Source: Candidatus Promineifilum breve (GTDB taxonomy: Bacteria; Chloroflexota; Anaerolineae; Promineifilales; Promineifilaceae). From it: 64,000 bases of DNA. A model generated the notes under the pieces. It was not told the origin of the DNA. It ran no database searches and saw nothing but the letters and a program-made list of their open reading frames with translations. The stretch covers positions 2,148,726 to 2,212,725 of the forward strand of contig NZ_LN890655.1 of NCBI RefSeq assembly GCF_900066015.1, given 5' to 3'. The position numbers and the translations under genes are program-made. Positions within the stretch are counted from its first letter, which is position 1; each line of letters starts with the position of its first letter. Below are positions 1 to 64,000 of the stretch, piece by piece.

Positions 1-226
1 TATCGTCCAACACGTAGGCCGGTACGCCCTCCCCCGCCACGGCGATTAGCTCAGGGTCTACCGTAGGCGAGGCGGGCGACGCCGGAGAACCGGACGGCGT
101 CGGGTCGAGGGGGGCGGTCGCTGCCGGCGGCCGTGTTTCAACGACTACGGGGGCGCAGCCGAGCAGCAACCACGCCCCGGCCGTCAGGACGAAGAAGGCG
201 TTGGCGACAAAGGATGGCCTCACCAT
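1..226 (-). CDS. Secreted lipoprotein, N-terminal part only
   Basis: The reading frame runs off the left edge, so only the first 75 or so residues are visible. They start MVRPSFVANAFF, continue with a hydrophobic stretch and reach the lipobox LLGCAP, followed by a Pro/Thr/Ser-rich spacer (TPSGSPASPASPTVDP). This is the pattern of a lipid-anchored exported protein with a disordered tether. The start ATG at 226 follows GAGGTG closely. The functional domain lies outside the window, so no function can be given. It is downstream of the PPOX gene on the same strand with a 21-nt gap and may be co-transcribed with it. Confidence 0.6.
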   Translation of the reverse strand, partial: MVRPSFVANAFFVLTAGAWLLLGCAPVVVETRPPAATAPLDPTPSGSPASPASPTVDPELIAVAGEGVPAYVLDD

Positions 227-247
227 CACCTCGCATGGCTAGCGGCG

Positions 248-730
248 CTAGGCTACCGGGGCGCGGCCGCGCGCCTTGTTTGGGTCGCGCATCTCGATCA
301 GGCGCACGCCGACGCCGTAGGTGACGAACTCGCCGGTCGGGACGATCTCGACCAGGCACGAGCCGGCGATCAACGCGCTGTCGTCGGCCATCGGCCCCAG
401 CAGCTTTTTCAGCAAGTCGGGCATGGCTTCGCCCGCGCCGCAGATGCGGGCCGTGCCCTGAAAGGTGATCGTCGCCTGGGGGATCTTCATCCAGGGCATG
501 ATCGGCACGCGCTTGGCGATGGGGATGGTGACGGAGACGTGGGGATTGGCGGCGATGTGGCGCACTTTCCACGTGTCGCGGTCGGTGATGAAGTAGAGCT
601 TGTGGTCGCCCACGGCGTAGAGGATGCCCACCGTGCGCGCTTCGTGGCCGGCCGTCACCATACCGACGACGGCGAACAGTTCTTTCTCGATGGCTTGCCA
701 GACTTGTTGTGAGGTGAGTTGTCTCGGCAT
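248..730 (-). CDS. Pyridoxamine 5'-phosphate oxidase-family protein
   Basis: This 160-aa protein has the split-barrel flavin/F420-binding layout: an N-terminal helix (LTSQQVWQAIEKE), a barrel strand region (FAVVGMVTAGHEARTVGILYAV), then KLYFITDRDTWKVRHIAANPHV, which is the family signature for a strand followed by conserved R/N/P residues. Family members bind FMN, F420 or heme, and the substrate cannot be told from sequence. The start ATG is preceded by GGGGAG. The gene is transcribed away from the T-box promoter at 787-815. The family call is firm; the reaction is unknown. Confidence 0.75.
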   Translation of the reverse strand: MPRQLTSQQVWQAIEKELFAVVGMVTAGHEARTVGILYAVGDHKLYFITDRDTWKVRHIAANPHVSVTIPIAKRVPIMPWMKIPQATITFQGTARICGAGEAMPDLLKKLLGPMADDSALIAGSCLVEIVPTGEFVTYGVGVRLIEMRDPNKARGRAPVA

Positions 731-786
731 GATGTGCTCCCCATTGTTGACCGAATTCTCTTACAGTATATTCGTTATCTCGCTTC

Positions 787-815
787 TTGACACCCGCCCA
801 CCCCCATGCTAGACT
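787..815 (+). promoter_or_regulatory. Sigma70-type promoter of the trp T-box leader
   Basis: TTGACA at 787-792 and TAGACT at 810-815 are separated by exactly 17 nt, placing the transcription start near 822, just upstream of the T-box leader. It is the best-matching promoter seen in the window. Confidence 0.7.
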
Positions 816-821
816 GTCGCT

Positions 822-1200
822 CACAGTCAAATAGCAAACGACGCGGAGTCGGACGAGTAGCCCGCACAGCGAGCCGCCAGAGAGTTGACTCACAGGCTGA
901 AAGGTCAACGGCAGGCGCGGCGGGGGAATGGACCGAGGAGTCGCCGGAGCGAATACAGTGATCACAGTGGGTAGTAGATAGTGGTCAGTGGACAGTAGCT
1001 TCGGTCGGGGTGGCTTCCGTTAGCAGAGCCAAGGCCTTTTGAAGTGGTCAGGAATCAGTCGAGCCGTCTCGCACTGACGGATTGACCCACTAATAACGGG
1101 CTGAACGAGTGGGGTCGCGGCGGGCGCGGCCCAAGCAGGGTGGCACCACGGGAGATTTTGACGCTCTCGTCCCTAGTAGGGGACGAGGGCGTTTTTATTT
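822..1200 (+). promoter_or_regulatory. T-box leader, tryptophan specifier
   Basis: The stretch carries T-box landmarks in order. The stem I motifs GACGAGTAG (852-860) and CCAGAGAG (877-884) come first. The specifier region GAATGGACC follows, with TGG (Trp codon) at 929-931. The T-box core AGGGTGGCACCACG lies at 1137-1150. A strong terminator hairpin with a T run lies at 1161-1200. The bulge UGGC (1141-1144) complements a GCCA tRNA end, as expected for tRNA-Trp with discriminator G. Uncharged tRNA-Trp should stabilise the antiterminator and switch on trpB2-trpE-trpS downstream. Folding was done by eye; the core and terminator are the firmest parts. Confidence 0.88.
1161..1200 (+). terminator. 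Conditional intrinsic terminator of the T-box
   Basis: ACGCTCTCGTCCC and GGGACGAGGGCGT form a long near-perfect stem around a short loop, followed by GTTTTTATTTT. It directly follows the T-box core, so formation of the antiterminator would compete with it. Confidence 0.85.
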
Positions 1201-1202
1201 TG

Positions 1203-1273
1203 TCGCAATCGCTATCGCTATCGCAATCGTAATCGAAGATCGATAGCGATAACGATTGCGATAGCGATAGCGA
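1203..1273 (+). repeat. Palindrome of ATCGCN hexamers, copy 1
   Basis: Tandem hexamers of the type ATCGCT/ATCGCA are followed by the reverse-complement array, with a centre reading CGAAGATCGAT. It sits between the T-box terminator and the trpB2 ribosome-binding site, so it should fold in the leader of any read-through transcript. Related copies lie at 40340-40421 and 44684-44759. Confidence 0.85.
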
Positions 1274-1308
1274 AAGAGATTGGGAAACTCATATAGAGGA
1301 GGACAACA

Positions 1309-2673
1309 ATGACCGAGCAAACCAAGTTTCTGTTAGACGAGAGCAAGCTGCCGCAGGCGTGGTACAACATCAACGCCGACATGCCCGTGCCGCCACAGCC
1401 GGTGCTGCATCCGGGCACGCTGGAGCCGGTGACGCCCGACTTTCTGGCCGTGCTGTTCCCGATGTCGCTCATTCTGCAGGAGATCAGCGCCGAACGGTAC
1501 ATCGAGATACCGGAGCCGGTGCGCGAGGTCTACAAACTGTGGCGGCCGACGCCCTTCCTGCGCGCCCGGCGGCTGGAGATGGCGCTCGATACGCCGGCCC
1601 ACATCTACTACAAGTACGAAGGGGCCAGCCCGGTGGGCAGCCACAAGCCCAACACGGCCGTGCCGCAAGCCTTCTATAACAAGGAGGCGGGCACGAAGGC
1701 GCTGACGACCGAAACCGGCGCGGGGCAATGGGGTTCGGCCCTGGCGATGGCCTGCGCCTTCTTCGGCATCGATCTGGAAGTGTACATGGTCAAGGAGTCG
1801 TACCATCAGAAGCCGTACCGGCGGATTATGATCGAGAGCTACGGGGCGACCATCTACCCCAGCCCGTCGAACAACACCATGTACGGCCGCGCCCTGCTGG
1901 CCGACAACGCCGACGCGCCCGGCTCGTTGGGCATCGCCATCTCCGAGGCGGTCGAGGCGGCGGCCACGTCGGGCGGGGCCAAGAAGTACAGCCTCGGCTC
2001 GGTGCTCAACCACGTGCTGCTGCACCAGACGGTCATCGGCCAGGAAGCGTTGCTGCAATTCGAGATGGCCGACGAATACCCCGACGTGATCATCGGCTGC
2101 ACCGGCGGCGGGTCGAACTTCGCCGGCTTCACCTTCCCGTTCATTCACAAGAATCTGACGGAAGGCAAGCAGACCCAGGTCATCGCCGTGGAGCCGGCGG
2201 CGTCGCCCAGCCTGACCAAGGGCATCTACACCTTCGACTATGGCGACACGGCGCAGATGGCCCCGGTGGTGAAGATGCACACGCTGGGCCACACGTTCAT
2301 CCCGCCGGGCATCCACGCCGGGGGGTTGCGCTACCACGGCATGTCGCCGCAGGTCAGCGCTCTGGTCGATGCCGGGCACATCGAGGCGCGGGCGGTGAAA
2401 CAACTGGACACGTTCGCCGCGGCACTGACCTTCCTGCGCAGCGAGGGCATCATTCCCGCGCCGGAATCGACCCACGCCATCAAGGTCGCTATCGACGAGG
2501 CGCTGGCAGCCAAGGAAAGCGGCCAGAAGCGGGTGATCGCCTTCAACCTGTCGGGCCACGGCCACTTCGACATGGGCGCGTATGAATCGTATCTGCACGG
2601 CCGGCTGGAGGATTATGAGTATCCGGCGGAGGCGGTGGCGGAAGCGTTGCAGCATTTGCCGGACGTTAGCTGA
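1309..2673 (+). CDS. trpB: Tryptophan synthase beta-like subunit, TrpB2 type
   Basis: A PLP-dependent lyase converting indole (or indole-3-glycerol phosphate with TrpA) plus serine to tryptophan. The 454-aa length and the long N-terminal extension fit the TrpB2 subfamily rather than classical TrpB of about 400 aa. The PLP lysine is K113 in GSHKPNTA. The catalytic loop TETGAGQWG is near residues 134-142. The phosphate-binding glycine loop GGGSN lies at 266-270. Start ATG 1309 has AGGAGG at 1297-1302. No trpA is in the window. The gene is first behind the Trp T-box and 11 nt ahead of trpE, so it should be induced by tryptophan starvation. Confidence 0.92.
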
Positions 2674-2684
2674 GGAGTGGACAC

Positions 2685-4283
2685 ATGGACAACACAACAA
2701 ATCTGATGAGCGAACAATTCCGGCCGACGCTGGACGAATTCCGCGCGTTGGCTCGCGGCCCGGCCAACCTGATCCCGGTGACACGCGAGTTTGCCGCCGA
2801 CCTGGAGACGCCGGTCTCGGTCTATCTGAAGCTGATGGACGAGCCGGGGGCGTCGTTCCTGCTGGAGTCCGTCGAGGGCGGCGAGCAGGTCGGCCGCTAC
2901 TCGTTCGTTGGCGTCAATCCGCGGGGGACGATCACGCTGCGGGGGCGGGTGGTGGAGAGAAGCGCAGGGGGGCAGGGGGGCAGGGGAGCAGGGGCGCTCC
3001 CTGTCTCCCCTGCTCCCCTGCTCCCCCGCTCCCCTGCCTCTTATGAGTTGCCCGACGGCGAAGACATCCTCCACGTCCTGAAAACCGAGATGGAGCAATT
3101 CCACTATGCCGCGGCGGCCGGGTTGCCGCGCTTTGCCGGCGGCGCGGTGGGCTATCTGGGTTATGACGTGGTGCGCTTCTTCGAGCGGCTGCCCCAGACG
3201 GCCGCGCCGGGGCCGGACGTGCCCGACGCGGTGTTTCTGCTGGCCGATACGCTGGTCGTCTTCGACCACGCCCGCCACCGGCTGATCCTGCTGGCGAACG
3301 CCAGTATCGACGGCACGGGGGGAGACGTGGAGGCAGCCTACGTCGATGCGCTGCAACGCATCGACCGGCTGGCCGAGAAGCTGCTGCGGCCTCTGCCGGC
3401 CGTGCCCGCCCGCCGCTGGGGAGCAACGTCCGGCAACGGCAACGGGCTGGAGAGCAACATGAGCCGCGACCGGTATGAGGCCATCGTACGCGAGGCCAAG
3501 GAGCACATCGCCGCCGGCGACATCTTCCAGGTGGTGCTGAGCCAGCGCTTCAGCCGCCGCACCAGCGCCCACCCGTTCGCCGTCTACCGGGCGCTGCGGA
3601 TGCTGAACCCGTCGCCCTATATGTTCTACTTCAACTTCGCGCCGCTGGATATGCAGGTCATCGGCGCGTCGCCGGAGATGCACGTGCGGCTGGAGGACGG
3701 CGTCGCCAGCGTGCGGCCCATCGCCGGGACGCGGCGGCGCGGAACCGACCCGGCCGAGGACGCGGCGCTGGCCGCCGAACTGCTGGCCGACCCCAAGGAG
3801 CGGGCCGAGCACGTCATGCTGGTCGACCTGGGGCGCAACGACGTCGGCCGGATCAGCGAATACGGCTCGGTGGCCGTGCGCGACCTGATGACCATCGAGC
3901 GCTATAGCCACGTGATGCACATCGTCAGCCAGGTGGAGGGGCGCATCCGGCCGGGGCTGGACGCCTACGACCTGATGCGGGCCACCTTCCCGGCCGGCAC
4001 GGTCAGCGGCGCGCCCAAGGTGCGGGCGATGGAGATCATCGAGGCGCTGGAAGGGCAGCGGCGCGGCCTCTATGCCGGGGCGGTGGGCTATTTCAGCTAT
4101 GACGGCAGCATGGACACCTGCATCGCCATCCGCACGATGGTGATGCAGGGCGACAGCGTGTCGGTGCAGGCCGGGGCGGGCATCGTGGCCGATAGCGAAC
4201 CGGCGGCCGAATATCAGGAGAGCGTCAACAAGGCCAGCGCGCTGCTGGTGGCCGTGGCGCGAGCGGAGGCGGGAACGTTATAG
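2685..4283 (+). CDS. trpE: Anthranilate synthase component I
   Basis: Converts chorismate to anthranilate with ammonia delivered by a TrpG partner. The 532-aa protein carries the N-terminal LLES feedback motif (residues 59-62, followed by VEGGEQVGRYSF), which binds inhibitory tryptophan. Its C-terminal chorismate-binding domain includes AGDIFQVVLSQRF and later FPAGTVSGAPKVRAMEII. Residues 93-119 (Gly/Arg then Pro-rich) are encoded by an in-frame palindromic repeat and look like an insertion in a loop of the N-terminal domain. The start has GAGGAG upstream. It is co-directional with trpB2 and trpS behind one T-box. Function is confident; tolerance of the insert is inferred from the intact frame. 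Confidence 0.93.
   Translation: MDNTTNLMSEQFRPTLDEFRALARGPANLIPVTREFAADLETPVSVYLKLMDEPGASFLLESVEGGEQVGRYSFVGVNPRGTITLRGRVVERSAGGQGGRGAGALPVSPAPLLPRSPASYELPDGEDILHVLKTEMEQFHYAAAAGLPRFAGGAVGYLGYDVVRFFERLPQTAAPGPDVPDAVFLLADTLVVFDHARHRLILLANASIDGTGGDVEAAYVDALQRIDRLAEKLLRPLPAVPARRWGATSGNGNGLESNMSRDRYEAIVREAKEHIAAGDIFQVVLSQRFSRRTSAHPFAVYRALRMLNPSPYMFYFNFAPLDMQVIGASPEMHVRLEDGVASVRPIAGTRRRGTDPAEDAALAAELLADPKERAEHVMLVDLGRNDVGRISEYGSVAVRDLMTIERYSHVMHIVSQVEGRIRPGLDAYDLMRATFPAGTVSGAPKVRAMEIIEALEGQRRGLYAGAVGYFSYDGSMDTCIAIRTMVMQGDSVSVQAGAGIVADSEPAAEYQESVNKASALLVAVARAEAGTL
2963..3040 (+). repeat. AGCAGGGG-type palindrome inside trpE
   Basis: Units of the type GCAGGGG/GGGAGCA on the left arm face CTCCCCTGC units on the right arm around a GCGCTCCC centre. 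The whole element keeps the trpE frame and encodes a Gly/Arg-rich then Pro-rich tract. Related elements occur in the M16C peptidase, dnaE and murE, and between genes at 4288-4389 and 36819-36899. Confidence 0.85.
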
Positions 4284-4287
4284 AGAA

Positions 4288-4389
4288 GAGCAGGGGAGAA
4301 AGGGAGCAGGGGTGCAGGGGAGAAAGAACGTTCAACGTCAGCTTCTTTCTCCCCTGCACCCCTGCTCCCCCGCTCCCCTGCTCTCCAAT
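4288..4389 (+). repeat. Long AGCAGGGG-type palindrome between trpE and trpS
   Basis: The left arm (GAGCAGGGGAGAAAGGGAGCA and onward) and the right arm (ending CCCGCTCCCCTGCTC) pair over roughly 45 bp, with a centre around AACGTTCAACGTCAG. It fills almost the whole 116-nt gap and has no T run, so it is not a classical terminator. Confidence 0.85.
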
Positions 4390-4399
4390 AGAGCTTATC

Positions 4400-5407
4400 A
4401 TGGACAAGAAACGAGTATTCAGTGGTATACAACCGACCGGCAACGTCCACCTGGGCAACTACCTGGGGGCCATTCGCCGCTGGGCGGCCGAGCAGGGGGA
4501 CAAGACCAACTACTTCTGCGTGGTCGATTTGCATAGCCTGACCGTGCCGCAAGACCCGGCGACGTTGCGCTTCGAGACGCGCTCGCTGGCGGCGTTGCTG
4601 CTGGCCTGCGGCATCGACCCGCACGTGAGCACGGTCTTCATCCAGAGCCACGTGACGGCCCACGCCGAGGGCTGCTGGCTGTTGAACTGCGTCACGCCGC
4701 TGGGTTGGCTGCAACGGATGACCCAGTTCAAGGACAAATCGACCCGCCAGGAGAGCGTGCTGACCGGCCTGCTCGATTATCCGGTGCTGATGGCCGGCGA
4801 CATCATCCTGTACGACGCCGACGAGGTGCCGGTGGGCGAGGATCAGAAGCAGCACGTGGAACTGGCCCGCGACATCGCCCAGCGCTTCAACGCCCTGTAC
4901 GAGACGGAGTTCTTCGTCGTGCCCCAGCCGAAGATCGCCACGGTGGCGGCGCGGGTGATGGGGCTGGATGACCCGACGGTCAAAATGTCGAAGAGCCTGG
5001 CCGACAAACGCGGCCACGCCATTCGCCTGCTCGATGAGCCGGATGAGATACTCTACGCCTTCAAGCGGGCCGTGACCGATAGCGGCCGGGAGATTCGCTT
5101 CTCCAATGACCCGGAGAAGGCGGGCGTCAACAACCTGCTGGGCATCTATCAGGCCGTCACCGGCCAGGACAGCGCCGCCGTGGAAGCCGACTTCGCCGCC
5201 GCGCGCGGCTATGGCGACCTGAAGGTGCGCGTGGCCGAGGTGGTCATCGAGTTGTTGCGGCCGATCCAGGCCCGCCACGGCGAACTGATGGACGACACGG
5301 CCGAGCTGGATCGCATCCTGGCCCACGGCGCGGAGCAGGCGCGGGCCGTCTCGCAGCCCAAGGTGGACGAGATGAAGCGCATCATGGGGCTGGTGCTGCC
5401 GGGATAA
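4400..5407 (+). CDS. trpS: Tryptophanyl-tRNA synthetase
   Basis: Class I aminoacyl-tRNA synthetase charging tRNA-Trp. The HIGH-equivalent is PTGNVHLGN at residues 12-20 and the KMSKS loop is intact at 195-199. The 335-aa length is usual for bacterial TrpS. The specificity region includes YPVLMAGDIILYDADEVPVGEDQKQHVE, typical of the family. Its place behind the Trp T-box makes sense because both synthesis and charging respond to uncharged tRNA-Trp. A strong Shine-Dalgarno is not visible; the upstream region is the repeat at 4288-4389. Confidence 0.95.
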   Translation: MDKKRVFSGIQPTGNVHLGNYLGAIRRWAAEQGDKTNYFCVVDLHSLTVPQDPATLRFETRSLAALLLACGIDPHVSTVFIQSHVTAHAEGCWLLNCVTPLGWLQRMTQFKDKSTRQESVLTGLLDYPVLMAGDIILYDADEVPVGEDQKQHVELARDIAQRFNALYETEFFVVPQPKIATVAARVMGLDDPTVKMSKSLADKRGHAIRLLDEPDEILYAFKRAVTDSGREIRFSNDPEKAGVNNLLGIYQAVTGQDSAAVEADFAAARGYGDLKVRVAEVVIELLRPIQARHGELMDDTAELDRILAHGAEQARAVSQPKVDEMKRIMGLVLPG

Positions 5408-5411
5408 TGTC

Positions 5412-5447
5412 TAGAAACTGAGTTTCTGCGGCGAAACTCGGTTTCTA
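5412..5447 (+). repeat. AAACCGAGTTT-type palindrome, copy 1
   Basis: TAGAAACTGAGTTTC and GAAACTCGGTTTCTA form inverted arms just after trpS. Related copies are at 16714-16750, 18700-18733, 18973-19022, 26839-26875 and 62938-63042, with a half copy at 9918-9933. Confidence 0.85.
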
Positions 5448-5517
5448 ATCGTGATACATTGGTAATTATTCTCATGGGGCAGCGGCTTAACCGGGCTACA
5501 ATAGAGCGTTTGTGTGT

Positions 5518-5553
5518 CAGGTGCGACGCACTTCAGAAAGTGCATCGCACCTG
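5518..5553 (+). repeat. GGTGCGACGCACTT palindrome, copy 1
   Basis: CAGGTGCGACGCACTT and AAGTGCATCGCACCTG flank a 4-nt loop (CAGA), with one mismatch. It lies 17 nt upstream of the LysM lipoprotein start, so it would be in the leader of that mRNA. The same palindrome recurs at 13777, 16769, 30165 and 36908. Confidence 0.9.
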
Positions 5554-5570
5554 AGAACATCGGAGAGGAA

Positions 5571-6677
5571 ATGAGAATGAAACGACACGCTCTATTAGGT
5601 ACGCTAGTCGCTATGCTAATCGGGTGCAGTAACGCGCCCGATCAGCCGGCAGCGACCCTGCCGCCCGCACCTACAGCCGGGGTTACCGAGTCGGTGCAAC
5701 TGCCGACGGACTTGCCCACGGAATCTGCTGAGTCCACGGCCACCAGTCCGGCTCTGGCGACGGTTGAGACTTGCGTCATCGAGCCGCCTCCCGACTGGGA
5801 GCTATACTCTATTCGCCAGGGTGACTCTCTGGCTGGATTAGCCGAAAACGCCAACGTCGAAGTGGAGAGGCTGCTGACAATCAACTGCCTGCGCGATGAT
5901 GTGTTGAGCGAAGGCCAGCAAATCTGGCTGCCGCCGGCGGCCGAGCCGCCAACCGACGCGCCGACGGCAACCTCGCTGCCGACGGACGAACCGCCGGCGA
6001 CACCCACAGCCGAGCCGCCGACCGTGGAACCGACCGCGGCCAGCCTCTTCGCCCCCGGCCAACAGGACGGGGCAACGCTGGTTGCCGGCGAGGCGCGGGC
6101 CTATCTGGTGGACGGACGGCGCTTCCAGCCGCTCATCCTGTTCGTGGAGCCGACGAACGAGCTGGACGTGGCCCTGACGGCGTTCGTGGGCGACCAGACG
6201 GGGCAGACGACGCCGGAGGGCGTCACCCCGCCGGCGGCGGCCGATAACGCGCTGGCCGGGCGGCCGGAAATCCTGGTGCTCAGCCCGGAGACCGACGGGC
6301 TGCACACGCTGGTGGTGCGGGCGGTGGCCGGCGAAGGTTCAATCGCCGTCCACCTGTTTGACCTGACGACCCCCGCGCCGGGCGTGGCCGTGCAGCAGCC
6401 GGATAGCCTGGGCGCGGGCACGGAGAAGGTCTACGCCGTCACGTCGCGTGGGGCGCGGCCGGTCATCGCCGTGGCCGACCCGACCGATCAATCCGATTTG
6501 GCGCTCGACATCCTGAGCGCCGACGGCACGCTATTGACGACGGCCAACTTCAGCGGGCCGGGCGGCGTGGAGACGGCCTACGTGCTGCCGTTGGGCACGA
6601 CGGATTACACAGTGAAGGTGCGCGAAGCCAACGGCGCGGCGGCGGCCTTTCAGATTTTGGTGATTACATTGGAATAA
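5571..6677 (+). CDS. LysM-domain lipoprotein
   Basis: From the chosen ATG at 5571 (GGAGAGGA just upstream) the 368-aa product has a short signal peptide ending in the lipobox LIGCS. A Thr/Pro/Ala-rich tether follows, then a LysM-like peptidoglycan-binding module (LYSIRQGDSLAGLAENANVEVERLLTIN is its core). A second Thr/Pro-rich linker leads to a C-terminal region of beta-strand character without a recognised family. It is probably a cell-surface protein anchored to lipid and binding glycan. It lies inside the tryptophan cluster between trpS and trpG, though nothing in it suggests a role in tryptophan metabolism. Confidence 0.75.
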   Translation: MRMKRHALLGTLVAMLIGCSNAPDQPAATLPPAPTAGVTESVQLPTDLPTESAESTATSPALATVETCVIEPPPDWELYSIRQGDSLAGLAENANVEVERLLTINCLRDDVLSEGQQIWLPPAAEPPTDAPTATSLPTDEPPATPTAEPPTVEPTAASLFAPGQQDGATLVAGEARAYLVDGRRFQPLILFVEPTNELDVALTAFVGDQTGQTTPEGVTPPAAADNALAGRPEILVLSPETDGLHTLVVRAVAGEGSIAVHLFDLTTPAPGVAVQQPDSLGAGTEKVYAVTSRGARPVIAVADPTDQSDLALDILSADGTLLTTANFSGPGGVETAYVLPLGTTDYTVKVREANGAAAAFQILVITLE

Positions 6678-6682
6678 AGAGA

Positions 6683-6822
6683 ATCCACAGATTTCACAGA
6701 TTTCACAGATTGAAAGAAGTGGACAGTGGTCAGTGGGCAGTATCCAGACTGACTGACCACTGACCACTGACCACTACCCACTGATCACTAATCTGTGGAA
6801 TCTGTGAAATCTGTGGATTCTC
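6683..6822 (+). repeat. CACAGATTT/TGACCAC nested palindrome
   Basis: The outer arms consist of CACAGATTTCACAGATT units and their complement AATCTGTGAAATCTGTGG. The inner arms are GTGGTCAGTGG versus CCACTGACCACTG units. The element fills the 170-nt gap between the LysM lipoprotein and trpG, apart from the ribosome-binding site, and would form a very long RNA hairpin. Confidence 0.85.
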
Positions 6823-6845
6823 CTTCTGACTCTTGGAGGATAGGC

Positions 6846-7406
6846 ATGGTTCTGGTCATCGATAATTACGATTCGTTTACCTATAATCTGGTGCAATATT
6901 TGGGCGAGTTGGGCGCGGACGTGGCCGTCTATCGCAATGATCAGGTGACCATTGACGAGATCGCCGCGCTTCGGCCGACCCATATCGTCATCAGCCCCGG
7001 CCCCGGCGACCCGGAGGACGGCGGCATATCGAACGAGGTCATCCGCGCCTTTGGGGCGACGATTCCGGTGCTGGGCGTGTGTCTGGGCCACCAGTGCATC
7101 GGCCACGTCTATGGCGGGGTCGTCTCGCGCGCGCCGCGGCTGATGCACGGCAAGACGTCGGCCGTCTACCACAACGGCCACGGCCTGTTCAACGGCGTGC
7201 CCAGCCCGTTCACGGCCACCCGCTACCACTCGCTGATCGTCGAGGAGCCGCTGCCGGAGACGCTGGCCGTCACCGCCTTCACCCGCGACGGCGAGGTGAT
7301 GGCTCTGCAACACCGCGATTACCAGGTCGTCGGCGTGCAGTTCCACCCGGAGAGCATCCTGACCGAGCACGGGCGGCGTATTTTGCAGAACTTTTTGGCG
7401 ATGTGA
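6846..7406 (+). CDS. trpG: Anthranilate/aminodeoxychorismate synthase glutamine amidotransferase
   Basis: A class I glutamine amidotransferase that hydrolyses glutamine and passes ammonia to TrpE (and perhaps PabB). The 186-aa protein starts MVLVIDNYDSFTYNL, typical of TrpG/PabA. The nucleophile is C79 in GVCLGHQCIG, and the catalytic His/Glu are H167 and E169 in QFHPES. Start 6846 is chosen for TTGGAGG upstream. It lies downstream of trpE and trpS but is separated by a long palindrome and the lipoprotein gene, so whether T-box control reaches it is unclear. TrpG versus PabA cannot be settled by sequence. Confidence 0.9.
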   Translation: MVLVIDNYDSFTYNLVQYLGELGADVAVYRNDQVTIDEIAALRPTHIVISPGPGDPEDGGISNEVIRAFGATIPVLGVCLGHQCIGHVYGGVVSRAPRLMHGKTSAVYHNGHGLFNGVPSPFTATRYHSLIVEEPLPETLAVTAFTRDGEVMALQHRDYQVVGVQFHPESILTEHGRRILQNFLAM

Positions 7407-7409
7407 CAG

Positions 7410-7485
7410 CGACCACAGACGACAGACCACAGACCGCCGCAAGAGTGTACTCTGACAGCGGTCGGTGGTCTGTCGTCCGCCGTCC
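7410..7485 (+). repeat. ACAGACCACAGACC palindrome
   Basis: The left arm GACGACAGACCACAGACCGC and the right arm GGTCGGTGGTCTGTCGTC are inverted around GTGTACTCT. It occupies the gap between trpG and the M16C peptidase. A related sequence lies in frame inside ftsK near 32622-32690. Confidence 0.8.
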
Positions 7486-7501
7486 TATTAAGGAGTAACC
7501 C

Positions 7502-10500
7502 ATGACCGAGACAATCCACGGCTTCGAATTGGTGCGCGATGAGACCATCGCCGAGCTGAACACGCGGGCACAGATGTGGCGACACATCAAGACTGGCGCG
7601 CAACTGCTGTCACTGGAGAACGACGACGAGAACAAGGTCTTCGGCATCACCTTTCGCACGCCGCCGACCGACTCCACCGGCCTGCCCCACATTCTGGAGC
7701 ACGTCGTCCTGGCCGGTTCGCAAAAATACCCGCTGAAAGATCCGTTCTTTGAACTGGTGAAGGGGTCGCTGGCGACGTTCGTCAACGCCATGACCTACCC
7801 CGACAAGACGGTCTACCCGGCGGCCAGCACCAATTTGCAGGATTTCTATAACCTGCTGGATGTCTACGTCGATGCCGTCTTCCACCCCCTGCTGTCGCCG
7901 GAGAAGCTGGCCCAGGAGGGGTGGCACTACGAACTGGAGGCGGCCGACGCGCCGCTGACCTATAAGGGCGTGGTCTTCAATGAGATGAAGGGGGCCTACT
8001 CCTCGCCCGACAGCTTGCTCGGCCGCTATAGCCAGCAGGCCACCTTCCCCGATATTACCTACGGCGTCGATTCCGGCGGCGACCCGACGGTCATCCCCAC
8101 CCTGACCTATGAGCAGTTCAAACGCTTCCACGAGACCTACTACCACCCGTCGAACGCGCTGATCTTCTTCTATGGCGACGACGATCCTCAGGAGCGATTG
8201 CGGCGTATGGGCGGCTATCTGGCCGAGTTCGAGGCCATCACCGTCGATAGCGCCATCACCCAACAACGGCCGTTCGACGCGCCGCGGCTGGTGCGCTTCC
8301 CCTATGGCGCGGGCGAGGCGGCCGGCGACGACGGCGACGCGGACAGTCCGGCCGAGGACGCGCCCAAGTCATTCATCGAGATCAACTGGCTGCTGCCGGA
8401 ATATGAAGACCCGACGCTGATCATGGCGTTGGAAATCCTGTCCCACGCTCTGCTGGAGACGCCCGCCTCGCCGCTGCGCAAGGCCCTCATCGACTCCGGG
8501 CTGGGCGAGGACGTGCTCGGTGGGCTGTCGCCCTATACCCGGCAATTGACCTTCTCGGCCGGGCTGAAGGGGGTGGCGGCGGCCGACGTTGACAAGGTGG
8601 AGCCGCTGATCCTGGAAACGCTGGCCGGGCTGGCCGAGGATGGGCTTGACCCGGAGATGATCGCCGCCTCGCTCAATACGCTGGAGTTTGGGCTGCGCGA
8701 GAACAACACCGGCCGCTATCCGCGCGGGCTGGGGCTGCTGGTGCGGGCGCTGTTCACCTGGCTCCACGACCGCGACCCGCTGGCCCCGCTGGCCCATGAG
8801 GCCCCGTTGGCGGCGGTGAAGGAGCGGCTGGCGGCCGACGCCGATTATCTGCCCGGCCTTATCGGCCAGTATTTGATCGACAACCCCCACCGGGTCACGG
8901 TCATCCTGGAGCCGGACGCGGGACTGAACCGGCGGCTGGAAGAGGAGGAGCGGGCGCGGCTGGACGCGGCGCGGGCCACGATGAGCGACGCCGAGGCCCA
9001 GACGGTCATCGACCAGGCCCGCGAACTGATGGAACGGCAGAACACCCCCGACGCGCCGGAAGTGCTGGCGACGCTGCCCAGCCTGGGGCGGGAGGATTTG
9101 GATAAGCAGCATAAGGTGATTCCGATCCGGGTGGGTATGACGGCAGGGGAGCAGGGGAGCAGGGGAGCAGGGGAGAGCGTTGCCGCCCCCCTGCCCCCCC
9201 GCACCCCTGCTCCCCTGCACCTCTTCCACGACCTCTTCACTAACGGCATCGTCTACCTCGATCTGGGGCTGGATTTGCGGGCGCTGCCGGGCGAGTTGCT
9301 GCCCTACGCCGGGCTGTTGGGCCAGGCGCTGCTGGAGATGGGCACGGCGACCGAGGATTTCGTGCGCCTGTCGCAGCGCATCGGCCGCACGACGGGCGGG
9401 ATTGGGCCGGATACGTTGATTGCGCCGGTGGTGGCGACGGAAGCAGGGGAGCAGGGGAGCAGGGGAGCAGGGGGGCAAGGGACGGCTGCCTACCTGATGT
9501 TGCGCGGCAAGGCGACGACGGCCCGCGCGCCGGAGATGCTCGACATCCTGGCCGACGTGCTGCTGACGGCGCGGCTGGATAACCGTGAGCGCTTCCGCCA
9601 GATTGTGCTGGAGGCCAAGGCCGGGGCCGAGGCCTCGCTGGCTCCGGCCGGCCATCAGGTGACCAATACCCGGCTGCGCGCCCATTTCCACCCGGCTTAC
9701 CGCGTCGAAGAAATGGTCAACGGCGTGGAGAATCTGCTCTTCCTGCGGCGGCTGGCCGAGCGGGTGGAGAGCGATTGGCCGGGCGTGCTGGCCGATTTGG
9801 AGGCGGCGCGCCGGGCGCTGGTCAGTCAGGCCGGGCTGCTCGTCAACGTGACGCTGGATGAGGCTAATTATGGCGCGTTTGCGCCGCGGTTAAATGAGTT
9901 CGTCGGCCGCTTGCCCCTAGAAACCGAGTTTCACACACCTCTGAGGTCTGCGGCAGACCTCAGAGGTGTGCGCGATTTCCCCCGCCACGAAGGGCTGGCC
10001 TTCCCGGCCCAGGTGAACTACGTGGGCAAGGGGGCCAACCTCTACGAACTGGGCTACGAACTGGACGGTTCGATTGCCGTCATCAACAACCTGTTGCGGA
10101 CGGGCTACCTGTTGCAGAAGATCCGCATCCAGGGCGGGGCCTATGGCGCGTTCGCCACGTTCAGCCCATTGTCGGGCGTCTACACCTATTTGTCCTACCG
10201 CGACCCCAACCTGAGCAATACGTTGGCCGTCTATGACGCCACGGCCGACTTCCTGCGCGGGCTGGAGCTGAGCGACGACGAACTGACGCGGGCCATCATC
10301 GGGGCCATCGGCGCGATCGACGCCTACCAGTTGCCCGACGCCAAGGGGTACACGTCGCTGACGCGCTATCTGACTGGCGAGACCGACGAGCGGCTGCAAA
10401 AGTTCCGCGACGAGGTGCTGGGCACGACCGTGGCCGATTTCCACGCGCTGGGCGAGGCGCTGGCGCGGGTGAATGAGGCAGGGGATGTGGTGGTGTTAGG

Positions 10501-10555
10501 CAACCGAGAGGCGTTGGAAGCGGCCGGTGGGCTGGGAATAACCAAAGTCATGTAA
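7502..10555 (+). CDS. M16C zinc metalloprotease, PreP/Cym1-like
   Basis: A large peptidase that degrades peptides in a closed chamber. The inverted zinc motif HxxEH is HILEH at residues 63-67, and the family signature LVKGSLATFVNAMTYPDKT follows. The 1017-aa length fits PreP. AAGGAG precedes the ATG. Three repeat-encoded tracts interrupt it: residues about 547-572 (EQGSRGAGE then Pro-rich), about 647-659 (EQGSRGAGGQG) and about 805-823 (ETEFHTPLRSAADLRGV). The frame is kept each time, and the flanking conserved sequence is continuous, so the gene looks functional. Without a signal peptide it is probably cytoplasmic. Confidence 0.9.
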   Translation: MTETIHGFELVRDETIAELNTRAQMWRHIKTGAQLLSLENDDENKVFGITFRTPPTDSTGLPHILEHVVLAGSQKYPLKDPFFELVKGSLATFVNAMTYPDKTVYPAASTNLQDFYNLLDVYVDAVFHPLLSPEKLAQEGWHYELEAADAPLTYKGVVFNEMKGAYSSPDSLLGRYSQQATFPDITYGVDSGGDPTVIPTLTYEQFKRFHETYYHPSNALIFFYGDDDPQERLRRMGGYLAEFEAITVDSAITQQRPFDAPRLVRFPYGAGEAAGDDGDADSPAEDAPKSFIEINWLLPEYEDPTLIMALEILSHALLETPASPLRKALIDSGLGEDVLGGLSPYTRQLTFSAGLKGVAAADVDKVEPLILETLAGLAEDGLDPEMIAASLNTLEFGLRENNTGRYPRGLGLLVRALFTWLHDRDPLAPLAHEAPLAAVKERLAADADYLPGLIGQYLIDNPHRVTVILEPDAGLNRRLEEEERARLDAARATMSDAEAQTVIDQARELMERQNTPDAPEVLATLPSLGREDLDKQHKVIPIRVGMTAGEQGSRGAGESVAAPLPPRTPAPLHLFHDLFTNGIVYLDLGLDLRALPGELLPYAGLLGQALLEMGTATEDFVRLSQRIGRTTGGIGPDTLIAPVVATEAGEQGSRGAGGQGTAAYLMLRGKATTARAPEMLDILADVLLTARLDNRERFRQIVLEAKAGAEASLAPAGHQVTNTRLRAHFHPAYRVEEMVNGVENLLFLRRLAERVESDWPGVLADLEAARRALVSQAGLLVNVTLDEANYGAFAPRLNEFVGRLPLETEFHTPLRSAADLRGVRDFPRHEGLAFPAQVNYVGKGANLYELGYELDGSIAVINNLLRTGYLLQKIRIQGGAYGAFATFSPLSGVYTYLSYRDPNLSNTLAVYDATADFLRGLELSDDELTRAIIGAIGAIDAYQLPDAKGYTSLTRYLTGETDERLQKFRDEVLGTTVADFHALGEALARVNEAGDVVVLGNREALEAAGGLGITKVM
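9144..9218 (+). repeat. AGCAGGGG palindrome inside the M16C gene
   Basis: About four 8-bp units AGCAGGGG face CCCCTGCTCCCCTGC units. The 8-bp period read in three frames gives an 8-residue repeat (EQGSRGAG), so extra copies in groups of three keep frame. Confidence 0.85.
9444..9480 (+). repeat. AGCAGGGG direct units inside the M16C gene
   Basis: About four tandem copies of the 8-bp unit occur here without a facing inverted arm. It encodes EQGSRGAGGQG. Confidence 0.8.
9918..9970 (+). repeat. Half AAACCGAGTTT element plus 16-bp perfect hairpin in the M16C gene
   Basis: TAGAAACCGAGTTTC (9918-9932) is one arm of the AAACCGAGTTT family. It abuts a perfect palindrome: 9934-9949 (CACACCTCTGAGGTCT) pairs with 9955-9970 around GCGGC. 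Both are in frame. Confidence 0.85.
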
Positions 10556-10561
10556 AGAATC

Positions 10562-10597
10562 GATGGCGAATGAAGAAAATATTCTTCATTCGCCATC
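10562..10597 (+). repeat. 16-bp perfect inverted repeat after the M16C gene
   Basis: GATGGCGAATGAAGAA and its exact complement are separated by AATA. It starts 7 nt after the stop codon. It could act as an mRNA 3' stabiliser or terminator, but no T run follows. Confidence 0.8.
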
Positions 10598-10655
10598 CGT
10601 TGCCTCTTACCTTCAATGCGCGTTCAGCATGTTAGGGTTGCTGTAGCCACGCACA

Positions 10656-10684
10656 TTGGATATCCAATATCGCCAGGATATAAT
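10656..10684 (+). promoter_or_regulatory. Promoter of the MNT gene, probably leaderless
   Basis: TTGGAT (10656-10661) and a perfect TATAAT (10679-10684) are 17 nt apart. The ATG at 10692 comes 7 nt after the -10 box, so the transcript should begin at or next to the start codon. TTGGATATCCAA here is also a palindrome that a repressor could bind. Confidence 0.6.
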
Positions 10685-10691
10685 CGCACGT

Positions 10692-11021
10692 ATGGACGCT
10701 ATGTTGCTTCGCCCCGATTGCCTGACCGAGGCTATCGACCGGATCGTCGGCGAATTCAATCCGCTGCGTATCATTCTCTTTGGCTCGTGGGCGCGCGGCC
10801 AGGCGCGTGCCGATAGTGACCTGGATTTTTTGGTTGTCTTGCCGGCAGTGATCAATAAGCGACGCACGACCATTGACGTCATGCGTGCGCTGAATGAGTT
10901 ACCGATCAGCAAGGATGTGATTGTCACGACGCCACAGGAGATCGCTGAACGCGGCGATGTAATCGGCCACGTCCTGCGTCCGGCATTAGCCGAGGGTATC
11001 GTTATTTATGAGCGAAAGTGA
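10692..11021 (+). CDS. MNT-type nucleotidyltransferase (antitoxin-like)
   Basis: The 109-aa protein has the minimal nucleotidyltransferase signature: ILFGSWARGQARADSDLDFLV contains GSxxxG and the paired catalytic aspartates DSDLD. In MNT/HEPN modules this enzyme modifies (AMPylates) the HEPN toxin to silence it. The next gene overlaps it by 14 nt and encodes a HEPN domain, supporting this reading. I prefer ATG 10692 over the upstream TTG 10656, because that TTG is part of the -35 box. Confidence 0.8.
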   Translation: MDAMLLRPDCLTEAIDRIVGEFNPLRIILFGSWARGQARADSDLDFLVVLPAVINKRRTTIDVMRALNELPISKDVIVTTPQEIAERGDVIGHVLRPALAEGIVIYERK

Positions 11022-11247
11022 GTCTCAACGCTGGCTGGGTTTCGCTCGCTCCGATTTGGAAGCCGCAGAAACCCTCTTGGCTTCTCCGGATCACTATCCG
11101 CGACAGGTCTGTTTTCTCGCCCAACAAGCAATAGAAAAAGCGCTGAAAGCGGCGCTTATTCTAGAGCAAATCGTTTTTCCATTCTCCCACGACCTGGATC
11201 GTCTACGCAACATGCTCCCGGCGGGCTGGCAGAAATTATCTAAGTGA
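11008..11247 (+). CDS. Short HEPN-domain protein (toxin-like, probably truncated)
   Basis: The 79-aa product matches the first half of HEPN proteins: SQRWLGFARSDLEAAETLL, then QVCFLAQQAIEKALKAALI, then SHDLDRL. Full-length HEPN toxins are about 120-135 aa and carry the RNase motif RxxxxH in the C-terminal helices, which is missing here. The sequence after the stop does not continue the domain in any frame I could see. The pair with the MNT gene may therefore be a decaying or non-toxic module. Confidence 0.7.
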   Translation: MSESESQRWLGFARSDLEAAETLLASPDHYPRQVCFLAQQAIEKALKAALILEQIVFPFSHDLDRLRNMLPAGWQKLSK

Positions 11248-11297
11248 CGGGTAGTGGTTACTTACTGATATACTAACAGGATTGACCTGGAGCGCCT

Positions 11298-11525
11298 ATG
11301 GAAACGCAGACCCTTCCCGAATTAGTGAAACAGTTGTCACCCGATGCGCAAGAAGTTGTTCGCGAACTGGTTGAGTTTCTGTTGTCTAGTCCACGTCCCA
11401 ACGTTCGGCCGGAAGGCCAGCGCCTTTTGCGCCAAGACTGGGGCGGTGCTTTGCGGACCTATCGGCAACAATATACTTCACTCGAGTTGCAGCATCGGGC
11501 TTCTGACTGGCGTGTCACACCGTGA
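11298..11525 (+). CDS. DUF2281-like antitoxin
   Basis: This 75-aa protein starts METQTLPELVKQLSPDAQEVVRELVEFLL, resembling the DUF2281/VapB-like family in which a helix LP..v..L..d...ev..f.e.L is the hallmark. The stop overlaps the GTG of the PIN gene (GTGA), a coupling typical of toxin-antitoxin operons. It presumably binds and inhibits the downstream PIN nuclease. Confidence 0.7.
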   Translation: METQTLPELVKQLSPDAQEVVRELVEFLLSSPRPNVRPEGQRLLRQDWGGALRTYRQQYTSLELQHRASDWRVTP

Positions 11526-11950
11526 ATTACCTGGTTGATACCAATATCTGGCTCGAACGGATGCTCGATCAGGATCGCGCGGCTGTCGTCGCCGATTTAT
11601 TGTCGCGCATTCCGTCTAACGAGCTATGCATGACCGATTTCACTTTGCATTCGATCGGCGTGATTCTCCATCGATTGAAGAAGCCACAAGTTTACGTTCA
11701 ATTTGTCCAGGACGTACTTATTGAAGGAGCAACACATCTCCTGACTGTTCCACCAGAGGCAATGGTGGAGTTGGTCAACGCCGCCCAAAAACAAAGCCTC
11801 GATTATGATGATGCCTATCAGTACATCGCCGCCGCACGCTATGGCCTGACGATAATCACTCTGGATTCCGATTTTGATCGCACCGACCGCGGACGAACCA
11901 CCCCGGAAGAGATAATTTGGGCACTCGATTCCGAAGAGGAAAACGAGTAG
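11522..11950 (+). CDS. PIN-domain ribonuclease toxin (VapC-like)
   Basis: The 142-aa protein begins MNYLVDTNIWLERML, the first acidic cluster of PIN domains (D6). Further acidic residues occur around LDYDDAYQYIAAARYGLTIITLDSDFD, giving the metal-binding set of a Mg-dependent endoribonuclease. It starts with GTG overlapping the antitoxin stop by 4 nt. All visible active-site acids are present, so the pair is probably functional. Confidence 0.85.
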   Translation: MNYLVDTNIWLERMLDQDRAAVVADLLSRIPSNELCMTDFTLHSIGVILHRLKKPQVYVQFVQDVLIEGATHLLTVPPEAMVELVNAAQKQSLDYDDAYQYIAAARYGLTIITLDSDFDRTDRGRTTPEEIIWALDSEEENE

Positions 11951-11966
11951 TTAGAAGCCATGAGCC

Positions 11967-12398
11967 ATGCTAACTCCTCTCCTCCCCCACCGCATCCCTA
12001 ACGCCACCCGCGTCGGCGAAAAAGTCGCCTTCACGCGCACGCTGACCGAGGCCGACGCGGCGCTGTTCATCGGCGTGACCTGGGACGTGAACCCGTACCA
12101 CACCGATGACGCCTACGTGGCCGAGACGCGCTTTGGGCGGCGCATCGTGCCCGGCCTGCTGACGGCCAGCCTGCTGACCCACCTGGGCGGGCTGTGGGCC
12201 TTTCTGGCGACGGAGATGGCGTTTGAGTTTCTCGGCCCGGTCTACATCGGCGACACGGTGACGGCCGAGTCGGAGATCGTCGAGGTCAACGAGAAGGGCT
12301 GGGTGCGGCTGGCCGGGCGGGTCATTGGCCCCGACGGCCAGGACGTGCTGCGGGCCACGATTCGCGGCTATCCCGGCCGGTTTGCCGCGCGCGAATAG
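11967..12398 (+). CDS. MaoC-like hot-dog dehydratase
   Basis: A 143-aa hot-dog protein resembling (R)-specific enoyl-CoA hydratases. The hydratase dyad region is visible as FIGVTWDVNPYHTDDAYVAETRFGRRIVPGLL, with D and H in the DxNxxH pattern, followed by the VPGLLTASLLTHLGG helix. It probably hydrates an acyl-CoA or acyl-ACP in lipid metabolism. The C-terminal 10 codons overlap the tail of the convergent hypothetical gene by 31 nt. There is no operon partner. Confidence 0.8.
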   Translation: MLTPLLPHRIPNATRVGEKVAFTRTLTEADAALFIGVTWDVNPYHTDDAYVAETRFGRRIVPGLLTASLLTHLGGLWAFLATEMAFEFLGPVYIGDTVTAESEIVEVNEKGWVRLAGRVIGPDGQDVLRATIRGYPGRFAARE

Positions 12399-13024
12399 GC
12401 CGCGCCTTCGGCAACCAACAGTTCGCCATCGACCAGATAGGCCAGCGCCAACCCCAGCAACGGGGCCTGGGCCAGCCGCCCGGCCGGCAGCGTCAGATCG
12501 AAATCGTAGTCGCCCGCGCCCACCTCGAGCAGGCCGATCGGCTCCGGCAGATCGGCCGCTTCGGGATCCACCGCCGCGGGCAGGTCGGCCGCCGCCGCGT
12601 CGTAGATGACCAGCAGCGGCCCGCCCTCGCCCTCTTCCGTCCAGCGTAGACCCAGCCAGCGATGGCCCTCGACCTCGATCACCAGCCGGTCGAACGACGG
12701 CGGGCCGGCCGGCGGCGGCGCATTGAGCGCAGCCGTCCCACCCGACAAATCCAGCGCCGTGATGAGGGCATAGACGGCGTGCTCGTAGATGATGGCGTAG
12801 TTGTGCTTGCGCTCGGCACGGCGTTCGTCGGGGCGGGGCAAGTCCATCGTCGCCAGGCGCTCGCCATCGGGCCGCGAAAAGCGCACCTGGGGCGGCAGAT
12901 CGGGCGGCAGCCACGGGCTGCCCTGGTCGGCCACCAGCAATAACCCCTCGGCCCGGTCAAATAAATGATAGCGCCGGGCCGGATCACCGTCCATCGGCAG
13001 TCGTCGGATGCGATAAGAGATCAT
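12368..13024 (-). CDS. Hypothetical protein
   Basis: A 218-aa soluble protein without a motif I recognise. It has no signal peptide or membrane segment, is rich in acidic and Pro residues, and ends AEGAAYSRAANRPG. The start is set at ATG 13024 (MISYRIRRLPMD) because TAGAAT lies at 13033-13038 on this strand, 8 nt ahead, suggesting a leaderless transcript. Codon use is like its neighbours, supporting a real gene. Its end overlaps the MaoC gene tail to tail. Confidence 0.6.
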   Translation of the reverse strand: MISYRIRRLPMDGDPARRYHLFDRAEGLLLVADQGSPWLPPDLPPQVRFSRPDGERLATMDLPRPDERRAERKHNYAIIYEHAVYALITALDLSGGTAALNAPPPAGPPSFDRLVIEVEGHRWLGLRWTEEGEGGPLLVIYDAAAADLPAAVDPEAADLPEPIGLLEVGAGDYDFDLTLPAGRLAQAPLLGLALAYLVDGELLVAEGAAYSRAANRPG

Positions 13025-13177
13025 AGAACGGTATTCTAAAGGCTTTTTCGCCCGGCCGCACTCCCCCAAAGGTACATTTTTTCTCCTGGTGGAAACGTGT
13101 CAAAAATTGACTAGCACAAACGTTCTAAATTTTTATACAATGGGTTCAAAGATTTTTACCGGCAATGCGGGAGCCAT

Positions 13178-13768
13178 ATGGATCGTAACGAGTTGACCGA
13201 CGACAGCGAACTACAGGCGCGGATGCAATATCTGCTCGATCTGGACATTTCCGGCGAGCTGCCGCCCGAACAGCGCTTACTGCTGGGCATCCTGCGGCAG
13301 TCGGTCATCGACTACTTTGGCGATGATCCGCTGGAACGCCTCAGCGCCTCGCTCTATTTCGCCCGCTCGCCGGTTTACCAGTTGACATTGCAGCTCTTCA
13401 GTCTGCCGGCGACCTTGTTGCCTGTCGGCATCGATCTGAGCGCGTTGGCAAGGAAGGAGCAGATGAACGACGTCGTTGACCCCGATCCGTTGCGGTTGGA
13501 GACCCTGGTGCGCCGGCTATCGGGCACGCAGTTGAAGGTGGTACTGACGATGGGGCTGTTGCCGCTGCCGGCGGCCACGCGCAAGATCAGCCTGAATTGC
13601 GGCCTGACACGGGCCACGGTGCTGACCGCGCTGGAGCAAATGGCTGCCCTGGGGTTGGTGGAGCGGCGCGACGATCCCACGAACAAGCTGTCGTCCACGA
13701 AATGGTCATTGCCGGAGCCGGTGCGGCGGGTGCTGGATGAGGTGATGGGCGACGTGACTCGTCAGTGA
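13178..13768 (+). CDS. Winged-helix DNA-binding protein, unknown role
   Basis: The 196-aa protein has an uncharacterised N-terminal part and a C-terminal helix-turn-helix/wing stretch from about residue 110. LSGTQLKVVLTMGLL is followed by RKISLNCGLTRATVLTALEQMAALGLVERRDD, which reads as a recognition helix plus wing like MarR/replication-initiator families. It is probably a transcription regulator or plasmid-type DNA binder. The AT-rich upstream region (13080-13170) differs from the GC-rich surroundings and contains TTGACT and TATACA at poor spacing. Confidence 0.6.
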   Translation: MDRNELTDDSELQARMQYLLDLDISGELPPEQRLLLGILRQSVIDYFGDDPLERLSASLYFARSPVYQLTLQLFSLPATLLPVGIDLSALARKEQMNDVVDPDPLRLETLVRRLSGTQLKVVLTMGLLPLPAATRKISLNCGLTRATVLTALEQMAALGLVERRDDPTNKLSSTKWSLPEPVRRVLDEVMGDVTRQ

Positions 13769-13776
13769 TGTCGGCC

Positions 13777-13820
13777 GCCTCAGGTGCGACGCACTTTCTG
13801 AAGTGCGTCGCACCTGAGGC
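13777..13820 (+). repeat. GGTGCGACGCACTT palindrome, copy 2
   Basis: A perfect 20-bp stem (GCCTCAGGTGCGACGCACTT and its complement) encloses TCTG. It lies exactly between two convergent genes, 8 nt from one stop and 3 nt from the other, where a bidirectional transcript end would be expected. Confidence 0.9.
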
Positions 13821-13823
13821 ATG

Positions 13824-16604
13824 TCACGGCGTGGCCACCGTAATCTGAATCTGGTGCGGCTCGCCGGCATAATTGCTGTCCTGGACGACGATCAGGCGCA
13901 GGTAATACGTCCCCGGCGCCAACCCCTCGGCCTGCAATACTTCCAGCACACCGTTGACGACCGGGGTGTTGTGGGTCTCGCCCAGCGTCAGCCATTGAAT
14001 GTCGGCCCCGCTGGGGATGCCCAGTTCGATCTTGTAGAATTCAACCACCGCCGGGTCGAAGCTGGCTGTGCCGATAATCGGGATGTTGCCGGTGATGGTG
14101 TCACCGTCCTTGGGCGAGGTGATGCGCCATACGGCCGTCTGGCCCGCGCCCAGGCTGGCCGCCAGCAACTCCTCGGTGCAAGTCGACGTAGGCAGCAGGG
14201 CGATATTGTTGGCCTGCGCCCATTCGTGGGCGGCCTTCACGCTTTCGGGATTGCGCGGCGGGGCCAGGAACACCTGCGGCGCGGCCGTGGGCGGCAGCAG
14301 ATCCAGCGCCGTGCCCTCGGCGAAATGGCAGAACAGTTGCAGGGGCGGCTGATCTTCCAGTTGCTCCGGCGGGATGAGCGCCACCTGTTCCGGCGTGGGC
14401 GGCGGCAACGGAATCGCCACGGCCCGCCACACGGCCGGATCGAGCTTTTCCCAGAAGGCCGCCGGTTGTTCGGTGGTGGGCACGGGGGTGGGCGGCAGCG
14501 CGCTCTCCAGGAACAGTTCGTCGCCGGCCGCGGCGCAGTCGATGGAGCCGACGGTGGCGCTGCTCAGGGCGCACAGCGGCCGTTCGGCGATACCCGTCGG
14601 GCGGATGAACTCCGTCGGCGGCACCAGGCCGTTCACTTCCAGTTTGGCGACCAGCCCGCCATTGCTGTAGACGCCCTCCATGTAGCTGCCCCATAGCGGG
14701 GCCGCGCCTTCCAGCCCGCTGGTCTCCACCATCGGGCTGTTGTCGGTGTTGCCCGTCCATACGCCGACGACCAGCCCCGGGGTGTAGCCCATCGTCCAGT
14801 TGTCGCGGAAGTCGTTGGTCGTGCCCGTCTTGGCCGCGGCCGGGAAGGCCAGTTCCATCGGGTTGGGGCTGCCCATGGCCGGGCGGCGGGCGGCGTCGTC
14901 ATCGAGGATGTCGCTGATCAGGTAGGCCACGCGCTCATCGAGCACCCGCTGGGCGGCGGGCGGCTGGTATTCGTAGAGCACTTCGCCGTCGGTGCGCGCC
15001 ACGCGCAAAATCGACACCGGCGTGACCTTGTTGCCGCCGTTCGCCAGCGCGGCGTAGGCCGTGGTCAGTTCCAGCGGCGTCACTTCGCCACCGCCCAGGG
15101 TCAGCGACAGGCCGTACTGGCTGGAGTCGCCCGTCCACGAGTCGAGGCCCACGGCGCGGCCGAACTCCAGCAGCCGCGGCACGGTCACGTCTTGCAGCAG
15201 CAGCACGGCGGGAATGTTGTAGCTATTAGCCAGCGCGTCGCGCAGCCGGGTGGGGCCGTGGAACGCGCCGTCGTAGTTCTGCGGCGCGTAGGCCTGGCCG
15301 TCGAACTGCTCGTACTCCACTTCCACGTCCCACAGGATGTCGGCCGCCGTCCAGCGCGGGTCAGCCCCCTCGGCGGGCGATAGAGCCAGGGCGTAGGTCA
15401 GGGGCTTGATGGCGCTGCCCGGCTGTTGGAGCGACAGGGTGACGTTGACGTGGCCGTCGATGGCCTCGTTCTTGTAATCCACGCTGCCCAGCATGGCCAG
15501 GATTTCGCCGCTGCCGGGCTTCATCGCCACCAGCGCGGCGTTGGTCAGGTTCTTGGCCGGGTCGATCTGGTCGAGGTGCTGTCGGGCCAGCCCCTCGGCC
15601 AAGCGCTGGAACTCCATGTCCAGCGTCGTCGTCACCCGCAGGCCGCCGTTGGCGACCAGCTCCGCGCCGTACTGCTCTTCCAGTTGTTGGCGCACGTAGA
15701 CGGCGAAATGGGGCGCTTCGAGGCTGACTTCCTGGGCGGCGAAGGTCAGCACCTCCAGATAGGCGGCCTCGGCCGCGGCCTGGTCGATGAATCCCTCGCT
15801 GACCATCAGGTTGAGCACCAGCCATTGGCGCTCCTTGGCCCCTTCCAGATTGGTGAACGGGTCAAGATCGACCGGGCTTTGCGGCAGCCCGGCCAGCAGG
15901 CTGGCCTGGCCCAGCGTCAGTTCGGTGGCCGGCTTGCCGAAGTAGGTGCGCGCCGCGGCCTCGGCCCCGTAGGCCAGATTGCCGTAATAGATCTCGTTGA
16001 GGTACATCTCCAGGATTTCGTCCTTGGTGAAATCCCGGTTCATCATCCAGGCCAGGACGATCTCCTTCAGCTTGCGGTTATAGGAGACGGACGTGCGCTC
16101 CTCGAAGTCGAAAGCGACGTGGCGCACGACCTGCTGGGTGATGGTGCTGCCGCCCACGGGCCGGGCGTCAGGGTTGCGGGCGTTGGCGATGACCGCGGCC
16201 AGCAGTGACGGCGCGTCGAGGCCGATGTTCTCGTAGAAGGTGTCGTCCTCCACGGCGATGGTGGCCTGGATGAGTTGTGGCGGAATCTGGGCCAGCGGCA
16301 CGCGGGTGCGCTTGCCCTCGCCGAAGATCTCCCACAATACCTCGCCGTTGCGGTCGGTGATCTGCGTCGTCTCGAACGTCTCGCGGTCGCGGGCCGTCGC
16401 TAGCGCGGCCACGCCGCTCTCGATCTCGCGCGACCAGTTGGCATAGACCAGCCCACCGGCGGCGGCCGCCCCGCCGACGACGACAACCAGGAGCAGGGCC
16501 ACCAGCCCCAACACCGCGCCGCCCACGCAGCCGCAACCGCCGCGCCGGCGGGGCGGGGGTGGGGTGGCGGGAATATATTCAACGGGAGGTTGATTGGTTT
16601 GCAT
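13824..16604 (-). CDS. Class A penicillin-binding protein (PBP1A-like)
   Basis: A bifunctional peptidoglycan synthase, 926 aa from ATG 16604. After a Pro-rich cytoplasmic start and one membrane helix (VGGAVLGLVALLLVVVVGG), the glycosyltransferase 51 domain shows AIVEDDTFYENIGLD and the TQQVVRHVAF region. The transpeptidase has SxxK as SAIK, SxN as SYN and KTGT, all intact. A C-terminal extension with Pro/Thr linkers ends in a beta-sandwich-like segment (WRITSPKDGDTITGNIPIIGTASFDPAVVEFYKI), as in PBP1C/A relatives of Chloroflexota. It acts outside the membrane in cell-wall growth. Confidence 0.9.
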   Translation of the reverse strand: MQTNQPPVEYIPATPPPPRRRGGCGCVGGAVLGLVALLLVVVVGGAAAAGGLVYANWSREIESGVAALATARDRETFETTQITDRNGEVLWEIFGEGKRTRVPLAQIPPQLIQATIAVEDDTFYENIGLDAPSLLAAVIANARNPDARPVGGSTITQQVVRHVAFDFEERTSVSYNRKLKEIVLAWMMNRDFTKDEILEMYLNEIYYGNLAYGAEAAARTYFGKPATELTLGQASLLAGLPQSPVDLDPFTNLEGAKERQWLVLNLMVSEGFIDQAAAEAAYLEVLTFAAQEVSLEAPHFAVYVRQQLEEQYGAELVANGGLRVTTTLDMEFQRLAEGLARQHLDQIDPAKNLTNAALVAMKPGSGEILAMLGSVDYKNEAIDGHVNVTLSLQQPGSAIKPLTYALALSPAEGADPRWTAADILWDVEVEYEQFDGQAYAPQNYDGAFHGPTRLRDALANSYNIPAVLLLQDVTVPRLLEFGRAVGLDSWTGDSSQYGLSLTLGGGEVTPLELTTAYAALANGGNKVTPVSILRVARTDGEVLYEYQPPAAQRVLDERVAYLISDILDDDAARRPAMGSPNPMELAFPAAAKTGTTNDFRDNWTMGYTPGLVVGVWTGNTDNSPMVETSGLEGAAPLWGSYMEGVYSNGGLVAKLEVNGLVPPTEFIRPTGIAERPLCALSSATVGSIDCAAAGDELFLESALPPTPVPTTEQPAAFWEKLDPAVWRAVAIPLPPPTPEQVALIPPEQLEDQPPLQLFCHFAEGTALDLLPPTAAPQVFLAPPRNPESVKAAHEWAQANNIALLPTSTCTEELLAASLGAGQTAVWRITSPKDGDTITGNIPIIGTASFDPAVVEFYKIELGIPSGADIQWLTLGETHNTPVVNGVLEVLQAEGLAPGTYYLRLIVVQDSNYAGEPHQIQITVATP

Positions 16605-16713
16605 AAGATTAAGACGCCCCAAGCAGGATGATTGGTTCCAGTGTAGAGGAATCGGCCGCGCCGCGCATGGCGGGTGGTAAACGTTTAGTCGTCTTTAAGC
16701 CGACGAGGGATAA

Positions 16714-16800
16714 TAAAAAACCGAGTTTCTTCCTGGAAACTCGGTTTTTATCTCCATCTACGCGCTCAGGTGCAACGCACTTCGGAAAGTGCGTCGCACC
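16714..16800 (+). repeat. Two adjoining palindromes (AAACCGAGTTT and GGTGCGACGCACTT families)
   Basis: 16714-16750 is an AAACCGAGTTT palindrome, and 16769-16800 is copy 3 of the GGTGCGACGCACTT palindrome. The second ends only 5 nt before the stop codon of the LysM surface protein. The rest of the 200-nt gap to the PBP start (16605-16713) shows nothing else. Confidence 0.85.
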
Positions 16801-16804
16801 GATT

Positions 16805-18526
16805 TTAGCCGCGACGCAGGAGGACTACACCCACCACGGCCAGCACCACCAGCACGGCGGCCACGCCCAGGATAATCAACCCCAGGTTGCCGGGCAGGCC
16901 GGACGAATCGGCCTCGGCCGTCTCGTCGGCCGTCGCGGTCGTGTCGGCGGCGGCGTCGGTCGTGGTGTCGGTGGTTTCCGCGCCGGTCGTGTCGGCCACG
17001 GGGGCCGCTTCGGTCAGGCCGAACGACACGGTGTAGGATTCGCCGTTGGCGATGGACACCGCCCAGTTATCCTCGGTCGTGGCCGCGAAGCCGGCCGGCG
17101 GATAGAGCTGCAACTGATAGGAATCGGCCTCGGTCAATTCAAAGCAGTACGGCTCCGATTGGCCGTCGGTGATGTAGGTGGAGGTCGTCGTGCCGGCGCG
17201 GGCGATGGCGATGGCCGCGTCGGCCACCAGTACCTCGCCCTCGTTGCGCTGGCCGTCGGCGTTCACGTCGTGGAAAGCGGCGACGCAGATCGTGCCGGCC
17301 AGCGCCTCGACCGGCTCGAAGTCGGCGGCGGGCGTGGCCCCGGCGGCCGGGGTCTCGGCCCCTGTCTCGGCCGCCGGGGTCTCGGCCGTCGTTTCGGCCG
17401 CTGTCTCGCCCTCGGCCGGTGTGCCTGCGGCGGTGGCCTCGGCCGCCGGCGTGCCTTCAGCCGGTGTGCCCTCGGCCGGCGTCCCTTCGGCCGCGGCTTC
17501 GGTCGGTTGGGCGGCGTTGGCGGCGACGATCAGGATTTCATCGTTGGGATTCAGGAAGGTTGGATTGTTGTTCAATTCCTGTAGGTGGGCCAGGGCATCG
17601 ATGGGGGCCATGCCCAGCGTTTCGGCGTAGGCAATGGCGATGCCCCACATGGTATCCCCGGCCTGAACGACGTGGACGATGGCCCCATCGGCGCGCGGCG
17701 TCGGCGGGGCGATGGTGGCCGCGGGCTGGGCGGCGGCGACCGGCGCGGCGGGCTGACCCTGGGCCGGGGCCGCCGGGGCCGCCGGAGCGGCGGGCGCGGC
17801 GGCGGTGGCCGAGGTCGCGTTCAGGCTGGGCAGGTCGAAGAAAAAGCCGTTGTTGGGGTAGGGGTAGGACGAAGCCATCTCGATCCAGATGGTCATGTTG
17901 GGCTGCGTGGCGACGAAATCCCACACGAAGCGATTTTCCACCAGGTAGAAGGGGTTGATCGACTCGGCCGTCCAGAAGCCGCTGTAGTTGATGGCCTTTT
18001 CGTCGCGCCAGGCCGCGCCCACCGGGCTGGCCCCAAAGCGCACCTTGCCCGTGTCGTTGCGCCACGGGGCGACCTTCTTGCCGTCCTTGAACTCCTCGAA
18101 GATATCGACGAAGATGGGCACGCTCAGGCGATAGGTGCGGCCGACTTCCAGGTTTTCCACGTCCTGCGACATGGCGACCCACATCGGCGTCCAACTCTTG
18201 AAGATCTTCATGGTATAGACGCCGTCTTCCCAATAGCCTTCCTCGCCGGCCGGGACGCCGCCGCTGGAATTCCAGACGACGGTCTCCGGGCGGGCACTCG
18301 GCCATTCGCCGCCGAAGATCAGTTCGTTGTTCGACCAGTGCATCCGCCAGCCGTTGGGGACGGTGATTTCGGCGATGCCATCCTGATTGTAATGGCCGCC
18401 TTCGAAGCCGGCGTTCTCCAGCAGGTTAGGGCCGAGGTCCTGGGCCTGGGCCGGGCCGGCCAGGGCCGGCAGTCCGGCGAGCAACAGGGTCAAAGCCACC
18501 AGGAGCGGCAGGTGTGTCTTGCGCAT
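16805..18526 (-). CDS. Exported LysM protein with C-terminal membrane anchor
   Basis: 573 aa from ATG 18526. A signal peptide (MRKTHLPLLVALTLLLAGLPALAG and so on) leads to a large N-terminal domain with a carbohydrate-binding look (NLLENAGFEGGHYNQDG). A LysM module (IVHVVQAGDTMWGIAIAYAETLG) follows, then long Ala/Thr/Glu repeats. Next is an SdrD-B-like domain with a calcium-loop pattern DVNADGQRNEGE. The protein ends with a transmembrane helix and RRG. It is probably displayed on the cell surface and bound to peptidoglycan. Its ligand is unknown. Confidence 0.75.
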   Translation of the reverse strand: MRKTHLPLLVALTLLLAGLPALAGPAQAQDLGPNLLENAGFEGGHYNQDGIAEITVPNGWRMHWSNNELIFGGEWPSARPETVVWNSSGGVPAGEEGYWEDGVYTMKIFKSWTPMWVAMSQDVENLEVGRTYRLSVPIFVDIFEEFKDGKKVAPWRNDTGKVRFGASPVGAAWRDEKAINYSGFWTAESINPFYLVENRFVWDFVATQPNMTIWIEMASSYPYPNNGFFFDLPSLNATSATAAAPAAPAAPAAPAQGQPAAPVAAAQPAATIAPPTPRADGAIVHVVQAGDTMWGIAIAYAETLGMAPIDALAHLQELNNNPTFLNPNDEILIVAANAAQPTEAAAEGTPAEGTPAEGTPAAEATAAGTPAEGETAAETTAETPAAETGAETPAAGATPAADFEPVEALAGTICVAAFHDVNADGQRNEGEVLVADAAIAIARAGTTTSTYITDGQSEPYCFELTEADSYQLQLYPPAGFAATTEDNWAVSIANGESYTVSFGLTEAAPVADTTGAETTDTTTDAAADTTATADETAEADSSGLPGNLGLIILGVAAVLVVLAVVGVVLLRRG

Positions 18527-18682
18527 TGTCTTCTCGTTCTCCTCACAAAGGACTGCCCGTCGCGGCGCAGCGCGGCCGGCGACGGACAAAAGTAGGGCGC
18601 GACGCGCCCGGACAAACAACGTGTTATCTTAACAGGTGTGGGGGTCGCGCACCAAATTTCAATGGGCAGCATGAGCGGCGGC

Positions 18683-20227
18683 TTAACTTGGCGGGGCCTG
18701 GAAACCGAGTTTTTTCTTCAAAACTCGGTTTCTAACCATATAACCCACCACCACCACCGCCACCACACCCCCCAACGGCAAGAGCAACAACGGCCAGTTA
18801 GGGGCGTTGGGCAGGAGCGAACGCAGGAAGGTGGCCCAATTCTCCGGTCGGCCCAGCGGCGATTGCAGCAGCGCCGGGTCGAAGGTGTAGTTGAAGGACG
18901 TGGCGATGTGGCGGGCCTGGTTGCCCAGGGAGAGGAAGAAAAGGCCGTAGACCAGTAGGGGTATAGGGATGAAGAAACCTAGTTTTTCGGAGCGAACTCC
19001 TGTTCGCCAAACTCGGTTTCTAAGCCAATCGAGGGCAAAGCCCAGCGCCGGGACGAGCAGGCCGAGGAAAGGCATCAGATAGCGCCCGTCGGCGGTGAAG
19101 CCGTGGGAGGTGTGATGTTTGGCGAAGAGCAGCAGATAAATAAGGAACAGAGCCGTCATCAGGACGAACGCCGCCGGTTGCCGCCGCCGGAAGATGAACA
19201 GCCCCGGCAGCGCCAACAGCAGCACCGGCGACAACAGGAACAAGCCCTGATTGACACACGGCGGCCCGCCACACCAGCCGCCGCCCTCGCCCCACCACAG
19301 CAGGGCGCGCAGGCCCGGCAGCAACGGGAAAGAAAACGTCGTGGCGAAGGCTCCCGCCCAGGGATAGTTGATGGCATAGGCATAGGACAGGGTCAATGGC
19401 CCGCCAAAGTTGACCGTGTTGTACCAGGCCAGGAACGCCGCCGGCAGCAGGCCGCCCAGGGCCAGGGGCAGCACGGTCGCCAACGGCCGGCGCACGGCCG
19501 CCGGCCACGTCCGCCACAGCCAGAACAGCCCAATGACAATGACCAGCAGCGCGTTGGAATATTCGACGACGACCGACGCCCCCAGCACGAAACCCAGCAG
19601 CGCGTGCCAGCCCCAGCCGCCACTCGCCGGTCCGCTCAGCCGCCATACCAGACAGACGGCCAGCACAACCAGAAAGGCCGACAAAGCATGGGAGTAGAGC
19701 ACGGTGCTATATTTCCAGTGGGTCGTGCCCAGAGCGAAGAAGAGCACGGCCGTCAGCGCCGCCGCCCGACCGACGCCCAGCCGCCGTTGCAGGTCATAGA
19801 GCAAGGCCGCCGTCCCCGCCCCGGCGAAGACCGGCAACAGCAAGACGTAGGGCAGGCGGGGATTATCGGCGTCGTGGCGCGAGGGGGCGGCGGCCGAGGG
19901 GAAGGGAGCCGGCGGGTCGGGCAGCGGCCCGCCCAGCAGATAGAACGGGATGGCCGCCAGCGCCGTGCCCGGCGGCCGATCGCTGAACAGGCGGCCGTCG
20001 GGCGTGATGGCGACGTCGTTGCCCTCGGCGAAGTCGTCGAACTGCTCCAGGGCGAACGTCCGGTTGGCGACCATCGTCCGCAGCAGGGCGTAGTGGCTGC
20101 CGTCGTTGCTGCTGGTGATGCCGCCGACGGTCATAAAATAGACGGCCGACAGGCCAATGAACAGGATCAGGGCGATGAGCCGATCTGGCCGCGTCGTTGG
20201 CGTGGGGGCGATGACATCTTCTGGCAT
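18683..20227 (-). CDS. Polytopic membrane protein, GT-C glycosyltransferase-like
   Basis: A 514-aa protein with about 10 predicted hydrophobic spans. The first loop after TM1 reads TSSNDGSHYALLRTMVANR and later DGRLFSDRPPGTALAAIPFY, resembling GT-C type dolichol/undecaprenyl-linked sugar transferases (acidic residue plus DRPPG loop). The donor and acceptor cannot be told. Two palindromic elements lie in frame: residues about 402-418 (RNRVWRTGVRSEKLGFF) and 498-509 (RNRVLKKKLGF), the latter forming the C-terminal tail. Both therefore start with the same RNRV peptide. Confidence 0.65.
   Translation of the reverse strand: MPEDVIAPTPTTRPDRLIALILFIGLSAVYFMTVGGITSSNDGSHYALLRTMVANRTFALEQFDDFAEGNDVAITPDGRLFSDRPPGTALAAIPFYLLGGPLPDPPAPFPSAAAPSRHDADNPRLPYVLLLPVFAGAGTAALLYDLQRRLGVGRAAALTAVLFFALGTTHWKYSTVLYSHALSAFLVVLAVCLVWRLSGPASGGWGWHALLGFVLGASVVVEYSNALLVIVIGLFWLWRTWPAAVRRPLATVLPLALGGLLPAAFLAWYNTVNFGGPLTLSYAYAINYPWAGAFATTFSFPLLPGLRALLWWGEGGGWCGGPPCVNQGLFLLSPVLLLALPGLFIFRRRQPAAFVLMTALFLIYLLLFAKHHTSHGFTADGRYLMPFLGLLVPALGFALDWLRNRVWRTGVRSEKLGFFIPIPLLVYGLFFLSLGNQARHIATSFNYTFDPALLQSPLGRPENWATFLRSLLPNAPNWPLLLLPLGGVVAVVVVGYMVRNRVLKKKLGFQAPPS
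18700..18733 (+). repeat. AAACCGAGTTT palindrome at the 3' end of the membrane-protein gene
   Basis: GGAAACCGAGTT and AACTCGGTTTCT are inverted. On the coding strand it encodes the C-terminal tail RNRVLKKKLGFQ. Confidence 0.85.
18973..19022 (+). repeat. AAACCGAGTTT palindrome inside the membrane-protein gene
   Basis: AGAAACCTAGTTT and AAACTCGGTTTCTA are the outer arms, around the inner inverted pair GCGAACTCC/TGTTCGC. It encodes a hydrophilic segment between two transmembrane helices, so the insert fits in a loop. Confidence 0.85.
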
Positions 20228-20280
20228 GGGCGCTTAGAATGATAATCGAAATTCATTCTTCGCGCCCTTCCTGCAATCCG

Positions 20281-21627
20281 CTATAACTCGGCTTTCTCAA
20301 CCGCCGCCTCGCGTTCGATGGGCAATTGCAACCACACCGGGGCCGTTTCGCCGGTGATGAGCCGCGCCCCCTGCCGCCGCGTGACGTAGTTCCAGCCCCA
20401 TTGGGTCATCACCTTTACTTTGTTGTCGAACTCAATCAGGAAGCCGATGTGGACGAAGACCCAGATGAGCCAGGCCATGAACCCGCCGAAGTGCAGGCGG
20501 CCGATGTCGGCCACGGCCCGGTTGCGGCCGATGACGGCCAGCATCCCCTTGTCCTTATAGCGGAAGGGCCGTACTTCCTTGTCGAAGCGCCGCCGCCGCA
20601 AGACGTCGGCCACGTATTGGCCCATCTGCATCGCCACCTGGGCCACGCCCGGCAGCGGTTGGCCCGTCTGGTGGGCGAAATGGGCCAGGTCGCCGATGAC
20701 GAAGATGTCGGGATGGCCGCCCACGGTCAGATCAGGCCCCACCATGACGCGGCCGGCGCTGTCCAGCTCGGCCCCGGAGCGGCGGGCCAACACCTCGCCC
20801 AGCGGCGAGGCCTTGACGCCCGCGCCCCACAGGACGGTGTAGGTGGGAATGAGGGTCTGCTCGCCGGTCTGCGTATCCTTCATCAATACGTGGTCGTCGG
20901 CGATGTCGGTCACCAGCTTGTTGGTCTGCACCGTGACGCCCACTTCGCCCAGGGCCTGGGCGGCCATGGCCGACAAATCTTCGGGATAGGCGAACAGGAT
21001 GCGATCCAGCCCCTCGATGAGGTTGATCCGCGCCTCGGTCGTATCGATCGAGCGGAATTCCTCGCGCATCGTGTGCTGGGCCAGCTCGCCCAACGCCCCG
21101 GCCAGCTCGACACCCGTCGGCCCGCCGCCGACGATGACGAACGTAAGCAGGGCACGACGGCGATCGGGATCGCGCTCACGCTCGGCGGCCTCGAAGGCCA
21201 GCAAGACGCGCCGCCGGATTTTGATGGCATCCTCGATGGTCTTCAGGCCGGGGGCGTGGGCTTCCCATTCGGCATCGCGGCCGAAGTAGTGGTGGCTGGC
21301 CCCGGTGGCGATGATCAGCGCGTCGTAGGCCACCTCGTGGCCGTCTTCCAGAATAACCACTTGGCGCTGGGGGTCGATGTCGATGACCTGCCCCGACAGG
21401 ACGCGCGCGTTCTTCTGGTTCTTCAGCACACTGCGCAGCGGTGAGGCGATGTCTTCCGGGGACAGGCCGCCGGTCGCCACCTGATAGAGCAACGGCTGGA
21501 ACAGGTGGAAGTTGCGGCGGTCGATGAGGGTGACTTCCACCGGCGAGTTTTTCATGGAATGGACGGCATAGAGGCCACCGAAGCCGCCGCCGACAATGAC
21601 AATCTGGTCTTTTCGCTTTCGACTCAA
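20281..21627 (-). CDS. Type II NADH dehydrogenase (NDH-2)
   Basis: A single-subunit, non-proton-pumping NADH:quinone oxidoreductase on the inner face of the membrane. The 448-aa protein has two Rossmann signatures: IVIVGGGFGGLYAV at the N-terminus for FAD and FVIVGGGPTGVELAGAL near residue 165 for NADH. The conserved FAD-proximal GDLAH is near residue 310, and the C-terminal amphipathic tail (MAWLIWVFVHIGFLIEF) binds the membrane. The start is read as TTG 21627 with AGGGA about 8 nt upstream; no ATG is better placed. Confidence 0.92.
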   Translation of the reverse strand: MSRKRKDQIVIVGGGFGGLYAVHSMKNSPVEVTLIDRRNFHLFQPLLYQVATGGLSPEDIASPLRSVLKNQKNARVLSGQVIDIDPQRQVVILEDGHEVAYDALIIATGASHHYFGRDAEWEAHAPGLKTIEDAIKIRRRVLLAFEAAERERDPDRRRALLTFVIVGGGPTGVELAGALGELAQHTMREEFRSIDTTEARINLIEGLDRILFAYPEDLSAMAAQALGEVGVTVQTNKLVTDIADDHVLMKDTQTGEQTLIPTYTVLWGAGVKASPLGEVLARRSGAELDSAGRVMVGPDLTVGGHPDIFVIGDLAHFAHQTGQPLPGVAQVAMQMGQYVADVLRRRRFDKEVRPFRYKDKGMLAVIGRNRAVADIGRLHFGGFMAWLIWVFVHIGFLIEFDNKVKVMTQWGWNYVTRRQGARLITGETAPVWLQLPIEREAAVEKAEL

Positions 21628-21863
21628 CGTTTTATTTCCCTGGCGGGCCGTTACCGTGCGGGTAAGCGGCCCACCAATAATACTAATCGTTTGATTGTCT
21701 GACGCCTGGCGTTGCCCGCATCTTACCCTCTTTTGTGCAAATATTCACAAATGATACTTCAAGAGACTTGATAGCCTAGATTTCCATTAACCAGTTAGCC
21801 TTTCCGCGCAAGGCGGACTAAACTCTGCCTCATTCAATTTCACTCAATTAGGAGAAGAGTTCT

Positions 21864-22286
21864 ATGCCCATTCGTCACGCCCAAGCCAACTGGCAGGGTA
21901 CGCTCAAGGAAGGCGCCGGCTCGCTGAAGCTGGAGAGCGGCGTCTATGAAGGCCCCTACACCTGGGCCGACCGCTTCGCCGACGGCGGCGGCACGAACCC
22001 CGAAGAACTCATCGGCGCGGCCCATGCCGGCTGCTACTCGATGTTCCTGGCGGCCATCCTGACCCGCAACAACGTTCCCCCGGCGCGCATCGACACGCGG
22101 GCCGCCGTCCATCTGGGAGATGGCCCGACGATCACCCGCATCGTGCTCGATGTGGAAGCGGTCGTGCCCGGTATTGACGAGGCCAAGTTCCAGGAGTACG
22201 CCGCTGAGGCTAAGGCCAAGTGCCCGGTTTCTAAAGCATTGGCGGCCGTCGAAGAGATTACTGTGAACGCCCATCTCCTTAACTGA
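21864..22286 (+). CDS. OsmC-family peroxiredoxin
   Basis: A thiol peroxidase reducing organic hydroperoxides. The 140-aa length and the two redox cysteines C57 (AAHAGCYSM) and C120 (KAKCPVSKAL) are those of OsmC. The signature PEELIGAAHAGCYSM is intact. The start ATG follows TTAGGAGAAG. It is a single gene followed by its own terminator, so it is probably expressed as a monocistron under oxidative or osmotic stress. Confidence 0.92.
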   Translation: MPIRHAQANWQGTLKEGAGSLKLESGVYEGPYTWADRFADGGGTNPEELIGAAHAGCYSMFLAAILTRNNVPPARIDTRAAVHLGDGPTITRIVLDVEAVVPGIDEAKFQEYAAEAKAKCPVSKALAAVEEITVNAHLLN

Positions 22287-22312
22287 GCGGATGTTCCCAC
22301 CATGACCAGACC

Positions 22313-22345
22313 AGGCCCGCCGATCCGCAGAACGGCGGGCCTTTT
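22313..22345 (+). terminator. Intrinsic terminator after osmC
   Basis: AGGCCCGCCG and CGGCGGGCCT form a perfect 10-bp stem around a 10-nt loop and are followed by TTTTC. Confidence 0.85.
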
Positions 22346-22435
22346 CATTAGGCGTCGAATGACGCCGGTTGAATTACCAGGCTTGTTATGATAGGCTTGA
22401 GGTTAGGCTTCGACAATTGAGGGAGGATTCTGAAC

Positions 22436-22720
22436 ATGGCGCTACGCTTTGAGTGGGACGAAGCCAAGGCCGCCTTTAATCTGGCGAAGCATGGGGTTGA
22501 TTTCGTTGAGGCGCAAACGGTCTTTGGCGACTCGCAAAGTATTACGATCTTTGACGAACACCACTCGGATGAGGAAGATCGCTTTATCGATATCGGGTTA
22601 TCACTCTTTGGAAGATTACTGGTTGTCGTCTATACCGAACGAGACGATCACATCAGGATTATTAGTTGCCGCCCGGCTCTACTAAGTGAACAAGCAGCAT
22701 ATGAACGACATGATACCTAA
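22436..22720 (+). CDS. brnT: BrnT-family RNase toxin
   Basis: The 94-aa protein has the BrnT pattern: FEWDEAKAAFNLAKHGVDFVEA at the start, then FDEHHSDEEDRFIDIG, then the C-terminal IRIISCRPA strand, though the usual ISxRxA motif reads ISCRPA. BrnT blocks translation by cleaving mRNA and is neutralised by a BrnA partner. The next gene overlaps it by 20 nt. Confidence 0.85.
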   Translation: MALRFEWDEAKAAFNLAKHGVDFVEAQTVFGDSQSITIFDEHHSDEEDRFIDIGLSLFGRLLVVVYTERDDHIRIISCRPALLSEQAAYERHDT

Positions 22721-22988
22721 TTCAATAGAGGACGATATGCTATCCGAGTACGACTTCTCTGGAGGCATACGTGGCAAACACGCGGCGGCATACCGGGAAG
22801 GTGTCACGGTTACCGTTCATCAAGCCGACGGCACCATGGAAGAAAGGGTCTATCGATTGCCGGAAGGCGCGATTATGCTTGCTCCCGACGTTCGATCCTA
22901 TTTCCCCGATGCCGAAACTGTGAACCGCGCGCTGCGGATTCTCATCGACCTCATCCCCGCGTCCCCCGCAAAGGAAACATCACCCTAA
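22701..22988 (+). CDS. Antitoxin partner of BrnT (BrnA-like or small regulator)
   Basis: A 95-aa product from ATG 22701; GTG 22686 is an alternative. It contains SEYDFSGGIRGKHAAAYREG, the module often found at the N-terminus of antitoxins that accompany BrnT or HicA-like toxins. It then has a segment VTVHQADGTMEERVYRLPEGAIMLAPDV. No ribbon-helix-helix is obvious at the C-terminus, unlike classical BrnA, so this may be a variant partner. Confidence 0.6.
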   Translation: MNDMIPNSIEDDMLSEYDFSGGIRGKHAAAYREGVTVTVHQADGTMEERVYRLPEGAIMLAPDVRSYFPDAETVNRALRILIDLIPASPAKETSP

Positions 22989-22989
22989 T

Positions 22990-23571
22990 ATGGCCTCCGA
23001 TCTACTTTCGCGCGTCAAGCGCAACCACGGCCTGGAACACGCCACCATCCACGTCCTGTCGGAGAGCCACAAGCAGTTCAGCGCCCAGGGCCACTCCGAC
23101 CACCGCGGCTTCCACCTCAACATCTACGGCGACGTGAGCGCGGCCGAGGTCGAGGCGGCCGTGGCCGAAGCCCATCGCCGCCTGAACGCGGGCGAGCGGC
23201 AACTGGCCGTCCATCCCAATTGCGGCACGGTGCTGGTGACCACGGCCGCCCTGGCGACGCTGGCCGCCCAGGCCGCGCTGGCGCTGGAGAATATGCGCGA
23301 GCCGCGGGCCGGGCGGGTGCGGCCGGTGACGCTGTTCAACGCTCTGCCGGGGGCCACGGTGGCCGTCGTCGGCGCGCTCATCGTCGGCCGGCCGCTGGGC
23401 GTGCGCCTCCAGGAACGCTACACGGTCGATGGCGACCTGCGCGACCTGCGCGTCAGTGCCGTGCGCGAGATCGCCCCGTCGATCATCACCCGCCTCTTCC
23501 ACCTGTTGCTGGCCGGCGGCAACCCCGATTTGCACGCCAAGTCCTATTTCATCCAAACGACCGGCGGATAA
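22990..23571 (+). CDS. DUF6391-family protein
   Basis: The 193-aa protein starts MASDLLSRVKRNHGLEHATIHVLS. RNHxLEHATIH is the conserved head of the DUF6391 family, known to me from Chloroflexota and cyanobacteria. A hydrophobic mid region (VTLFNALPGATVAVVGALIVG) suggests membrane association. No function is known. It begins 1 nt after the antitoxin stop, but codon use and lack of motif overlap suggest it is not part of that module. Confidence 0.6.
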   Translation: MASDLLSRVKRNHGLEHATIHVLSESHKQFSAQGHSDHRGFHLNIYGDVSAAEVEAAVAEAHRRLNAGERQLAVHPNCGTVLVTTAALATLAAQAALALENMREPRAGRVRPVTLFNALPGATVAVVGALIVGRPLGVRLQERYTVDGDLRDLRVSAVREIAPSIITRLFHLLLAGGNPDLHAKSYFIQTTGG

Positions 23572-23649
23572 AATTACGAATTACGAATTAGGAATTAGGA
23601 ATTCAGAGCGCATTCCTAATTCCTAATTCGTAATTCCTAATTCGTAATT
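23572..23649 (+). repeat. AATTACGA/AATTAGG palindrome
   Basis: Tandem ATTACGA/ATTAGGA units face TCCTAAT/TCGTAAT units around TTCAGAGCGCATT. It fills the whole gap between the DUF6391 gene and holA. Unit sequences recur in frame in dnaE (about 40778-40808) and murE (about 47185-47215). Confidence 0.85.
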
Positions 23650-23652
23650 GGC

Positions 23653-24678
23653 ATGTTTCACCTCTTCCACGGCCAGGACGCCTACTCGCAGCGGGATACG
23701 TTGGCCGCCATGCTGGCGAAGGAAGGCGACGCCGATATGCTGTCGCTCAATACGACGCGGCTCGATAGCCGGGCCAGCTTCGCCGAGCTACAGGCGGCCT
23801 GCGACGCCATGCCGTTTTTGTCTCGCGTGCGCGTGGTGCTGGTGGAGGGGCTGTTGGCGGCCGTGCCCGACAAGACGTTCATGGAGAAGCTGGCCGCCTA
23901 TTTGCCGAATCTGCCGCCGACGACCCGGCTCATCTTCCTGGAGTCGCAAGCCCTGCCCGACAACCATCGCCTCATCCGGCTGGCCGCCGAGCAGAAGATC
24001 GGCTACGTCAAGAAATTCGACCTGCCGCGGGGGCCGGAGTTGGAGCGCTGGGCGCGCGCCCACGTGGAGGCGCGCGGCGGCCACATCACCCCCCAGGCGG
24101 CCGGCCTGCTGGCGGCCAACGTCGCGCCGCTCTTTCCGCCGCCGCCCGGTGGTTTTGGTGCGACGTCATCCTATACGTCCAAAGAGAATGTGGCCGACCT
24201 GTCGCTGCTGGGCAACGAGATCGAGAAGCTGGTGCTCTACAAGGGGCTGGGCGAGACCATCGACGTGGCCGACGTGGAGCTGCTGTCGCCCTATGCCGCC
24301 GAGGCGGCCATCTTCGATCTGGTCGATGCCCTGGGCAACCGGCAGGCGGCGCGGGCGGCCGAACTGTTCCAGGCCAAGGTTGTGGCCGGAGCCGATCCGT
24401 TCTATCTCTTCTCGATGTTCATCCGCCAGTTTCGCCTGCTGCTCCAGGCGCGGGCCTTGCTCGACGCCGGTGAGCGCGCGGCGGGCATCGCTGAGCAACT
24501 CAAGCAGCGGCCGTTCGTGGCCGACAAGCTGGCCCGCCAGGCGCGCAATTACACCCTGCCCCAACTGGAAGCCATCTACCGCCGCCTGCTGGAAATCGAC
24601 GTGGAGGCCAAGACGGGCAAGGCTGAGTTGTTGACGGCGCTGTATTTGCTTGTTGGGGGTCTAACGGGAGAAGAGTGA
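23653..24678 (+). CDS. holA: DNA polymerase III subunit delta
   Basis: Clamp-loader subunit that opens the beta clamp. The 341-aa protein begins MFHLFHGQDAYSQRDTLAAML and has FAELQAACDAMPFLSRVRVVLVEGL, the HolA N-terminal pattern for the clamp-binding helix. The mid domain IEKLVLYKGLGETIDVADVE and the C-terminal collar helices (FYLFSMFIRQFRLLLQARALL) fit. Length matches HolA. The ATG follows the palindrome directly, with no Shine-Dalgarno in view. Confidence 0.88.
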   Translation: MFHLFHGQDAYSQRDTLAAMLAKEGDADMLSLNTTRLDSRASFAELQAACDAMPFLSRVRVVLVEGLLAAVPDKTFMEKLAAYLPNLPPTTRLIFLESQALPDNHRLIRLAAEQKIGYVKKFDLPRGPELERWARAHVEARGGHITPQAAGLLAANVAPLFPPPPGGFGATSSYTSKENVADLSLLGNEIEKLVLYKGLGETIDVADVELLSPYAAEAAIFDLVDALGNRQAARAAELFQAKVVAGADPFYLFSMFIRQFRLLLQARALLDAGERAAGIAEQLKQRPFVADKLARQARNYTLPQLEAIYRRLLEIDVEAKTGKAELLTALYLLVGGLTGEE

Positions 24679-24717
24679 GGGGATTGGGGACAACGTCCTG
24701 CAAAAAGCGAGTCGTCC

Positions 24718-25011
24718 CTACGCCACCTTGCGCCGCTCCAGCCAGCGCTGCAAAGACGGCTGGCTCTCCCCTGACCGCCGCCCGGCGATAATCCCTTCGA
24801 CGCTGATATCCTCGTCCAGATCGGGCCAGTGGATACCCTCGTTGTCGCCAATCCACTCCCAGCGACTGCGCTCTGCGGCTGTACCATGCAAGAGACGCGG
24901 ATACCAGGCCAGGGGAACCGAGATGGTGCGACCGTCGGCCAGGTCGAGCGTCAGGGTGTCATCGGTCACGGTCACGTTCCTTGCCCCAACATTGCTCAAG
25001 CTCGTTGGCAT
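24718..25011 (-). CDS. DUF2442-domain protein
   Basis: A 97-aa protein with the DUF2442 pattern: LTLDLADGRTISVPLAWYPRLL then GDNEGIHWPDLDEDISVEGIIAG. DUF2442 genes are usually paired with DUF4160 (as at 46223-46703), but no partner is next to this copy. Such proteins are thought to belong to toxin-antitoxin or nucleic-acid-binding modules; the role is unproven. Confidence 0.8.
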   Translation of the reverse strand: MPTSLSNVGARNVTVTDDTLTLDLADGRTISVPLAWYPRLLHGTAAERSRWEWIGDNEGIHWPDLDEDISVEGIIAGRRSGESQPSLQRWLERRKVA

Positions 25012-25078
25012 GGTAATCGATTATAGCATAAGCAAGCCCTTGTGAAGCCTACATATCTTAACCACCCCATAAACACAA

Positions 25079-25108
25079 ATGGGCCGGCCTCATTCCGAGG
25101 TCGGCCCA
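25079..25108 (-). terminator. Intrinsic terminator of the SIMPL gene
   Basis: Read on the minus strand, TGGGCCGACCTCGGAATGAG pairs back with GGCCGGCCCA and is followed by TTTGTGTTT. It lies 29 nt beyond the SIMPL stop codon. Confidence 0.7.
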
Positions 25109-25136
25109 CTGATTTACTGAATACTGCTCTACTGAC

Positions 25137-25889
25137 CTACTGAATCCCGTACGTCACCTGCACCTGCACCTGATAGCTCAGCTGCCCAGGCGAGATGCCG
25201 GGGGCCGACGCGGCCTGCTCCATCGCCATGGCGCTGCCGCCCATGCCCAGGGGCATGACCGGCGTACCGATGACTTCACTGATAATCACCACGTCGCCCA
25301 GGGCCACGCCGCCCAGCTCAGCCAGCGATTCGGCGCGCTTGCGGGCATCGGCCACGGCCGCGGCGCGGGCTTCGGCCTCCAGCGCGGCCGGGTCGGCCAC
25401 GGCGAAGTTGATCCCGTAGATGGCATTGGCCCCGGCCTCGGTCACGGCGGCCAGCACGTCACCCACCACGGCCACGTCACGAATCTTGACGTTCACCTGG
25501 TTGCTGATGCGATACCCGGCGATCCCTTCCGGCCCCTTGTCGCCGTAGATTTGCTCGGCGTAGAGGGAGTAGTTGGTCGTCTGAATATCCTCGGCGGCGA
25601 TGCCGGCAGTTTCCAGCGCGGCCATCACGTTATCGAGCGTGGTCTGATTCTGCGTGGTGGCTTCCTGCACGGTCGGCGCGAACGACTCGACGCCGACAAT
25701 GACCGTGGCCTGGTCGGGCTGGCCGTAGGCCGTGCCCTGACCGATGACGGTGATGCCGCCAACGTTGTTGTTCGTCTGCTGGGCCGCGGCCGAACCCGGC
25801 TGGGCCGGCAGCGCGCCGCCGCAAGCCGCCAGGGCCATGCCCATGACCAGTACCAATAAGACCGCAATCATGCTTTTCTTGTTAGACAT
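25137..25889 (-). CDS. SIMPL (DUF541) lipoprotein
   Basis: 250 aa from ATG 25889, chosen because AAAGGAGTT lies 6 nt upstream. A signal peptide with lipobox LAACGG leads into a SIMPL domain: ITVIGQGTAYGQPDQATVIVGVES, then VMAALETAGIAAEDIQTTNYSLY, then ARAAAVADARKRAESLAELGGVALG. SIMPL proteins are periplasmic or surface beta-alpha proteins of uncertain role. It appears as a single transcription unit with its own terminator. Confidence 0.88.
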   Translation of the reverse strand: MSNKKSMIAVLLVLVMGMALAACGGALPAQPGSAAAQQTNNNVGGITVIGQGTAYGQPDQATVIVGVESFAPTVQEATTQNQTTLDNVMAALETAGIAAEDIQTTNYSLYAEQIYGDKGPEGIAGYRISNQVNVKIRDVAVVGDVLAAVTEAGANAIYGINFAVADPAALEAEARAAAVADARKRAESLAELGGVALGDVVIISEVIGTPVMPLGMGGSAMAMEQAASAPGISPGQLSYQVQVQVTYGIQ

Positions 25890-25998
25890 CTTGTAACTCC
25901 TTTCGGTTGCTGTTGAACCTGTAGACAAGACGCCATGCCGATATGTTTGGTTCCCTTGTAGGGCGATTTACCAAATCGCAGGGCCTTTCCAAAGTCAG

Positions 25999-26103
25999 AT
26001 AACGCGAAGAGCGCGGAGACCAAACGCGAAGAACGCGGAGAATTCTACTCTTTTTTCTCTGCGCCCTCCGCGTCTTCCCTCGGCGTGCTCCGCGTTCCTC
26101 TTC
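25999..26103 (+). repeat. GAACGCGGAG-type palindrome
   Basis: The left arm consists of AACGCGAAGAGCGCGGAG-type units. The right arm consists of CTCTGCGCCCTCCGCGTC-type units, with AATTCTACTCTTTTTTC between them. It lies in the divergent gap between the SIMPL gene and aroKB, which it mostly fills. Confidence 0.8.
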
Positions 26104-26172
26104 CCATTGTTGGACTTTGGAAAAGCCCTGTACCAAATCGCGCTACAAGCCCAATTGGGGCATAATGGGCGC

Positions 26173-27801
26173 ATGGTCGATGACAACATCATCCTCACCG
26201 GCTTCATGGGCACGGGCAAGACCACCGTCGGCCGCCTGCTGGCCGAACGGCTGGGGCGCGAGTTCGTCGATACCGACGACCTCATCGTCGCTCGCGCCGG
26301 GCGGCCCATCGCCGACATCTTCAACGACGACGGCGAGACACGCTTCCGTGAATGGGAAGCGCAGGTGGCCGGGGAACTGGCCGGGCGGCGCGGGCTGGTC
26401 ATCGCCACCGGCGGCCGGCTCATGCTCGACCCCGACAACGCCGCCGCGCTGGGGGCCACCGGGCCGGTGCTATGTCTGACGGCCGATCCGGCCGACATCC
26501 TGGCTCGCGTGGCCGCCGAGGACGGCCAACGGCCGCTGCTGGCCGGCGACGACCCGGAGACGCGGGTGCGGGCGCTGTTGCGACGACGGGCCGCGGCCTA
26601 TGGGCGCTTTCGGGCCGTGGAGACGGGTGGGCTGGCGGCCGAGGACGTGGCCGCGACCATCGCCACGCTACTGGCCGGCGGCCCGCGCGAGACGTTGCCG
26701 GTGCGCCACCCCACGGGCAGCTACGACGTCATCGTCGGCGAAGACCTGTTGTCACAGGTCGTGGGGCTGGCGGGCATCAGCGGCCCGGCGGCGATCATCA
26801 CCGATAGCCACGTGGGGCCGCGCCATGCCGCCACGCTCCAGAAACCGAGTTTTTCGGAACAACCCGGTTTCTTGCCGCCCATTCTGACCATGCCTGCCGG
26901 CGAAACGCACAAGACCCTCGACACCGTGCGCGAACTCTATGACGGCCTGCTGGCCGCCGGGTTGGGGCGCGACGCCACGATCATCGCCCTGGGCGGCGGC
27001 GTGGTGGGCGACGTGGCCGGCTTCGTGGCCGCCACCTATCTGCGCGGCGTCGATTTCGTGCTGTGCCCCACGACGCTGCTGGCCATGGTCGATTCCAGCA
27101 TCGGCGGCAAAACGGGCGTGGACATGCCCCAGGGCAAGAACCTCATCGGCGCGTTCAAGCAGCCGCGGCTGGTGCTGGCCGACGTGCTGACCCTGGCGAC
27201 GCTGCCCGCCGATGAGTTCACCGCCGGGCTGGCCGAGGTCGCCAAGCATGGCCTCATCGCCGACCCCATCCTGTGGCAGCGGCTGATGATGGAGGAGTGG
27301 CACTTCGACCCGCGCCAACTGGCGACCGACCGGCTGCTGCGGGCCGATCTGCAATCGCTCATCGTGCGGGCCATCCGTGTCAAGCGCGACGTGGTGGAAG
27401 AAGACCCCTACGAGGCCGGACGGCGGGCGCTGCTGAACCTGGGCCACACCTTCGGCCACGCCATCGAGCAGGTGTCGGGCTACGCCGTGCGCCATGGCGA
27501 GGCGGTGGCGATGGGGCTGGCCGCCGCGGCCCATCTGTCGGCGGCGCTGGGCGAGTGCGCGCCATCGTTGCCCCGCCTGGTGGAGATGGTGCTCACGCGT
27601 CTGGGCCTGCCCATCCACATCCCGCCCGCCCTCGACCCGGCGGCGCTCTACGCGGCGATGGGCAGCGACAAGAAGAAGAAGGCCGGGCAATTGCGCTTCG
27701 TCCTCATCCGCGACGTGGGCGACGTGTTCCTGCGCGACGGCGTGCCGGCGGCGGCGGTGCTGGCGGCGCTGGAAGCGGTGCGAATGACCACTGACCACTG
27801 A
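26173..27801 (+). CDS. aroKB: Shikimate kinase / 3-dehydroquinate synthase fusion (AroK-AroB)
   Basis: 542 aa from ATG 26173. Residues 1-165 are shikimate kinase, with Walker A GFMGTGKTT at 10-18 and DTDD near 35. From about 178 onward the protein is dehydroquinate synthase, with the NAD-binding GGGVVGDVAGFVAATYLRG and the metal ligands near KHGLIADP and GHTFGHAIEQ. It thus fuses steps 2 and 5 of the shikimate pathway. Residues about 222-234 (KPSFSEQPGF) come from an in-frame palindrome. The stop codon lies inside a tandem 7-bp array. CATAAT 6 nt before the ATG suggests a leaderless start. Confidence 0.92.
   Translation: MVDDNIILTGFMGTGKTTVGRLLAERLGREFVDTDDLIVARAGRPIADIFNDDGETRFREWEAQVAGELAGRRGLVIATGGRLMLDPDNAAALGATGPVLCLTADPADILARVAAEDGQRPLLAGDDPETRVRALLRRRAAAYGRFRAVETGGLAAEDVAATIATLLAGGPRETLPVRHPTGSYDVIVGEDLLSQVVGLAGISGPAAIITDSHVGPRHAATLQKPSFSEQPGFLPPILTMPAGETHKTLDTVRELYDGLLAAGLGRDATIIALGGGVVGDVAGFVAATYLRGVDFVLCPTTLLAMVDSSIGGKTGVDMPQGKNLIGAFKQPRLVLADVLTLATLPADEFTAGLAEVAKHGLIADPILWQRLMMEEWHFDPRQLATDRLLRADLQSLIVRAIRVKRDVVEEDPYEAGRRALLNLGHTFGHAIEQVSGYAVRHGEAVAMGLAAAAHLSAALGECAPSLPRLVEMVLTRLGLPIHIPPALDPAALYAAMGSDKKKKAGQLRFVLIRDVGDVFLRDGVPAAAVLAALEAVRMTTDH
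26839..26875 (+). repeat. AAACCGAGTTT palindrome inside aroB
   Basis: CAGAAACCGAGTTT and AACCCGGTTTCTTG are inverted around TTCGGAAC. The frame is kept. It lies in the N-terminal AroB domain between two predicted strands. Confidence 0.85.
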
Positions 27802-27876
27802 CCACTGACCACTGACCACTGACCACTGACCACTGACCACTGACCACTGACCACTGACCACTGACCACTGACCACT
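27785..27876 (+). repeat. 13 tandem copies of TGACCAC
   Basis: A perfect 7-bp direct array about 92 bp long covers the last codons and stop of aroKB and most of the gap to aroQ. Because 7 is not a multiple of 3, each reading frame meets a TGA within 21 bp, which supplies the aroKB stop. Palindromic copies of the same unit are at 986-1003 and 6720-6780. Confidence 0.95.
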
Positions 27877-27889
27877 AAAAAGGTACTTC

Positions 27890-28324
27890 ATGCGCATCCT
27901 CATCCTCCACGGCCCCAACCTCAACCTGCTCGGCACGCGGCAGCCGGAAATCTACGGCCGCTGGACGTTGGCCGAGATCAACGACATGCTCATCGAGCAG
28001 GCGCACAAGACGAATACCGAGTTGCGCATCATGCAATCGAACCACGAGGGGGCGCTGCTCGACGCCATCCACGACGCGCGGCTGTGGGGGCAGGGCATCC
28101 TGATCAACCCCGGCGCGCTGACCCACACCAGCTATGCCCTGCGCGACGCCATCGCCGCGGTCGGGCTGCCCACGGTGGAGGTGCATCTGTCCAACATCCA
28201 CGCCCGCGAGGAGTTCCGGCGGCAATCGCTGATCGCCCCGGTGTGCGTGGGGCAAATCAGTGGCTTCGGCTGGCGCAGCTATCGCCTGGGCCTGGCTGCC
28301 CTGCTCGATCATCTGCTGGAATGA
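27890..28324 (+). CDS. aroQ: 3-dehydroquinate dehydratase, type II
   Basis: Converts 3-dehydroquinate to 3-dehydroshikimate. The 144-aa length is standard for the dodecameric type II enzyme. The flexible lid holds R17 and Y22 ([11 protein letters not shown]). [16 protein letters not shown] and [14 protein letters not shown] carry the substrate-binding Asn/His residues. It follows aroKB across the TGACCAC array. Together they supply three steps that feed chorismate to TrpE. Confidence 0.95.
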
Positions 28325-28330
28325 GAAAGG

Positions 28331-28446
28331 GGAGAATCCACAGATTACACAGATTTCACAGATTTAAGAGAGTGAACAGTGGGTAGCTGGCAGTCGCGCG
28401 ACTGCCAGCTACCCACTAATCTGTGAAATCTGTGTAATCTGTGGTT
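28331..28446 (+). repeat. CACAGATTT palindrome
   Basis: The arms GAATCCACAGATTACACAGA and TCTGTGTAATCTGTGG are separated by an inner inverted pair (GTGGGTAGCTGGCAGTCGCG / CGACTGCCAGCTACCCAC). It sits between convergent aroQ and the M1 peptidase. Confidence 0.9.
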
Positions 28447-28449
28447 TTC

Positions 28450-30081
28450 TTATTCTTCATAGACCCACGCGGCGAAGAGCGGGCCGAGGTCGCAGGCGCA
28501 ATGCTCTTCGGCCAGGGCGCGGAAGGCGGCCGTGCCGGCCACGCGCCAGCGGAATTGCTGGATGTAATCGCGCAGGAAGGCGTCGAACGTCTCCCGGCCG
28601 ATGGTCTTTTCCAGCAGGCGCAGGAACACCGCCCCGCGGCCGTAGACGATGGCGCTATATTCGGCTTCTTCGTATTCCGCCACGGGCATACCGACCGGAA
28701 TCTCCTCGCCCTCCACCATCGCCCAACGTCCCTCGAACATATTGAAATAGTTGTCGGCGGCTTCCTGGCCGTAGCGGTCGGCGTAGTAGCGATAGGTCGA
28801 GTAGGACGTCAGCGATTCGTCCAGCCACGGCTCATCCAGTTGGTCGTTGCCCACCAGATTATAGAACCATTGGTGATTGACCTCGTGGGCCGTGGTCGAT
28901 TCCAGGATGTCGGCGTAGGACATGCCACTCTGCGAGGTGAGTTCGGTGTCGTACATGCGCAACGTGCCGACGATGAGGCCGGGGTATTCGATACCCAGCG
29001 CCGAGGTCGGCGTGGTCACGATGTCGAGTTCAGTATAAGGATAGGAGCCGAGGCGCTCGTTGAGCGACGTGAGCGCCGCGGCGGCCACCTCGAGGGCCAG
29101 CGCCGCGCCCTGGCTCATGTCGCTGGGCGCGTAGCTGTTGATCGTCGTCTCGCCCACGGTGGCGCTGGTCACGGCGAAATCGCCCGCGGCCAGATAGAAA
29201 TCGCGCGCCGGGCCCACGGCGTAGGTGATGGTCTGCGTGTCCCCCTGCGTGGTCTCGGCCACGATGGCCCCTGAGCCGACGAGGGTTACATTGGCCGGGG
29301 CGGTCACTTCGACCAGGAAGAAGGCCGCGTCGCTATAGGTCAGGTCGCCCTGCACGTCCGGCTCGACCGTGTTCCAGCCCGTGGCGTCATAGACGGCCAG
29401 CATCGGGTAAAAGTGGGCCAGGGCCAGGACCTCCTCGTAGTAAGCCAGCACGCCGTAGTTGCGGCCGATCTCGGTCGGCACGATGGTGGTGAAGTTCATG
29501 GCCACGGCCGTCGCCGCGCCGGGGGCCAACGGCGCCGGCAGCGGCACGCGCAGCAGGTGGTTGATGGTGTCGTCGGCTATGACGGCTGTCCCGTCCACGG
29601 TTACATCGGTCACGGTAATCAATCCGCCCAGCGTTTTGGCGTGCAGATGGAAATAGAGCGCGTCGAGCGGCGTGTCTTCCAGATTAGTATAGAAGACGGT
29701 CTGACGGCCACGCACGATAGCCAGCGACTCGTCGATTTCAATCGCCATCTGATAGATGGGCGCGGCGGGGAAATCGTCCAGGACAGCCCGCTCGGCGTCG
29801 ATCAACCCGGCGGCAAAGACGGCGCGGTCGGGCGGTTGGACGGCGGACGGTTCAACCGCAGACGGTTGAGTGGCGGCCGGCGGCGGGTCGGCGGGCGGTG
29901 TGGCTTCTGGGGCAATCGGCGGGATGGTGGCCGTTGGCAGTTCGTTGGCGCTCCCTTGTTCCGTGGCGACCTCACCGGGCGCGGCGGCCGTGGGCACGGC
30001 CGTCGGTAGTGCAGCCGGCGCGGCGCGGCAGGCGGTCAATAAGGCGAGCATCAGCAGTAGGGCGACGAGAGATCGGTTCAT
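28450..30081 (-). CDS. M1-family zinc metallopeptidase lipoprotein
   Basis: 543 aa. A lipobox signal (LLTACRA) is followed by a Pro/Ala-rich tether, then an aminopeptidase-N-like beta domain (residues about 100-300). The gluzincin motif HExxH is HEVNH in STTAHEVNHQWFYN, with the third ligand in DEPWLDES about 18 residues on. The usual GxMEN exopeptidase loop reads ALGIEYPG here, where an M/A-E-N would be expected, so exopeptidase specificity may differ. It is anchored on the cell surface. Confidence 0.85.
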   Translation of the reverse strand: MNRSLVALLLMLALLTACRAAPAALPTAVPTAAAPGEVATEQGSANELPTATIPPIAPEATPPADPPPAATQPSAVEPSAVQPPDRAVFAAGLIDAERAVLDDFPAAPIYQMAIEIDESLAIVRGRQTVFYTNLEDTPLDALYFHLHAKTLGGLITVTDVTVDGTAVIADDTINHLLRVPLPAPLAPGAATAVAMNFTTIVPTEIGRNYGVLAYYEEVLALAHFYPMLAVYDATGWNTVEPDVQGDLTYSDAAFFLVEVTAPANVTLVGSGAIVAETTQGDTQTITYAVGPARDFYLAAGDFAVTSATVGETTINSYAPSDMSQGAALALEVAAAALTSLNERLGSYPYTELDIVTTPTSALGIEYPGLIVGTLRMYDTELTSQSGMSYADILESTTAHEVNHQWFYNLVGNDQLDEPWLDESLTSYSTYRYYADRYGQEAADNYFNMFEGRWAMVEGEEIPVGMPVAEYEEAEYSAIVYGRGAVFLRLLEKTIGRETFDAFLRDYIQQFRWRVAGTAAFRALAEEHCACDLGPLFAAWVYEE

Positions 30082-30164
30082 GGCCCCTGATTGTCACCCG
30101 GCGGGCGCGGCGCGGCAAGACGTGGCGGGGGGCTTATCTACATTGTCTCATCCGTATGGGAGAA

Positions 30165-30196
30165 GGTGCGACGCACTTCGGAAAGTGCGTCGCACC
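30165..30196 (+). repeat. GGTGCGACGCACTT palindrome, copy 4
   Basis: A perfect 14-bp stem encloses CGGA in the divergent gap between the M1 peptidase and ftsK. It lies upstream of TATAAT at 30229-30234, the likely ftsK -10 box. Confidence 0.9.
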
Positions 30197-30258
30197 GGGA
30201 GAGGGCTGCATCTTGGCTTTATCCATGTTATAATCGCCGGGGCAGGAACATTTGAGCT

Positions 30259-33027
30259 ATGGCAACGGGAAAAAACGGCGGCAAATCGAACGGGACGCGC
30301 AAGGTCAGCGCCACGAGCAAGGGCAAAAGCGGCGCGCCGACCAAGAGCGCGGCCAAAAAACCGGCGGCCAAGAGCAAGAGCGCGGCCAAGAACAAAGCGC
30401 CGTCGCCCCGGCTCAACGACGGCCAGCGCCACCTGCTGGCCGGTATCGCCATCCTCTTCCTGACGGCCATCCTGCTTCTCAGCCTGCTCTCGCCCAATCA
30501 GGGGCAATTCACCCAGTGGCTATCGGGGCTGGCCGGGCTGGCCTTTGGGCTGGGCCGGGTCATCATCCCCATCGTCACCGGCGGCGTGGGCATCTATCTC
30601 GTCCTGCGCGGCATGGAGCAGCAGCCGGAATTGCCCTACCTGCGCCTGTTGGGTTTCGCCATCGTCTTCCTCGTCTTGCTGGCCTTCGCCACCATGGTGA
30701 CCTACCAGCGCGAGCCGACCTACGCCGACCTCTATGCCGTGGCCGCGGCCGGGCAGGGCGGCGGCTACACCGGCGCGCTTCTGGCGACGACGCTGGCCCG
30801 GCTGCTGGGCGATTGGGGGACGATTATCACCCTGGTGGTCATCGGCGCGGCCGGGGCGGTGCTGGTGTCGGGCCTCAGCCGCGCCCAGTTCGCCGGCTGG
30901 TTCACACGCGAGCCGCGCCCATCGACCGGGGCCGAGCCGGCCGCGCGCGAGGTGCGCATCAACCCCGGCCGCGAGAAACCGGTGGCCAAGCCCGAGCCGC
31001 CCGCCCAGATGCGCCTGATCCCCGACGGCGAAGCGGCCGACAACAAGACCCGCGCCGCCGCCAAGCCCGACAAGCCGCCCGCCCGCGAGAAAACCAAAAA
31101 GGGGCAAAAGGACACCGCCCCGCCGCCGCCCTTTGTCGGCGTCGAGCCGCCCACGGCCGCCCCCGGCTCGGTCTGGACGCTGCCGCGCGTGGCCGACGTG
31201 CTGGAATCGGGCACCGACGTGGACGTGAACAGCGCCTCCATCCGCGAGCGGGTGGAGGTCATCGAGCATACGCTGGAGAGCTTCGGCGCGCCGGCCACGG
31301 TGGTCGAGATCAACCAGGGGCCGACGATCACCCAGTTTGGCGTGGAGCCGAACTACATCATCCAGCGCGGCGGCAAGCGCACCAAGGTCAAGGTGGGCAA
31401 GATCGCCGGGCTGGCCGACGACCTGGCCCTGGCCCTGGCCGCCCGCTCCATCCGCATCCAGGCCCCCGTGCCCGGCAAGGGGTACGTGGGCATCGAAGTG
31501 CCCAACAGCGCCAAGGCCCTCGTCTCCCTGCGCGACGTGATGGAATCGACCGAGTACGCGCGCATGAAGTCGTCGCTGCGCATCGGGCTGGGGCAGAACG
31601 TGGCCGGGCAGCCCATCGTGGCCGATCTGGCCGTCATGCCCCACCTGCTCATCGCCGGGACGACCGGCTCCGGTAAATCGGTCTGCGTCAACGGCCTGAT
31701 AGCCTGCCTGCTGCTGCAAAACACGCCCGACGACCTGCGGCTGGTGATGATCGACCCCAAGCGGGTGGAATTGACCGGCTACAACGGCATCCCCCATCTG
31801 GCCGCGCCGGTGGTGGTCGATATGGATCGGGTCATCGGCACGCTGCAATGGGCGCTGCGCGAGATGGACAACCGCTACAAGCAGTTCGCCGGGGCCGGGG
31901 CGCGCAATATCGAAGAGTACAACCGCAAGCTGCGCCGTGGCGACCCCACCGCGACCAAGCTGCCCTACATCGTCATCTTCATCGACGAATTGGCCGACCT
32001 GATGATGCTGGCCCCGGAAGACACTGAGCGCTCCGTCACCCGTCTGGCGCAGATGGCCCGCGCCACGGGCATCCACATGGTCATCGCCACGCAGCGGCCG
32101 TCGGTCGACGTGGTGACCGGCCTCATCAAGGCCAACTTCCCGGCCCGCATCGCCTTCGCCGTCGCCAGCGGCACCGATAGCCGCGTCATCCTCGACGCCA
32201 CCGGCGCGGAGCGGCTCTTGGGCCAGGGCGACATGCTCTTCCAAAGCCCCGACGCCGCCGCGCCGGTGCGCCTGCAAGGGTGTTTTGTCAGCGACGGCGA
32301 ACTGGCCCAGCTCATCACCTATTGGCAGACGGCCCGTCGGGCGCAGATCATCGCCGCGCCGGGGACGACATCGCCCGCCGCCCGGCCCACGACCATCGCG
32401 CCCGACCGGGTGGTGAAGGGCACGGTGGTGCTCGTCGATCCCGATCCGGCGACCACTGACCGCCGCCGGCCGGCCGCCGCCGTGCCGCCGCCGGTGTCGC
32501 ATCTGAACGCACCGGAAGCGGCCCCCGACAAGCCCGCGCCGCAGCGCCGCGCGCCGAGCATTCCGACCACCCCGCCGGAGTCGCCGGCCTCGCAACCGAC
32601 CTTTATTGCGCCGACGCCTGTAAGACCACAGACCGCGGACGACAGACCATCCACCTTGGACGATCCGTCGTCTGTCGCCCATCGTTCGCCGGCCGACGAC
32701 GTCCTACAGCAACCGCTGTGGGAAGCGCTCCAGGAGATGGAGAACGGCAACGGCGAAGACGCGGGCGACGACGAACTGCTGCCGGAAGCCATCGCCCTGG
32801 TGCGCTCGCTCAATAAGGCATCCACGTCGCTGCTCCAGCGGCGCTTCCGCATCGGCTACACCCGCGCCGCCCGGCTGATGGACGCGCTGGAGGACGGCGG
32901 GATCATTGGGCCGCCGACGGGGACGAGTAAGGCGCGGGAGGTGTATGGGGAAGATGGGCAGCCGGCAGATCGTGAGGAAGGTGAAGGGAGAGAGGGAACG
33001 AGCGATACTGACGCTCCCATTGACTAG
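30259..33027 (+). CDS. ftsK: DNA translocase FtsK/SpoIIIE
   Basis: 922 aa. A Lys/Ala-rich start leads to four hydrophobic helices (LLAGIAILFLTAILLLSLL and others). The motor follows, with GTTGSGKSV as Walker A and VIFIDELADLMM as Walker B. A C-terminal gamma winged helix (LLPEAIALVRSLNKASTSLLQRRFRIGYTRAARLMDALE) binds polar DNA motifs. It pumps chromosome ends through the septum. Residues about 788-810 (PQTADDRPSTLDDPSS) are encoded by a repeat-like insert in the flexible linker ahead of gamma. TATAAT 25 nt before the ATG is its probable -10 box. Confidence 0.95.
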   Translation: MATGKNGGKSNGTRKVSATSKGKSGAPTKSAAKKPAAKSKSAAKNKAPSPRLNDGQRHLLAGIAILFLTAILLLSLLSPNQGQFTQWLSGLAGLAFGLGRVIIPIVTGGVGIYLVLRGMEQQPELPYLRLLGFAIVFLVLLAFATMVTYQREPTYADLYAVAAAGQGGGYTGALLATTLARLLGDWGTIITLVVIGAAGAVLVSGLSRAQFAGWFTREPRPSTGAEPAAREVRINPGREKPVAKPEPPAQMRLIPDGEAADNKTRAAAKPDKPPAREKTKKGQKDTAPPPPFVGVEPPTAAPGSVWTLPRVADVLESGTDVDVNSASIRERVEVIEHTLESFGAPATVVEINQGPTITQFGVEPNYIIQRGGKRTKVKVGKIAGLADDLALALAARSIRIQAPVPGKGYVGIEVPNSAKALVSLRDVMESTEYARMKSSLRIGLGQNVAGQPIVADLAVMPHLLIAGTTGSGKSVCVNGLIACLLLQNTPDDLRLVMIDPKRVELTGYNGIPHLAAPVVVDMDRVIGTLQWALREMDNRYKQFAGAGARNIEEYNRKLRRGDPTATKLPYIVIFIDELADLMMLAPEDTERSVTRLAQMARATGIHMVIATQRPSVDVVTGLIKANFPARIAFAVASGTDSRVILDATGAERLLGQGDMLFQSPDAAAPVRLQGCFVSDGELAQLITYWQTARRAQIIAAPGTTSPAARPTTIAPDRVVKGTVVLVDPDPATTDRRRPAAAVPPPVSHLNAPEAAPDKPAPQRRAPSIPTTPPESPASQPTFIAPTPVRPQTADDRPSTLDDPSSVAHRSPADDVLQQPLWEALQEMENGNGEDAGDDELLPEAIALVRSLNKASTSLLQRRFRIGYTRAARLMDALEDGGIIGPPTGTSKAREVYGEDGQPADREEGEGREGTSDTDAPID
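32622..32690 (+). repeat. ACAGACC-type palindrome inside ftsK
   Basis: AAGACCACAGACCGCGGACG and onward faces GTCGTCTGTCGCC, similar to the element at 7410-7485. It encodes the linker between motor and gamma domain. Confidence 0.7.
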
Positions 33028-33047
33028 CGCCGGATAGCGTTCTTCGG

Positions 33048-33494
33048 TCACCGGCGCAACACCTCAATTTCGCGCCAAACTTCTTCCAAAGTGGACGGCC
33101 CTAGTTGAAGGGGAATTCCAAGCCGATTGTACCGTTCCGCTAATTCAAAACGGTTCATGTGTAGGAGTTCGGCCGCCCGACCCAGGCTAATATCGTTGAC
33201 CTGGTGTGCAGCGACAATCTGATCCCATTTCGCTTGAATATCGCCACCGGCCTCTATGATTGATTGTTCAAGATCTCCTTCGGTTAAGCCTTCGGGCGCG
33301 GCAAAGGATTCGCCGCTCGGTTCACCCGCTAAAAAACGTACAGCGGCGCGAAGTAAGCGGTAATCAATAATGTCTAGAACAGCCACCTGTTCTTCGCCAT
33401 AGCTTTCGACCACGACCGGCCCGGAGCGACGAGCGTCATCTATTACCTTGCGCGTATTGCGAGCCAAATCAGTGCGGCTAATGAGAATCGTCAT
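33048..33494 (-). CDS. Phd/YefM-like antitoxin joined to UPF0175-like HTH
   Basis: 148 aa. Residues 1-50 (ILISRTDLARNTRKVIDDARRSGPVVVESYGEEQVAVLDI) match the DNA-binding Phd/YefM fold. The C-terminal half (SLGRAAELLHMNRFELAERYNRLGI) resembles the UPF0175 helix-turn-helix. No toxin gene adjoins it, so it may be a solitary regulator. GGAGG lies 6 nt ahead of the ATG. A repeat operator sits at 33508-33541. Confidence 0.7.
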   Translation of the reverse strand: MTILISRTDLARNTRKVIDDARRSGPVVVESYGEEQVAVLDIIDYRLLRAAVRFLAGEPSGESFAAPEGLTEGDLEQSIIEAGGDIQAKWDQIVAAHQVNDISLGRAAELLHMNRFELAERYNRLGIPLQLGPSTLEEVWREIEVLRR

Positions 33495-33507
33495 AGATCA
33501 CCTCCAT

Positions 33508-33541
33508 CACTTTACATACTTTACATACTTTGCGTAAAGTG
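33508..33541 (-). promoter_or_regulatory. Probable operator of the Phd-like gene
   Basis: Two exact 9-bp direct repeats ACTTTACAT (33509-33517, 33518-33526) and a third degenerate copy ACTTTGCGT (33527-33535) lie 14-41 nt upstream of the start codon. CACTTTAC at 33508-33515 and GTAAAGTG at 33534-33541 bracket them as an inverted repeat. This suits autoregulation by a Phd-type repressor. Confidence 0.6.
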
Positions 33542-33679
33542 AGCAACTGGTAGATCATTAGGCCACCTAAGGCGGACACACAGGTGCCCCCCTACCCATG
33601 ATCCGACAAGACCGGGCACCAATTGTCGGGCGAAGCGATCCAATTTCCACTATCCTATCTTTCAAAAGGAAGTCATGCC

Positions 33680-34561
33680 GTGAGTTCGCTCGAAAATATG
33701 AATCTGGCCCTGGCCTACATCGAAGACAACCTGACCGAGGAGATCGACTTCCGGCAGGTGGAGAGGTTAGCCCTGTGCTCGGAGTATCATTTCCGGCGGG
33801 TGTTCTCCTTTCTGGCCGGCATCACCCTGTCCGAGTATATCCGTCGCCGCCGCCTGACCCTGGCCGCGTTTGATCTGATCCATGACAACGCGCGAGTCAT
33901 CGATACGGCGATCAAGTACGGCTACCACGCGCCGGACTCGTTTGGCCGGGCATTCTATGGGCTGCATGGCGTGACGCCGACCGAGGCGCGCCAGGCCGGC
34001 CGGCCGCTCAAGGCGTTCCCGCGCATGACTTTCCAGATGACTGTGCAAGGAGCAAGTGAAATGAATTACCGGATCGTGGAAAAAGAAGGCTTTGCCATCG
34101 TGGGCCTCATGCGGCGCGTGCCGTTGATCTATGAGGGCGTCAATCCCCACATCGCCGCCATGTCGCGCGAGCTAAACGACGAGCTAATCCGCACCCTCAA
34201 GGCGCTCTCCAACGTCGAGCCGCAAGGGTTGATCAGCGCCTCGACCAATTTCACCGAGGGGCGGCAGGAAGGGGGCGAACTGGATCATTACATCGGCGTG
34301 GCGACGACGAGCGACCAGCCGGAGGGCCTGGCGCGGCTGGACGTGCCCGCGGGCGTATGGGCCGTGTTCGAAGCGGTCGGCCCTTTCCCGCAAGCATTGC
34401 AGAACGTCTGGGGGCGGATCTATTCTGAATGGTTTCCCACTTCGGGGTATAGCCTGGTGCCGGGGCCGGAGATATTGTGGAACGAAAACAAAGACTTCGA
34501 TTCGCCAACGTTCCGCAGCGAGATATGGATCCCGGTGGCGTCCCGTCCCATTTCTCATTAA
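33680..34561 (+). CDS. AraC-family regulator with GyrI-like domain
   Basis: 293 aa from GTG 33680, chosen because AAGGAAG lies 8 nt upstream and family members start near this point ([17 protein letters not shown]). Residues about 10-105 hold two helix-turn-helices ([20 protein letters not shown] and [18 protein letters not shown]). Residues from about 130 form a GyrI/SOUL-type ligand barrel ([16 protein letters not shown]). Such proteins often sense toxic amphipathic compounds, as in Rob/BmrR relatives. The target is unknown. Confidence 0.88.
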
Positions 34562-34590
34562 AATCCGTTGTTGAAGATCGAATCATTAAC

Positions 34591-34682
34591 CACGGATAGA
34601 CACGGATTATACGGATCGGACGGATTGGATTTTCTCTCTATCCGTTAAATCCGTCCCAGCCGTGTTTATCCGTGGTTAAATT
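34591..34682 (+). repeat. ACGGATA/CCGTAA palindrome
   Basis: ACCACGGATAGACACGGAT and onward is mirrored by ATCCGTGGTT with inner CCGT units. It fills the gap between the AraC gene and menG. Similar fragments lie at 35416-35445 and 37750-37850. Confidence 0.8.
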
Positions 34683-34702
34683 ATTATTCTCAAAAAAAGC
34701 CT

Positions 34703-35413
34703 ATGGCCCACCTCCAAGGACAAGAACGCGCCGACTACGTGCAGGACATGTTCGCCCGCATCGCCGGCCGCTATGACACCATGAACCGGCTGATGACCTT
34801 CGGCCAGGACGTGCGCTGGCGGCGCGCCGTCATCCGGAAGGCCAATCTGCCGGCCGGCGGCCGGCTGCTCGACATCGCCACCGGCACGGGCGACATCGCC
34901 GACGAGGGGCGGCGGCAAGTGCCCGGCCTCAGCGCCATCGGCGGCGACTTCACCATCGAGATGATGCAAGCCGGCAAGCGCCTGCCCGGCCGGGAGTTCA
35001 TTCGCTGGACGGCGGCCGACACGCTGCGCTTGCCCTTCGCCGACGCCACCTTCGACGCCGTGACCTCCGGCTTCCTGATGCGCAATGTCATCGACGTGGC
35101 GGGCGCGCTGCGCGAGCAGGCGCGCGTGACCAGGCCGGGCGGCCGGGTGGTCATCCTCGAATCCAGCCCGCCCAAGGACAACCTGCTCAAGCCGTTCATC
35201 AAGATTCACCTGAACCATGTGATCCCCACCCTCGGCCGCCTCGTGGCCGGGGAGAGCGACGCCTACCGCTATCTGCCCGACAGCACCCAGGCCTTCCAGG
35301 GGCCGGAGCAACTGGCCGAGGCCATGCGCGCCGCCGGTCTGGCGAACGTGAGCTATCAGCTATTCATGTTCGGCACGATTGGCATTCATGTGGGGACGAA
35401 GAGGAAGAATTAG
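34703..35413 (+). CDS. menG: UbiE/MenG methyltransferase (demethylmenaquinone methyltransferase)
   Basis: 236 aa, SAM-dependent. It carries out the last step of menaquinone synthesis (MenG), as expected for a menaquinone user, although UbiE activity cannot be excluded. The SAM loop is LLDIATGTGDIAD near residue 55, and the family signature YDTMNRLMTFGQDVRWRR is intact. LKPFIKIHLNHVIPTLGRLVAGESDAYRYLPDSTQ is characteristic of UbiE/COQ5. No strong Shine-Dalgarno is visible. Its quinone product would be reduced by the NDH-2 encoded at 20281. Confidence 0.9.
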   Translation: MAHLQGQERADYVQDMFARIAGRYDTMNRLMTFGQDVRWRRAVIRKANLPAGGRLLDIATGTGDIADEGRRQVPGLSAIGGDFTIEMMQAGKRLPGREFIRWTAADTLRLPFADATFDAVTSGFLMRNVIDVAGALREQARVTRPGGRVVILESSPPKDNLLKPFIKIHLNHVIPTLGRLVAGESDAYRYLPDSTQAFQGPEQLAEAMRAAGLANVSYQLFMFGTIGIHVGTKRKN

Positions 35414-35447
35414 CTACGGATTTTTACGGAAGGGACGGATACTGATT

Positions 35448-36146
35448 TTGCTAAAAACTGTTGCTATTATTGGCTTGTTACTGGTGCTGGTTGCCTGTGC
35501 CCCGGCCCCGACCGCCACGCCCGCGCCGACAACCGTCGGCGCCACTGTAACCCCCGTCACCTCGCCAACCCCCGCGCCGGACGGGGATTCGCCGGCCGTG
35601 GGCGATGACGGCATCGTCTATGGCCGCACCGACGACGGCGCGTTCTTCCAGGGCGCGGCCGACGCCCCGGTGACGCTGATCGACTACTCCGACTTTCTGT
35701 GACCGACCTGTCGCGCCCACGTGCTGGGCGCCGAGCAGGACATCATCGCCAACCACGTCGCGACTGGCGAGGTGCGTCTGATTTACTGGCCCATGCTCGA
35801 CCTGGGGCCGAACAGCGAGAACGCCGCCGTGGCCGCCTTCTGCGCCGGCGAGCAGGACGCCGCCCACTTCTGGGCCTACCACCACACCCTCTTCGAGAAT
35901 CAGCGCAGTGTCTACCTGGCGCGGCGCGATTTCTTCGTGGAGACGGCCGCCGCGTTGGGGCTGGACGGCGCGGCGTTCGAGGCCTGTTACGACGGCGAAA
36001 CCACGCGGGCGCTGGTCATTGAACTGGACGAGGCGCGGCGGGCGATCGGGATTCGCCAGCGGCCGACGTTCGACATCAACGGCCACATCCTCCTCGGCGC
36101 GCAACCGTATGAGACCTTCGCCGAGGCCATCGCCGCTTCAAGATAA
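35448..36146 (+). CDS. DsbA-like thioredoxin-fold lipoprotein with in-frame UGA (candidate selenoprotein)
   Basis: Read through the TGA at 35700-35702 this is a 232-aa protein. It has a lipobox signal (LVLVACAP), a Thr/Pro-rich tether, then a DsbA-type thioredoxin domain whose strand VTLIDYSDFL runs into U85-P-T-C88. In relatives the motif is FxCPxC, so the TGA replaces the first redox Cys. The frame stays open for 147 codons after it, ending FDINGHILLGAQPYETFAEAI, a normal DsbA end. A hairpin at 35713-35731 suits a SECIS. The start is put at TTG 35448; GGAAGGGA lies about 12 nt upstream. The alternative is a pseudogene with a single nonsense change. Confidence 0.75.
35703..35739 (+). promoter_or_regulatory. 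Candidate bacterial SECIS element
   Basis: Ten nt after the UGA, GCGCCCA (35713-35719) and TGGGCGC (35725-35731) form a perfect 7-bp stem. The apical loop CGUGC begins 17 nt from the UGA, and its second base is G. CCTG (35707-35710) and CAGG (35736-35739) add a lower helix. As I recall the bacterial consensus, a G in the first two loop bases and a loop 16-37 nt from the UGA are required, and both hold. Confidence 0.7.
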
Positions 36147-36186
36147 CTCTTCTCTTCCCCGCCGTTTGCCGGTATGATCCAGCCTT

Positions 36187-36816
36187 ATGAGTCAACCCGA
36201 TTTGAGCGGTAAAGTTGCCATCGTCACCGGCGCGGGCCACGGCGCGGGGGCGGCCGTCGCCCGGGCGCTGGCCGCGGCCGGGGCGCGCGTGGCCGTCAAC
36301 GACATCAATCCCGACCGGGCCTATCGCGGCGCGGCCGAGTTGCGCGATGGCGGCGGGCTGGCCCTCGGCATCCAGGCCGACGTCAGCAATCGCTTCCAGT
36401 GCGTCCACCTGATCGAGACGACGCGCGCCGAGTGGGGTCGAGTGGATATTCTCGTCAACCACGCCAATATCTCCCCCACGGCCACCATTTTACGCATGGA
36501 CGAGTGGGAACTGATGCGCGTGCTCGACGTCAACGTGAAGAGCGTCTTCTTCATGTGCCAGCTCGTGGGCCGGGTCATGGCCGATCAACACCAGGCCGAT
36601 GGCCGGCGCGGGGTCATCGTCAATCTGACCGCGCCGGAGCCGGACGGCCCCGGCCACGCCGCCTACGCGGCCACGATGGGCGCGCTGCCCGCCTTCGGCC
36701 GCGCCTGCGCTCGCGAATTCGCGCCGTTGGGGATCAGCGTTCAGACCCTCCTCGCCGCGCCCACGCCGGAAGAGACAGCCGCGGCCGTAATGAGCGTGGT
36801 GACGCATTCCGAGTAA
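36187..36816 (+). CDS. SDR-family protein with altered active site
   Basis: 209 aa with an SDR Rossmann fold: TGAGHGAGAAVARAL near residue 14 for NAD(P), DVS at 65, NHANIS at 91 in place of NNAG and the conserved N of NVKS at 116. The catalytic tetrad is degenerate: Y160 is present but YxxxK reads Y-A-A-T-M164, and the Ser position is Thr (NLTAP). It may therefore be a non-catalytic or altered-chemistry relative. TATGAT ends 8 nt before the ATG, suggesting a leaderless mRNA. Confidence 0.8.
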   Translation: MSQPDLSGKVAIVTGAGHGAGAAVARALAAAGARVAVNDINPDRAYRGAAELRDGGGLALGIQADVSNRFQCVHLIETTRAEWGRVDILVNHANISPTATILRMDEWELMRVLDVNVKSVFFMCQLVGRVMADQHQADGRRGVIVNLTAPEPDGPGHAAYAATMGALPAFGRACAREFAPLGISVQTLLAAPTPEETAAAVMSVVTHSE

Positions 36817-36818
36817 CG

Positions 36819-36939
36819 CTCCCCCGCTCCCCCGCTCCCCCGCTCCCCTGCTCCCCTGCTCCCCTGCTCCCCTGCTCCCCTGCTCCCCTGCTCCCCTGCA
36901 TAAGAGAGGTGCGACGCACTTCAGAAAGTGCATCGCACC
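36819..36939 (+). repeat. CTCCCCTG tandem array plus GGTGCGACGCACTT palindrome, copy 5
   Basis: 36819-36899 is a direct array of CTCCCCTG/CTCCCCCG 8-bp units, without an inverted partner. 36908-36939 is the GGTGCGACGCACTT palindrome with one mismatch. The latter lies just upstream of the TACAAT box of the next gene. Confidence 0.9.
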
Positions 36940-36962
36940 GGGCTTGGCGGTACAATTAGGCT

Positions 36963-37745
36963 ATGTCCTTCCGCCAGATGCTTCCCTTCCTGTTCCTGAA
37001 CGTCGTCGTCTCGGCCGTGGTGGTGTTGTCCATCCTGTTCTGGTGGAGCAACCGCGACGGCATTGGGGCGGCGGCGACCGATACGGCCGCCGTGGCGACC
37101 CTGCCCGGTGGCGCGCTGCCCACGCCCATCATCGCCGCGCCGCCCTCGGGCACGATTCCGCCCACGGCCCCGGCCGCGCCGGCGGCGGGTGAGCCGGTCG
37201 TCCACACCGTGCAGGCGGGCGAGACGCTGAACATGATCAGCCAGCAATATGACGTCAGCATCGACGACATCATGGCCGCCAACGGCCTGGACAATCCCAA
37301 CTTCATCGGCGTCGGCCAGCAGTTGACCATCCCCGTCGGCGGCCTGCCGGAACCGACGATCGCGCCGACCGAGGCCCCGGCGGCCCTGCCCTCGCCCATC
37401 CCCACCGAACCGGCGGCGGCGGCCGGCGGCGCGGGCGCCATCGCCATTACCGGCATCCTCGACCCCGGCCTGCTGGAGACCGAGGCGGTGCAATTCGTCA
37501 ACAACGGGGCCACCGAGCAGTTGATGCAGGGCTGGAAGGTGCGCGACGAGGACAACAACGTCTATACCTTCGGCGGCGTCAGCATCTTTGGCGAGGGGGC
37601 GGGCATCCTGCTGCACACGCGGGCCGGCGACGATACCTTCAGCGACCTGCATTGGGGCCTGGGCGAACCCATCTGGCGCAGCGGCGAGAAGTTGACGCTG
37701 TGGGATGCCAATGAGCAGGTGGTGGCGACGTATACCGTGCCGTAA
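36963..37745 (+). CDS. Membrane-anchored LysM and lamin-tail-domain protein
   Basis: 260 aa. One N-terminal transmembrane helix (FLFLNVVVSAVVVLSILFW) anchors a Pro/Ala-rich spacer, then a LysM module (VVHTVQAGETLNMISQQYDVSIDDIMAANGL). After a second linker, a lamin-tail-like immunoglobulin fold follows (GLLETEAVQFVNNGATEQLMQGWKVRD). It probably faces outward and binds peptidoglycan. TACAAT (36951-36956) is 6 nt before the ATG. Confidence 0.8.
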   Translation: MSFRQMLPFLFLNVVVSAVVVLSILFWWSNRDGIGAAATDTAAVATLPGGALPTPIIAAPPSGTIPPTAPAAPAAGEPVVHTVQAGETLNMISQQYDVSIDDIMAANGLDNPNFIGVGQQLTIPVGGLPEPTIAPTEAPAALPSPIPTEPAAAAGGAGAIAITGILDPGLLETEAVQFVNNGATEQLMQGWKVRDEDNNVYTFGGVSIFGEGAGILLHTRAGDDTFSDLHWGLGEPIWRSGEKLTLWDANEQVVATYTVP

Positions 37746-37749
37746 GAAG

Positions 37750-37850
37750 AATTGGCTACGGATTCTCACGGAATAAACGGATTTATATTTTGAAACAGGT
37801 ACTCTTTCCGTATAAATCCGTCCTTTCCGTTAATCTCCGTAGCCATTTCT
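37750..37850 (+). repeat. GGCTACGGATT palindrome
   Basis: TTGGCTACGGATTCTCACGG and onward pairs with CCGTTAATCTCCGTAGCCA near 37827-37846. It fills the gap up to the ribosome-binding site of the 74-aa gene. Confidence 0.85.
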
Positions 37851-37872
37851 TATCTCCTGCGGAGGTGATACC

Positions 37873-38097
37873 ATGCGCGGATTAGTCAGTCCCAAAGGCG
37901 AGCAGTTCGGCTACGTCATCGGCGACGTCCTCTATACGATGGACGACGAGCCGAGCGGCCGGCTGCAAGGCGAGCATATCGTCGATCTGGCCGGCAATCC
38001 GGTCTGGCGCGTGGTGGGCGATGGCGTCTATGCCCTGAATGGCATGGAGACCATCGGCTTCCTGACCAGCGAGCGGCCCGATAACCAGGATTATTAA
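37873..38097 (+). CDS. Small conserved-looking hypothetical protein
   Basis: A 74-aa protein (MRGLVSPKGEQFGYVIGDVLYTMDD and onward) with alternating beta-strand character and two similar halves: VIGDVLYTMDDEPSG and VVGDGVYALNGMETIG. This hints at a small beta-repeat fold. CTGCGGAGGTG lies 9 nt before the ATG, a good ribosome-binding site. There is no membrane span and no known family; its function is unknown. Confidence 0.65.
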   Translation: MRGLVSPKGEQFGYVIGDVLYTMDDEPSGRLQGEHIVDLAGNPVWRVVGDGVYALNGMETIGFLTSERPDNQDY

Positions 38098-38275
38098 GAA
38101 AGAGAAACCACAGATTTCACAGATGGCACAGATTTCCAGAAAAAGAAATCCGTCTCGCCCGTGAATCACTGTAGCCATTACTTAAGAAGAGAATCCACAG
38201 ATTTCACAGATTTCGCAGATTAAAGAAAAGAAATCCGTCTTGTCCGTAAAAATCCGTAGCCAATTCTTCAGAGGA
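38098..38275 (+). repeat. CACAGATTT and CCGTAAAAATCCGT repeat cluster
   Basis: ACCACAGATTTCACAGATGGC (38107 onward) and ATCCACAGATTTCACAGATT (38192 onward) are direct copies of one arm, interleaved with AAATCCGTC-type arms of the other family. No complete palindrome forms, so this looks like two or more partly decayed elements. They account for the 186-nt gap before nfo. Confidence 0.75.
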
Positions 38276-38283
38276 AAACAACT

Positions 38284-39159
38284 ATGCGATTAGGCGCCCA
38301 CATCAGCACCGCCGGCGGCGCGTATCGGGCTTTCGAGCGCGCGCGCGGGGCCTGCTGCGATTCGTTCCTGATCTTCACCAAGAGCAACCGCCAATGGGCG
38401 GCCAAGCCATTCAGCGACGACGACATCACCTTCTACAAGAACGCCGTGGCCGAGTATGCCGACCTGCACCCGGTGTCGGTCCACGCCGCCTATCTGATCA
38501 ACGTCGCCTCGCCCGACCCGGCGCTGTGGGAGAAGTCGTATCTGGCACTGAAGGAAGAGGTGGAGCGCGCCGCCGCGTTGGGCATCTCGCTCATCACCTT
38601 CCACCCCGGCTCCTACATGACCAGCAGCGAGCAGGAGGGGCTGGCGGCCATCACGCGGGCCATGCGCCGGCTGCTGGCCGAGACGGCCGACACCGCGCCG
38701 GAGACCGTCATCTGTCTGGAGACGATGGCCGGGCAGGGCACCAACCTGGGCGGCAAGTTCGAGCACCTGGCCACCATCATCCAGAACGCCGGGCCGAGCG
38801 ACCGGCTGGGCGTCTGCTTCGACACCTGCCACGTCTTCGCCGCCGGCTACGACATCCGCACCCCGGAAGCCTACGCGGCGACGATGGCCGAATTCGACCG
38901 GGTGGTGGGGCTGGACAAGATTCGTTGCTTCCACTTCAACGACAGCATCCACGAGTTGGGCACGGGCAAGGATCGCCACGCCCACATCGGCCGCGGCCAA
39001 ATCGGGCTGGCCGGCTTCGCCAACTTCATCAACGACCCGCGCTGGGCCGACCACTGCGCCCACCTGGAGACGGAACCGACCGACACCGGCGACGACGGGG
39101 TGGAGATTGATATGAATCAAATCAACCTGGCCGCGTTGCGGGCGCTATTAACCGAGTAG
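38284..39159 (+). CDS. nfo: Endonuclease IV (AP endonuclease)
   Basis: Repairs abasic sites by cutting 5' of the lesion with a trinuclear zinc centre. The 291-aa length and MRLGAHISTAGG start are typical. Metal-ligand motifs are visible as ITFHPGSYM, VICLETMAGQG, VCFDTCHVFAAGYD and FHFNDSIHELGTGKDRHAHIG. AGAGGA lies 9 nt upstream of the ATG. It is an isolated DNA repair gene, flanked by repeats on both sides. Confidence 0.95.
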   Translation: MRLGAHISTAGGAYRAFERARGACCDSFLIFTKSNRQWAAKPFSDDDITFYKNAVAEYADLHPVSVHAAYLINVASPDPALWEKSYLALKEEVERAAALGISLITFHPGSYMTSSEQEGLAAITRAMRRLLAETADTAPETVICLETMAGQGTNLGGKFEHLATIIQNAGPSDRLGVCFDTCHVFAAGYDIRTPEAYAATMAEFDRVVGLDKIRCFHFNDSIHELGTGKDRHAHIGRGQIGLAGFANFINDPRWADHCAHLETEPTDTGDDGVEIDMNQINLAALRALLTE

Positions 39160-39164
39160 GATTT

Positions 39165-39242
39165 CAACGCAAAGGCGCAAAGGCGCAAAGACGCGACGGA
39201 AGAAGAGATAAAACCTCTTCGCGTCTTTGCGCCTTTGCGTTA
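39165..39242 (+). repeat. AAAGGCGC palindrome
   Basis: AACGCAAAGGCGCAAAGGCG and its complement (CGCCTTTGCGTT) enclose AAGAGATAAAACCTCTT. It lies between nfo and the dipeptidase gene. Confidence 0.9.
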
Positions 39243-39267
39243 AGACAGTTTCTCAGGAGTACAATCC

Positions 39268-40326
39268 ATGTTTATCGTCGATGCACATCTCGATCTGGCC
39301 TATAACGCCATCGCCAAGGGGCGCGACCCGCGGCTGGGCGTGGCCCGCATCCGCGCCCAGGAGCAGCCGCCGGGCAAGGACATCGCCACCGTCGGCCTGC
39401 CGGAGATGCGCCAGGCGGGCGTCGGTCTCATCTTCGCCACGATCTTCGTCTCGCCCGCCTCCACCCCCTTCGACCGCGAGCCGGACGAGATCACCTACGA
39501 AACGCCGCAGCAGGCCCACACCCTGGGCGCGGCACAGGTTGATTACTACCGCCGGCTGGTGGACGAGGACGAAACCTTGCGCCTGGTGACCGACGCGGCC
39601 GGGCTGGACGAGGTGGTGAAAAGCCACGCGAACAATGAGAAGCCGCTGCTGGGCATCGTCCTGCTGATGGAGGGGGCCGACTGCATCCGCGAGCCGGGCG
39701 AGGCCGAATGGTGGCACGAGCGCGGCGTGCGCCTCATCGGCCCGGCCTGGGACGACACGCGCTACTGCGCCGGGGCGTGGCGCGACAGCAAGCAAGGGCT
39801 ATCGAAGGACGGCTACGCGCTGCTGGAGGTGATGGCCGGGCTGGGGATGATCCTCGACCTGACCCACATGAGCGAGGTCGCCACCTTCCAGGCCCTCGAC
39901 GCCTACGCCGGGCCGGTGGTGGCGACCCACGCCAACGCGCGGGCCATCGTGCCCACCGAGCGGCAACTGAGCGACCGGCAGCTCCGGCTCATCGGCGAAC
40001 GCGACGGGATGGTGGGGGCGGTGCTGGCGAACTTTTTCCTGCTGCCGGAGTACGTGCGCGGCCGCAAGGAGAGCGTGCCGGTGGCCCAACTGGCAGCCCA
40101 CATCGACCACGTGTGCCAGGTCATCGGCGACGCCCGCCACGCCGGCATCGGCAGCGACCTCGACGGCGGCTTCGGTATGCGCGACATCCCCGACCCGCTC
40201 GATAGCATCGCCGACCTGCCGCTCATCGGCGCGGCGCTGCGCGAGAAGGGGTATACGGAAGAGGACGTGGCCGGGATTATGGGCGGCAATTGGCTGACGT
40301 TGTTGCGACGGGCGTGGGGAGCGTAG
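39268..40326 (+). CDS. Membrane (renal-type) dipeptidase, M19 family
   Basis: 352-aa zinc dipeptidase of the amidohydrolase superfamily. The first metal motif is DAHLDLAYN, followed by LLMEGADCI with the bridging Glu. Later come LDLTHMSEVATFQAL and ATHANARAIV. AGGAGT lies upstream of the ATG. No signal peptide is present, so it is probably cytoplasmic, unlike the GPI-anchored vertebrate form. It cleaves dipeptides, perhaps also D-amino-acid dipeptides from the cell wall. Confidence 0.9.
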   Translation: MFIVDAHLDLAYNAIAKGRDPRLGVARIRAQEQPPGKDIATVGLPEMRQAGVGLIFATIFVSPASTPFDREPDEITYETPQQAHTLGAAQVDYYRRLVDEDETLRLVTDAAGLDEVVKSHANNEKPLLGIVLLMEGADCIREPGEAEWWHERGVRLIGPAWDDTRYCAGAWRDSKQGLSKDGYALLEVMAGLGMILDLTHMSEVATFQALDAYAGPVVATHANARAIVPTERQLSDRQLRLIGERDGMVGAVLANFFLLPEYVRGRKESVPVAQLAAHIDHVCQVIGDARHAGIGSDLDGGFGMRDIPDPLDSIADLPLIGAALREKGYTEEDVAGIMGGNWLTLLRRAWGA

Positions 40327-40339
40327 AGGCTCTGTTATC

Positions 40340-40421
40340 TCAATCGCTGTCGCAATCGCTATCGTTATCGCAATCGATCTTCGATTACGATAGCGATTGC
40401 GATTACGATAGCGATTGCGAT
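40340..40421 (+). repeat. Palindrome of ATCGCN hexamers, copy 2
   Basis: CAATCGCTGTCGCAATCGCT and onward is mirrored by AGCGATTGCGATTACG, with centre ATCGATCTTCGAT. It lies between the convergent dipeptidase and dnaE genes. Confidence 0.9.
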
Positions 40422-40427
40422 GCGCCC

Positions 40428-43400
40428 CTACCGTTCGTAGACCCGCCCCACCCCGGGCAACCGTTCCAACTGCTCGATCAATTCTACGGCGCTGCCCACG
40501 CGATGGTTGGGGAAGTCCATCACCAGATCCTGCCCGGCCAGTAGCAGCCGCAGCATGGCATTGCCCTCGAAGCGCCCGGCCAGCTTCAGCGTCTGGCGGC
40601 AGGCCTCTTTCCAGTTGCCCGAAGCTCTGATCTCCACGATCAGCAGCCTCGATAGCCCGTTTGTGGGCGGCTCATAATCGTCGGCCGGCGGAGGTTGGTC
40701 AACGGTCATGCGTCGTTCATCAGTGGTCGGCGGCCGCTCGTCGGCCGTCATCGGTCGGCCATTCGCCGCCTTCTCTTCATTCGTAATTCGTAATTCGTAA
40801 TTCGTAATTATCTCCGGCATCGTCACCACCGGCGGCGGCAGCGGCTCCTGGGCCTCGGCCACGGCCGCCGGGTCGGGGCGCGTCGGCGCGTCCTCGTCGG
40901 CGGTGGCTTCGTAGTCCAGATAGTTATCCTCGTCGTCATCATCGGGCGGCGGGGGGATGGCCGCAGTGGGATCGGGCACGTAGGCCGGAACCGGCTCCGA
41001 CAAGGCGACGGTCGGCGGTCGACTGCTGGAACCCTCTCCTAACCTCTCCCCCAGGGAGAGGGACGTTCTCCCCTGCTCCCCTGCCCCCCTGCCCCCCTGC
41101 TCTTCAAAAGGCGGCCAGAAGTCGAAATCATCCGGCGGCGGCGGCAAGGCGCGGGCGTGGGCGGCGTCGTGGGCGATGGTCAGCTTGGTCTGCACGCTGT
41201 TGGCGAGGATGGAGATCGCCTCGCCCGACACCTGCACCGTGCCGCGCACGACGATGATCTGGTTGGCCTGCACCACCTCGCGGTGAGCGGCCCAGACCTT
41301 GGGAAACATGACCAGATCGACCTTGCCGTCCAGGTCTTCCAGCGTGACGAAGGCCATCGGCTGCCCCTTCTTGGTATTCAGCGTGCGCAGCCCGGCCACG
41401 AGACCAGCCATCGTGATGGCCTTGCCGTTCCAGGCGGCGTCGAGTTCGCCGCTGCGGGCGGTGACGACGCCTTGCAGGTCGGCCAGCCTATGCTCCAGCG
41501 GGTGCTCGGTCAGATAGACGCCGATGAGTTCCTTTTCCCAGTCGAGCAACTCGCGGCGGTCGATGGCTTTCACGTCCTTCTCGGCCCGCAGCAGGCTGAC
41601 GTCGATCTTGTGGCCGTGGCCGTTGCCGCCGCCGAAGAGAGTCATCTGCCCGGCCTCGGCCGCGGCGTGGGTGGCGGCGCTGTGGCCCACCAGCCGGTCG
41701 AGCGCGTCCAGGACGCAAGCTCGCGACCCCCATTCGTCGAAGACGCCCACGCGGGCCATCGACTCCAGCGCGCGTTTGCCCACCCGCCGCAAATCGACCC
41801 GCTCGGCCAAATCGACCGGGTCGCGGAACGAGCCGTTGGCTTGCCGCTCGTCGATGAGCAGTTGCACCGCGCCCTCGCCGGCGTTCTTGATGGCGGCCAG
41901 GCCGTAGCGGATGGTGGAGCGGGGCGCAGGGGAGCGGGGGTGCAGGGGGGCAGGGGTGACCGGCGCGCCGGCCGTCCGGTTCTTTCTCCCCCGCTCCCTT
42001 TCTCCCCTGCTCCCCTGCTCTTCTTCCCCATCCTCAATCGTAAAATCCAGCATCGCCCGATTAACCACCGGCGGGGCGACGTTGATGCCCAGGCGGCGGG
42101 CGTCGGTGACATATTTGGCGACCTTTTCGGTGTCGTGGCGATCGACGGATAGCAGGGCGGTGAGATACTCGACCGGGTAGTGGGCCTTCAGGTAGGCCGT
42201 CTGGCAGCAGATGACGGCGTAGTCAGCGGCGTGGGCCTTGTTGAAGCCGTAGCGGGCAAAGAACTCGATGTCGAACCAGATGGCGTCGCACACCTCACGC
42301 GAGAAGCCGCGGGCCATGGCTCCGGCGGTGAACTGGGCCTTGTGCTCATCCATCAGGTCGCGCTTCTTCTTGGACACGGCCTTGCGGATCATGTCGGCCT
42401 CGCCCGGCTCGTAGCCGGCCAGTTCGGCGGCGATGCGAATGATCTGCTCCTGATAGACCAGAATGCCGTAGGTGTCCTGCAGGATGGGCTTCAGTTCCGG
42501 CGTGTGATAGACGGCCACGTCCTTGCCGTCGTTGAGGGCGGCGTGCATGCGGCGGATATATTCGGGGATGTTCTCCATCGGCCCCGGCCGGAAGAGGGAG
42601 ATGGCGGCGATGATGTGGTCGAAGCGGCGCGGCTTCATGTCCATCATCAGCTTGCGCATCCCGGAGCCTTCCACCTGGAACACGCCCAGCACGTCGCCGC
42701 GGCCGAGCATCGCGAATGCCTTGTCCATCCCCTTGTCGCTGTCCTTGTCCGGCCCGCACTGGCCGATGTCGTAGGGGATGTTGTCCATCGTATACCGCAC
42801 GCCGTGGCGCTGCTCGATGAGTTGGGCGGCCAGGCGCATGACGGTCAGAGTACTGAGGCCCAGGAAATCGACCTTGAGCAGGCCGATCTTCTCGATGATC
42901 TCCATCGGCCATTGGCTGATGGAGCGGATGCCGCCCAGCCCGGCCTCGCCGCTGGTCGGCCGGTGGAGCGGCACGTACTGGACGAGCGGCTTGTCGGAGA
43001 TGATGACCCCGGCGGCATGGCTGCTGGCGTGGCGGGCCACGCCCTCGACCTGCTTGGCCGTGTCGATCAGTTCGCGGACACGCGGGTCGCTCTTGTATTT
43101 GGCTTCCAGGTCGGCCGAGTAGAACTCATGCTCCTTATCGAGGACGTTGACGATCTTGGCCGGCTTGCCGGGGATGGCCGGGATGAGGCGGGCCACGGCG
43201 TCGACCTCGGGCAGGGGCACGTCGAGGGCGCGGCCGACGTCGCGGATGGCCGCCCGCGCGCCCAGTGTCCCGAAGGTGATGATCTGGGCCACCTTGTCCT
43301 GGCCGTATTTGCGCACGGCATATTCGACCATCTCCGAGCGGCGGTCGTCGGGGTAGTCGAGGTCGATGTCGGGCATGGAGACGCGGCCGGGGTTCAGGAA

Positions 43401-44606
43401 GCGCTCGAAGATGAGGCCGTTGGCGATGGGGTCGATGCCGGTGATGCCCAGCGTATAGGCTACCAGCGACCCCGCCCCGGAGCCGCGCACGTTCCACCAG
43501 ATGCCGGCCCGGCGGGCGTATTCGCACAGGTCCCAGACGATGAGGAAGTAGGTCTCGAAGCCCATGCCGCCGATGATACGCAACTCGTGATCCAGGCGGG
43601 CGCGCAGTGTCTCGTCCGTCCGGGCGCGCTCCTGACCGAAGCGCCGGATGAGGCCATCCTCGCACAGTTGCCGCAGATAAGCGGGGGCGTTGTGGCCCTC
43701 GGGCACGTCGAAGATGGGCAGGTGGTAGCCCTTGGTGTCCAGATCGACGTGGCACATCTCGGCGATGAGGAGGCTGTTGTCGAGCGCGCCGGGCACGTGG
43801 CCGAAGAGGCGGCGCATCTCCTCGTGGGACTTCAGGTAGTAGCCGGTGTCGGTGAAGCGCATCCGCTTGGATTCATTCACCGTCGCGCCGGTCTGGATGC
43901 ACAGCAGCACGTCGTGGGGCGAGGCCTCCTCGGGCGTGGTGTAATGCACGTCGTTGGTCGCCAGGAAGCGCAGGTTGTAGCGCGGCTGCATCTCGTCGAC
44001 GAGGGTTTTGTTGATGGCCGTCAGTTCGGGGATGCTGTGCTCCTGCAACTCGATGAAGAAGCGCTCCGGGCCGAAGATGTCGATGTATTGGCCCATCAGC
44101 TTGTGGGCGCGGGTCATGTCACCGGCACCGATGGCGCGGGGGATGTCGGCGGCCATGCAGCCGGTGGTGCAGATGAGGCCCTCGCTGTGGGCGGCCAGGA
44201 AGTCGAGGTCGATGCGCGGCCGATAGTAGTAGCCGTCAAGTTGGGCGCTGCTGGCGAGCTGGAGCAGGTTCAGGTAGCCGGTCTGGTTCTCGGCCAGCAG
44301 CAGCAGGTGGGTGCGCTCGCGGTCGAGTTGCGGGTCGCGGTCGGTCATGCGCCGGGCGGAGACGTAGCTCTCGATGCCGATGATGGGCTTGATGCCGTTG
44401 TCCTTGCACGCCTTATAGAAAGGCATGACGCCGAACATGACGCCGTGGTCGGTCAGGGCCAGCGCCGGCTGATTGAGCGCCTTGGCCCGCTTGGCCAGGT
44501 GATCGAGGCGGCTCAGCCCGTCGAGCAGCGAGTACTCGCTATGGACGTGGAGGTGGACGAAGGGCTGGTGTTCCGTTACCGCTGAGTTTGTGACAGACCC
44601 CGACAT
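40428..44606 (-). CDS. dnaE: DNA polymerase III subunit alpha
   Basis: 1392 aa, the replicative polymerase. An N-terminal PHP domain (HLHVHSEYSLLDG) is followed by the palm with SMPDIDLDYPDDRR and the fingers PKRRFDHIIAAISLFRPGPM. The tandem HhH region and OB fold (ITMAGLVAGLRTLNTKKGQPMAFVTLED) come next. Three repeat-derived inserts are in frame: residues about 860-897 (between FTIEDG and IRYGLAAIKNAGEG), about 1167-1190 and about 1265-1307. TATACT lies 7 nt before the ATG, suggesting a leaderless mRNA. Relatives lack the inserts at those points as far as I can recall. Confidence 0.95.
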   Translation of the reverse strand: MSGSVTNSAVTEHQPFVHLHVHSEYSLLDGLSRLDHLAKRAKALNQPALALTDHGVMFGVMPFYKACKDNGIKPIIGIESYVSARRMTDRDPQLDRERTHLLLLAENQTGYLNLLQLASSAQLDGYYYRPRIDLDFLAAHSEGLICTTGCMAADIPRAIGAGDMTRAHKLMGQYIDIFGPERFFIELQEHSIPELTAINKTLVDEMQPRYNLRFLATNDVHYTTPEEASPHDVLLCIQTGATVNESKRMRFTDTGYYLKSHEEMRRLFGHVPGALDNSLLIAEMCHVDLDTKGYHLPIFDVPEGHNAPAYLRQLCEDGLIRRFGQERARTDETLRARLDHELRIIGGMGFETYFLIVWDLCEYARRAGIWWNVRGSGAGSLVAYTLGITGIDPIANGLIFERFLNPGRVSMPDIDLDYPDDRRSEMVEYAVRKYGQDKVAQIITFGTLGARAAIRDVGRALDVPLPEVDAVARLIPAIPGKPAKIVNVLDKEHEFYSADLEAKYKSDPRVRELIDTAKQVEGVARHASSHAAGVIISDKPLVQYVPLHRPTSGEAGLGGIRSISQWPMEIIEKIGLLKVDFLGLSTLTVMRLAAQLIEQRHGVRYTMDNIPYDIGQCGPDKDSDKGMDKAFAMLGRGDVLGVFQVEGSGMRKLMMDMKPRRFDHIIAAISLFRPGPMENIPEYIRRMHAALNDGKDVAVYHTPELKPILQDTYGILVYQEQIIRIAAELAGYEPGEADMIRKAVSKKKRDLMDEHKAQFTAGAMARGFSREVCDAIWFDIEFFARYGFNKAHAADYAVICCQTAYLKAHYPVEYLTALLSVDRHDTEKVAKYVTDARRLGINVAPPVVNRAMLDFTIEDGEEEQGSRGERERGRKNRTAGAPVTPAPLHPRSPAPRSTIRYGLAAIKNAGEGAVQLLIDERQANGSFRDPVDLAERVDLRRVGKRALESMARVGVFDEWGSRACVLDALDRLVGHSAATHAAAEAGQMTLFGGGNGHGHKIDVSLLRAEKDVKAIDRRELLDWEKELIGVYLTEHPLEHRLADLQGVVTARSGELDAAWNGKAITMAGLVAGLRTLNTKKGQPMAFVTLEDLDGKVDLVMFPKVWAAHREVVQANQIIVVRGTVQVSGEAISILANSVQTKLTIAHDAAHARALPPPPDDFDFWPPFEEQGGRGAGEQGRTSLSLGERLGEGSSSRPPTVALSEPVPAYVPDPTAAIPPPPDDDDEDNYLDYEATADEDAPTRPDPAAVAEAQEPLPPPVVTMPEIITNYELRITNEEKAANGRPMTADERPPTTDERRMTVDQPPPADDYEPPTNGLSRLLIVEIRASGNWKEACRQTLKLAGRFEGNAMLRLLLAGQDLVMDFPNHRVGSAVELIEQLERLPGVGRVYER
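40684..40812 (+). repeat. Composite GGTCGGCGG/ATTCGTA repeats inside dnaE
   Basis: GGTCGGCCATTCG-type units are followed by three tandem TTCGTAA units (40778-40808). In the coding frame this gives ITNYELRITNEEKAANGR and TADERPPTTDERRMTV. The segment is in the C-terminal linker. Confidence 0.75.
41035..41104 (+). repeat. CTCTCC palindrome and CCCCTGC units inside dnaE
   Basis: CTCTCCTAACCTCTCCCCC pairs with GGGAGAG (41056-41062), followed by CCCTGCTCCCCTGCCCCCCT units. It encodes EEQGGRGAGEQGRTSLSLGE on the minus strand. Confidence 0.8.
41917..42024 (+). repeat. AGCAGGGG-type palindrome inside dnaE
   Basis: Left GAGCGGGGCGCAGGGGAGCG units face right CTCCCCTGCTCCCCTGCTC units, around GACCGGCGCGCCGGCCGTC. 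That centre is itself palindromic. The frame is kept. Confidence 0.85.
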
Positions 44607-44683
44607 GGGGGCGAGTATAACACACCTGTTCGGATTAGGGGGTTTTTGGGGACTTAAAAAATTGGGGGTTTTAAGGTGGGTGT

Positions 44684-44759
44684 CTCAATCGCTATCGCAA
44701 TCGTTGTCGTAATCGTCATCGATCTTCGATAGCGATTGCGACAGCGATTGCGATTGCGA
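44684..44759 (+). repeat. Palindrome of ATCGCN hexamers, copy 3
   Basis: CTCAATCGCTATCGCAATCG and onward is mirrored by CGATTGCGACAGCGATTGCG, with centre ATCGATCTTCGAT as in copy 2. It lies upstream of the DUF104 gene. Confidence 0.9.
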
Positions 44760-44823
44760 GGGCAGGGGAAAAATGTTGATGGAATGGGGTATAATAAAGT
44801 CCACGCCCCTTAGGAGGCTAATG

Positions 44824-45030
44824 ATGTTGAAGTCAATAGAAGCAATATTCGATGGCGAGGTCTTTCGACCGGCTGGGGAAGTCGAATTGGAGGCGAATAC
44901 GCGGGTGCGCCTGCTATTCGAGACACTTTTGATTGATCACGCCGAGCCTCTTTCCTTCCTTGAACTTGCCTCTCAGCTTGAGCTGGATGGGCCTGAGGAT
45001 TGGTCGTTGAAGATAGACGATTACCGTTGA
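44824..45030 (+). CDS. DUF104 (AF2212-like) antitoxin
   Basis: A 68-aa protein with the DUF104 head MLKSIEAIFDGEVFRPAGEVELEANTRVRL, a short beta-rich antitoxin usually paired with a PIN toxin. None is present; the next gene encodes a pentapeptide protein. ATG 44824 is preferred over 44821 for its 6-nt distance from AGGAGG. TATAAT lies at 44790-44795. Confidence 0.75.
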   Translation: MLKSIEAIFDGEVFRPAGEVELEANTRVRLLFETLLIDHAEPLSFLELASQLELDGPEDWSLKIDDYR

Positions 45031-45060
45031 GCTATCTTTGGGTGAAAAGGAGGCGTTGGA

Positions 45061-46179
45061 TTGGGGAGTAAAAGACAAGCCATTACCTTTGGTCAACGAA
45101 TACTACGTGGGGCCAAATCGCGGCCCTGGGCGGCCGCGATTGTTATCATGCTGCTTATTGGCATTGGGCTCATCGGTTATTGGGCGGTTTGGGCGAATAG
45201 TTCACCGGCATGGACGGGATTTGGAGCGTATAGCGAAGTTGCAGCCGGGCCGCGGGCCAAGACGCTGTGGGACTGGCTAGGGTTACTCATCGTGCCGCTA
45301 GCAGTCGCCTTTGGCGCGACCGTAATCAGTTACTTCCAGAAGCGAACTGAGTTGGAGATTGCCGAGAAGGCACGTACTGAGGATCGGGAAATCGCAGCAA
45401 GGGCACGTGATTCAGAGCGACAAATTGCATCCGACCGCCTGATGCAGGCAACATTGGAAGCATATTATGACCGGATGACAGAGTTGTTGCTGGAGCACAA
45501 CCTGCGAGAGTCGCCCGTAGATTCGGAGGCGCGCAGTATTGCCCGGGCACGGACGATAGCGGTAGTTAAGAGTCTAGACGGAGATCGAAACCGGCAGTTG
45601 TTTACGTTTCTCAAGGCGTCGAAATTGATCGAAAAGGGTTCGCCAATAGTCGACCTACGAAAGGCAAATCTCAGCAAAACTGCTCTGAGCGGGGTTGACT
45701 TGCGTGAAGTAGATCTTTATCAAGCAGACCTTAGTGGGTCTGACCTTAGCAGGGCTGACTTGAGCGAGGCTAACCTGAGAGAAGCTAAACTAATAAGTTC
45801 CAATTTATCTAATTCTCACATGCGGGAACTTAACATAAGCAACGCAGATCTTACTAATGCTAACTTGAGCAACTGCTTCATAGAATATGCCACCTTTAAT
45901 AGGGTCAATCTCACTAATGCTATACTTCATGGAACATACTTTCGTAGAACAGTTCTTATGGAGGCGAACTTACAGAACGCGGATCTTCGTGGGGTGATTC
46001 TATGGCAGAGTAATTTAAGTGGCGCAATAAACTGGACGCTAGAACAATTTGAGGAAATAGGAGGCGAATCTCCAATAATGCCCGATGGGATAACAATAGG
46101 TGGCTATGATGCCAATGTACCTACATACGACGAATGGAAAGCCCAATACTTAGCGGGGCAAAGCAAAGAGAATATATAG
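45061..46179 (+). CDS. Membrane-anchored pentapeptide-repeat protein
   Basis: 372 aa from TTG 45061, chosen because AAAAGGAGG ends 7 nt upstream. Two transmembrane helices (AAAIVIMLLIGIGLIGYWAVW and WLGLLIVPLAVAFGATVISYF) precede a charged coiled-coil (KRTELEIAEKARTEDREIAARARDSERQIA). About 100 residues of A(D/N)LXX repeats follow (LRKANLSKTALSGVDLREVD and onward), forming a right-handed beta helix. The C-terminus ends with a helix-rich tail. Its GC content is lower than its surroundings, suggesting transfer. It resembles cyanobacterial and Chloroflexota proteins of unknown role. Confidence 0.82.
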   Translation: MGSKRQAITFGQRILRGAKSRPWAAAIVIMLLIGIGLIGYWAVWANSSPAWTGFGAYSEVAAGPRAKTLWDWLGLLIVPLAVAFGATVISYFQKRTELEIAEKARTEDREIAARARDSERQIASDRLMQATLEAYYDRMTELLLEHNLRESPVDSEARSIARARTIAVVKSLDGDRNRQLFTFLKASKLIEKGSPIVDLRKANLSKTALSGVDLREVDLYQADLSGSDLSRADLSEANLREAKLISSNLSNSHMRELNISNADLTNANLSNCFIEYATFNRVNLTNAILHGTYFRRTVLMEANLQNADLRGVILWQSNLSGAINWTLEQFEEIGGESPIMPDGITIGGYDANVPTYDEWKAQYLAGQSKENI

Positions 46180-46222
46180 CCGTGAATTACGGCAATACTA
46201 TAAAACACCGTCTCATTTAATT

Positions 46223-46489
46223 CTAGGCCAACGGTTGCACATTCAACAGGTGCATCACCTCAAAACCATCGTCCAATTCTTCCCAATAGACCCCATACCC
46301 GCCCGGTTCGATAGACCAATTCGCCCGTTGTTCAGAGGTGGCGCTGGCTAACCAGCTTAGCCAACTGATCGTATCAAGAGGGAGACTTACGCGGCGACCA
46401 TCACTCAGGGCTACGTGCAGCATGTCGCCTTCAAACTCGACGTTTGTTGCCTGTACCAGCTCCACGATTTCATTTTGAGAAGTATCCAT
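46223..46489 (-). CDS. DUF2442-domain protein
   Basis: 88 aa with the DUF2442 core (GDMLHVALSDGRRVSLPLDTISWLSWL then PGGYGVYWEELDDGFEVMHLL). Its start overlaps the end of the DUF4160 gene by 20 nt. The pair is widely found together as a presumed toxin-antitoxin or regulatory module. Confidence 0.85.
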   Translation of the reverse strand: MDTSQNEIVELVQATNVEFEGDMLHVALSDGRRVSLPLDTISWLSWLASATSEQRANWSIEPGGYGVYWEELDDGFEVMHLLNVQPLA

Positions 46490-46703
46490 ACCATGCCTCC
46501 AGCAAGACCGCCTGATTCTCCCTGGTCAGCCGCAAGATCGCGTTTAGTTCCTCCGAGCGATAACCTCGATTGTACTGCACACTGACGGGCCTTAGCCATA
46601 TCTTGGCTACGTTCTTATCTCTCAACACGTGAACGTGTTGAGGTTCAAGTTGGTCAGAGGAATAAAATCGAAATTTGTACCCATCAATTCGTAGTGTGGG
46701 CAT
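46470..46703 (-). CDS. DUF4160-domain protein
   Basis: 77 aa starting MPTLRIDGYKFRFYSSDQLEPQHVHVLRD. The RFYSxD..EPxHVHV motif is diagnostic of DUF4160. It is the first gene of the pair with DUF2442; AGGGAA precedes the ATG. Confidence 0.85.
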   Translation of the reverse strand: MPTLRIDGYKFRFYSSDQLEPQHVHVLRDKNVAKIWLRPVSVQYNRGYRSEELNAILRLTRENQAVLLEAWYGYFSK

Positions 46704-46723
46704 GATTAGTTCCCTTAATCGTC

Positions 46724-48637
46724 TTAAGTATTGAACGTCGGCAACCCCAAATCCACCATCTCCCGCCCCGCAAGAAACGCTTCCAGCGCCGCCCCAGCCG
46801 CCCGCCGATCATCCCACGGATATTCCACCGTCCCAAAGGCCATCGACTGCTCATGCCCCTTGCCGCACAGCAGCATGATGTCGCCCGGCCGGGCCAGCGT
46901 CAGGGCGAAATAGATCGCCCGCCCGCGATCGGGCACGCGCCAGAACGTCTCGCCTTCCACGCCGCCGGCGGCCCGCGCCGCGTCGGCCATCGTCGCCAGG
47001 ATGTCGTCGAGCGATTCGGTGCGCGGGTCTTCGGCCGTCAGCACGGTCAGGTCGGCCGCCCGCGCCGCCACTTCGGCCATCAGCCGCCGCTTGGCCACGT
47101 CGCGCTTGCCCGCGCTGCCGAAGACGGCGAGAACGCGGGGAGTGGCGGGTGGCGCGTGGCGGGTGGCGGGTGAGGAGCGTTCTTCATTCGTCATTCCTAA
47201 TTCGTAATTCGTAATTTCTTTGCGCCCCTGCGCCCCTGCGCCCCCGCCCCCCTGCTCTTCGATCATTCCCCGCGCCGCCTCAATCGCCCGCGCCAGGGCA
47301 TTCGGCGTGTGGGCAAAGTCGACCACGACCAGGAACGGCTGGCCGCGGTCGATGCGTTCCATGCGGCCGCTGAGCGCGGGGACGCCTTCCAACCCGGCGC
47401 GAATCGCTTCCGGCGCCACGCCCAGCGCCGACGCCGCGGCTGATGCCGCCAGCATATTGTGAACGTTGAACGCCCCCGGCAACGGCGCATTGACGGGCAG
47501 CGACACGCCACCGACGTGGAGCATAAACGCCGTCGTCTCTGCCCCATATGCGATGTCCGTCGCCATCGTTGTAGGGCGGGATGGTATCCCGCCCTCCCCT
47601 TCCGCCGCGGGTTCAAACCCGCGGCTGCCATGCAAAACCCGGTTAAAACCGGTTCCTGAGTCGCTCGCCGCTCTTTCAGTGCGTTTTAACGCACTTTGTG
47701 TACCAGCGGTGGGTTTCAACCCACCGCTCAACCCACCGCGCTCCCCCAACCCATACGCAACCACCTCAACCGCCCGCCCGGCCAAAAACTCAGCCAACGG
47801 CCCAAACGAACGATCATCCTGATTGAGCACGGCCGCACGTCGCAAGGCGATCTTAGCCGCGTTGCCCGATGGGACATGAATCATGTCCTCCAGCAGATAG
47901 GCGAACAGTTGCCGCTTGGCGGCGAAGTAGGCTTCGTAGCTGCCGTGATAGTCCAGGTGTTCGTGAGTGATGTTGGTGATCACGGCCAGGTCGAAATCGA
48001 CGGCGGCCACGCGCTGCTGGGCCAGCGCGTGGGAGGTCGTCTCCAGCACACAGTGGGTCAGCCCGGCATCGACCATGCGCCGCAGATAGCGCTGGACGAC
48101 GGGCGACTCCGGCGTGGTGACGTGGAGCGCCAATGGCTCCTCGGTGTCACCGATGACGGCCTTGATCGTACTGAGCAGCCCGGCGCGAATCCCGGCGGCG
48201 CGCAACACGTTGAACAGGATGTTGGCCGTGGTCGTCTTGCCATCGGTGCCGGTGATGCCGATGACCACCAGTTGCCGGCTGGGGAACCCCTCCCAAGCCG
48301 CCGACAACCAGGCCAGCGCCTCGGCCGTGTCGGGCACGGTCAGATAGGCCACGCCTGCGGGCACGCTCAGCCCCAACGCGGCGGCCGGCCGCTGGGCCAG
48401 GATGAGGCTCGCCCCGCGCGCGATGGCCTGGGCGATGTAGGGGTGGCCGTCGCTGCCGGTGCGCACGCGGGCCACGAAAGCCATGCCCGGCTCTACCTCG
48501 CTCGTCTTCTCGGTGAAGCCGGTGATGGTCACGTCAGGGCCGTCGTAGGGCGGCGGTTGGGGGTGATTGGTATCGCCGACGGCCGCGGCCCAGGCCGCCA
48601 GCAGGTCTTTCAATAGCTGTGGCATATCACTCATCAT
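46724..48637 (-). CDS. murE: UDP-N-acetylmuramoyl-tripeptide synthetase
   Basis: Adds the third amino acid to UDP-MurNAc-L-Ala-D-Glu. The 637-aa protein is longer than usual (about 500). The ATP loop GITGTDGKTTT is near residue 130, and CVLETTSHAL and LPGAFNVHNMLAA are intact. Two in-frame inserts explain the excess: residues about 303-355 (KPTAGTQSALKRTERAASDS and onward) after VVAYGLGE, and about 459-499 before RVLAVFGSAGKRDVAKR. Both lie in loops. Whether it adds DAP or Lys is not decided: the motif reads EDPRTE instead of DNPR. Its ATG overlaps the upstream stop by 4 nt. Confidence 0.9.
   Translation of the reverse strand: MMSDMPQLLKDLLAAWAAAVGDTNHPQPPPYDGPDVTITGFTEKTSEVEPGMAFVARVRTGSDGHPYIAQAIARGASLILAQRPAAALGLSVPAGVAYLTVPDTAEALAWLSAAWEGFPSRQLVVIGITGTDGKTTTANILFNVLRAAGIRAGLLSTIKAVIGDTEEPLALHVTTPESPVVQRYLRRMVDAGLTHCVLETTSHALAQQRVAAVDFDLAVITNITHEHLDYHGSYEAYFAAKRQLFAYLLEDMIHVPSGNAAKIALRRAAVLNQDDRSFGPLAEFLAGRAVEVVAYGLGERGGLSGGLKPTAGTQSALKRTERAASDSGTGFNRVLHGSRGFEPAAEGEGGIPSRPTTMATDIAYGAETTAFMLHVGGVSLPVNAPLPGAFNVHNMLAASAAASALGVAPEAIRAGLEGVPALSGRMERIDRGQPFLVVVDFAHTPNALARAIEAARGMIEEQGGGGAGAQGRKEITNYELGMTNEERSSPATRHAPPATPRVLAVFGSAGKRDVAKRRLMAEVAARAADLTVLTAEDPRTESLDDILATMADAARAAGGVEGETFWRVPDRGRAIYFALTLARPGDIMLLCGKGHEQSMAFGTVEYPWDDRRAAGAALEAFLAGREMVDLGLPTFNT
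47139..47261 (+). repeat. Composite repeats inside murE, distal insert
   Basis: It contains GTGGCGGGTGGCGCGTGGCG direct units, TTCGTAATT-type units (47185-47215) and CCCCTGCGCCCCTGCGCCC units. It encodes Glu/Gly-rich and ITNYELGMTNEERSS peptides, like the dnaE insert. Confidence 0.75.
47573..47728 (+). repeat. Five-hairpin array inside murE, proximal insert
   Basis: Perfect stems follow one another: 47573-47582/47586-47595 (AGGGCGGGAT), 47605-47612/47617-47624 (CCGCGGGT), 47678-47685/47688-47695 (AGTGCGTT) and 47705-47715/47718-47728 (AGCGGTGGGTT). A weaker AACCCGGTT/AACCGGTT pair lies near 47636-47654. The loops are all 2-4 nt. It is inserted in the murE frame. Confidence 0.85.
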
Positions 48638-49833
48638 TCTACTCTATCCCGCCGATACGGGCGGATTTCCAACGAGCCGGGCTGCGCCAAGGGGCCGCCC
48701 TGTCCCATCTCCCGGATCGCCATCACCCGCCCCGCCGCGAAATACTCGAAATCAAACGAGGTCGGGTCGCCGGCCACAAGCCCCGGCAGCGGCATCAACC
48801 GGGCTACCAGCGGCTTGCGCAGCCGGGCCGACAGCGCCGCCGTGTCCAGCAGCAGCCCGGCCAGCGTGGCCTCGCCCACGTCGCCGGGCAAGGGAATCGT
48901 GTCCAGCCCCACGCCGCAGACGGCCGAATAGAGAAGCAAATCGTTGAGCGCCAGTTCGCCCGCCGCCGCCCGCCGGGCCAGCGTGGTATCCTCCAGCACC
49001 GGCAGCATCAGCCCGCAGAAGCCGGTATGCGGGAAGCGGGCGCGGTCGATGGCCTCGGTGATGAAGGCCGCGGCGAACAGCCCGCCCGGCCCACCCAGCC
49101 GGATGCCCAAGGCCTCCAGCGCCGCCCCCAGGCTTTTCGCCTCGGCCGGATAGGGCGCGGGCGAGAAGTCGATGCCGCTGAAGCGCAGGCCGTACTCGGC
49201 CGCCAACCGCTCGGCCACGGGCACGATGGCTGCCGCGGCGTCCTCGATGCCCGCCACCAGTCGCGCCCGCGCCTCGTCCAGCGTGCCTGCGCCGCGAATG
49301 GCCGCCAGGGCCACGTCGGCGGCCTCCACGGCCAGGGCGAAATGAGCCGGGCCGCCGCCGTGGTAGCTGGCCGGCAGGAAGGGGTGGCCGGGGCCACAGC
49401 CGGCCAGCGCGCCGAGAAATAAATTGCCGAAGCCGTCGGGATAGAGCGCGCTCACCCGCCGGACGAGGCGGGCCACGGCCCAGCAGCGCTCCACGTCGAT
49501 CTGCCCGTCCGGCGTGGCGATCTCGGCCGCGGCGAAAACGCCTTCGGCCGCCGTCAGCAAATCGGGAATGAGATCGAGCCAGGCCAGGTCGTGGGCCAAC
49601 CGCACCGGGCCGAGGCTGACGTAATCGACGCCGGCCGCCCGCCAGCCGGCCACGAATTCGGCCGCGGCGGCAACGGCGCGGTCACGCGGCAGCCACGCCG
49701 GGAAGGGGGGCGCTCCCAGTCGCGTCGATTGGACGCGCAGCGGAAAAGCCGCGCGGGCCGCCGCCAGGAAAGCGGCGTAGGCCGTCGGCGCGGTGTCGGC
49801 CTCGCAAAACAGGGTGACGGAGCGAATCTCCAT
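48634..49833 (-). CDS. DUF711 (UPF0210) family protein
   Basis: 399 aa starting MEIRSVTLFCEADTAPTAYAAFLAAA, as in the DUF711 family. The structural core FGNLFLGALAGCGPGHPFLPASYHGGG and the C-terminal DTIPLPGDV are conserved family features. The family resembles formate-lyase-like or amino-acid-binding barrels and has no assigned activity. Its last codon overlaps murE (ATGA), so both are likely co-translated. Confidence 0.8.
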   Translation of the reverse strand: MEIRSVTLFCEADTAPTAYAAFLAAARAAFPLRVQSTRLGAPPFPAWLPRDRAVAAAAEFVAGWRAAGVDYVSLGPVRLAHDLAWLDLIPDLLTAAEGVFAAAEIATPDGQIDVERCWAVARLVRRVSALYPDGFGNLFLGALAGCGPGHPFLPASYHGGGPAHFALAVEAADVALAAIRGAGTLDEARARLVAGIEDAAAAIVPVAERLAAEYGLRFSGIDFSPAPYPAEAKSLGAALEALGIRLGGPGGLFAAAFITEAIDRARFPHTGFCGLMLPVLEDTTLARRAAAGELALNDLLLYSAVCGVGLDTIPLPGDVGEATLAGLLLDTAALSARLRKPLVARLMPLPGLVAGDPTSFDFEYFAAGRVMAIREMGQGGPLAQPGSLEIRPYRRDRVE

Positions 49834-49866
49834 TTGACAGATACCCCCGCATAGAATCTAATAAGA

Positions 49867-49962
49867 ATAGTATGATCCGCAGATTGTGCAGATTACACAG
49901 ATTTTAAGAAAGGTTTTCCAATCTGCGTAATCTGCGTAATCTGCGTAATCTGCGGATCGATC
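49867..49962 (+). repeat. GATCCGCAGATT palindrome
   Basis: GATCCGCAGATTGTGCAGAT and onward is mirrored by AATCTGCGTAATCTGCGGATC. It shares the CAGATT unit with other family members. It lies between the divergent DUF711 and zinc-ribbon genes. Confidence 0.9.
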
Positions 49963-49987
49963 TTCCGACGCATAGAGAGAATCCACA

Positions 49988-50710
49988 GTGCTCCAACAAG
50001 ACGAGGCCGATAGCTCGCCCGACGTGTCGTTTAGCCCCGATAACGCCGCCGAACCCGTCGAGATGCAGTCCCCGGAAGGGGTGTTGCCGCTCGACGAGAC
50101 GCCGGCGGACGAGGCGGCCGATGATGACGCGCGCCTGCCGGTCGAGGATGCGGCCGACGCCGTCCCCAATCATGAGGCCCAAACCAGCGAGGCCGATGAG
50201 CCGCTACTCTTGGCGGCGCACGGCGGGGCCAGTGTCTACGAACTGCCGCCCGACGACGCTCCGGCGGCCGAGGCCGAACCGCCCTTAGATGACGTGCCGC
50301 CACTGCCGGACGCGACCCAGGAGCCGGATGATGCGCTGCCCGAGCCGGCCGAGCCGCCGTTGCCGGTCAAGGAGCCGCGCCGCCTGCCCCGCGCCGCGCG
50401 CGAGAAGGTCGATCGCCAACGCCGCTACTTCGCCGCCTGCGGCCGGTGCGGCTACTTCGTGGCCGATTGCACCCTCATGCTGGGCGAAGAGGCCGTCCAG
50501 GACGCGATCCTCGACGCCGATGACGGCTGGGTGCGGCTGGAAGGGGATTTGACCTTCCGCCGGCTACTGCAAAACGCCTACGGCATTCAACTCGACGCGG
50601 GCTACGACTACTTTGACGGCGCCTGCCCCGAATGCCGCCGCCGCTTCGTCTTCATTGAGCAAACCGACGGCCCCACTCGCCTGAAGATTCATACCAGCCA
50701 GCCGTACTAG
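49988..50710 (+). CDS. Acidic protein with C-terminal zinc ribbon
   Basis: 240 aa from GTG 49988, without a visible Shine-Dalgarno. Residues 1-120 are strongly acidic and Pro/Ala-rich (DEADSSPDVSFSPDNAAE and onward), probably disordered. From about 140, ARREKVDRQRRYFAACGRCGYF-type sequence begins a CxxC...CxxC zinc ribbon (CGRCG and CPECRRR, about 60 residues apart). It could be a nucleic-acid or protein adaptor. The homologous family is unknown to me. Confidence 0.6.
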   Translation: MLQQDEADSSPDVSFSPDNAAEPVEMQSPEGVLPLDETPADEAADDDARLPVEDAADAVPNHEAQTSEADEPLLLAAHGGASVYELPPDDAPAAEAEPPLDDVPPLPDATQEPDDALPEPAEPPLPVKEPRRLPRAAREKVDRQRRYFAACGRCGYFVADCTLMLGEEAVQDAILDADDGWVRLEGDLTFRRLLQNAYGIQLDAGYDYFDGACPECRRRFVFIEQTDGPTRLKIHTSQPY

Positions 50711-50733
50711 GCAGCCGGTCACCTGTTGCGCCC

Positions 50734-51273
50734 TTATTGCGCCAGCGCGCGTTGGGCGGCAATGCGCAGCCCGCCGATCTGGCTACGATGTTCGGCCTCG
50801 TGCTGCATGAGATGGTGGAGCACGTACTCCGGCGTCACGTCGTACGGCTCCAGCGCACGCACCTGGCGAAACTCGGCCAACGTCATTTGCCCATAGGCTT
50901 CGAGCAACAGGCCGCGCACGGTTTCAAGTCGGCTGACGTGTTCCTCCAGCGTGTCGCCCATGACCTGCGTCAGATGGCCTTGCTCATCTCGCGCTTGCTG
51001 GGGAAATATCGCCCGCACTTCCGGCGGAATCGGCCGGGCCAGCCCTTCTACGTACAGCCAGTCGGCCTCGATGTCGGCCAGATGATAGAGAATCGCGCCG
51101 ATACTGCTGTCGTCGTGGCCCGGCGGCCAATCGATCATGGCCGGCGTGAGGCGGGCGATCTCCCGCATCGTCCGTTGGCGCGTGTTCTGTAGTGCCCACA
51201 GCCAGCGGCCGATCTCCGGTTCCCGGCTTAATTGGGTATCGACAATCAGTTGTTCCTTCTCGCCATCGCCCAT
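50734..51273 (-). CDS. DinB-like four-helix metalloenzyme-family protein
   Basis: 179 aa. The three DinB metal histidines are plausible in ILYHLADIEADWLY and VLHHLMQHEAEHRSQIGGLR (the HxxxHxxQI signature). DinB/YfiT proteins include thiol-dependent S-transferases such as mycothiol-like enzymes. The specific thiol and substrate cannot be told. Confidence 0.75.
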   Translation of the reverse strand: MGDGEKEQLIVDTQLSREPEIGRWLWALQNTRQRTMREIARLTPAMIDWPPGHDDSSIGAILYHLADIEADWLYVEGLARPIPPEVRAIFPQQARDEQGHLTQVMGDTLEEHVSRLETVRGLLLEAYGQMTLAEFRQVRALEPYDVTPEYVLHHLMQHEAEHRSQIGGLRIAAQRALAQ

Positions 51274-51352
51274 CGGTTTCTCATCCTCAACGCTGCGCTC
51301 TTATCGCCTTAGGCGTTGAATTCTTTCAGCGGTCGCCCCTTGCGCTCTGGCG

Positions 51353-52123
51353 TTAATCGTTCTCCCTCTGTCGCGCCGCTTCGAAGAGGATAATCCCCGC
51401 CGCCAGCGCCGCGTTGAGCGACTCGGTGGCGTCGCGCATGGGGATGGTGACGCGGCCGGTCGCCAGACGTTCGGCCGGCGCGCCCGCGCCGTGGGCCTCG
51501 CCGCCGATGAGAATGGCCGCCGGCCGTCGCCAATCGACGGCGGCGTAGGCCACACCATCGCGCGCCGCGGCCAGCCATACGTCCAGCCCGGCCACCGCTT
51601 CGCCGATCTCGTCCCAGTTGGCCGCCCGCACCGGCAGGCGCAGGAGTGCCCCCATGCTGCCGCGCGCCACCTTGGGGTTGTAGGCATCGACGCAGCCCGG
51701 CCCCAGCAATACGCCATCGGCCCCGGCGGCCGAGGCCACGCGCAGGATCGTCCCCAGATTGCCGGGATTACTCACGGCGTCGAGGATAAGCAGTAGCGCC
51801 GGCGCATCGGGCCACGGTTGTGGCGCGATGGGCAGCACGGCCAGTACGCCCGGCGCGGTCTCGGTGTCGCTCATGGCGGCCATCACCTCGTCACTGACCG
51901 GCACGGCCGCCGCGCCCAGCCGCGCCGCCAGCCCGCGCCCTTCGTTGCTCGTCAACCAGGCATCGGTGGCAAAAAGCGCGCGGGGGACGACGCCGGCCGC
52001 GGCCAACTCGCGCATCCAGCGCGTGCCCTCGACGATAAAGGCGCTCTCGGCCGTCCGGTAGCGCCGTTCGGTTAGCAAGCGGCGGACATATTTCACCTGA
52101 GGGTTGGCGCGGCTGGTAATCAT
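51353..52123 (-). CDS. SpoU/TrmH-family RNA 2'-O-methyltransferase
   Basis: 256 aa from ATG 52123 (MITSRANPQVKYVRRLL). The N-terminal substrate-binding region is followed by the SpoU knot: LLILDAVSNPGNLGTILRVASAAGADGVLLG, then GSMGALLRLPV, then VTIPMRDATESLNAALAAGIILFEA, the three classical motifs. It methylates rRNA or tRNA ribose; the exact site is unknown. TATACT lies 6 nt before the ATG. Confidence 0.9.
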   Translation of the reverse strand: MITSRANPQVKYVRRLLTERRYRTAESAFIVEGTRWMRELAAAGVVPRALFATDAWLTSNEGRGLAARLGAAAVPVSDEVMAAMSDTETAPGVLAVLPIAPQPWPDAPALLLILDAVSNPGNLGTILRVASAAGADGVLLGPGCVDAYNPKVARGSMGALLRLPVRAANWDEIGEAVAGLDVWLAAARDGVAYAAVDWRRPAAILIGGEAHGAGAPAERLATGRVTIPMRDATESLNAALAAGIILFEAARQREND

Positions 52124-52178
52124 GCGTGGAGTATAGCGTAGACCTGACAGATTGACCCGATAGGTTGGCCTGTCAGAA

Positions 52179-53561
52179 CTACCGGGCAATAGGGATGAAA
52201 AGCGACCAGCCCGGCGGCTGGGGGGCGGTCGTGGCCGTCGCCGTGGGCGTGGGCGGTGTGCCGGTGGCCGTCGCGGTGGGCGTGGGCGGCGTACCCGTTA
52301 TTGTGGCGGTGGCCGTGGCCGATGGCGACGGCGTGGCGGTCGGCGTGGCCGTGGGCGTGGCGGTGGCTGTGGTTGTTACGGTTGACGGCGCGCCGACGTA
52401 GAAATTGTGGCTCGCGGTTTGCTGCTCGAACGCCACCTCGAAGCGCCACGTCCCTGTGGGCACGCCCTCCGGGAAATGATAGGTCCACCACCAGTAGGAC
52501 AGCGAGTAGGTGGCCGGGCTGTTGTGGCTCCATTGGGCGTAGATCGAGCCATCGGGCGCGCGCAGGCGATAGAGGCTCGTCTGGGTGCTCAACTGGTCGC
52601 GGTAGTAGGTGGAAAAGGTGATGCTGTCGCCGGGCTGGAACTGCTGGACCTCGAAGGTCAGGTCGGGCTGGGGGCAGGCGCCCCAATCGACCGGCGCGGT
52701 GCTGGTGGTCAGCTTGTTGACGGCCGAGTCGTAATAGGGCCGCTGCGCCATCCACCACCCGCCGCCATCAAGCGCGTTGCAGCTACCGGCATAAGGATCG
52801 GTCAACTGCCCGTCGTCGTACAGCTCGAAGTGCAGATGCGGCCCGGTCGAATTGCCGGAACTGCCGACCAGGCCCAGGGTTTCGCCCGCCGCCACGGTGT
52901 CGCCGACGCCCTTTGTCGTCACCGAATCGCGCTTCAGGTGGCCGTACCAGGCGACCGAGCCGTCGGCATGGCGCACGTAGACGGCGTTCCAGGAGTTACT
53001 GTTGAAGTTGCAGCTCTGGTCGGAATTGCCCTCGCGCCGGCCGATGATGACGCCGTCGGCCGCGGCGACAACGGCCACGTCACCGGCGGCCATCTTGTTC
53101 CAGGCGAACGGCCACAGGTAGAAATCAGTCCCCTGATGGTTGTAGCCGCCGCCGGTGTCATAGGTGCGCCCGCCGCAGGCGTAGTCGAGTAACTGGTTGG
53201 CATAGTTTGGGTTGTGGTCCATGAAGCCGGTGACGGCATGGTAGCCGGGGTCGGCCAGGCCGGCGCGTTGGGCCAGCGGCCAGCCCAGGGTCACGCGCGA
53301 GGGGGCGGCGGGCGCCAATCGCCCCTCGGCCGTCAGCCGGGCGATATTGGCCCGCAGCATGGCCTCAATAGCCGCCCGCTCGGTGTCGCTCAGCGCGTCG
53401 CTGGGCGGCGCGTACGCTCCGCCGCCCGCCGCCAGCATCTGCGGCCGCAGCGGCTGCGAGGCCACCGGCCCGGCCAGCAACACAAATCCTAACAGCGCGC
53501 CGGCCAGTAACAGGAGCGGCCTCCCCCACTGACGGCGCTTTTCGCCCGTGTTCCTGTCCAT
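52179..53561 (-). CDS. Secreted M23 (LytM-type) peptidase
   Basis: 460 aa from ATG 53561; ATG 53573 is an alternative. A signal peptide (LLLLAGALLGFVLLAGPVAS) is followed by the M23 catalytic domain, with HxxxD as NHQGTD, WYGHLKRD and PHLHFEL, all intact zinc motifs. After a domain of CBM-like character (PDLTFEVQQFQPGDSITFS), it has a Thr/Ala/Pro-rich repeat tail ending PPGWSLFIPIAR. It cleaves peptidoglycan cross-links or remodels the wall. Confidence 0.88.
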   Translation of the reverse strand: MDRNTGEKRRQWGRPLLLLAGALLGFVLLAGPVASQPLRPQMLAAGGGAYAPPSDALSDTERAAIEAMLRANIARLTAEGRLAPAAPSRVTLGWPLAQRAGLADPGYHAVTGFMDHNPNYANQLLDYACGGRTYDTGGGYNHQGTDFYLWPFAWNKMAAGDVAVVAAADGVIIGRREGNSDQSCNFNSNSWNAVYVRHADGSVAWYGHLKRDSVTTKGVGDTVAAGETLGLVGSSGNSTGPHLHFELYDDGQLTDPYAGSCNALDGGGWWMAQRPYYDSAVNKLTTSTAPVDWGACPQPDLTFEVQQFQPGDSITFSTYYRDQLSTQTSLYRLRAPDGSIYAQWSHNSPATYSLSYWWWTYHFPEGVPTGTWRFEVAFEQQTASHNFYVGAPSTVTTTATATPTATPTATPSPSATATATITGTPPTPTATATGTPPTPTATATTAPQPPGWSLFIPIAR

Positions 53562-53597
53562 AGAACCACCCATTCTACCCCATTCGCGGGGGATAAA

Positions 53598-53748
53598 GAA
53601 ATGGAACGCAGATAAGAAGGGGTGATCCGCAGATTACGCAGATTTCGCAGATGTAAGAATAATCTGCGAAATCTGCGTAATCTGCGGATAAACCTTCTTC
53701 TCTTATCCGCGTAAATCCGTTAAATCCGCGTCATCCGTGTTCCATTCT
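53598..53748 (+). repeat. CCGCAGATTACGCAGATT palindrome plus CCGTAAATCCG half-elements
   Basis: ATCCGCAGATTACGCAGATT is mirrored by AATCTGCGTAATCTGCGGAT at 53664-53690. ATCCGCGTAAATCCGTTAAAT follows as a direct half-copy of the other family. It is most of the 280-nt gap between the M23 gene and the next gene; 53749-53841 holds only TATAAT at 53787-53792. Confidence 0.85.
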
Positions 53749-53841
53749 TATCACCCAATATTAGTGATCATCCGGCGCAAACGGCATATAATAGCCAAGG
53801 CTATCCGGCCGGCACCTTACCCTGCGACCACCCACTTTCTT

Positions 53842-54696
53842 ATGATCGATGAACAGACAGTCTGGGACGACATCTGGCCGGTCGTCGAGCGCCTCATCGC
53901 CGCCACCGTGGCCGAAGACCCCCAGACCATGCGCCAATTGCTGCACCCCGGCGGCCAGGCGGCCGACGCGCTGGCCCTCTACGGCCACGACGTCTTCGAC
54001 GTGCTGCTGAAGACCGTGCTCGGCCGCGAGCGGCTGGGCCTAACGCGGGCCATCGAGGGGGACGGCGGCGCAACGGCCTTTATCGAATACGCCTGGCCCG
54101 ACCCGGCGGGCGGCAGCGGCTACACCGCCGTTGACGTGGTGGCCGTGCGACTGGCGCAAAGCGCCGGCGGCTGGCGGGTGGTCGAGATCAACCCGGCCGG
54201 GGCCGACCTGCCGCTCAACAGTATGCGGGCCACGAGCATCCTGGCCGGGACACAGGTGATGAGCGACGAGGGCAAACTGCCGGCCGAGCCGTGGATTCTG
54301 CCCATCGCCCTCTACGCCGGGCTGCTGCAACTGCCGTTGGCCCCCGGCGCGGCGGCCGACGCCGTGGAGGAACTTCTGCTACCCGGCCTCCAGGCGCGAC
54401 AGTTCGGCTTTCTGGCGCAGCTCGCCGCCCGCCGGCTGTGGCGCGACTTCGTGGCCGCCGCTGCGCCGGATCTGGAACGGCCGGGGGCGTGGGCCGCGGC
54501 GGTCGAGGTGATCATGGGCGAGCAATCCAATCGCGGCGAGACGCAGGCCGCCGTCAGCCGCTATTATCGCGCCTCGTTGGGCGGCGTGTCGGCCCGCGTC
54601 CGGCAAATTCGCGCCGCGCTGGCTATCGTGCCTTTCGACGAGCGTTACACCGACCTGAAAACAACCGAAATCATTTATAAGGAGTCAGACACATGA
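53842..54696 (+). CDS. Hypothetical protein upstream of pgk
   Basis: 284 aa from ATG 53842. It has no signal, membrane helix or familiar motif. The N-terminal half (IDEQTVWDDIWPVVERLIAATVAEDPQTM) resembles a nuclear-transport-factor-like fold. The rest is helical (FGFLAQLAARRLWRDFVAAAAPD and onward). Its stop overlaps pgk by 4 nt (ATGA), so the two are translationally coupled. A link to glycolysis is inferred only from that. Confidence 0.65.
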   Translation: MIDEQTVWDDIWPVVERLIAATVAEDPQTMRQLLHPGGQAADALALYGHDVFDVLLKTVLGRERLGLTRAIEGDGGATAFIEYAWPDPAGGSGYTAVDVVAVRLAQSAGGWRVVEINPAGADLPLNSMRATSILAGTQVMSDEGKLPAEPWILPIALYAGLLQLPLAPGAAADAVEELLLPGLQARQFGFLAQLAARRLWRDFVAAAAPDLERPGAWAAAVEVIMGEQSNRGETQAAVSRYYRASLGGVSARVRQIRAALAIVPFDERYTDLKTTEIIYKESDT

Positions 54697-55907
54697 ACAA
54701 GAAAACCGTGACCGACATCGACGTCAACGGCAAGAAAGTTTTCGTGCGGGTCGATTTCAACGTCCCGCTGAGCAGCAAGGACCCCAACGCCAACATCACC
54801 GTCACCGACGACACGCGCATTCGCGCCGCGCTGCCGACGTTGAATTATCTGCTCGACCACGGCGCGGCGCTCATCCTGGCCTCGCACCTGGGCCGGCCCA
54901 AGACGGCCGACGACAAGCAGTTCGCCATGGGGCCGGTCGCCAAGAAGCTGGAAGAGGTCATCGGCCGGCCGGTCAACTACATCCCGGCGGTGATGAGCGA
55001 CGAGGTGAAGGCGGCGGCGGCGGCCATGAAGCCGGGCGACATCATCCTGTTGGAGAACACCCGCTTCGACCCGCGCGAGAAGAAAAACGACCCGCAACTG
55101 GGAGCCGATTTCGCCGGACTGGCCGACGTCTACGTCGATGACGCCTTCGGCTCGGCCCACCGGCCCGACGCCAGCGTTGACGGCGCGGCCTATGCCATGC
55201 GCGCCAAGGGCGGCCCGGTCGTCTCCGGCTTCCTGATGAACGCCGAAATCTCGGCCCTGGGCGTGGCCGTGGAGAACCCGCCGCGCCCCTACGTCGCCAT
55301 CATGGGCGGGGCCAAAATTTCCGACAAGATCAAGCTGATCGAAAACCTGCTCGATAAGGCCGACAAGATCCTCATCGGCGGCGGCATGGCCAACACCTTC
55401 CTAAAGGCGCAGGGGCACAACCTGGGCAAATCGCTGGTGGAGGAAGAGGCGCTGCCGGAGGCCAAGCGGCTGCTGGAGATGGCCGCCGACCGGCTCATCC
55501 TGCCGGTGGACGTGGTGACGGCGACCGAGATATCCAACGAGGCCCCGTCGGAGGTGGAGATGGTCTGGGCGCTGTCGCCCGACCGGATGGCCCTCGACAT
55601 CGGCCCGGCCACGGTGGAGCGCTTCAACGCCGAACTGCAAGACGCGCAACTGGTGATCTGGAACGGCCCGATGGGCGTGTTCGAGACGCCGCAATTCGCC
55701 CACGGCACGAACCAACTGGCCCAGATGCTGGCGACGATGGTCGACCAGGGCACGAAGGTCATCATCGGCGGCGGCGACTCGGCGGCGGCCGTGCGCAAGG
55801 CCGGCCTGACGGACAAGATGACCCACGTCAGCACCGGCGGTGGGGCCAGTCTGGAACTCCTGGAGGGGCGGGAGTTGCCGGGGGTGGTGGCGTTGGACGA
55901 GAGGTAG
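54693..55907 (+). CDS. pgk: Phosphoglycerate kinase
   Basis: Glycolytic and gluconeogenic enzyme transferring phosphate between 1,3-bisphosphoglycerate and ADP. The 404-aa length and motifs are standard: VRVDFNVPL near residue 17, SHLGRPK near 67, the nucleotide loop GGAKISDKI near 205 and C-terminal GGGDSAAAVRKAGL. AAGGAG lies 8 nt upstream of the ATG. A strong terminator follows. Confidence 0.97.
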   Translation: MNKKTVTDIDVNGKKVFVRVDFNVPLSSKDPNANITVTDDTRIRAALPTLNYLLDHGAALILASHLGRPKTADDKQFAMGPVAKKLEEVIGRPVNYIPAVMSDEVKAAAAAMKPGDIILLENTRFDPREKKNDPQLGADFAGLADVYVDDAFGSAHRPDASVDGAAYAMRAKGGPVVSGFLMNAEISALGVAVENPPRPYVAIMGGAKISDKIKLIENLLDKADKILIGGGMANTFLKAQGHNLGKSLVEEEALPEAKRLLEMAADRLILPVDVVTATEISNEAPSEVEMVWALSPDRMALDIGPATVERFNAELQDAQLVIWNGPMGVFETPQFAHGTNQLAQMLATMVDQGTKVIIGGGDSAAAVRKAGLTDKMTHVSTGGGASLELLEGRELPGVVALDER

Positions 55908-55948
55908 CAGAGTTTTCCGTTGATTTAAAATCTGAAGCACACTGTGTA

Positions 55949-55980
55949 TAAGGGCCTGCCAAATAGGCAAGGCCCTTTTT
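55949..55980 (+). terminator. Intrinsic terminator after pgk
   Basis: AAGGGCCTGCC and GGCAAGGCCCTT form a stem with a single bulge around AAATA and are followed by TTTTT. Confidence 0.88.
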
Positions 55981-56067
55981 ATACCCAATTAAACTACCGA
56001 CAGCCAACATGGTGTTGAAACGTCTGTGAATTAAATTGCCTTTGATTTAGTGATATAGTATTTTAAC

Positions 56068-56103
56068 TTGACAGGCGAAGCATTGGTGACTACTATAAGT
56101 ATC
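56068..56103 (+). promoter_or_regulatory. Promoter and C-box of the methyltransferase gene
   Basis: TTGACA (56068-56073) and TACTAT (56091-56096) are 17 nt apart. CTATAAGTATC (56093-56103) overlaps the -10 and nearly matches the right half (CTTATAAGTATC) of the C-box at 57776-57806, so the C protein may also set M expression. Confidence 0.6.
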
Positions 56104-56125
56104 ATATAGGCGTTAGGGTCAGAAG

Positions 56126-56974
56126 ATGTTAGAGACCATAATTAAATTTGTTGGGAAGCCCTACTATCGATCGCCTTATTGTGCGATCTTCAATCTAGAT
56201 TGCTTAGAAGCCATGAGTAAAATCCCAACGCCATTTGCCAATTTAACCGTAACTAGCCCACCTTACAATATCGGCAAAGAGTATGAGAGTGTAATGCCTC
56301 TCTATGATTATCTGAATTGGTGCGAAAGCTGGATCTCTCAGATATATAGACTTACGGTGAATAATGGAGCTTTCTGGCTTAATCTGGGCTATATCGCGAT
56401 AGCGGATCGCGCCAAGGCAATTCCTTTGCCTTATTTGCTTTGGAATCGCATCCCGTTCTTTCTAATTCAAGAGGTTATTTGGAACTATGGCGCTGGAGTT
56501 GCCGGCAAAAAATTCTTCTCGCCACGTAATGAAAAGTTTCTCTGGTATATAAAGAATGGATCCGATTATACGTTCAATCTAGATGATGTTCGCGACCCCG
56601 ATGTGAAGTATCCAAATCAAAAGAAAAACGGTAAGATAAAAGTTAACTCATTAGGTAAAAACCCTTCAGACGTATGGCAAATTCCGAAGGTTACTTCGGG
56701 AGCAGACCGAAGTTCTAGAGAACGCACACCACATCCGGCTCAATTTCCCAAGGCGCTTATCGAGAGGATAATAAAAGCGTCATCGAATGCTGGTGAGATA
56801 GTCTTTGATCCATTTCTTGGGTCTGGAACAACGGCTATTGCGGCGCTCGAACACAAGAGAATCGCTATAGGCTTCGAGATAAACTCGGATTATTGCCAAA
56901 TCGCGGCTGATAGAATTGAGGATTTTATCCATACTCCTAGACAAAAGGAGCTATTGCAATGGGAGATTGAGTAA
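56126..56974 (+). CDS. Type II DNA methyltransferase, beta class
   Basis: 282 aa. The catalytic motif TSPPYN (residues 43-48) precedes the SAM loop FDPFLGSGT (227-235), giving the beta-class order. SPPY suggests N4-cytosine methylation, as in M.ScaI-like enzymes. The neighbouring tail-to-tail endonuclease (overlap 24 nt) makes it the M of an RM system. The low-GC codon use (many AAA, ATA, TTA) contrasts with its surroundings, pointing to transfer. Confidence 0.88.
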   Translation: MLETIIKFVGKPYYRSPYCAIFNLDCLEAMSKIPTPFANLTVTSPPYNIGKEYESVMPLYDYLNWCESWISQIYRLTVNNGAFWLNLGYIAIADRAKAIPLPYLLWNRIPFFLIQEVIWNYGAGVAGKKFFSPRNEKFLWYIKNGSDYTFNLDDVRDPDVKYPNQKKNGKIKVNSLGKNPSDVWQIPKVTSGADRSSRERTPHPAQFPKALIERIIKASSNAGEIVFDPFLGSGTTAIAALEHKRIAIGFEINSDYCQIAADRIEDFIHTPRQKELLQWEIE

Positions 56975-57538
56975 CTTATATCGTTCTGACGCTAAATCAA
57001 GTCGTGCTTGTTGGCCTGTAGCAGTCGCTTGCCCAATCCAATCAAAATGATCTATCCAGCCAAATCTTACCCCGATAATCCGAGGCTTCTGAGACGAACT
57101 AAATCTTTGAAAGTTGATTGCAAGATAGTAACCAGATTTGCTTTTCTTAGAATTTTCAGCTTCTTGTGTGTAGCTTCGATTACCGAAAATTCTTTTGGCG
57201 CTTGAAGATGTCTTAATCTCAATTGAGTAATTTGGGTCAGGAATATATACTAAATCTTTCTCGTCCGCGGTTTCTTCGCGACGCCAGACGCCTGGGTAGC
57301 GACTAGAAAATTCAAGCGGTATCAACTCGTGAAGAAAATACGCCATTATTTGGGGGCGCGGAAACAAGTCTTGGCCTATTTTGAACGGTTTACTGCCAAT
57401 TTTGGAATTGAAGATATCGTCCCATACAGTTAGTACAACTTCATATATTTCGTTTGGATCAAGCGGGTGGGCGTCGATCAACTCTCTAGTGCGCGTTACC
57501 CACATTTCGATAGGCAACTCGTGATAAGGAGATTTCAT
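56951..57538 (-). CDS. ScaI-like type II restriction endonuclease
   Basis: 195 aa from ATG 57538, chosen because it overlaps the C gene stop by 4 nt. MKSPYHELPIEMWVTRTREL and FPRPQIMAYFLHELIPLEF recall the ScaI family (recognition AGTACT, from memory). A PD-(D/E)xK nuclease core is visible in EKDLVYIPDPNYSIEIKTSS, with the lysine in EIK. The specificity in this host is inferred, not shown. Confidence 0.78.
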   Translation of the reverse strand: MKSPYHELPIEMWVTRTRELIDAHPLDPNEIYEVVLTVWDDIFNSKIGSKPFKIGQDLFPRPQIMAYFLHELIPLEFSSRYPGVWRREETADEKDLVYIPDPNYSIEIKTSSSAKRIFGNRSYTQEAENSKKSKSGYYLAINFQRFSSSQKPRIIGVRFGWIDHFDWIGQATATGQQARLDLASERYKLLNLPLQ

Positions 57539-57756
57539 TTGTCTACTCCACAAGTGAGCTCGGAAAGAGATGCTTCTAAAGCATGGGCTAATCGGGCCAG
57601 ATTAAGTAGACTGATGTTTCGTTCTCCTCGCTCAACCCCGCCGATATACGTGCGATGCAAGCCTGTAAGTTCTGCAAGCCTTTCCTGGGAAAGGCCTTTG
57701 GTCAAACGAAGGTGTCGTATGTTAGCACCTAGTCTCCTTAAGAGTTCCTGGGACAT
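57535..57756 (-). CDS. Controller (C) protein of the restriction-modification system
   Basis: 73-aa HTH_3 protein (LGANIRHLRLTKGLSQERLAELTGLHRTYIGGVERGERNISLLNLARLAHAL). C proteins bind their own C-box, activating late expression of R so that the host is first methylated. The ATGA overlap with the R gene shows coupling. It lies 20 nt from the palindromic box. Confidence 0.9.
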   Translation of the reverse strand: MSQELLRRLGANIRHLRLTKGLSQERLAELTGLHRTYIGGVERGERNISLLNLARLAHALEASLSELTCGVDK

Positions 57757-57775
57757 AACGTGATTATTAGTGGAT

Positions 57776-57806
57776 GATACTTATAAGTCTACATCTTATA
57801 AGTATC
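57776..57806 (-). promoter_or_regulatory. C-box of the C-R operon
   Basis: GATACTTATAAG (57776-57787) and CTTATAAGTATC (57795-57806) are perfect inverted arms 7 nt apart, just upstream of the C gene. Each arm contains TTATAA and could serve as a C-protein dimer site. Confidence 0.75.
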
Positions 57807-57848
57807 GCCACACGATTCTGATTGCCTAACCTGTCACCTCAAGGTCTT

Positions 57849-58370
57849 ATGGTTGTTACCAAGTCAAAACGTCTTTTCCTCAGGTTTTTAACCTATTCCG
57901 ACCAAATTACCCTAACTCTTCTCTTCGCCGACCCCGACGTCATGCGCTTCGGCGACGGCCCGCGTTCGCCGGAATGGGTGCAAGATTGGCTGCGCCACAC
58001 CCTGGACAGCTACGCCCGGCGCGGCTACGGCCCGTGGGCGGTGGTGGAAAAGGCCAGCGGCGAAACCATCGGCTATTGCGGCCTGTTCCACTACCCCGAC
58101 GTCAATGGCCGGGCCGAGATCGAGATCGGCTACCGGCTGGCCCGCGCCTGTTGGGGGCAGGGCTATGCGACCGAGGCCGTTATGGCCGCCCGCGACTACG
58201 CCTTTAACGCGCTGGGCCTGACCCGGCTCATCGCCCTGATCGACCCGGCCAACGTCGCCTCGCTGCGCGTCGCCACGAAAGCCGGGCTGCGCCATGAGGC
58301 CGACGCGCTGCTGCCGGGGTATACTTATCCCGACCGCGTATACGTCATTGAGCGCGGCCAAGGCGGTTGA
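57849..58370 (+). CDS. GNAT-family N-acetyltransferase
   Basis: 173 aa from ATG 57849. It is RimJ/RimL-like, with FLTYSDQITLTLLFADPDVMRF at the start, IEIGYRLARACWGQGYATEAV as the acetyl-CoA loop (Q/RxxGxG/A) and LIALIDPANVASLRVATKAGL at the C-terminus. It acetylates an amino group of a protein or small molecule. The first 10 codons have AT-rich use, continuing from the RM island; the rest is GC-rich. Confidence 0.85.
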   Translation: MVVTKSKRLFLRFLTYSDQITLTLLFADPDVMRFGDGPRSPEWVQDWLRHTLDSYARRGYGPWAVVEKASGETIGYCGLFHYPDVNGRAEIEIGYRLARACWGQGYATEAVMAARDYAFNALGLTRLIALIDPANVASLRVATKAGLRHEADALLPGYTYPDRVYVIERGQGG

Positions 58371-58375
58371 CCAGC

Positions 58376-59413
58376 ATGATGTGGCTCTGCGCGCTTCCGG
58401 CGCTGTTGATCATCACCCTTCTCATCTACCTGGTGCGCTCCGGCCCCACCCTGCCGCCGGAAACGAACCGGATCATCGACGATGTGCTGCGCGGAGAATT
58501 GCCGGAGATCGTCACCGGCCAAACAGGCTTCGCCCAATCGGACGGCCTCGACATCTGGTACGAATGCCTCGCGCCCGACGGCCCGGCCCGCGGCACCGTG
58601 CTGCTGCTCATGGGGCTGGCCGGCGATGCGCTGTTCTGGCCGCCGTCGTTCCTGCGCGCGCTGGTCGATGCCGGGTATCGGGTCATCCGCTACGACCATC
58701 GCGGCACGGGCCAATCCGATTGGGTCAAGCACTGGGATCGGCGACAGCCCTACACCCTGGCCGACATGGCCGGCGACGCCCTGGCTGTGCTCGACGCGCT
58801 GGGCGTGGCGCGGGCGCATCTGATCGGCCAGTCGATGGGCGGCATGATCGCCCAGGAAATCGCCATCGCCCGGCCCGACCGGGTGGCCTCGCTCACGCTG
58901 CTGAGCACGTCGGGCTTCATCGGCGACCCCGACCTGCCGGGGCTGTCGTCCGGCACCCTGCTGAAGGCGGCCGTCAAGGGCCTACCCCTGTTCCGCTACC
59001 GGCTGCTGGGCGGCGAGAAGAATCTCATCCTGGAGCGTGTCGCCAAGCAGGTGATCGCCGGCGGGCCGGAAAGCGTGGACATCAAGGAGACGGCCGAGGT
59101 CGCCCTCTACGACCTGCGGCGGCGGCGCGGCGTCAATCTGAAAGCGATGTGGCAACATCAGGCCGCGATCACGGTAGCCGGTTCGCGCTATAACCGGCTG
59201 GCCGCGCTCGATGTGCCGACGCTGGTCATCCACGGCACGGCCGATCCGATCATCCCGGTCGAGCAGGGCCGTAAACTGGCCGCTATCATCCCCGGCGCGC
59301 AGGGGGTATGGCTCGACGGCGTGGGCCACGTCTTCCCGTTTCCCGACATGGAACCGGTGATGACCCACCTGCTGGCCCATCTGGCCGGGCAACGGTTGCC
59401 GCTGATAGCGTAA
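58376..59413 (+). CDS. Alpha/beta hydrolase with N-terminal membrane anchor
   Basis: 345 aa from ATG 58376. An N-terminal hydrophobic helix (MWLCALPALLIITLLIYLV) precedes the hydrolase fold. The nucleophile elbow is GQSMGG. The acid is in GTADPIIP and the histidine in GVGHVFPF. RYDHRGTGQSDW is typical of esterases and haloperoxidase-type hydrolases. The substrate is unknown. It begins 6 nt after the GNAT stop. Confidence 0.87.
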   Translation: MMWLCALPALLIITLLIYLVRSGPTLPPETNRIIDDVLRGELPEIVTGQTGFAQSDGLDIWYECLAPDGPARGTVLLLMGLAGDALFWPPSFLRALVDAGYRVIRYDHRGTGQSDWVKHWDRRQPYTLADMAGDALAVLDALGVARAHLIGQSMGGMIAQEIAIARPDRVASLTLLSTSGFIGDPDLPGLSSGTLLKAAVKGLPLFRYRLLGGEKNLILERVAKQVIAGGPESVDIKETAEVALYDLRRRRGVNLKAMWQHQAAITVAGSRYNRLAALDVPTLVIHGTADPIIPVEQGRKLAAIIPGAQGVWLDGVGHVFPFPDMEPVMTHLLAHLAGQRLPLIA

Positions 59414-59435
59414 CAAACAAATAGGAGAATAATCT

Positions 59436-59726
59436 ATGTATGGACTGATCGGAAAAATGATCGCCGCGCCCGGCAAGCGCGATGACCTGATCGCCATTCT
59501 GCTGGAAGGCATCGCCGGCATGCCCGGCTGTCTCAGCTACATCGTGGCCGCCGACCCGGCCGACGCCGACGCCATCTGGATCACCGAGGTCTGGGACAAC
59601 GCGGCCAGCCATCAGGCGTCGCTGTCGCTGCCGTCGGTGCGGGCGGCCATCGACCGCGCCCGGCCGATCATCGCCGGCTTTGGCGATTCCACCGTCACCA
59701 CGCCGGTCGGTGGTCATGGATTATAG
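59436..59726 (+). CDS. Antibiotic biosynthesis monooxygenase (ABM)-like protein
   Basis: 96 aa. A ferredoxin-like fold with MYGLIGKMIAAPGKRDDLIAILLEG and CLSYIVAADPADADAIWITEVWDNAASHQASL, which are the ABM signatures. Members act on quinones, or are heme-degrading or stress-linked oxygenases. AGGAGA precedes the ATG. It precedes two PPOX genes that may share its flavin or F420 context. Confidence 0.85.
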   Translation: MYGLIGKMIAAPGKRDDLIAILLEGIAGMPGCLSYIVAADPADADAIWITEVWDNAASHQASLSLPSVRAAIDRARPIIAGFGDSTVTTPVGGHGL

Positions 59727-59749
59727 AAACCATCACCCGGTGGGCACCT

Positions 59750-60190
59750 ATGAACCGCGTAATTCCTGACGGGTTTATGGATCTGGTCAACGCGCCGCCG
59801 GTGGCCGCGCTGACCACCATCATGCCCGACGGCCAACCGCAAACAACCGTCGTGTGGTGCGACTACGACGGCGAATTCGTGCGCGTCAACACCATGCGCG
59901 GCTTTCGCAAAGAGAAGAACATGCGCCTCAACCCGCGGGTCACGCTGCTGTGCTACGATCCGCGCGAACCGTTGCGCTCCTTGGAGATTCGTGGCTGCGT
60001 CGAAGAGATGACCGAAGTTGGGGCCATGGAGCACCTGGACGGGCTATCGCTGCGCTACACCGGCGCGTCGCCCTACTTCGGGGCATGCGTGCCCGCCGAA
60101 CTGCGGGCGACGGAGACCCCCATCCTGTGCCGCATTCGCCCGACGCACGTCGTCGGCCTGGACGCCCGAAAGAAGAAGGCGGCGTCATGA
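59750..60190 (+). CDS. PPOX-class F420-dependent or FMN-binding protein, first copy
   Basis: 146 aa. VAALTTIMPDGQPQTTVVWCDYDGEFVRVNTMRG and KNMRLNPRVTLLCYDP are the family's strand-turn motifs. The copy is 34 nt downstream of ABM and overlaps the second PPOX gene by 4 nt. The two differ enough to have separate roles. Confidence 0.85.
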   Translation: MNRVIPDGFMDLVNAPPVAALTTIMPDGQPQTTVVWCDYDGEFVRVNTMRGFRKEKNMRLNPRVTLLCYDPREPLRSLEIRGCVEEMTEVGAMEHLDGLSLRYTGASPYFGACVPAELRATETPILCRIRPTHVVGLDARKKKAAS

Positions 60191-60609
60191 GCCTGCCCAT
60201 CCCTCAAGCCCACCTGGACTTGTTGACGCGGCCCGTCCACGGCGTGCTGACGACGATGATGCCCGACGGCCAGCCGCAATCCAGTCTGGTATGGTGCGAT
60301 TGCGACGGCGAATGCGCCCGCGTCAACACGACGGCCGAGCGCCAGAAAGGGCGCAACATGATCGCCAACCCGCGGGTCACGTTGCTCATCGTGGATCCCG
60401 ATGACACGGCCCGCTACATCGAGATTCGGGGCACGGCGCAACTCATCACGGACGGCGCGGTCGCCCATCTGGATGAGATCACCCGCGCCTACACTCACCA
60501 TCCGCAGTATTACGGCTATATTTATCCACGGGAACAACGCGAGCGAGAAACGCGCCTGATTTGCCGGATTCAGGCGACCAAAATCACCCTCGACGCCATT
60601 CACAAGTGA
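60187..60609 (+). CDS. PPOX-class F420-dependent or FMN-binding protein, second copy
   Basis: 140 aa from ATG 60187, inside the stop of the first copy (ATGA). VHGVLTTMMPDGQPQSSLVWCDCDGECARVNTTAERQKGRNMIANPRVTLLIVDPDD closely parallels copy one, indicating tandem duplication. C-terminal TRLICRIQATKITLDAIHK is its own. The cofactor is not proven. Confidence 0.88.
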   Translation: MSLPIPQAHLDLLTRPVHGVLTTMMPDGQPQSSLVWCDCDGECARVNTTAERQKGRNMIANPRVTLLIVDPDDTARYIEIRGTAQLITDGAVAHLDEITRAYTHHPQYYGYIYPREQRERETRLICRIQATKITLDAIHK

Positions 60610-60640
60610 CCATCCCGGCGCACACGATCAGGGGGATACC

Positions 60641-61756
60641 ATGAAAATCTTCATCTTGGGCGGCTATGGGCTGACGGGCAAGTTATTGGCCCGCCACCTC
60701 CTACAGCAGACCGAAGCGGATGTCGTCATTGCCGGGCGCACCCTTGAGAAAGCGGCAGCGTTCGCCGGAGAACTGAACGCTGAATTTGCCGGCGAGCGCG
60801 TGTCGGCCCGACGCGCCGACGCCGCCGATGGGGATAGCCTGGGCCAAGCATTGGCCGGCACCGATCTCCTGCTGGTGGCCGCGCCGACGACCCGCCATGT
60901 GGATACAGTCATCGAGGCCGCGCTGGCGGCGGGCGTGGACTACCTCGACATCCAACTCGACGCCCACAAACTGGCCCGGCTCAAGGCAATGGCCCCGCAG
61001 ATCGAGGCCGCCGGACGCTGCTTCATCACCGAGGCCGGCTACCATCCCGGCTTGCCGGCGGTCATGGTGCGCCAGGCCGCCGCGCAACTGGACACGATCG
61101 ACGCGGCCGTCGTCGCCGGCTATCTCAATATGGGCCACGACCTGCCCTACTCCGACGCGGTGGACGAGTTAATGGAAGCCTTCCGCCACTACGAGGCGCA
61201 GACCTATCAGGACGGCCATTGGACGGAGCCGGGCCACTACACGACCCGCGAGGTAGACTTTGGGGGCGAGATCGGTCCGCGCCACTGCTTCTCGATGTTC
61301 TTCGAGGAACTGCGCGACCTGCCGGCGCTCTACCCCACGCTGCGCGAGTTGGGCTTCTACATTGCCAGCACCCATTGGCTGGTCGATTGGGTCATCACGC
61401 CGCTGGTCATGGCCGGGCTGAAAGTGCCGTCGCCGGGCGTGAGTCACAACCTGGGCCGGTTGATGTGGTGGGGGATGCAGACGTTTGCCCGGCCGCCCTA
61501 CCTGGTGATGATCCACACCACGGCGCGCGGCCGAAAAGACGGCGCGCCGGCCGCGGTTGAGCTTGCCGTTTCCCATGCCGACGGCTACGAATTGACGGCC
61601 ATTCCCGTCGTCGCCTGCCTGCGGCAATACATCGACGGCACGGCGCGGCGGCCGGGGCTGTGGTACATGGGGCATCTGGTGGAGCCGGGGCGGTTTTTTG
61701 TGGATATGGCGACGATGGGAGTTGCCATAGTCATGGGCGACTGTTTATTCTTTTGA
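60641..61756 (+). CDS. Saccharopine dehydrogenase-like oxidoreductase
   Basis: 371 aa. The N-terminal Rossmann motif is ILGGYGLTGKLLARHLL, followed by DVVIAGRTLEKAAAFA. The middle domain resembles the saccharopine dehydrogenase/homospermidine synthase family (FITEAGYHPGLPAVMVRQAAAQL). The reductase role is uncertain. No lysine-pathway partner adjoins it. Confidence 0.85.
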   Translation: MKIFILGGYGLTGKLLARHLLQQTEADVVIAGRTLEKAAAFAGELNAEFAGERVSARRADAADGDSLGQALAGTDLLLVAAPTTRHVDTVIEAALAAGVDYLDIQLDAHKLARLKAMAPQIEAAGRCFITEAGYHPGLPAVMVRQAAAQLDTIDAAVVAGYLNMGHDLPYSDAVDELMEAFRHYEAQTYQDGHWTEPGHYTTREVDFGGEIGPRHCFSMFFEELRDLPALYPTLRELGFYIASTHWLVDWVITPLVMAGLKVPSPGVSHNLGRLMWWGMQTFARPPYLVMIHTTARGRKDGAPAAVELAVSHADGYELTAIPVVACLRQYIDGTARRPGLWYMGHLVEPGRFFVDMATMGVAIVMGDCLFF

Positions 61757-62902
61757 CGCCTCCTCCTTTAATGCGGCCCGTATCTCCGTCGAAGACGCAT
61801 CATGCCGGAACAGCCCCGCCGGAATCGCCGCGAACAACCCGCCAAATCCTTCCGGTATCGCCAGTTCGTATAGCTCCCTAAACGCGCCATCGGCCCCCTC
61901 CCGCCCGGCCACCAGGAAGCGGTTGCCGCGCTCCCGTAGCTCGCGCAGAGCCTCTAGCATCGCCATCTCGCTATCGCCGTAATAGCGCGGTTGGATGACG
62001 CGCGCCGCCGTATCGAAACCGACCACGAAGGTCGCCCCCGGATAGAGCCGCGACTTGGCGACGTAGGTCGGCGCGTTGCCGGCCACGGCCGCATAGCGCC
62101 CGGCGAACTGGCTGAGCCGCTCCAGCAATACAGCCGGCTCCAACGGCGGCTTGTCCACGTTGACGGCCGACACCTCGAAGGCCACCGGCGCGCCCAGCAA
62201 CGCCGCGGCCGTCTCGGCCAGGCCGATATGCCCAGCGTGGAGCGGGTTGAACGAGCCGGAGAGGACGGCCGCCGGCGGCTCGGTCAACAGGTCGCCGTCG
62301 GGGGCGATGCCGAACCAGTCGATCGCTTCCCGTCGCAACTGCCCGGCCGCGGCGGCGAAATCGACGCTGGCCGCTTCCAGGCCGTCGCCGGGGCCGAGGG
62401 GTAGAGTCGGGCGGTCGGCCACGCCGCAGGCCTCGCCCAGCGCGTCCAGCAGCAGGCGGCTGACCAAGCCCTCTTCGCCGGCCCGGTCGCGCGCCCCTTT
62501 CTCCAGATGCAGCGTCCAGGCCGTCAGCCGGCCGGGCGACCAGGTCGCGACGTGGGCGCGGTGCTCCCCCTTCTTGGGCCGGTCGGTGACGATGGCCGCC
62601 GTGGCGGCCAGGCCAACGATAGGGAACGTTTCCAATTCGCGTAGGTGATAGGCACGGGCCAGCGCCCGCCCGGCCATCCGCCGCCCGGTCTCGGCCGAGA
62701 CGTATTGCTCCGGCGTCCGGCCCAGGAATTCATCGAACGAGTCGGCGGCGTAGGGGATGAGCGCCTCCAGCAACGTGCGCGACGCACCGGGCACACCCAG
62801 CAGGTCGGCCAAAGACTGGCTGCCCGCCCCGGCGGCGGCGAAGACGGCGCGCGGTGGGCTGTCGTGGATAGACTGGATGAGGTGGCGGATGGCGTCGTCC
62901 AT
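61745..62902 (-). CDS. CinA-like / nucleotidylyltransferase fusion
   Basis: 385 aa. The N-terminal half resembles the CinA C-terminal nicotinamide-nucleotide deamidase: GVPGASRTLLEALIPY, VSAETGRRMAGRALARAY and TDRPKKGEHRAHVATW. The C-terminal half has nucleotidyltransferase motifs GSFNPLHAGH and ASSTEIRAAL, like NadD (NMN/NaMN adenylyltransferase). It may join NMN recycling and NAD synthesis in one chain. The stop overlaps the tail of the saccharopine-like gene by 12 nt. Confidence 0.75.
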   Translation of the reverse strand: MDDAIRHLIQSIHDSPPRAVFAAAGAGSQSLADLLGVPGASRTLLEALIPYAADSFDEFLGRTPEQYVSAETGRRMAGRALARAYHLRELETFPIVGLAATAAIVTDRPKKGEHRAHVATWSPGRLTAWTLHLEKGARDRAGEEGLVSRLLLDALGEACGVADRPTLPLGPGDGLEAASVDFAAAAGQLRREAIDWFGIAPDGDLLTEPPAAVLSGSFNPLHAGHIGLAETAAALLGAPVAFEVSAVNVDKPPLEPAVLLERLSQFAGRYAAVAGNAPTYVAKSRLYPGATFVVGFDTAARVIQPRYYGDSEMAMLEALRELRERGNRFLVAGREGADGAFRELYELAIPEGFGGLFAAIPAGLFRHDASSTEIRAALKEEASKE

Positions 62903-62913
62903 AAGAGAAGAGA

Positions 62914-63042
62914 ATCAACAGATTACACAGATTTCCCCTGGAAACCGAGTTTCTTCTTGGAAACTCGGTTTCTAGAGCACGCGTTCGATTCTTTGTTCAT
63001 TCAGCTTAGAACCCCGGTTTCTCAGTGGAAACCGAGGTTTCA
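62914..63042 (+). repeat. Two AAACCGAGTTT palindromes and a CAGATT half-element
   Basis: GAAACCGAGTTTCTTCTTGG and GAAACTCGGTTTCTAG (62938-62976) form one element. ACCCCGGTTTCTCAGTGGAA with GAAACCGAGGTTTC (63008-63042) forms the second, whose right end overlaps the stop of the exoribonuclease gene. CAACAGATTACACAGATTTC lies just before them. Confidence 0.85.
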
Positions 63043-64000
63043 GGCGATATCCTCGTCCTCATACGGCCCGGCGACGCGACTGAAGCCATCGGGCCGGCGC
63101 AACTCGGTGCCGAACATCTCGCTGCGCTTGGTTGTCCAGGCCGCGCCGCTGCCGTCGTGGCCGACGTGATCCATAAAGCCGCCTACCCGGCTATCGAGCA
63201 GATCGATCTGGTGCAGCAGCACGGCCTCCAGCGTCTTGGGCACGATGGGCGATCCCCACTCCGTCGTGCCGTGGTGGGAGATGATCAGGTGGATGAGGTG
63301 TTGCAACTGGTCGGCCGGAAAGTCGAGTTCGGCCGCGGCCCGTTCGATGAGCACCACGCCGCGCACAATGTGGCCCACCAGGCGGCCGTCCTCGGAATAA
63401 GCGAAGCCCTCCTCCAGCGCGTATTCGTAGGCCTTGCCCATGTCGTGGAGCAGCGCGCCACACACCAGCAGGTCGGCGTCGACGTGGGGGTAATAGCCGG
63501 CCAGCAAGCGGGCCACGGCGACCATGCTGAGCGAATGCTCCAGCAAGCCGCCGATGAAGGCATGGTGCATACCGCGCGCCGCCGGAGCAGTGGCGTAGCG
63601 CTCGGCCAGTTCGCCCTCCAGCAACAGATGGGCGGCCAGCATCCGCCACGGTTCGGCCAGGCCGACAACCGCCGCGCGCAGCTCGGCGCGCATGGTCTCC
63701 AATGATCGGCGGCTGGCGGGCAGGAAGGCGGTCAGATCGAGGCCGGCGGCGCGGGTCATGTCGTTGACGCTGACCTGAATGGACTCCTTATAGAGATTGA
63801 CGCGCCCGGTGACCCGCACGGCCAACCCCGGCCGCGCCCATACGTCCACGGTCAGCGGCACGTCCCAGAAGACGCCGGCCACCTGCCCGGTGCGGTCGCG
63901 CAGGGTGAGGAGCAGGAACGGGCGGCCATCCTTCGATTGTCGCCGCACCACGTCGTGGAGCAGGAACGGCTCGCCTTGCAACTCCATGCCCGCTTTCAGA
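63040..64000 (-). CDS. YhaM-like 3'-5' exoribonuclease, N-terminus off the edge
   Basis: At least 319 aa visible. An OB fold (PFLLLTLRDRTGQVAGVFWDVPLTVDVW) is followed by an HD domain with the metal motif HHAFIGGLLEHS and HDMGKAYEY. Family members degrade RNA from the 3' end. An ATG lies at 63987, but in-frame codons (LKAG) continue to the edge and relatives carry a few more residues before this region, so the start is probably upstream of the window. Confidence in the family is high; the start is not resolved. Confidence 0.85.
   Translation of the reverse strand, partial: LKAGMELQGEPFLLHDVVRRQSKDGRPFLLLTLRDRTGQVAGVFWDVPLTVDVWARPGLAVRVTGRVNLYKESIQVSVNDMTRAAGLDLTAFLPASRRSLETMRAELRAAVVGLAEPWRMLAAHLLLEGELAERYATAPAARGMHHAFIGGLLEHSLSMVAVARLLAGYYPHVDADLLVCGALLHDMGKAYEYALEEGFAYSEDGRLVGHIVRGVVLIERAAAELDFPADQLQHLIHLIISHHGTTEWGSPIVPKTLEAVLLHQIDLLDSRVGGFMDHVGHDGSGAAWTTKRSEMFGTELRRPDGFSRVAGPYEDEDIA

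What the first reader, a model, noticed from the sequence alone, without database searches (positions are those of the whole stretch)
35448..36146. DsbA-like lipoprotein with UGA at the redox Cys: candidate UxxC selenoprotein
Seen: the single in-frame stop, TGA at 35700-35702, replaces the first Cys of FxCPxC (here DFL-U-PTC), and the frame stays open and homologous for another 147 codons. Ten nt later a perfect 7-bp stem (35713-35719/35725-35731) carries a CGUGC loop, and a lower CCTG/CAGG helix adds to it. Known: bacterial SECIS elements need a G in the first two loop bases and a loop at 16-37 nt from the UGA, and DsbA-like selenoproteins with UxxC have been reported. Inference: Sec85 replaces Cys in a lipid-anchored thiol-disulfide oxidoreductase. 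An ordinary annotator would call two fragments or a pseudogene.
Basis: partly seen in the sequence, partly recalled or inferred. Interest (0 to 1): 0.92.

Follow-up and report, generated by a model that had tools for sequence, protein, structure and literature searches.

The report
Selenocysteine lipoprotein resembling disulfide enzyme DsbA
A gene that looks broken by a stop codon is almost certainly intact: the stop codon is read as the rare amino acid selenocysteine at the active site of a membrane-anchored disulfide enzyme, and NCBI already lists the family.

Summary
The frame 35448-36146 has one in-frame stop, TGA at 35700-35702, at the first Cys position of the DsbA active site (DFL-U-PTC). 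It is followed by 147 open codons and a hairpin that fits the published bacterial SECIS model. In the same taxonomic family 27 orthologues, aligned in full, all carry TGA in the same column. The hairpin stem covaries across 37 Sec-form sequences, whereas Cys-form relatives have mostly lost stem or loop. The genome encodes SelA, SelB, SelD and tRNA-Sec(UCA); SelD and a formate dehydrogenase alpha homologue also carry in-frame TGA. The protein is not new in kind. It scores 288.9 bits (cut-off 190) against NCBIfam NF041057, "Rcas_1661 family thioredoxin-like (seleno)lipoprotein". A 2026 review lists that model among predicted UxxC selenoproteins, as "DsbG-like protein". The likely function is lipid-anchored, extracytoplasmic thiol-disulfide exchange by Sec85-Cys88, possibly re-oxidised by the VKOR homologue found elsewhere in the genome; function and partner are inferred. 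One correction: the lower CCTG/CAGG helix is not conserved, so only the 7-bp upper stem and its loop count. Direct proof of Sec insertion (mass spectrometry or 75Se) is lacking.

The parts
35448..36146 (+). UxxC DsbA-like selenolipoprotein gene (232 aa read through, TTG start, TAA stop)
   Evidence: Open with TGA read as Sec; Thioredoxin_4 and DSBA in Pfam; NCBIfam NF041057, 288.9 bits, cut-off 190
35448..35498 (+). Signal peptide ending in lipobox LVAC (lipid-modified Cys17)
   Evidence: Read from the translation; no signal-peptide program was run; NCBIfam calls the family a lipoprotein
35700..35702 (+). Sec-encoding UGA, residue 85, first position of the UxxC redox motif U-P-T-C88
   Evidence: TGA in 27 of 27 aligned family orthologues at the same column; Cys in other phylum members at the same motif position
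35713..35731 (+). Bacterial SECIS: 7-bp stem 35713-35719/35725-35731, loop CGUGC 35720-35724, 17 nt between UGA and loop
   Evidence: Fold; 91% of cells paired, 65 cells with changes on both sides against 20 in shuffles; meets the four constraints quoted in PMC13188914
35709..35711 (+). Resolving Cys88 codon (TGT) of the UxxC motif
   Evidence: Invariant in 27 orthologues
35841..35843 (+). Cys132, invariant; possible second cysteine pair with Cys180
   Evidence: Invariant column; pairing is inferred, not measured
35985..35987 (+). Cys180, invariant; possible partner of Cys132
   Evidence: Invariant column; pairing is inferred
36063..36065 (+). Pro206, invariant, at the place of the cis-Pro that faces the active site in thioredoxin folds
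   Evidence: Invariant column; role from general knowledge of the fold
34703..35413 (+). UbiE/MenG-type methyltransferase gene just upstream; neighbour kept in part of the family
   Evidence: Pfam Ubie_methyltran 6.3e-52; relative found within the fetched flanks of 8 of 19 relatives examined

Best explanation
The gene encodes a lipid-anchored DsbA-like selenoprotein of the NCBIfam NF041057 family. On its mRNA, UGA at codon 85 is decoded as selenocysteine by SelB with Sec-tRNA(UCA), directed by the hairpin 10 nt downstream. After export and lipidation the thioredoxin-fold domain sits outside the cytoplasmic membrane, where Sec85 and Cys88 exchange a selenenylsulfide/dithiol with substrate proteins as a disulfide oxidase or isomerase. 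It may be re-oxidised by the VKOR homologue in the genome. Sec coding is strongly supported by comparative evidence; location, reaction direction and partner are inferred.
For: TGA at one column in 27 of 27 orthologues with the frame continuing. Purifying selection continues after the TGA: dN 0.16, dS 0.78 against the closest relative. Stem covariation in 37 Sec forms: 91% cells paired, covariation score 0.646 against 0.246 in shuffles and at most 0.131 in slid registers. Among 12 Cys-form relatives the aligned stem has 2-5 of 7 pairs (mean 3.8; Sec forms 6.4) and most lack the CGUG loop. Own genome: SelA 8.2e-136, tRNA-Sec UCA, SelB 1.9e-91, SelD 1.5e-111 with U in CAGUASK, Fdh-alpha homologue with in-frame TGA. 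Cys-only genomes lack a SelB over the cut-off more often than TGA genomes: 7 of 12 against 2 of 16, Fisher p 0.017, genomes not independent. Model pLDDT 90.6; best Foldseek matches are DsbA/BdbD. VKOR homologue present.
Against: No mass spectrometry, 75Se or expression data. Part of the stem pairing follows from the conserved peptide (null mean 4.75 of 7 pairs against 6.38 observed). One TGA-bearing genome (G435, 92% complete) shows no SelB over the cut-off and another (G296) only a fragment, which could be assembly gaps. Partner and direction of catalysis are untested; VKOR lies far away in the genome.
Confidence: 0.96

Rival explanations
1. It is a pseudogene or two separate gene fragments split by a real stop codon.
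For: By table 11 the frame is cut at 35702, and GTG 35721 could start a 141-aa ORF.
Against: The same single TGA at the same site in 27 genomes with the rest of the frame intact and under purifying selection; a pseudogene would gather other stops and frameshifts.
Confidence: 0.01
2. UGA is read through by a near-cognate tRNA (for example Trp) or by a general recoding of UGA, not as Sec.
For: Read-through alone would also keep the frame open.
Against: The TGA sits at the catalytic Cys position, where homologues have TGC or TGT; a covarying SECIS-type hairpin follows; complete Sec machinery and other Sec genes are present. Some relatives use TGA as the ordinary end of the same gene.
Confidence: 0.02
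3. It is a Sec protein but works as a reductase, isomerase or peroxidase-like enzyme instead of a disulfide oxidase (a rival on function only, compatible with Sec coding).
For: The 2026 review files NF041057 as 'DsbG-like', an isomerase name; Sec often raises nucleophilicity in reductive enzymes (general knowledge).
Against: Nearest solved relatives by profile and fold are BdbD and DsbA/TsdA, thiol-disulfide oxidoreductases. No DsbD/CcdA-type partner was searched for, so this stays open.
Confidence: 0.35

Closest known systems
NCBIfam NF041057, Rcas_1661 family thioredoxin-like (seleno)lipoprotein
   Same: Over the curated cut-off (288.9 against 190 bits); the model name itself says (seleno)lipoprotein; all 27 orthologues match it
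   Different: Nothing of substance; the window gene is one more Sec-form member
DsbA-like and DsbG-like UxxC selenoproteins (Sargasso Sea study PMC1088965; PMC1794560)
   Same: DsbA-like protein, Sec at the first position of UxxC, SECIS just downstream
   Different: Those were reported from marine metagenomes and from Deltaproteobacteria, Clostridia and Actinobacteria; direct sequence comparison with them was not made
Bacillus subtilis BdbD (PDB 3eu3) and Corynebacterium diphtheriae DsbA/TsdA (4pwo, 7unn)
   Same: Same fold and closest solved relatives by profile (E 1.1e-22 for BdbD) and by Foldseek
   Different: They carry Cys, not Sec, at the active site
Cys-form members of NF041057 in the same phylum (for example L047, L049, L059)
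   Same: Same family and active-site position
   Different: TGC/TGT in place of TGA, stem and loop mostly lost

Membership tests
NCBIfam NF041057 (seleno)lipoprotein | Score over the curated cut-off of 190 bits | tested here: met
   288.9 bits, E 3.2e-86
NCBIfam NF041057 (seleno)lipoprotein | Lipoprotein signal with lipobox Cys | tested here: inconclusive
   LVAC17 read by eye in the translation; no signal-peptide predictor was available
Bacterial selenoprotein | In-frame TGA aligned with a redox Cys of homologues | tested here: met
Bacterial selenoprotein | bSECIS: loop 3-9 nt, upper stem 4-16 bp, G in the first two loop bases, 16-37 nt from UGA to loop, MFE at or below -7.5 kcal/mol | tested here: met
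   Loop 5 nt (CGUGC), stem 7 bp, spacer 17 nt, -20.5 kcal/mol for 46 nt; criteria from PMC13188914; bSECISearch itself was not run
Bacterial selenoprotein | selA, selB, selC and selD in the genome | tested here: met
Bacterial selenoprotein | Selenium physically in the protein | not testable with these tools
   Needs mass spectrometry or 75Se labelling
DsbA-like thiol-disulfide oxidoreductase | DsbA fold with (C/U)xxC and a conserved Pro at the cis-Pro place | tested here: met
   Pfam hits, model and Foldseek, invariant U/C85, C88, P206; cis geometry not measured
DsbA-like thiol-disulfide oxidoreductase | Oxidase or isomerase activity | not testable with these tools
   Needs an enzyme assay

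The most novel reading that the evidence does not exclude
The Sec form is a specialised electron-exchange partner tied to quinone metabolism: in part of its home family the gene lies near a UbiE/MenG-type methyltransferase gene, and it could pass electrons through VKOR to menaquinone, with Sec giving a kinetic advantage that the Cys paralogues lack.
Probability: 0.06. Interest if true: 0.5.

Novelty: new member of a known kind. Interest (0 to 1): 0.3.

Why it matters
Ordinary gene calling would record two fragments or a pseudogene here, losing a full-length redox enzyme. The family offers a natural comparison: Sec and Cys forms, sometimes in one genome (G169, G185), and one Cys form that still carries the 5-bp core stem and CGUGC loop (L066). 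That makes the question of why Sec is gained or lost in thiol enzymes open to direct testing, but the family itself is already catalogued.

Tried and rejected
Pseudogene and sequencing error: rejected by 27 of 27 conserved TGA. Lower CCTG/CAGG helix as part of the SECIS: rejected, 50% of cells paired. Single-sequence synonymous-recoding null for the hairpin: weak (17% for this sequence), so only the comparative signal was used. The scan of genome contigs with the single protein gave one distant relative only. The paper search for Rcas_1661 found nothing.

Full report
Observation. The frame 35448-36146 reads as a 232-aa protein with one in-frame TGA at 35700-35702. Pfam Thioredoxin_4 covers residues 65-228, on both sides of the TGA. 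Near its N-terminus are a hydrophobic stretch and LVAC17, which reads as a lipobox. The hairpin is as described: 10 nt after the TGA, a 7-bp stem and loop CGUGC, with 17 nt between UGA and loop, -20.5 kcal/mol, z -2.36. It meets the four bacterial SECIS constraints given in PMC13188914.

Conservation of the TGA. A search of 52 genomes of the same taxonomic family found orthologues at 38-66% identity with exactly one in-frame stop, always TGA. I aligned 27 of them, the window gene included: all 27 have TGA in the same alignment column, in the motif SDFLUxxC or a close variant. Purifying selection continues beyond the TGA: against the closest relative dN is 0.16 and dS 0.78 over 144 codons. These genomes are separate species, so a sequencing error or a pseudogene does not explain it.

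Conservation of the hairpin. On 37 Sec-form sequences (27 from the family, 10 from elsewhere in the phylum; alignment) the stem pairs in 91.1% of cells, 6 of 7 pairs show changes on both sides, 65 cells carry such changes (shuffles 20.2), and the covariation score is 0.646 (shuffles 0.246; slid registers at most 0.131). The peptide sequence alone would favour some pairing: synonymous recoding gives a mean of 4.75 pairs against 6.38 observed, and for the window sequence alone 17% of recodings give all 7 pairs. The lower CCTG/CAGG helix is not conserved, 50.3% of cells. In 12 Cys-form relatives the aligned stem has 2-5 of 7 pairs and most loops lack CGUG. One Cys form, L066, keeps the 5 pairs and the CGUGC loop of its Sec-form sisters, which looks like a recent Sec-to-Cys change.

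Machinery. The window's own genome (99.96% complete) has SelA, tRNA-Sec with anticodon UCA, SelB and SelD, which itself reads CAGUASK with TGA at U. A formate dehydrogenase alpha homologue also has one in-frame TGA. Across 28 genomes with a member over the family cut-off (the window's own included), 14 of 16 TGA genomes but 5 of 12 Cys-only genomes have a SelB over its cut-off (Fisher p 0.017; my grouping, genomes not independent). The two TGA exceptions are G435 (none over the cut-off) and G296 (a fragment only).

What it is. NCBIfam names the protein: NF041057, Rcas_1661 family thioredoxin-like (seleno)lipoprotein, 288.9 bits against a cut-off of 190, and all 27 orthologues match this model. 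The 2026 review of prokaryotic selenoproteins lists NF041057 as a predicted UxxC selenoprotein under the name DsbG-like. DsbA-like UxxC selenoproteins have been reported since 2005. The AlphaFold model is confident (pLDDT 90.6, pTM 0.79) and its best solved matches are Corynebacterium DsbA/TsdA and Bacillus BdbD (by profile). C132 and C180 are also invariant and may form a second disulfide; this was not measured.

How it probably works (inferred). A lipid-anchored, extracytoplasmic thiol-disulfide oxidoreductase using Sec85-Cys88. A VKOR homologue exists in the genome and could re-oxidise it. A UbiE-type methyltransferase gene lies just upstream, and a relative of it is found within the fetched flanks of 8 of 19 relatives. 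Oxidase, isomerase and reductase roles are not separated by this evidence.

Verdict. The kind is known, so interest is modest. What remains open is direct proof of Sec and the physiological role.

Noticed in passing
L097 (minus strand, 538 of the reverse complement), L098:587, L099:634: A second UxxC DsbA-like group (motif SDFQUPFC, with a hydrophobic N-terminal stretch) in G024, G030 and G027. L098 scores 136 bits against NF041057, below its cut-off of 190. L098 and L099 carry the inverted repeat CTGACGC-GGG-GCGTCAG after the TGA; the minimum-energy fold of L098 forms it. It may be an unnamed selenoprotein group.
   Followed up: partly
L068 and L070 (G302:C13, G344:C300): Two members of the family in tandem, each with its own TGA and hairpin.
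   Followed up: no
L066:1771: A Cys form (TGC) in a genome with SelB that keeps the 5-bp core stem and CGUGC loop of its Sec-form sisters, possibly a recent Sec-to-Cys change.
   Followed up: partly
G000:C1:3511757-3513667 (own genome, outside the window): A 665-aa open frame with three tandem matches to the DsbA-like domain, without in-frame stops; similar frames of about 650-750 aa occur in many family members.
   Followed up: no
L103 (G000:C1:509062-511089): A formate dehydrogenase alpha homologue over the TIGR01591 cut-off with one in-frame TGA (ARLUHSSS), beside a second copy elsewhere in the genome without a stop.
   Followed up: no
L069 (G435): A TGA-bearing member in a genome (92% complete) where no SelB over the cut-off was found; probably an assembly gap.
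   Followed up: no

Follow-up and report, generated by a model that had tools for sequence, protein, structure and literature searches.

The window, a stretch of 64,000 nucleotides from the genome of Candidatus Promineifilum breve, includes an open reading frame on the minus strand (46724-48637) that codes for 637 amino acids and was identified as murE by NCBIfam TIGR01085 (396 bits, 2.3e-118). A domain search matched Pfam Mur_ligase_M and Mur_ligase_C in its product. For a neighbouring gene the closest named match, with 78% protein identity, was from an uncultured Ardenticatenia MAG, which fits a Chloroflexota bacterium. Since the other Mur-like match listed in the genome is a paralogue with 34% identity, this gene appears to code for the sole MurE of the organism. 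The MurE open frames of relatives are mostly 530-580 amino acids long. The gene hosts an insertion at 47571-47739 composed of four near-perfect hairpins, a weaker fifth one and a decayed closing stem. The reading frame stays open across this tract, which is translated in frame and presumably transcribed as part of murE. An earlier note, made from the nucleotide sequence alone, had described an in-frame array of five hairpins at 47573-47728. The array was found as four perfect short-loop hairpins plus a weaker one at 47639-47652, with the tract reaching beyond the proposed limits, from 47571, where a GTAG tag starts, to 47739, where a 12-bp partial duplication ends.

The inverted-repeat search located perfect short-loop hairpins at 47573-47595 (10 bp, loop of 3), 47604-47625 (10 bp, loop of 2), 47678-47695 (8 bp, loop of 2) and 47705-47728 (11 bp, loop of 2). 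The fifth hairpin, CCGGTTAAAACCGG (47639-47652), with a core of 6 bp, is present in the RNA fold. Folding of 47540-47760 gave -90.6 kcal/mol compared to -65.3 ± 4.3 kcal/mol for shuffled sequences (z -5.9). Among 5000 Markov-1 shuffles of 47573-47728 none had more than two such hairpins, where four were observed; elsewhere in the window no stretch of 156 bp had three or more. The clustering of hairpins in the murE tract is far above chance.

The hairpin closest to the low-coordinate end is part of a GTAG-tagged REP on the plus strand (47571-47593), formed by GTAG (47571-47574), the stem GGCGGGAT, the loop GGT and ATCCCGCC. The sequence GTAGGGCGGGATNNNATCCCGCC has 55 exact copies in the genome and none in the reversed control, and when up to three mismatches were allowed the palindrome was found at 114 genomic sites versus 2 in the control. 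These sites are dispersed, and many of them form opposite-strand pairs 30-80 bp apart. With GTAG directly 5′ of a stem within the 6-13 bp range, a short loop, and a dispersed family of high copy number that often occurs as inverted pairs, the 47571-47593 segment is a classical GTAG-tagged REP, separate from the compound element that adjoins it, and is like the GTAG REP/BIME sequences of class 2 TnpA-REP (RAYT) systems in its tag, stem and loop. Because only a few neighbourhoods carry both nearby, the REP and the compound element could have reached murE in separate events.

The rest of the tract is a full-length copy of a compound, CAG-tagged, BIME-like palindromic element on the minus strand (47604-47726), so that its sense is that of the murE coding strand. 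A search of the genome for other copies of the 156-bp tract, which the earlier note had proposed, found 63 matching places, the longest at 79-86% identity. Covariance model R1 was then built from an alignment of seven full copies, all from this genome; the murE copy is one of the seven, and its match to model positions 1-122 with 126.6 bits (G000:C1:2196329-2196451), like those of the other training copies, follows by construction, which is not the case for the other places. The model gave 95 genomic matches over both strands, corresponding to 56 non-overlapping places in 42 neighbourhoods. The copies share the order palindrome A, CTG, closing-stem arm and inner palindromes B and D, followed by a second closing-stem arm ending in CAG and the outer palindrome E; the variable spacer between B and D forms a third inner hairpin in some copies. 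The element has two outer palindromes placed tail-to-tail with inward CAG feet, about 120 nt in total. The feet are highly conserved (CTG in 31 of 31 copies and CAG in 30 of 32), and the base after the CAG is mostly C, with CAGA in a few copies.

In the murE copy, described in plus-strand coordinates with no strand assigned to the palindromes, the spacer or the duplication, the outer palindrome E, GCCGCGGGTTCAAACCCGCGGC, occupies 47604-47625, and its conserved CAG foot, on the minus strand and reading CTG on the plus strand, lies at 47625-47627. Arm 1 of the closing stem follows at 47625-47635 (plus strand); it is decayed and, according to the pair count for helix 2, mismatched with respect to arm 2. 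The fold and the copy alignment place the inner palindrome D, AAC(C)CGGTTAAAACCGGTT, at 47636-47654, where a compensatory change from C-G to T-A was observed (pair 82-87). The variable spacer, defined by the copy alignment, spans 47655-47677 and is the position of the weak hairpin C, which is decayed in this copy and intact in some others. The inner palindrome B, AGTGCGTTTTAACGCACT, at 47678-47695, and the outer palindrome A, AGCGGTGGGTTTCAACCCACCGCT, at 47705-47728, were delimited, as was E, by the inverted-repeat search and the copy alignment. Between them, arm 2 of the closing stem, TTGTGTACCAG, identified by pair count and alignment at 47696-47706 on the plus strand, ends in the CAG foot at 47704-47706. 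The outer palindrome is partly duplicated over 12 bp (TCAACCCACCGC) at 47728-47739, a duplication that the copy at C2:9387 also has. The closing stem of the murE copy is broken, its row being the one with broken pairs in the pair count, and since this stem has decayed the copy is partly degraded and may no longer be mobile.

The stem sequences vary between copies while the pairing persists. In the seven-copy alignment six pairs have changed on both sides, a result matched by 4 of 500 shuffles, and sliding the pairing partners destroys the pairing. In the best 20 copies Watson-Crick pairing reaches 94-99% in the short hairpins (helices 1, 3, 4 and 5) and 84% in the closing stem. Some of the covariation arises from subfamilies that carry different hairpins as whole units, and entire hairpins have been exchanged between copies in a modular fashion. 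The idea that each hairpin is unique and that the array represents a distinct structural class did not hold, as each recurs at its own position in other copies. The alternative suggestion of a REP-like cluster proved closer, both components being dispersed palindromic families, the larger of which flanks a Y1 transposase gene. The window has further palindromes with perfect stems of 14-20 bp at 9934-9970, 13777-13820, 28378-28417 and 30165-30196, two of which have GGTGCGACGCACTT in common; these probably belong to further palindromic repeat families.

Thirty of the 42 neighbourhoods lie on contig C2, which accounts for 20% of the two large contigs (binomial p ~1e-12). C2 is a 1.0-Mb contig and C1 a 4.0-Mb contig; the concentration of elements on the former is perhaps due to its being a second replicon. 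Model matches were found in all seven same-genus genomes, in 10 of 16 other genomes of the family and, as a single weak match, in one of 16 genomes outside the family; the model comes from one genome and several of the same-genus assemblies are incomplete drafts, so these numbers may miss distant variants. Copies of the element also lie in two other open frames, where homologous peptides are kept in the same frame. The peptide GGLKPTAGT.SALKRT is in frame in a 595-amino-acid open reading frame (C2:873060) conserved within the genus; as the linker itself varies in relatives, with no clean empty site, the evidence for an insertion there is no more than suggestive. Several copies (C2:135067-135640) lie between the conserved N- and C-terminal parts of a 1176-amino-acid, glycosyltransferase-like open reading frame (C2:134343-137870; Pfam PMT_2 only at E 0.013). 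Between its conserved parts, the latter contains about 500 residues that are largely repeat-derived (VVETMGLVSPPPRPLAAMG units and hairpin elements).

The MurE orthologue alignment, also proposed in the earlier note, placed the insert in a loop whose length varies among relatives and showed orthologues without it. Between a conserved YG and a conserved I(A/V)YG there are 65 residues in the window MurE and 11, 18, 11 and 12 in the four congeners aligned (G001, G003, G004 and G006, respectively). The net insert is about 53 residues, or about 160 nt, a size that fits the hairpin tract. The same hairpins in other MurE proteins, named beforehand as the sign of ordinary coding sequence, were not found in the orthologues aligned. 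Because relatives differ in the loop itself, the target site could not be traced to an exact footprint. On solved MurE structures the insertion was bracketed between alignable blocks (up to about residue 245 and from about 355) rather than placed residue by residue, and a single-sequence AlphaFold2 model of the window MurE was unusable (mean pLDDT 37.8); therefore, no statement on the fold of the insert rests on it. A further in-frame insert, about 36 residues long and encoded at 47141-47248 by short tandem repeats with units of about 7 nt (e.g., GTGGCGG, AATTCGT and GCGCCCC), is missing from all relatives aligned.

Outside the insertion, comparison of the window MurE with these relatives gave dN values of about 0.13-0.16 and dS values of 0.64-1.13, similar to those of the insert-free pair G006-G004 (dN 0.165, dS 0.95). 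Apart from the insert, MurE is under normal purifying selection, which suggests that the enzyme functions in the presence of the insert. It probably tolerates the additional 53 or so residues as an extra loop, and the insert itself would have no function for the host. The murE copy of the compound element is stop-free in two of its six frames, of which murE uses the sense one. Across 32 copies any given frame is open in at most 11, so that landing in frame is frequent enough to require no special property on the part of the element.

Three Y1_Tnp genes were found in the genome, one on C2 and the others at C1:556427 and C1:3171597. The C2 gene (locus L009, 1351-1854, minus strand) codes for a 167-amino-acid protein (Pfam Y1_Tnp, 4e-28) and has arrays of the same hairpins on both sides, the model matching at C2:283790-284219 on one and at 284830-284943 on the other. 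The same-genus genome G001 has a 71%-identical transposase (C101:2998-3504) with a model match on either side (2872-2982 and 3542-3649), where the hairpins have different stem sequences and the same layout and CAGC foot. The recurrence of this arrangement with diverged stems suggests that transposase and hairpins have co-evolved. G022, which belongs to a different genus of the family, has two transposases that are more distant (52%) and have symmetrical multi-hairpin sets of other sequence on their flanks. No transposase match was detected in the draft assemblies of G003, G004 and G005, which have copies of the element. No hairpins were found within 1.5 kb of the IS200-like gene at C1:3171597. 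The gene at C1:556427 (L011) has the class 2 motif YVLNNP and lies among hairpins of a different family, GGTGGAACT...AGTTCCACC / GGGTGAACTGGAAGTTCACCC.

The C2 transposase resembles IS200/IS605 enzymes in its HVH and YVENQ (Y-x3-Q) motifs and in its score with the NF033573 model for that family (85.5 bits, cut-off 55); unlike typical members, it has one close copy in the genome and is flanked by hairpin arrays that far outnumber the gene. Its score with the REP-associated tyrosine transposase model (the REP_Tyr_transpos equivalog) was 29.1, below the curated cut-off of 80, and it lacks the Y-x3-NP motif of class 2 TnpA-REP proteins. Judged from motifs and scores by published criteria (PMC6006769), it is class 1- or class 3-like and not class 2. 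The class 3 features are a Y motif with Q and a non-GTAG foot (CnGA); the Q is present, and the foot is mostly CAG followed by C, with A in a few copies. The class 3 TnpA-Y1, or REPtron-like, group was reported mainly from Planctomycetes, Acidobacteria and Proteobacteria (PMC6006769).

Taken together, we consider, with a probability of roughly 0.8, that the murE tract is non-autonomous mobile palindromic DNA that a Y1 transposase mobilised and that entered the gene in frame, at a loop of the protein that tolerates it. It comprises one GTAG-tagged REP (47571-47593) adjoining one tail-to-tail compound element (47604-47726), in which the closing stem joins the two CAG-footed outer palindromes and encloses two or three more hairpins. 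The substrate of IS200/IS605 and TnpA-REP enzymes is single-stranded DNA, in which they recognise a short guide located 5′ of a hairpin (PMC6006769). By analogy with this biochemistry, the C2 Y1 (HUH) transposase most likely recognised the foot and hairpin in single-stranded form and thereby dispersed the copies, with the CAG presumably acting as the guide. One copy would have landed in murE, with its only stop-free sense frame in the frame of the gene, and added about 53 residues to the variable loop. Far more tentative, and rather doubtful at present, is the broader proposal that an IS200-type (Y-x3-Q) transposase of this Chloroflexota family, outside class 2, serves compound CAG-footed elements whose whole multi-arm fold (outer hairpins, closing stem and inner hairpins) would be the single-stranded substrate, and that these elements have repeatedly entered genes in frame, including an apparently single murE.

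Another Y1 enzyme could have moved the compound element, for example the IS200-like protein encoded at C1:3171597 or the class 2-like one at C1:556427. Alternatively, recombination or gene conversion could now be the main route by which copies spread, and the C2 gene would simply have been hit by insertions. The genome does have three Y1 genes, REPs are known to cluster, and whole hairpins show modular exchange between copies. However, one of the other two genes has no hairpins within 1.5 kb, the second is flanked by a different family, and the flanking of the C2 gene is repeated in G001, where the stems have diverged, all of which make these routes unlikely. The earlier note had also considered an expressed RNA structure. 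The murE mRNA might contain a structured or regulatory RNA element, such as an attenuator or a stability element, kept for the benefit of the host. This would agree with the position of the tract within the murE transcript and with its folding far better than shuffled sequences, and many REPs have been reported to show G-T pairing and a possible post-transcriptional role (PMC3733652). Nevertheless, the tract is missing from murE of the relatives aligned, copies of the element lie at unrelated genomic places, the closing stem is broken in the murE copy, and no Rfam family reached threshold for the tract, which gave only sub-threshold chance matches. G-T and A-C mismatches were equally frequent (13:13) in the best 20 copies, which indicates no RNA-strand bias; over the best 32 copies they leaned to G-T (40:21), and a weak RNA contribution is possible. 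As the reason for the existence of the tract, such an RNA is quite improbable. Least credible of all, to the point of being negligible, is the remnant of a retron or other reverse-transcribed element that the note had also suggested. Several hairpins in a row on one strand do resemble msr-msd RNAs, yet a search of the whole genome for RVT_1 produced no match while the positive controls were detected, more than 50 dispersed copies exist without a reverse transcriptase gene, and the tract had no retron match in Rfam.

The interpretation of the murE tract as mobile palindromic DNA can be compared with known systems. Tail-to-tail dimers with structured spacers are already known. Like BIMEs and REPINs, the 47604-47726 element is a dispersed inverted pair of palindromes without a transposase gene of its own, and the same palindromes flank a Y1 transposase gene on both sides in this genome and in G001. 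It shares with GTAG REP/BIME sequences the foot-plus-hairpin layout, the inverted dimers and the structured spacer, and differs from them in its CAG foot, its two or three extra inner hairpins and its closing stem, as well as in the Y-x3-Q motif and low REP_Tyr_transpos score of the associated enzyme. The foot is neither GTAG nor CGTC but NCAG, to which the degenerate GYAG form (PMC3733652) is closest. In-frame palindromic elements have been described in Rickettsia and intragenic REPs in several phyla, with clusters coding for 43-82 residues in Thauera and R. conorii, and the hosts tolerate them (PMC3733652). The murE tract is similar to these, being palindromic repeat DNA in frame within a protein gene, apparently tolerated, absent from the orthologues aligned, and compatible with function as far as purifying selection indicates; it differs in phylum and in its hairpin and foot sequences. 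Furthermore, a partner Y1 transposase gene was found here, whereas the intragenic repeats of R. conorii were counted among CGTC elements, a group apparently without a dedicated transposase (PMC3733652). A search of a collection of open-access papers found no description of such elements in Chloroflexota beyond GTAG repeats in the phylum and in T. roseum. What is new is that the element is compound, has a CAG foot and is associated with an IS200-type (Y-x3-Q) transposase; in-frame palindromic insertion was already known.

These results mean that an essential enzyme of cell-wall synthesis can be decorated with mobile palindromic DNA, here in a Chloroflexota lineage, and they tie a compound, non-GTAG palindromic family to a specific IS200-like Y1 transposase. 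The class 3 group has been proposed as an intermediate between insertion sequences and domesticated REP transposases (PMC6006769). The existence of MurE proteins with and without the insert within one genus offers a direct test of how enzymes absorb insertions.
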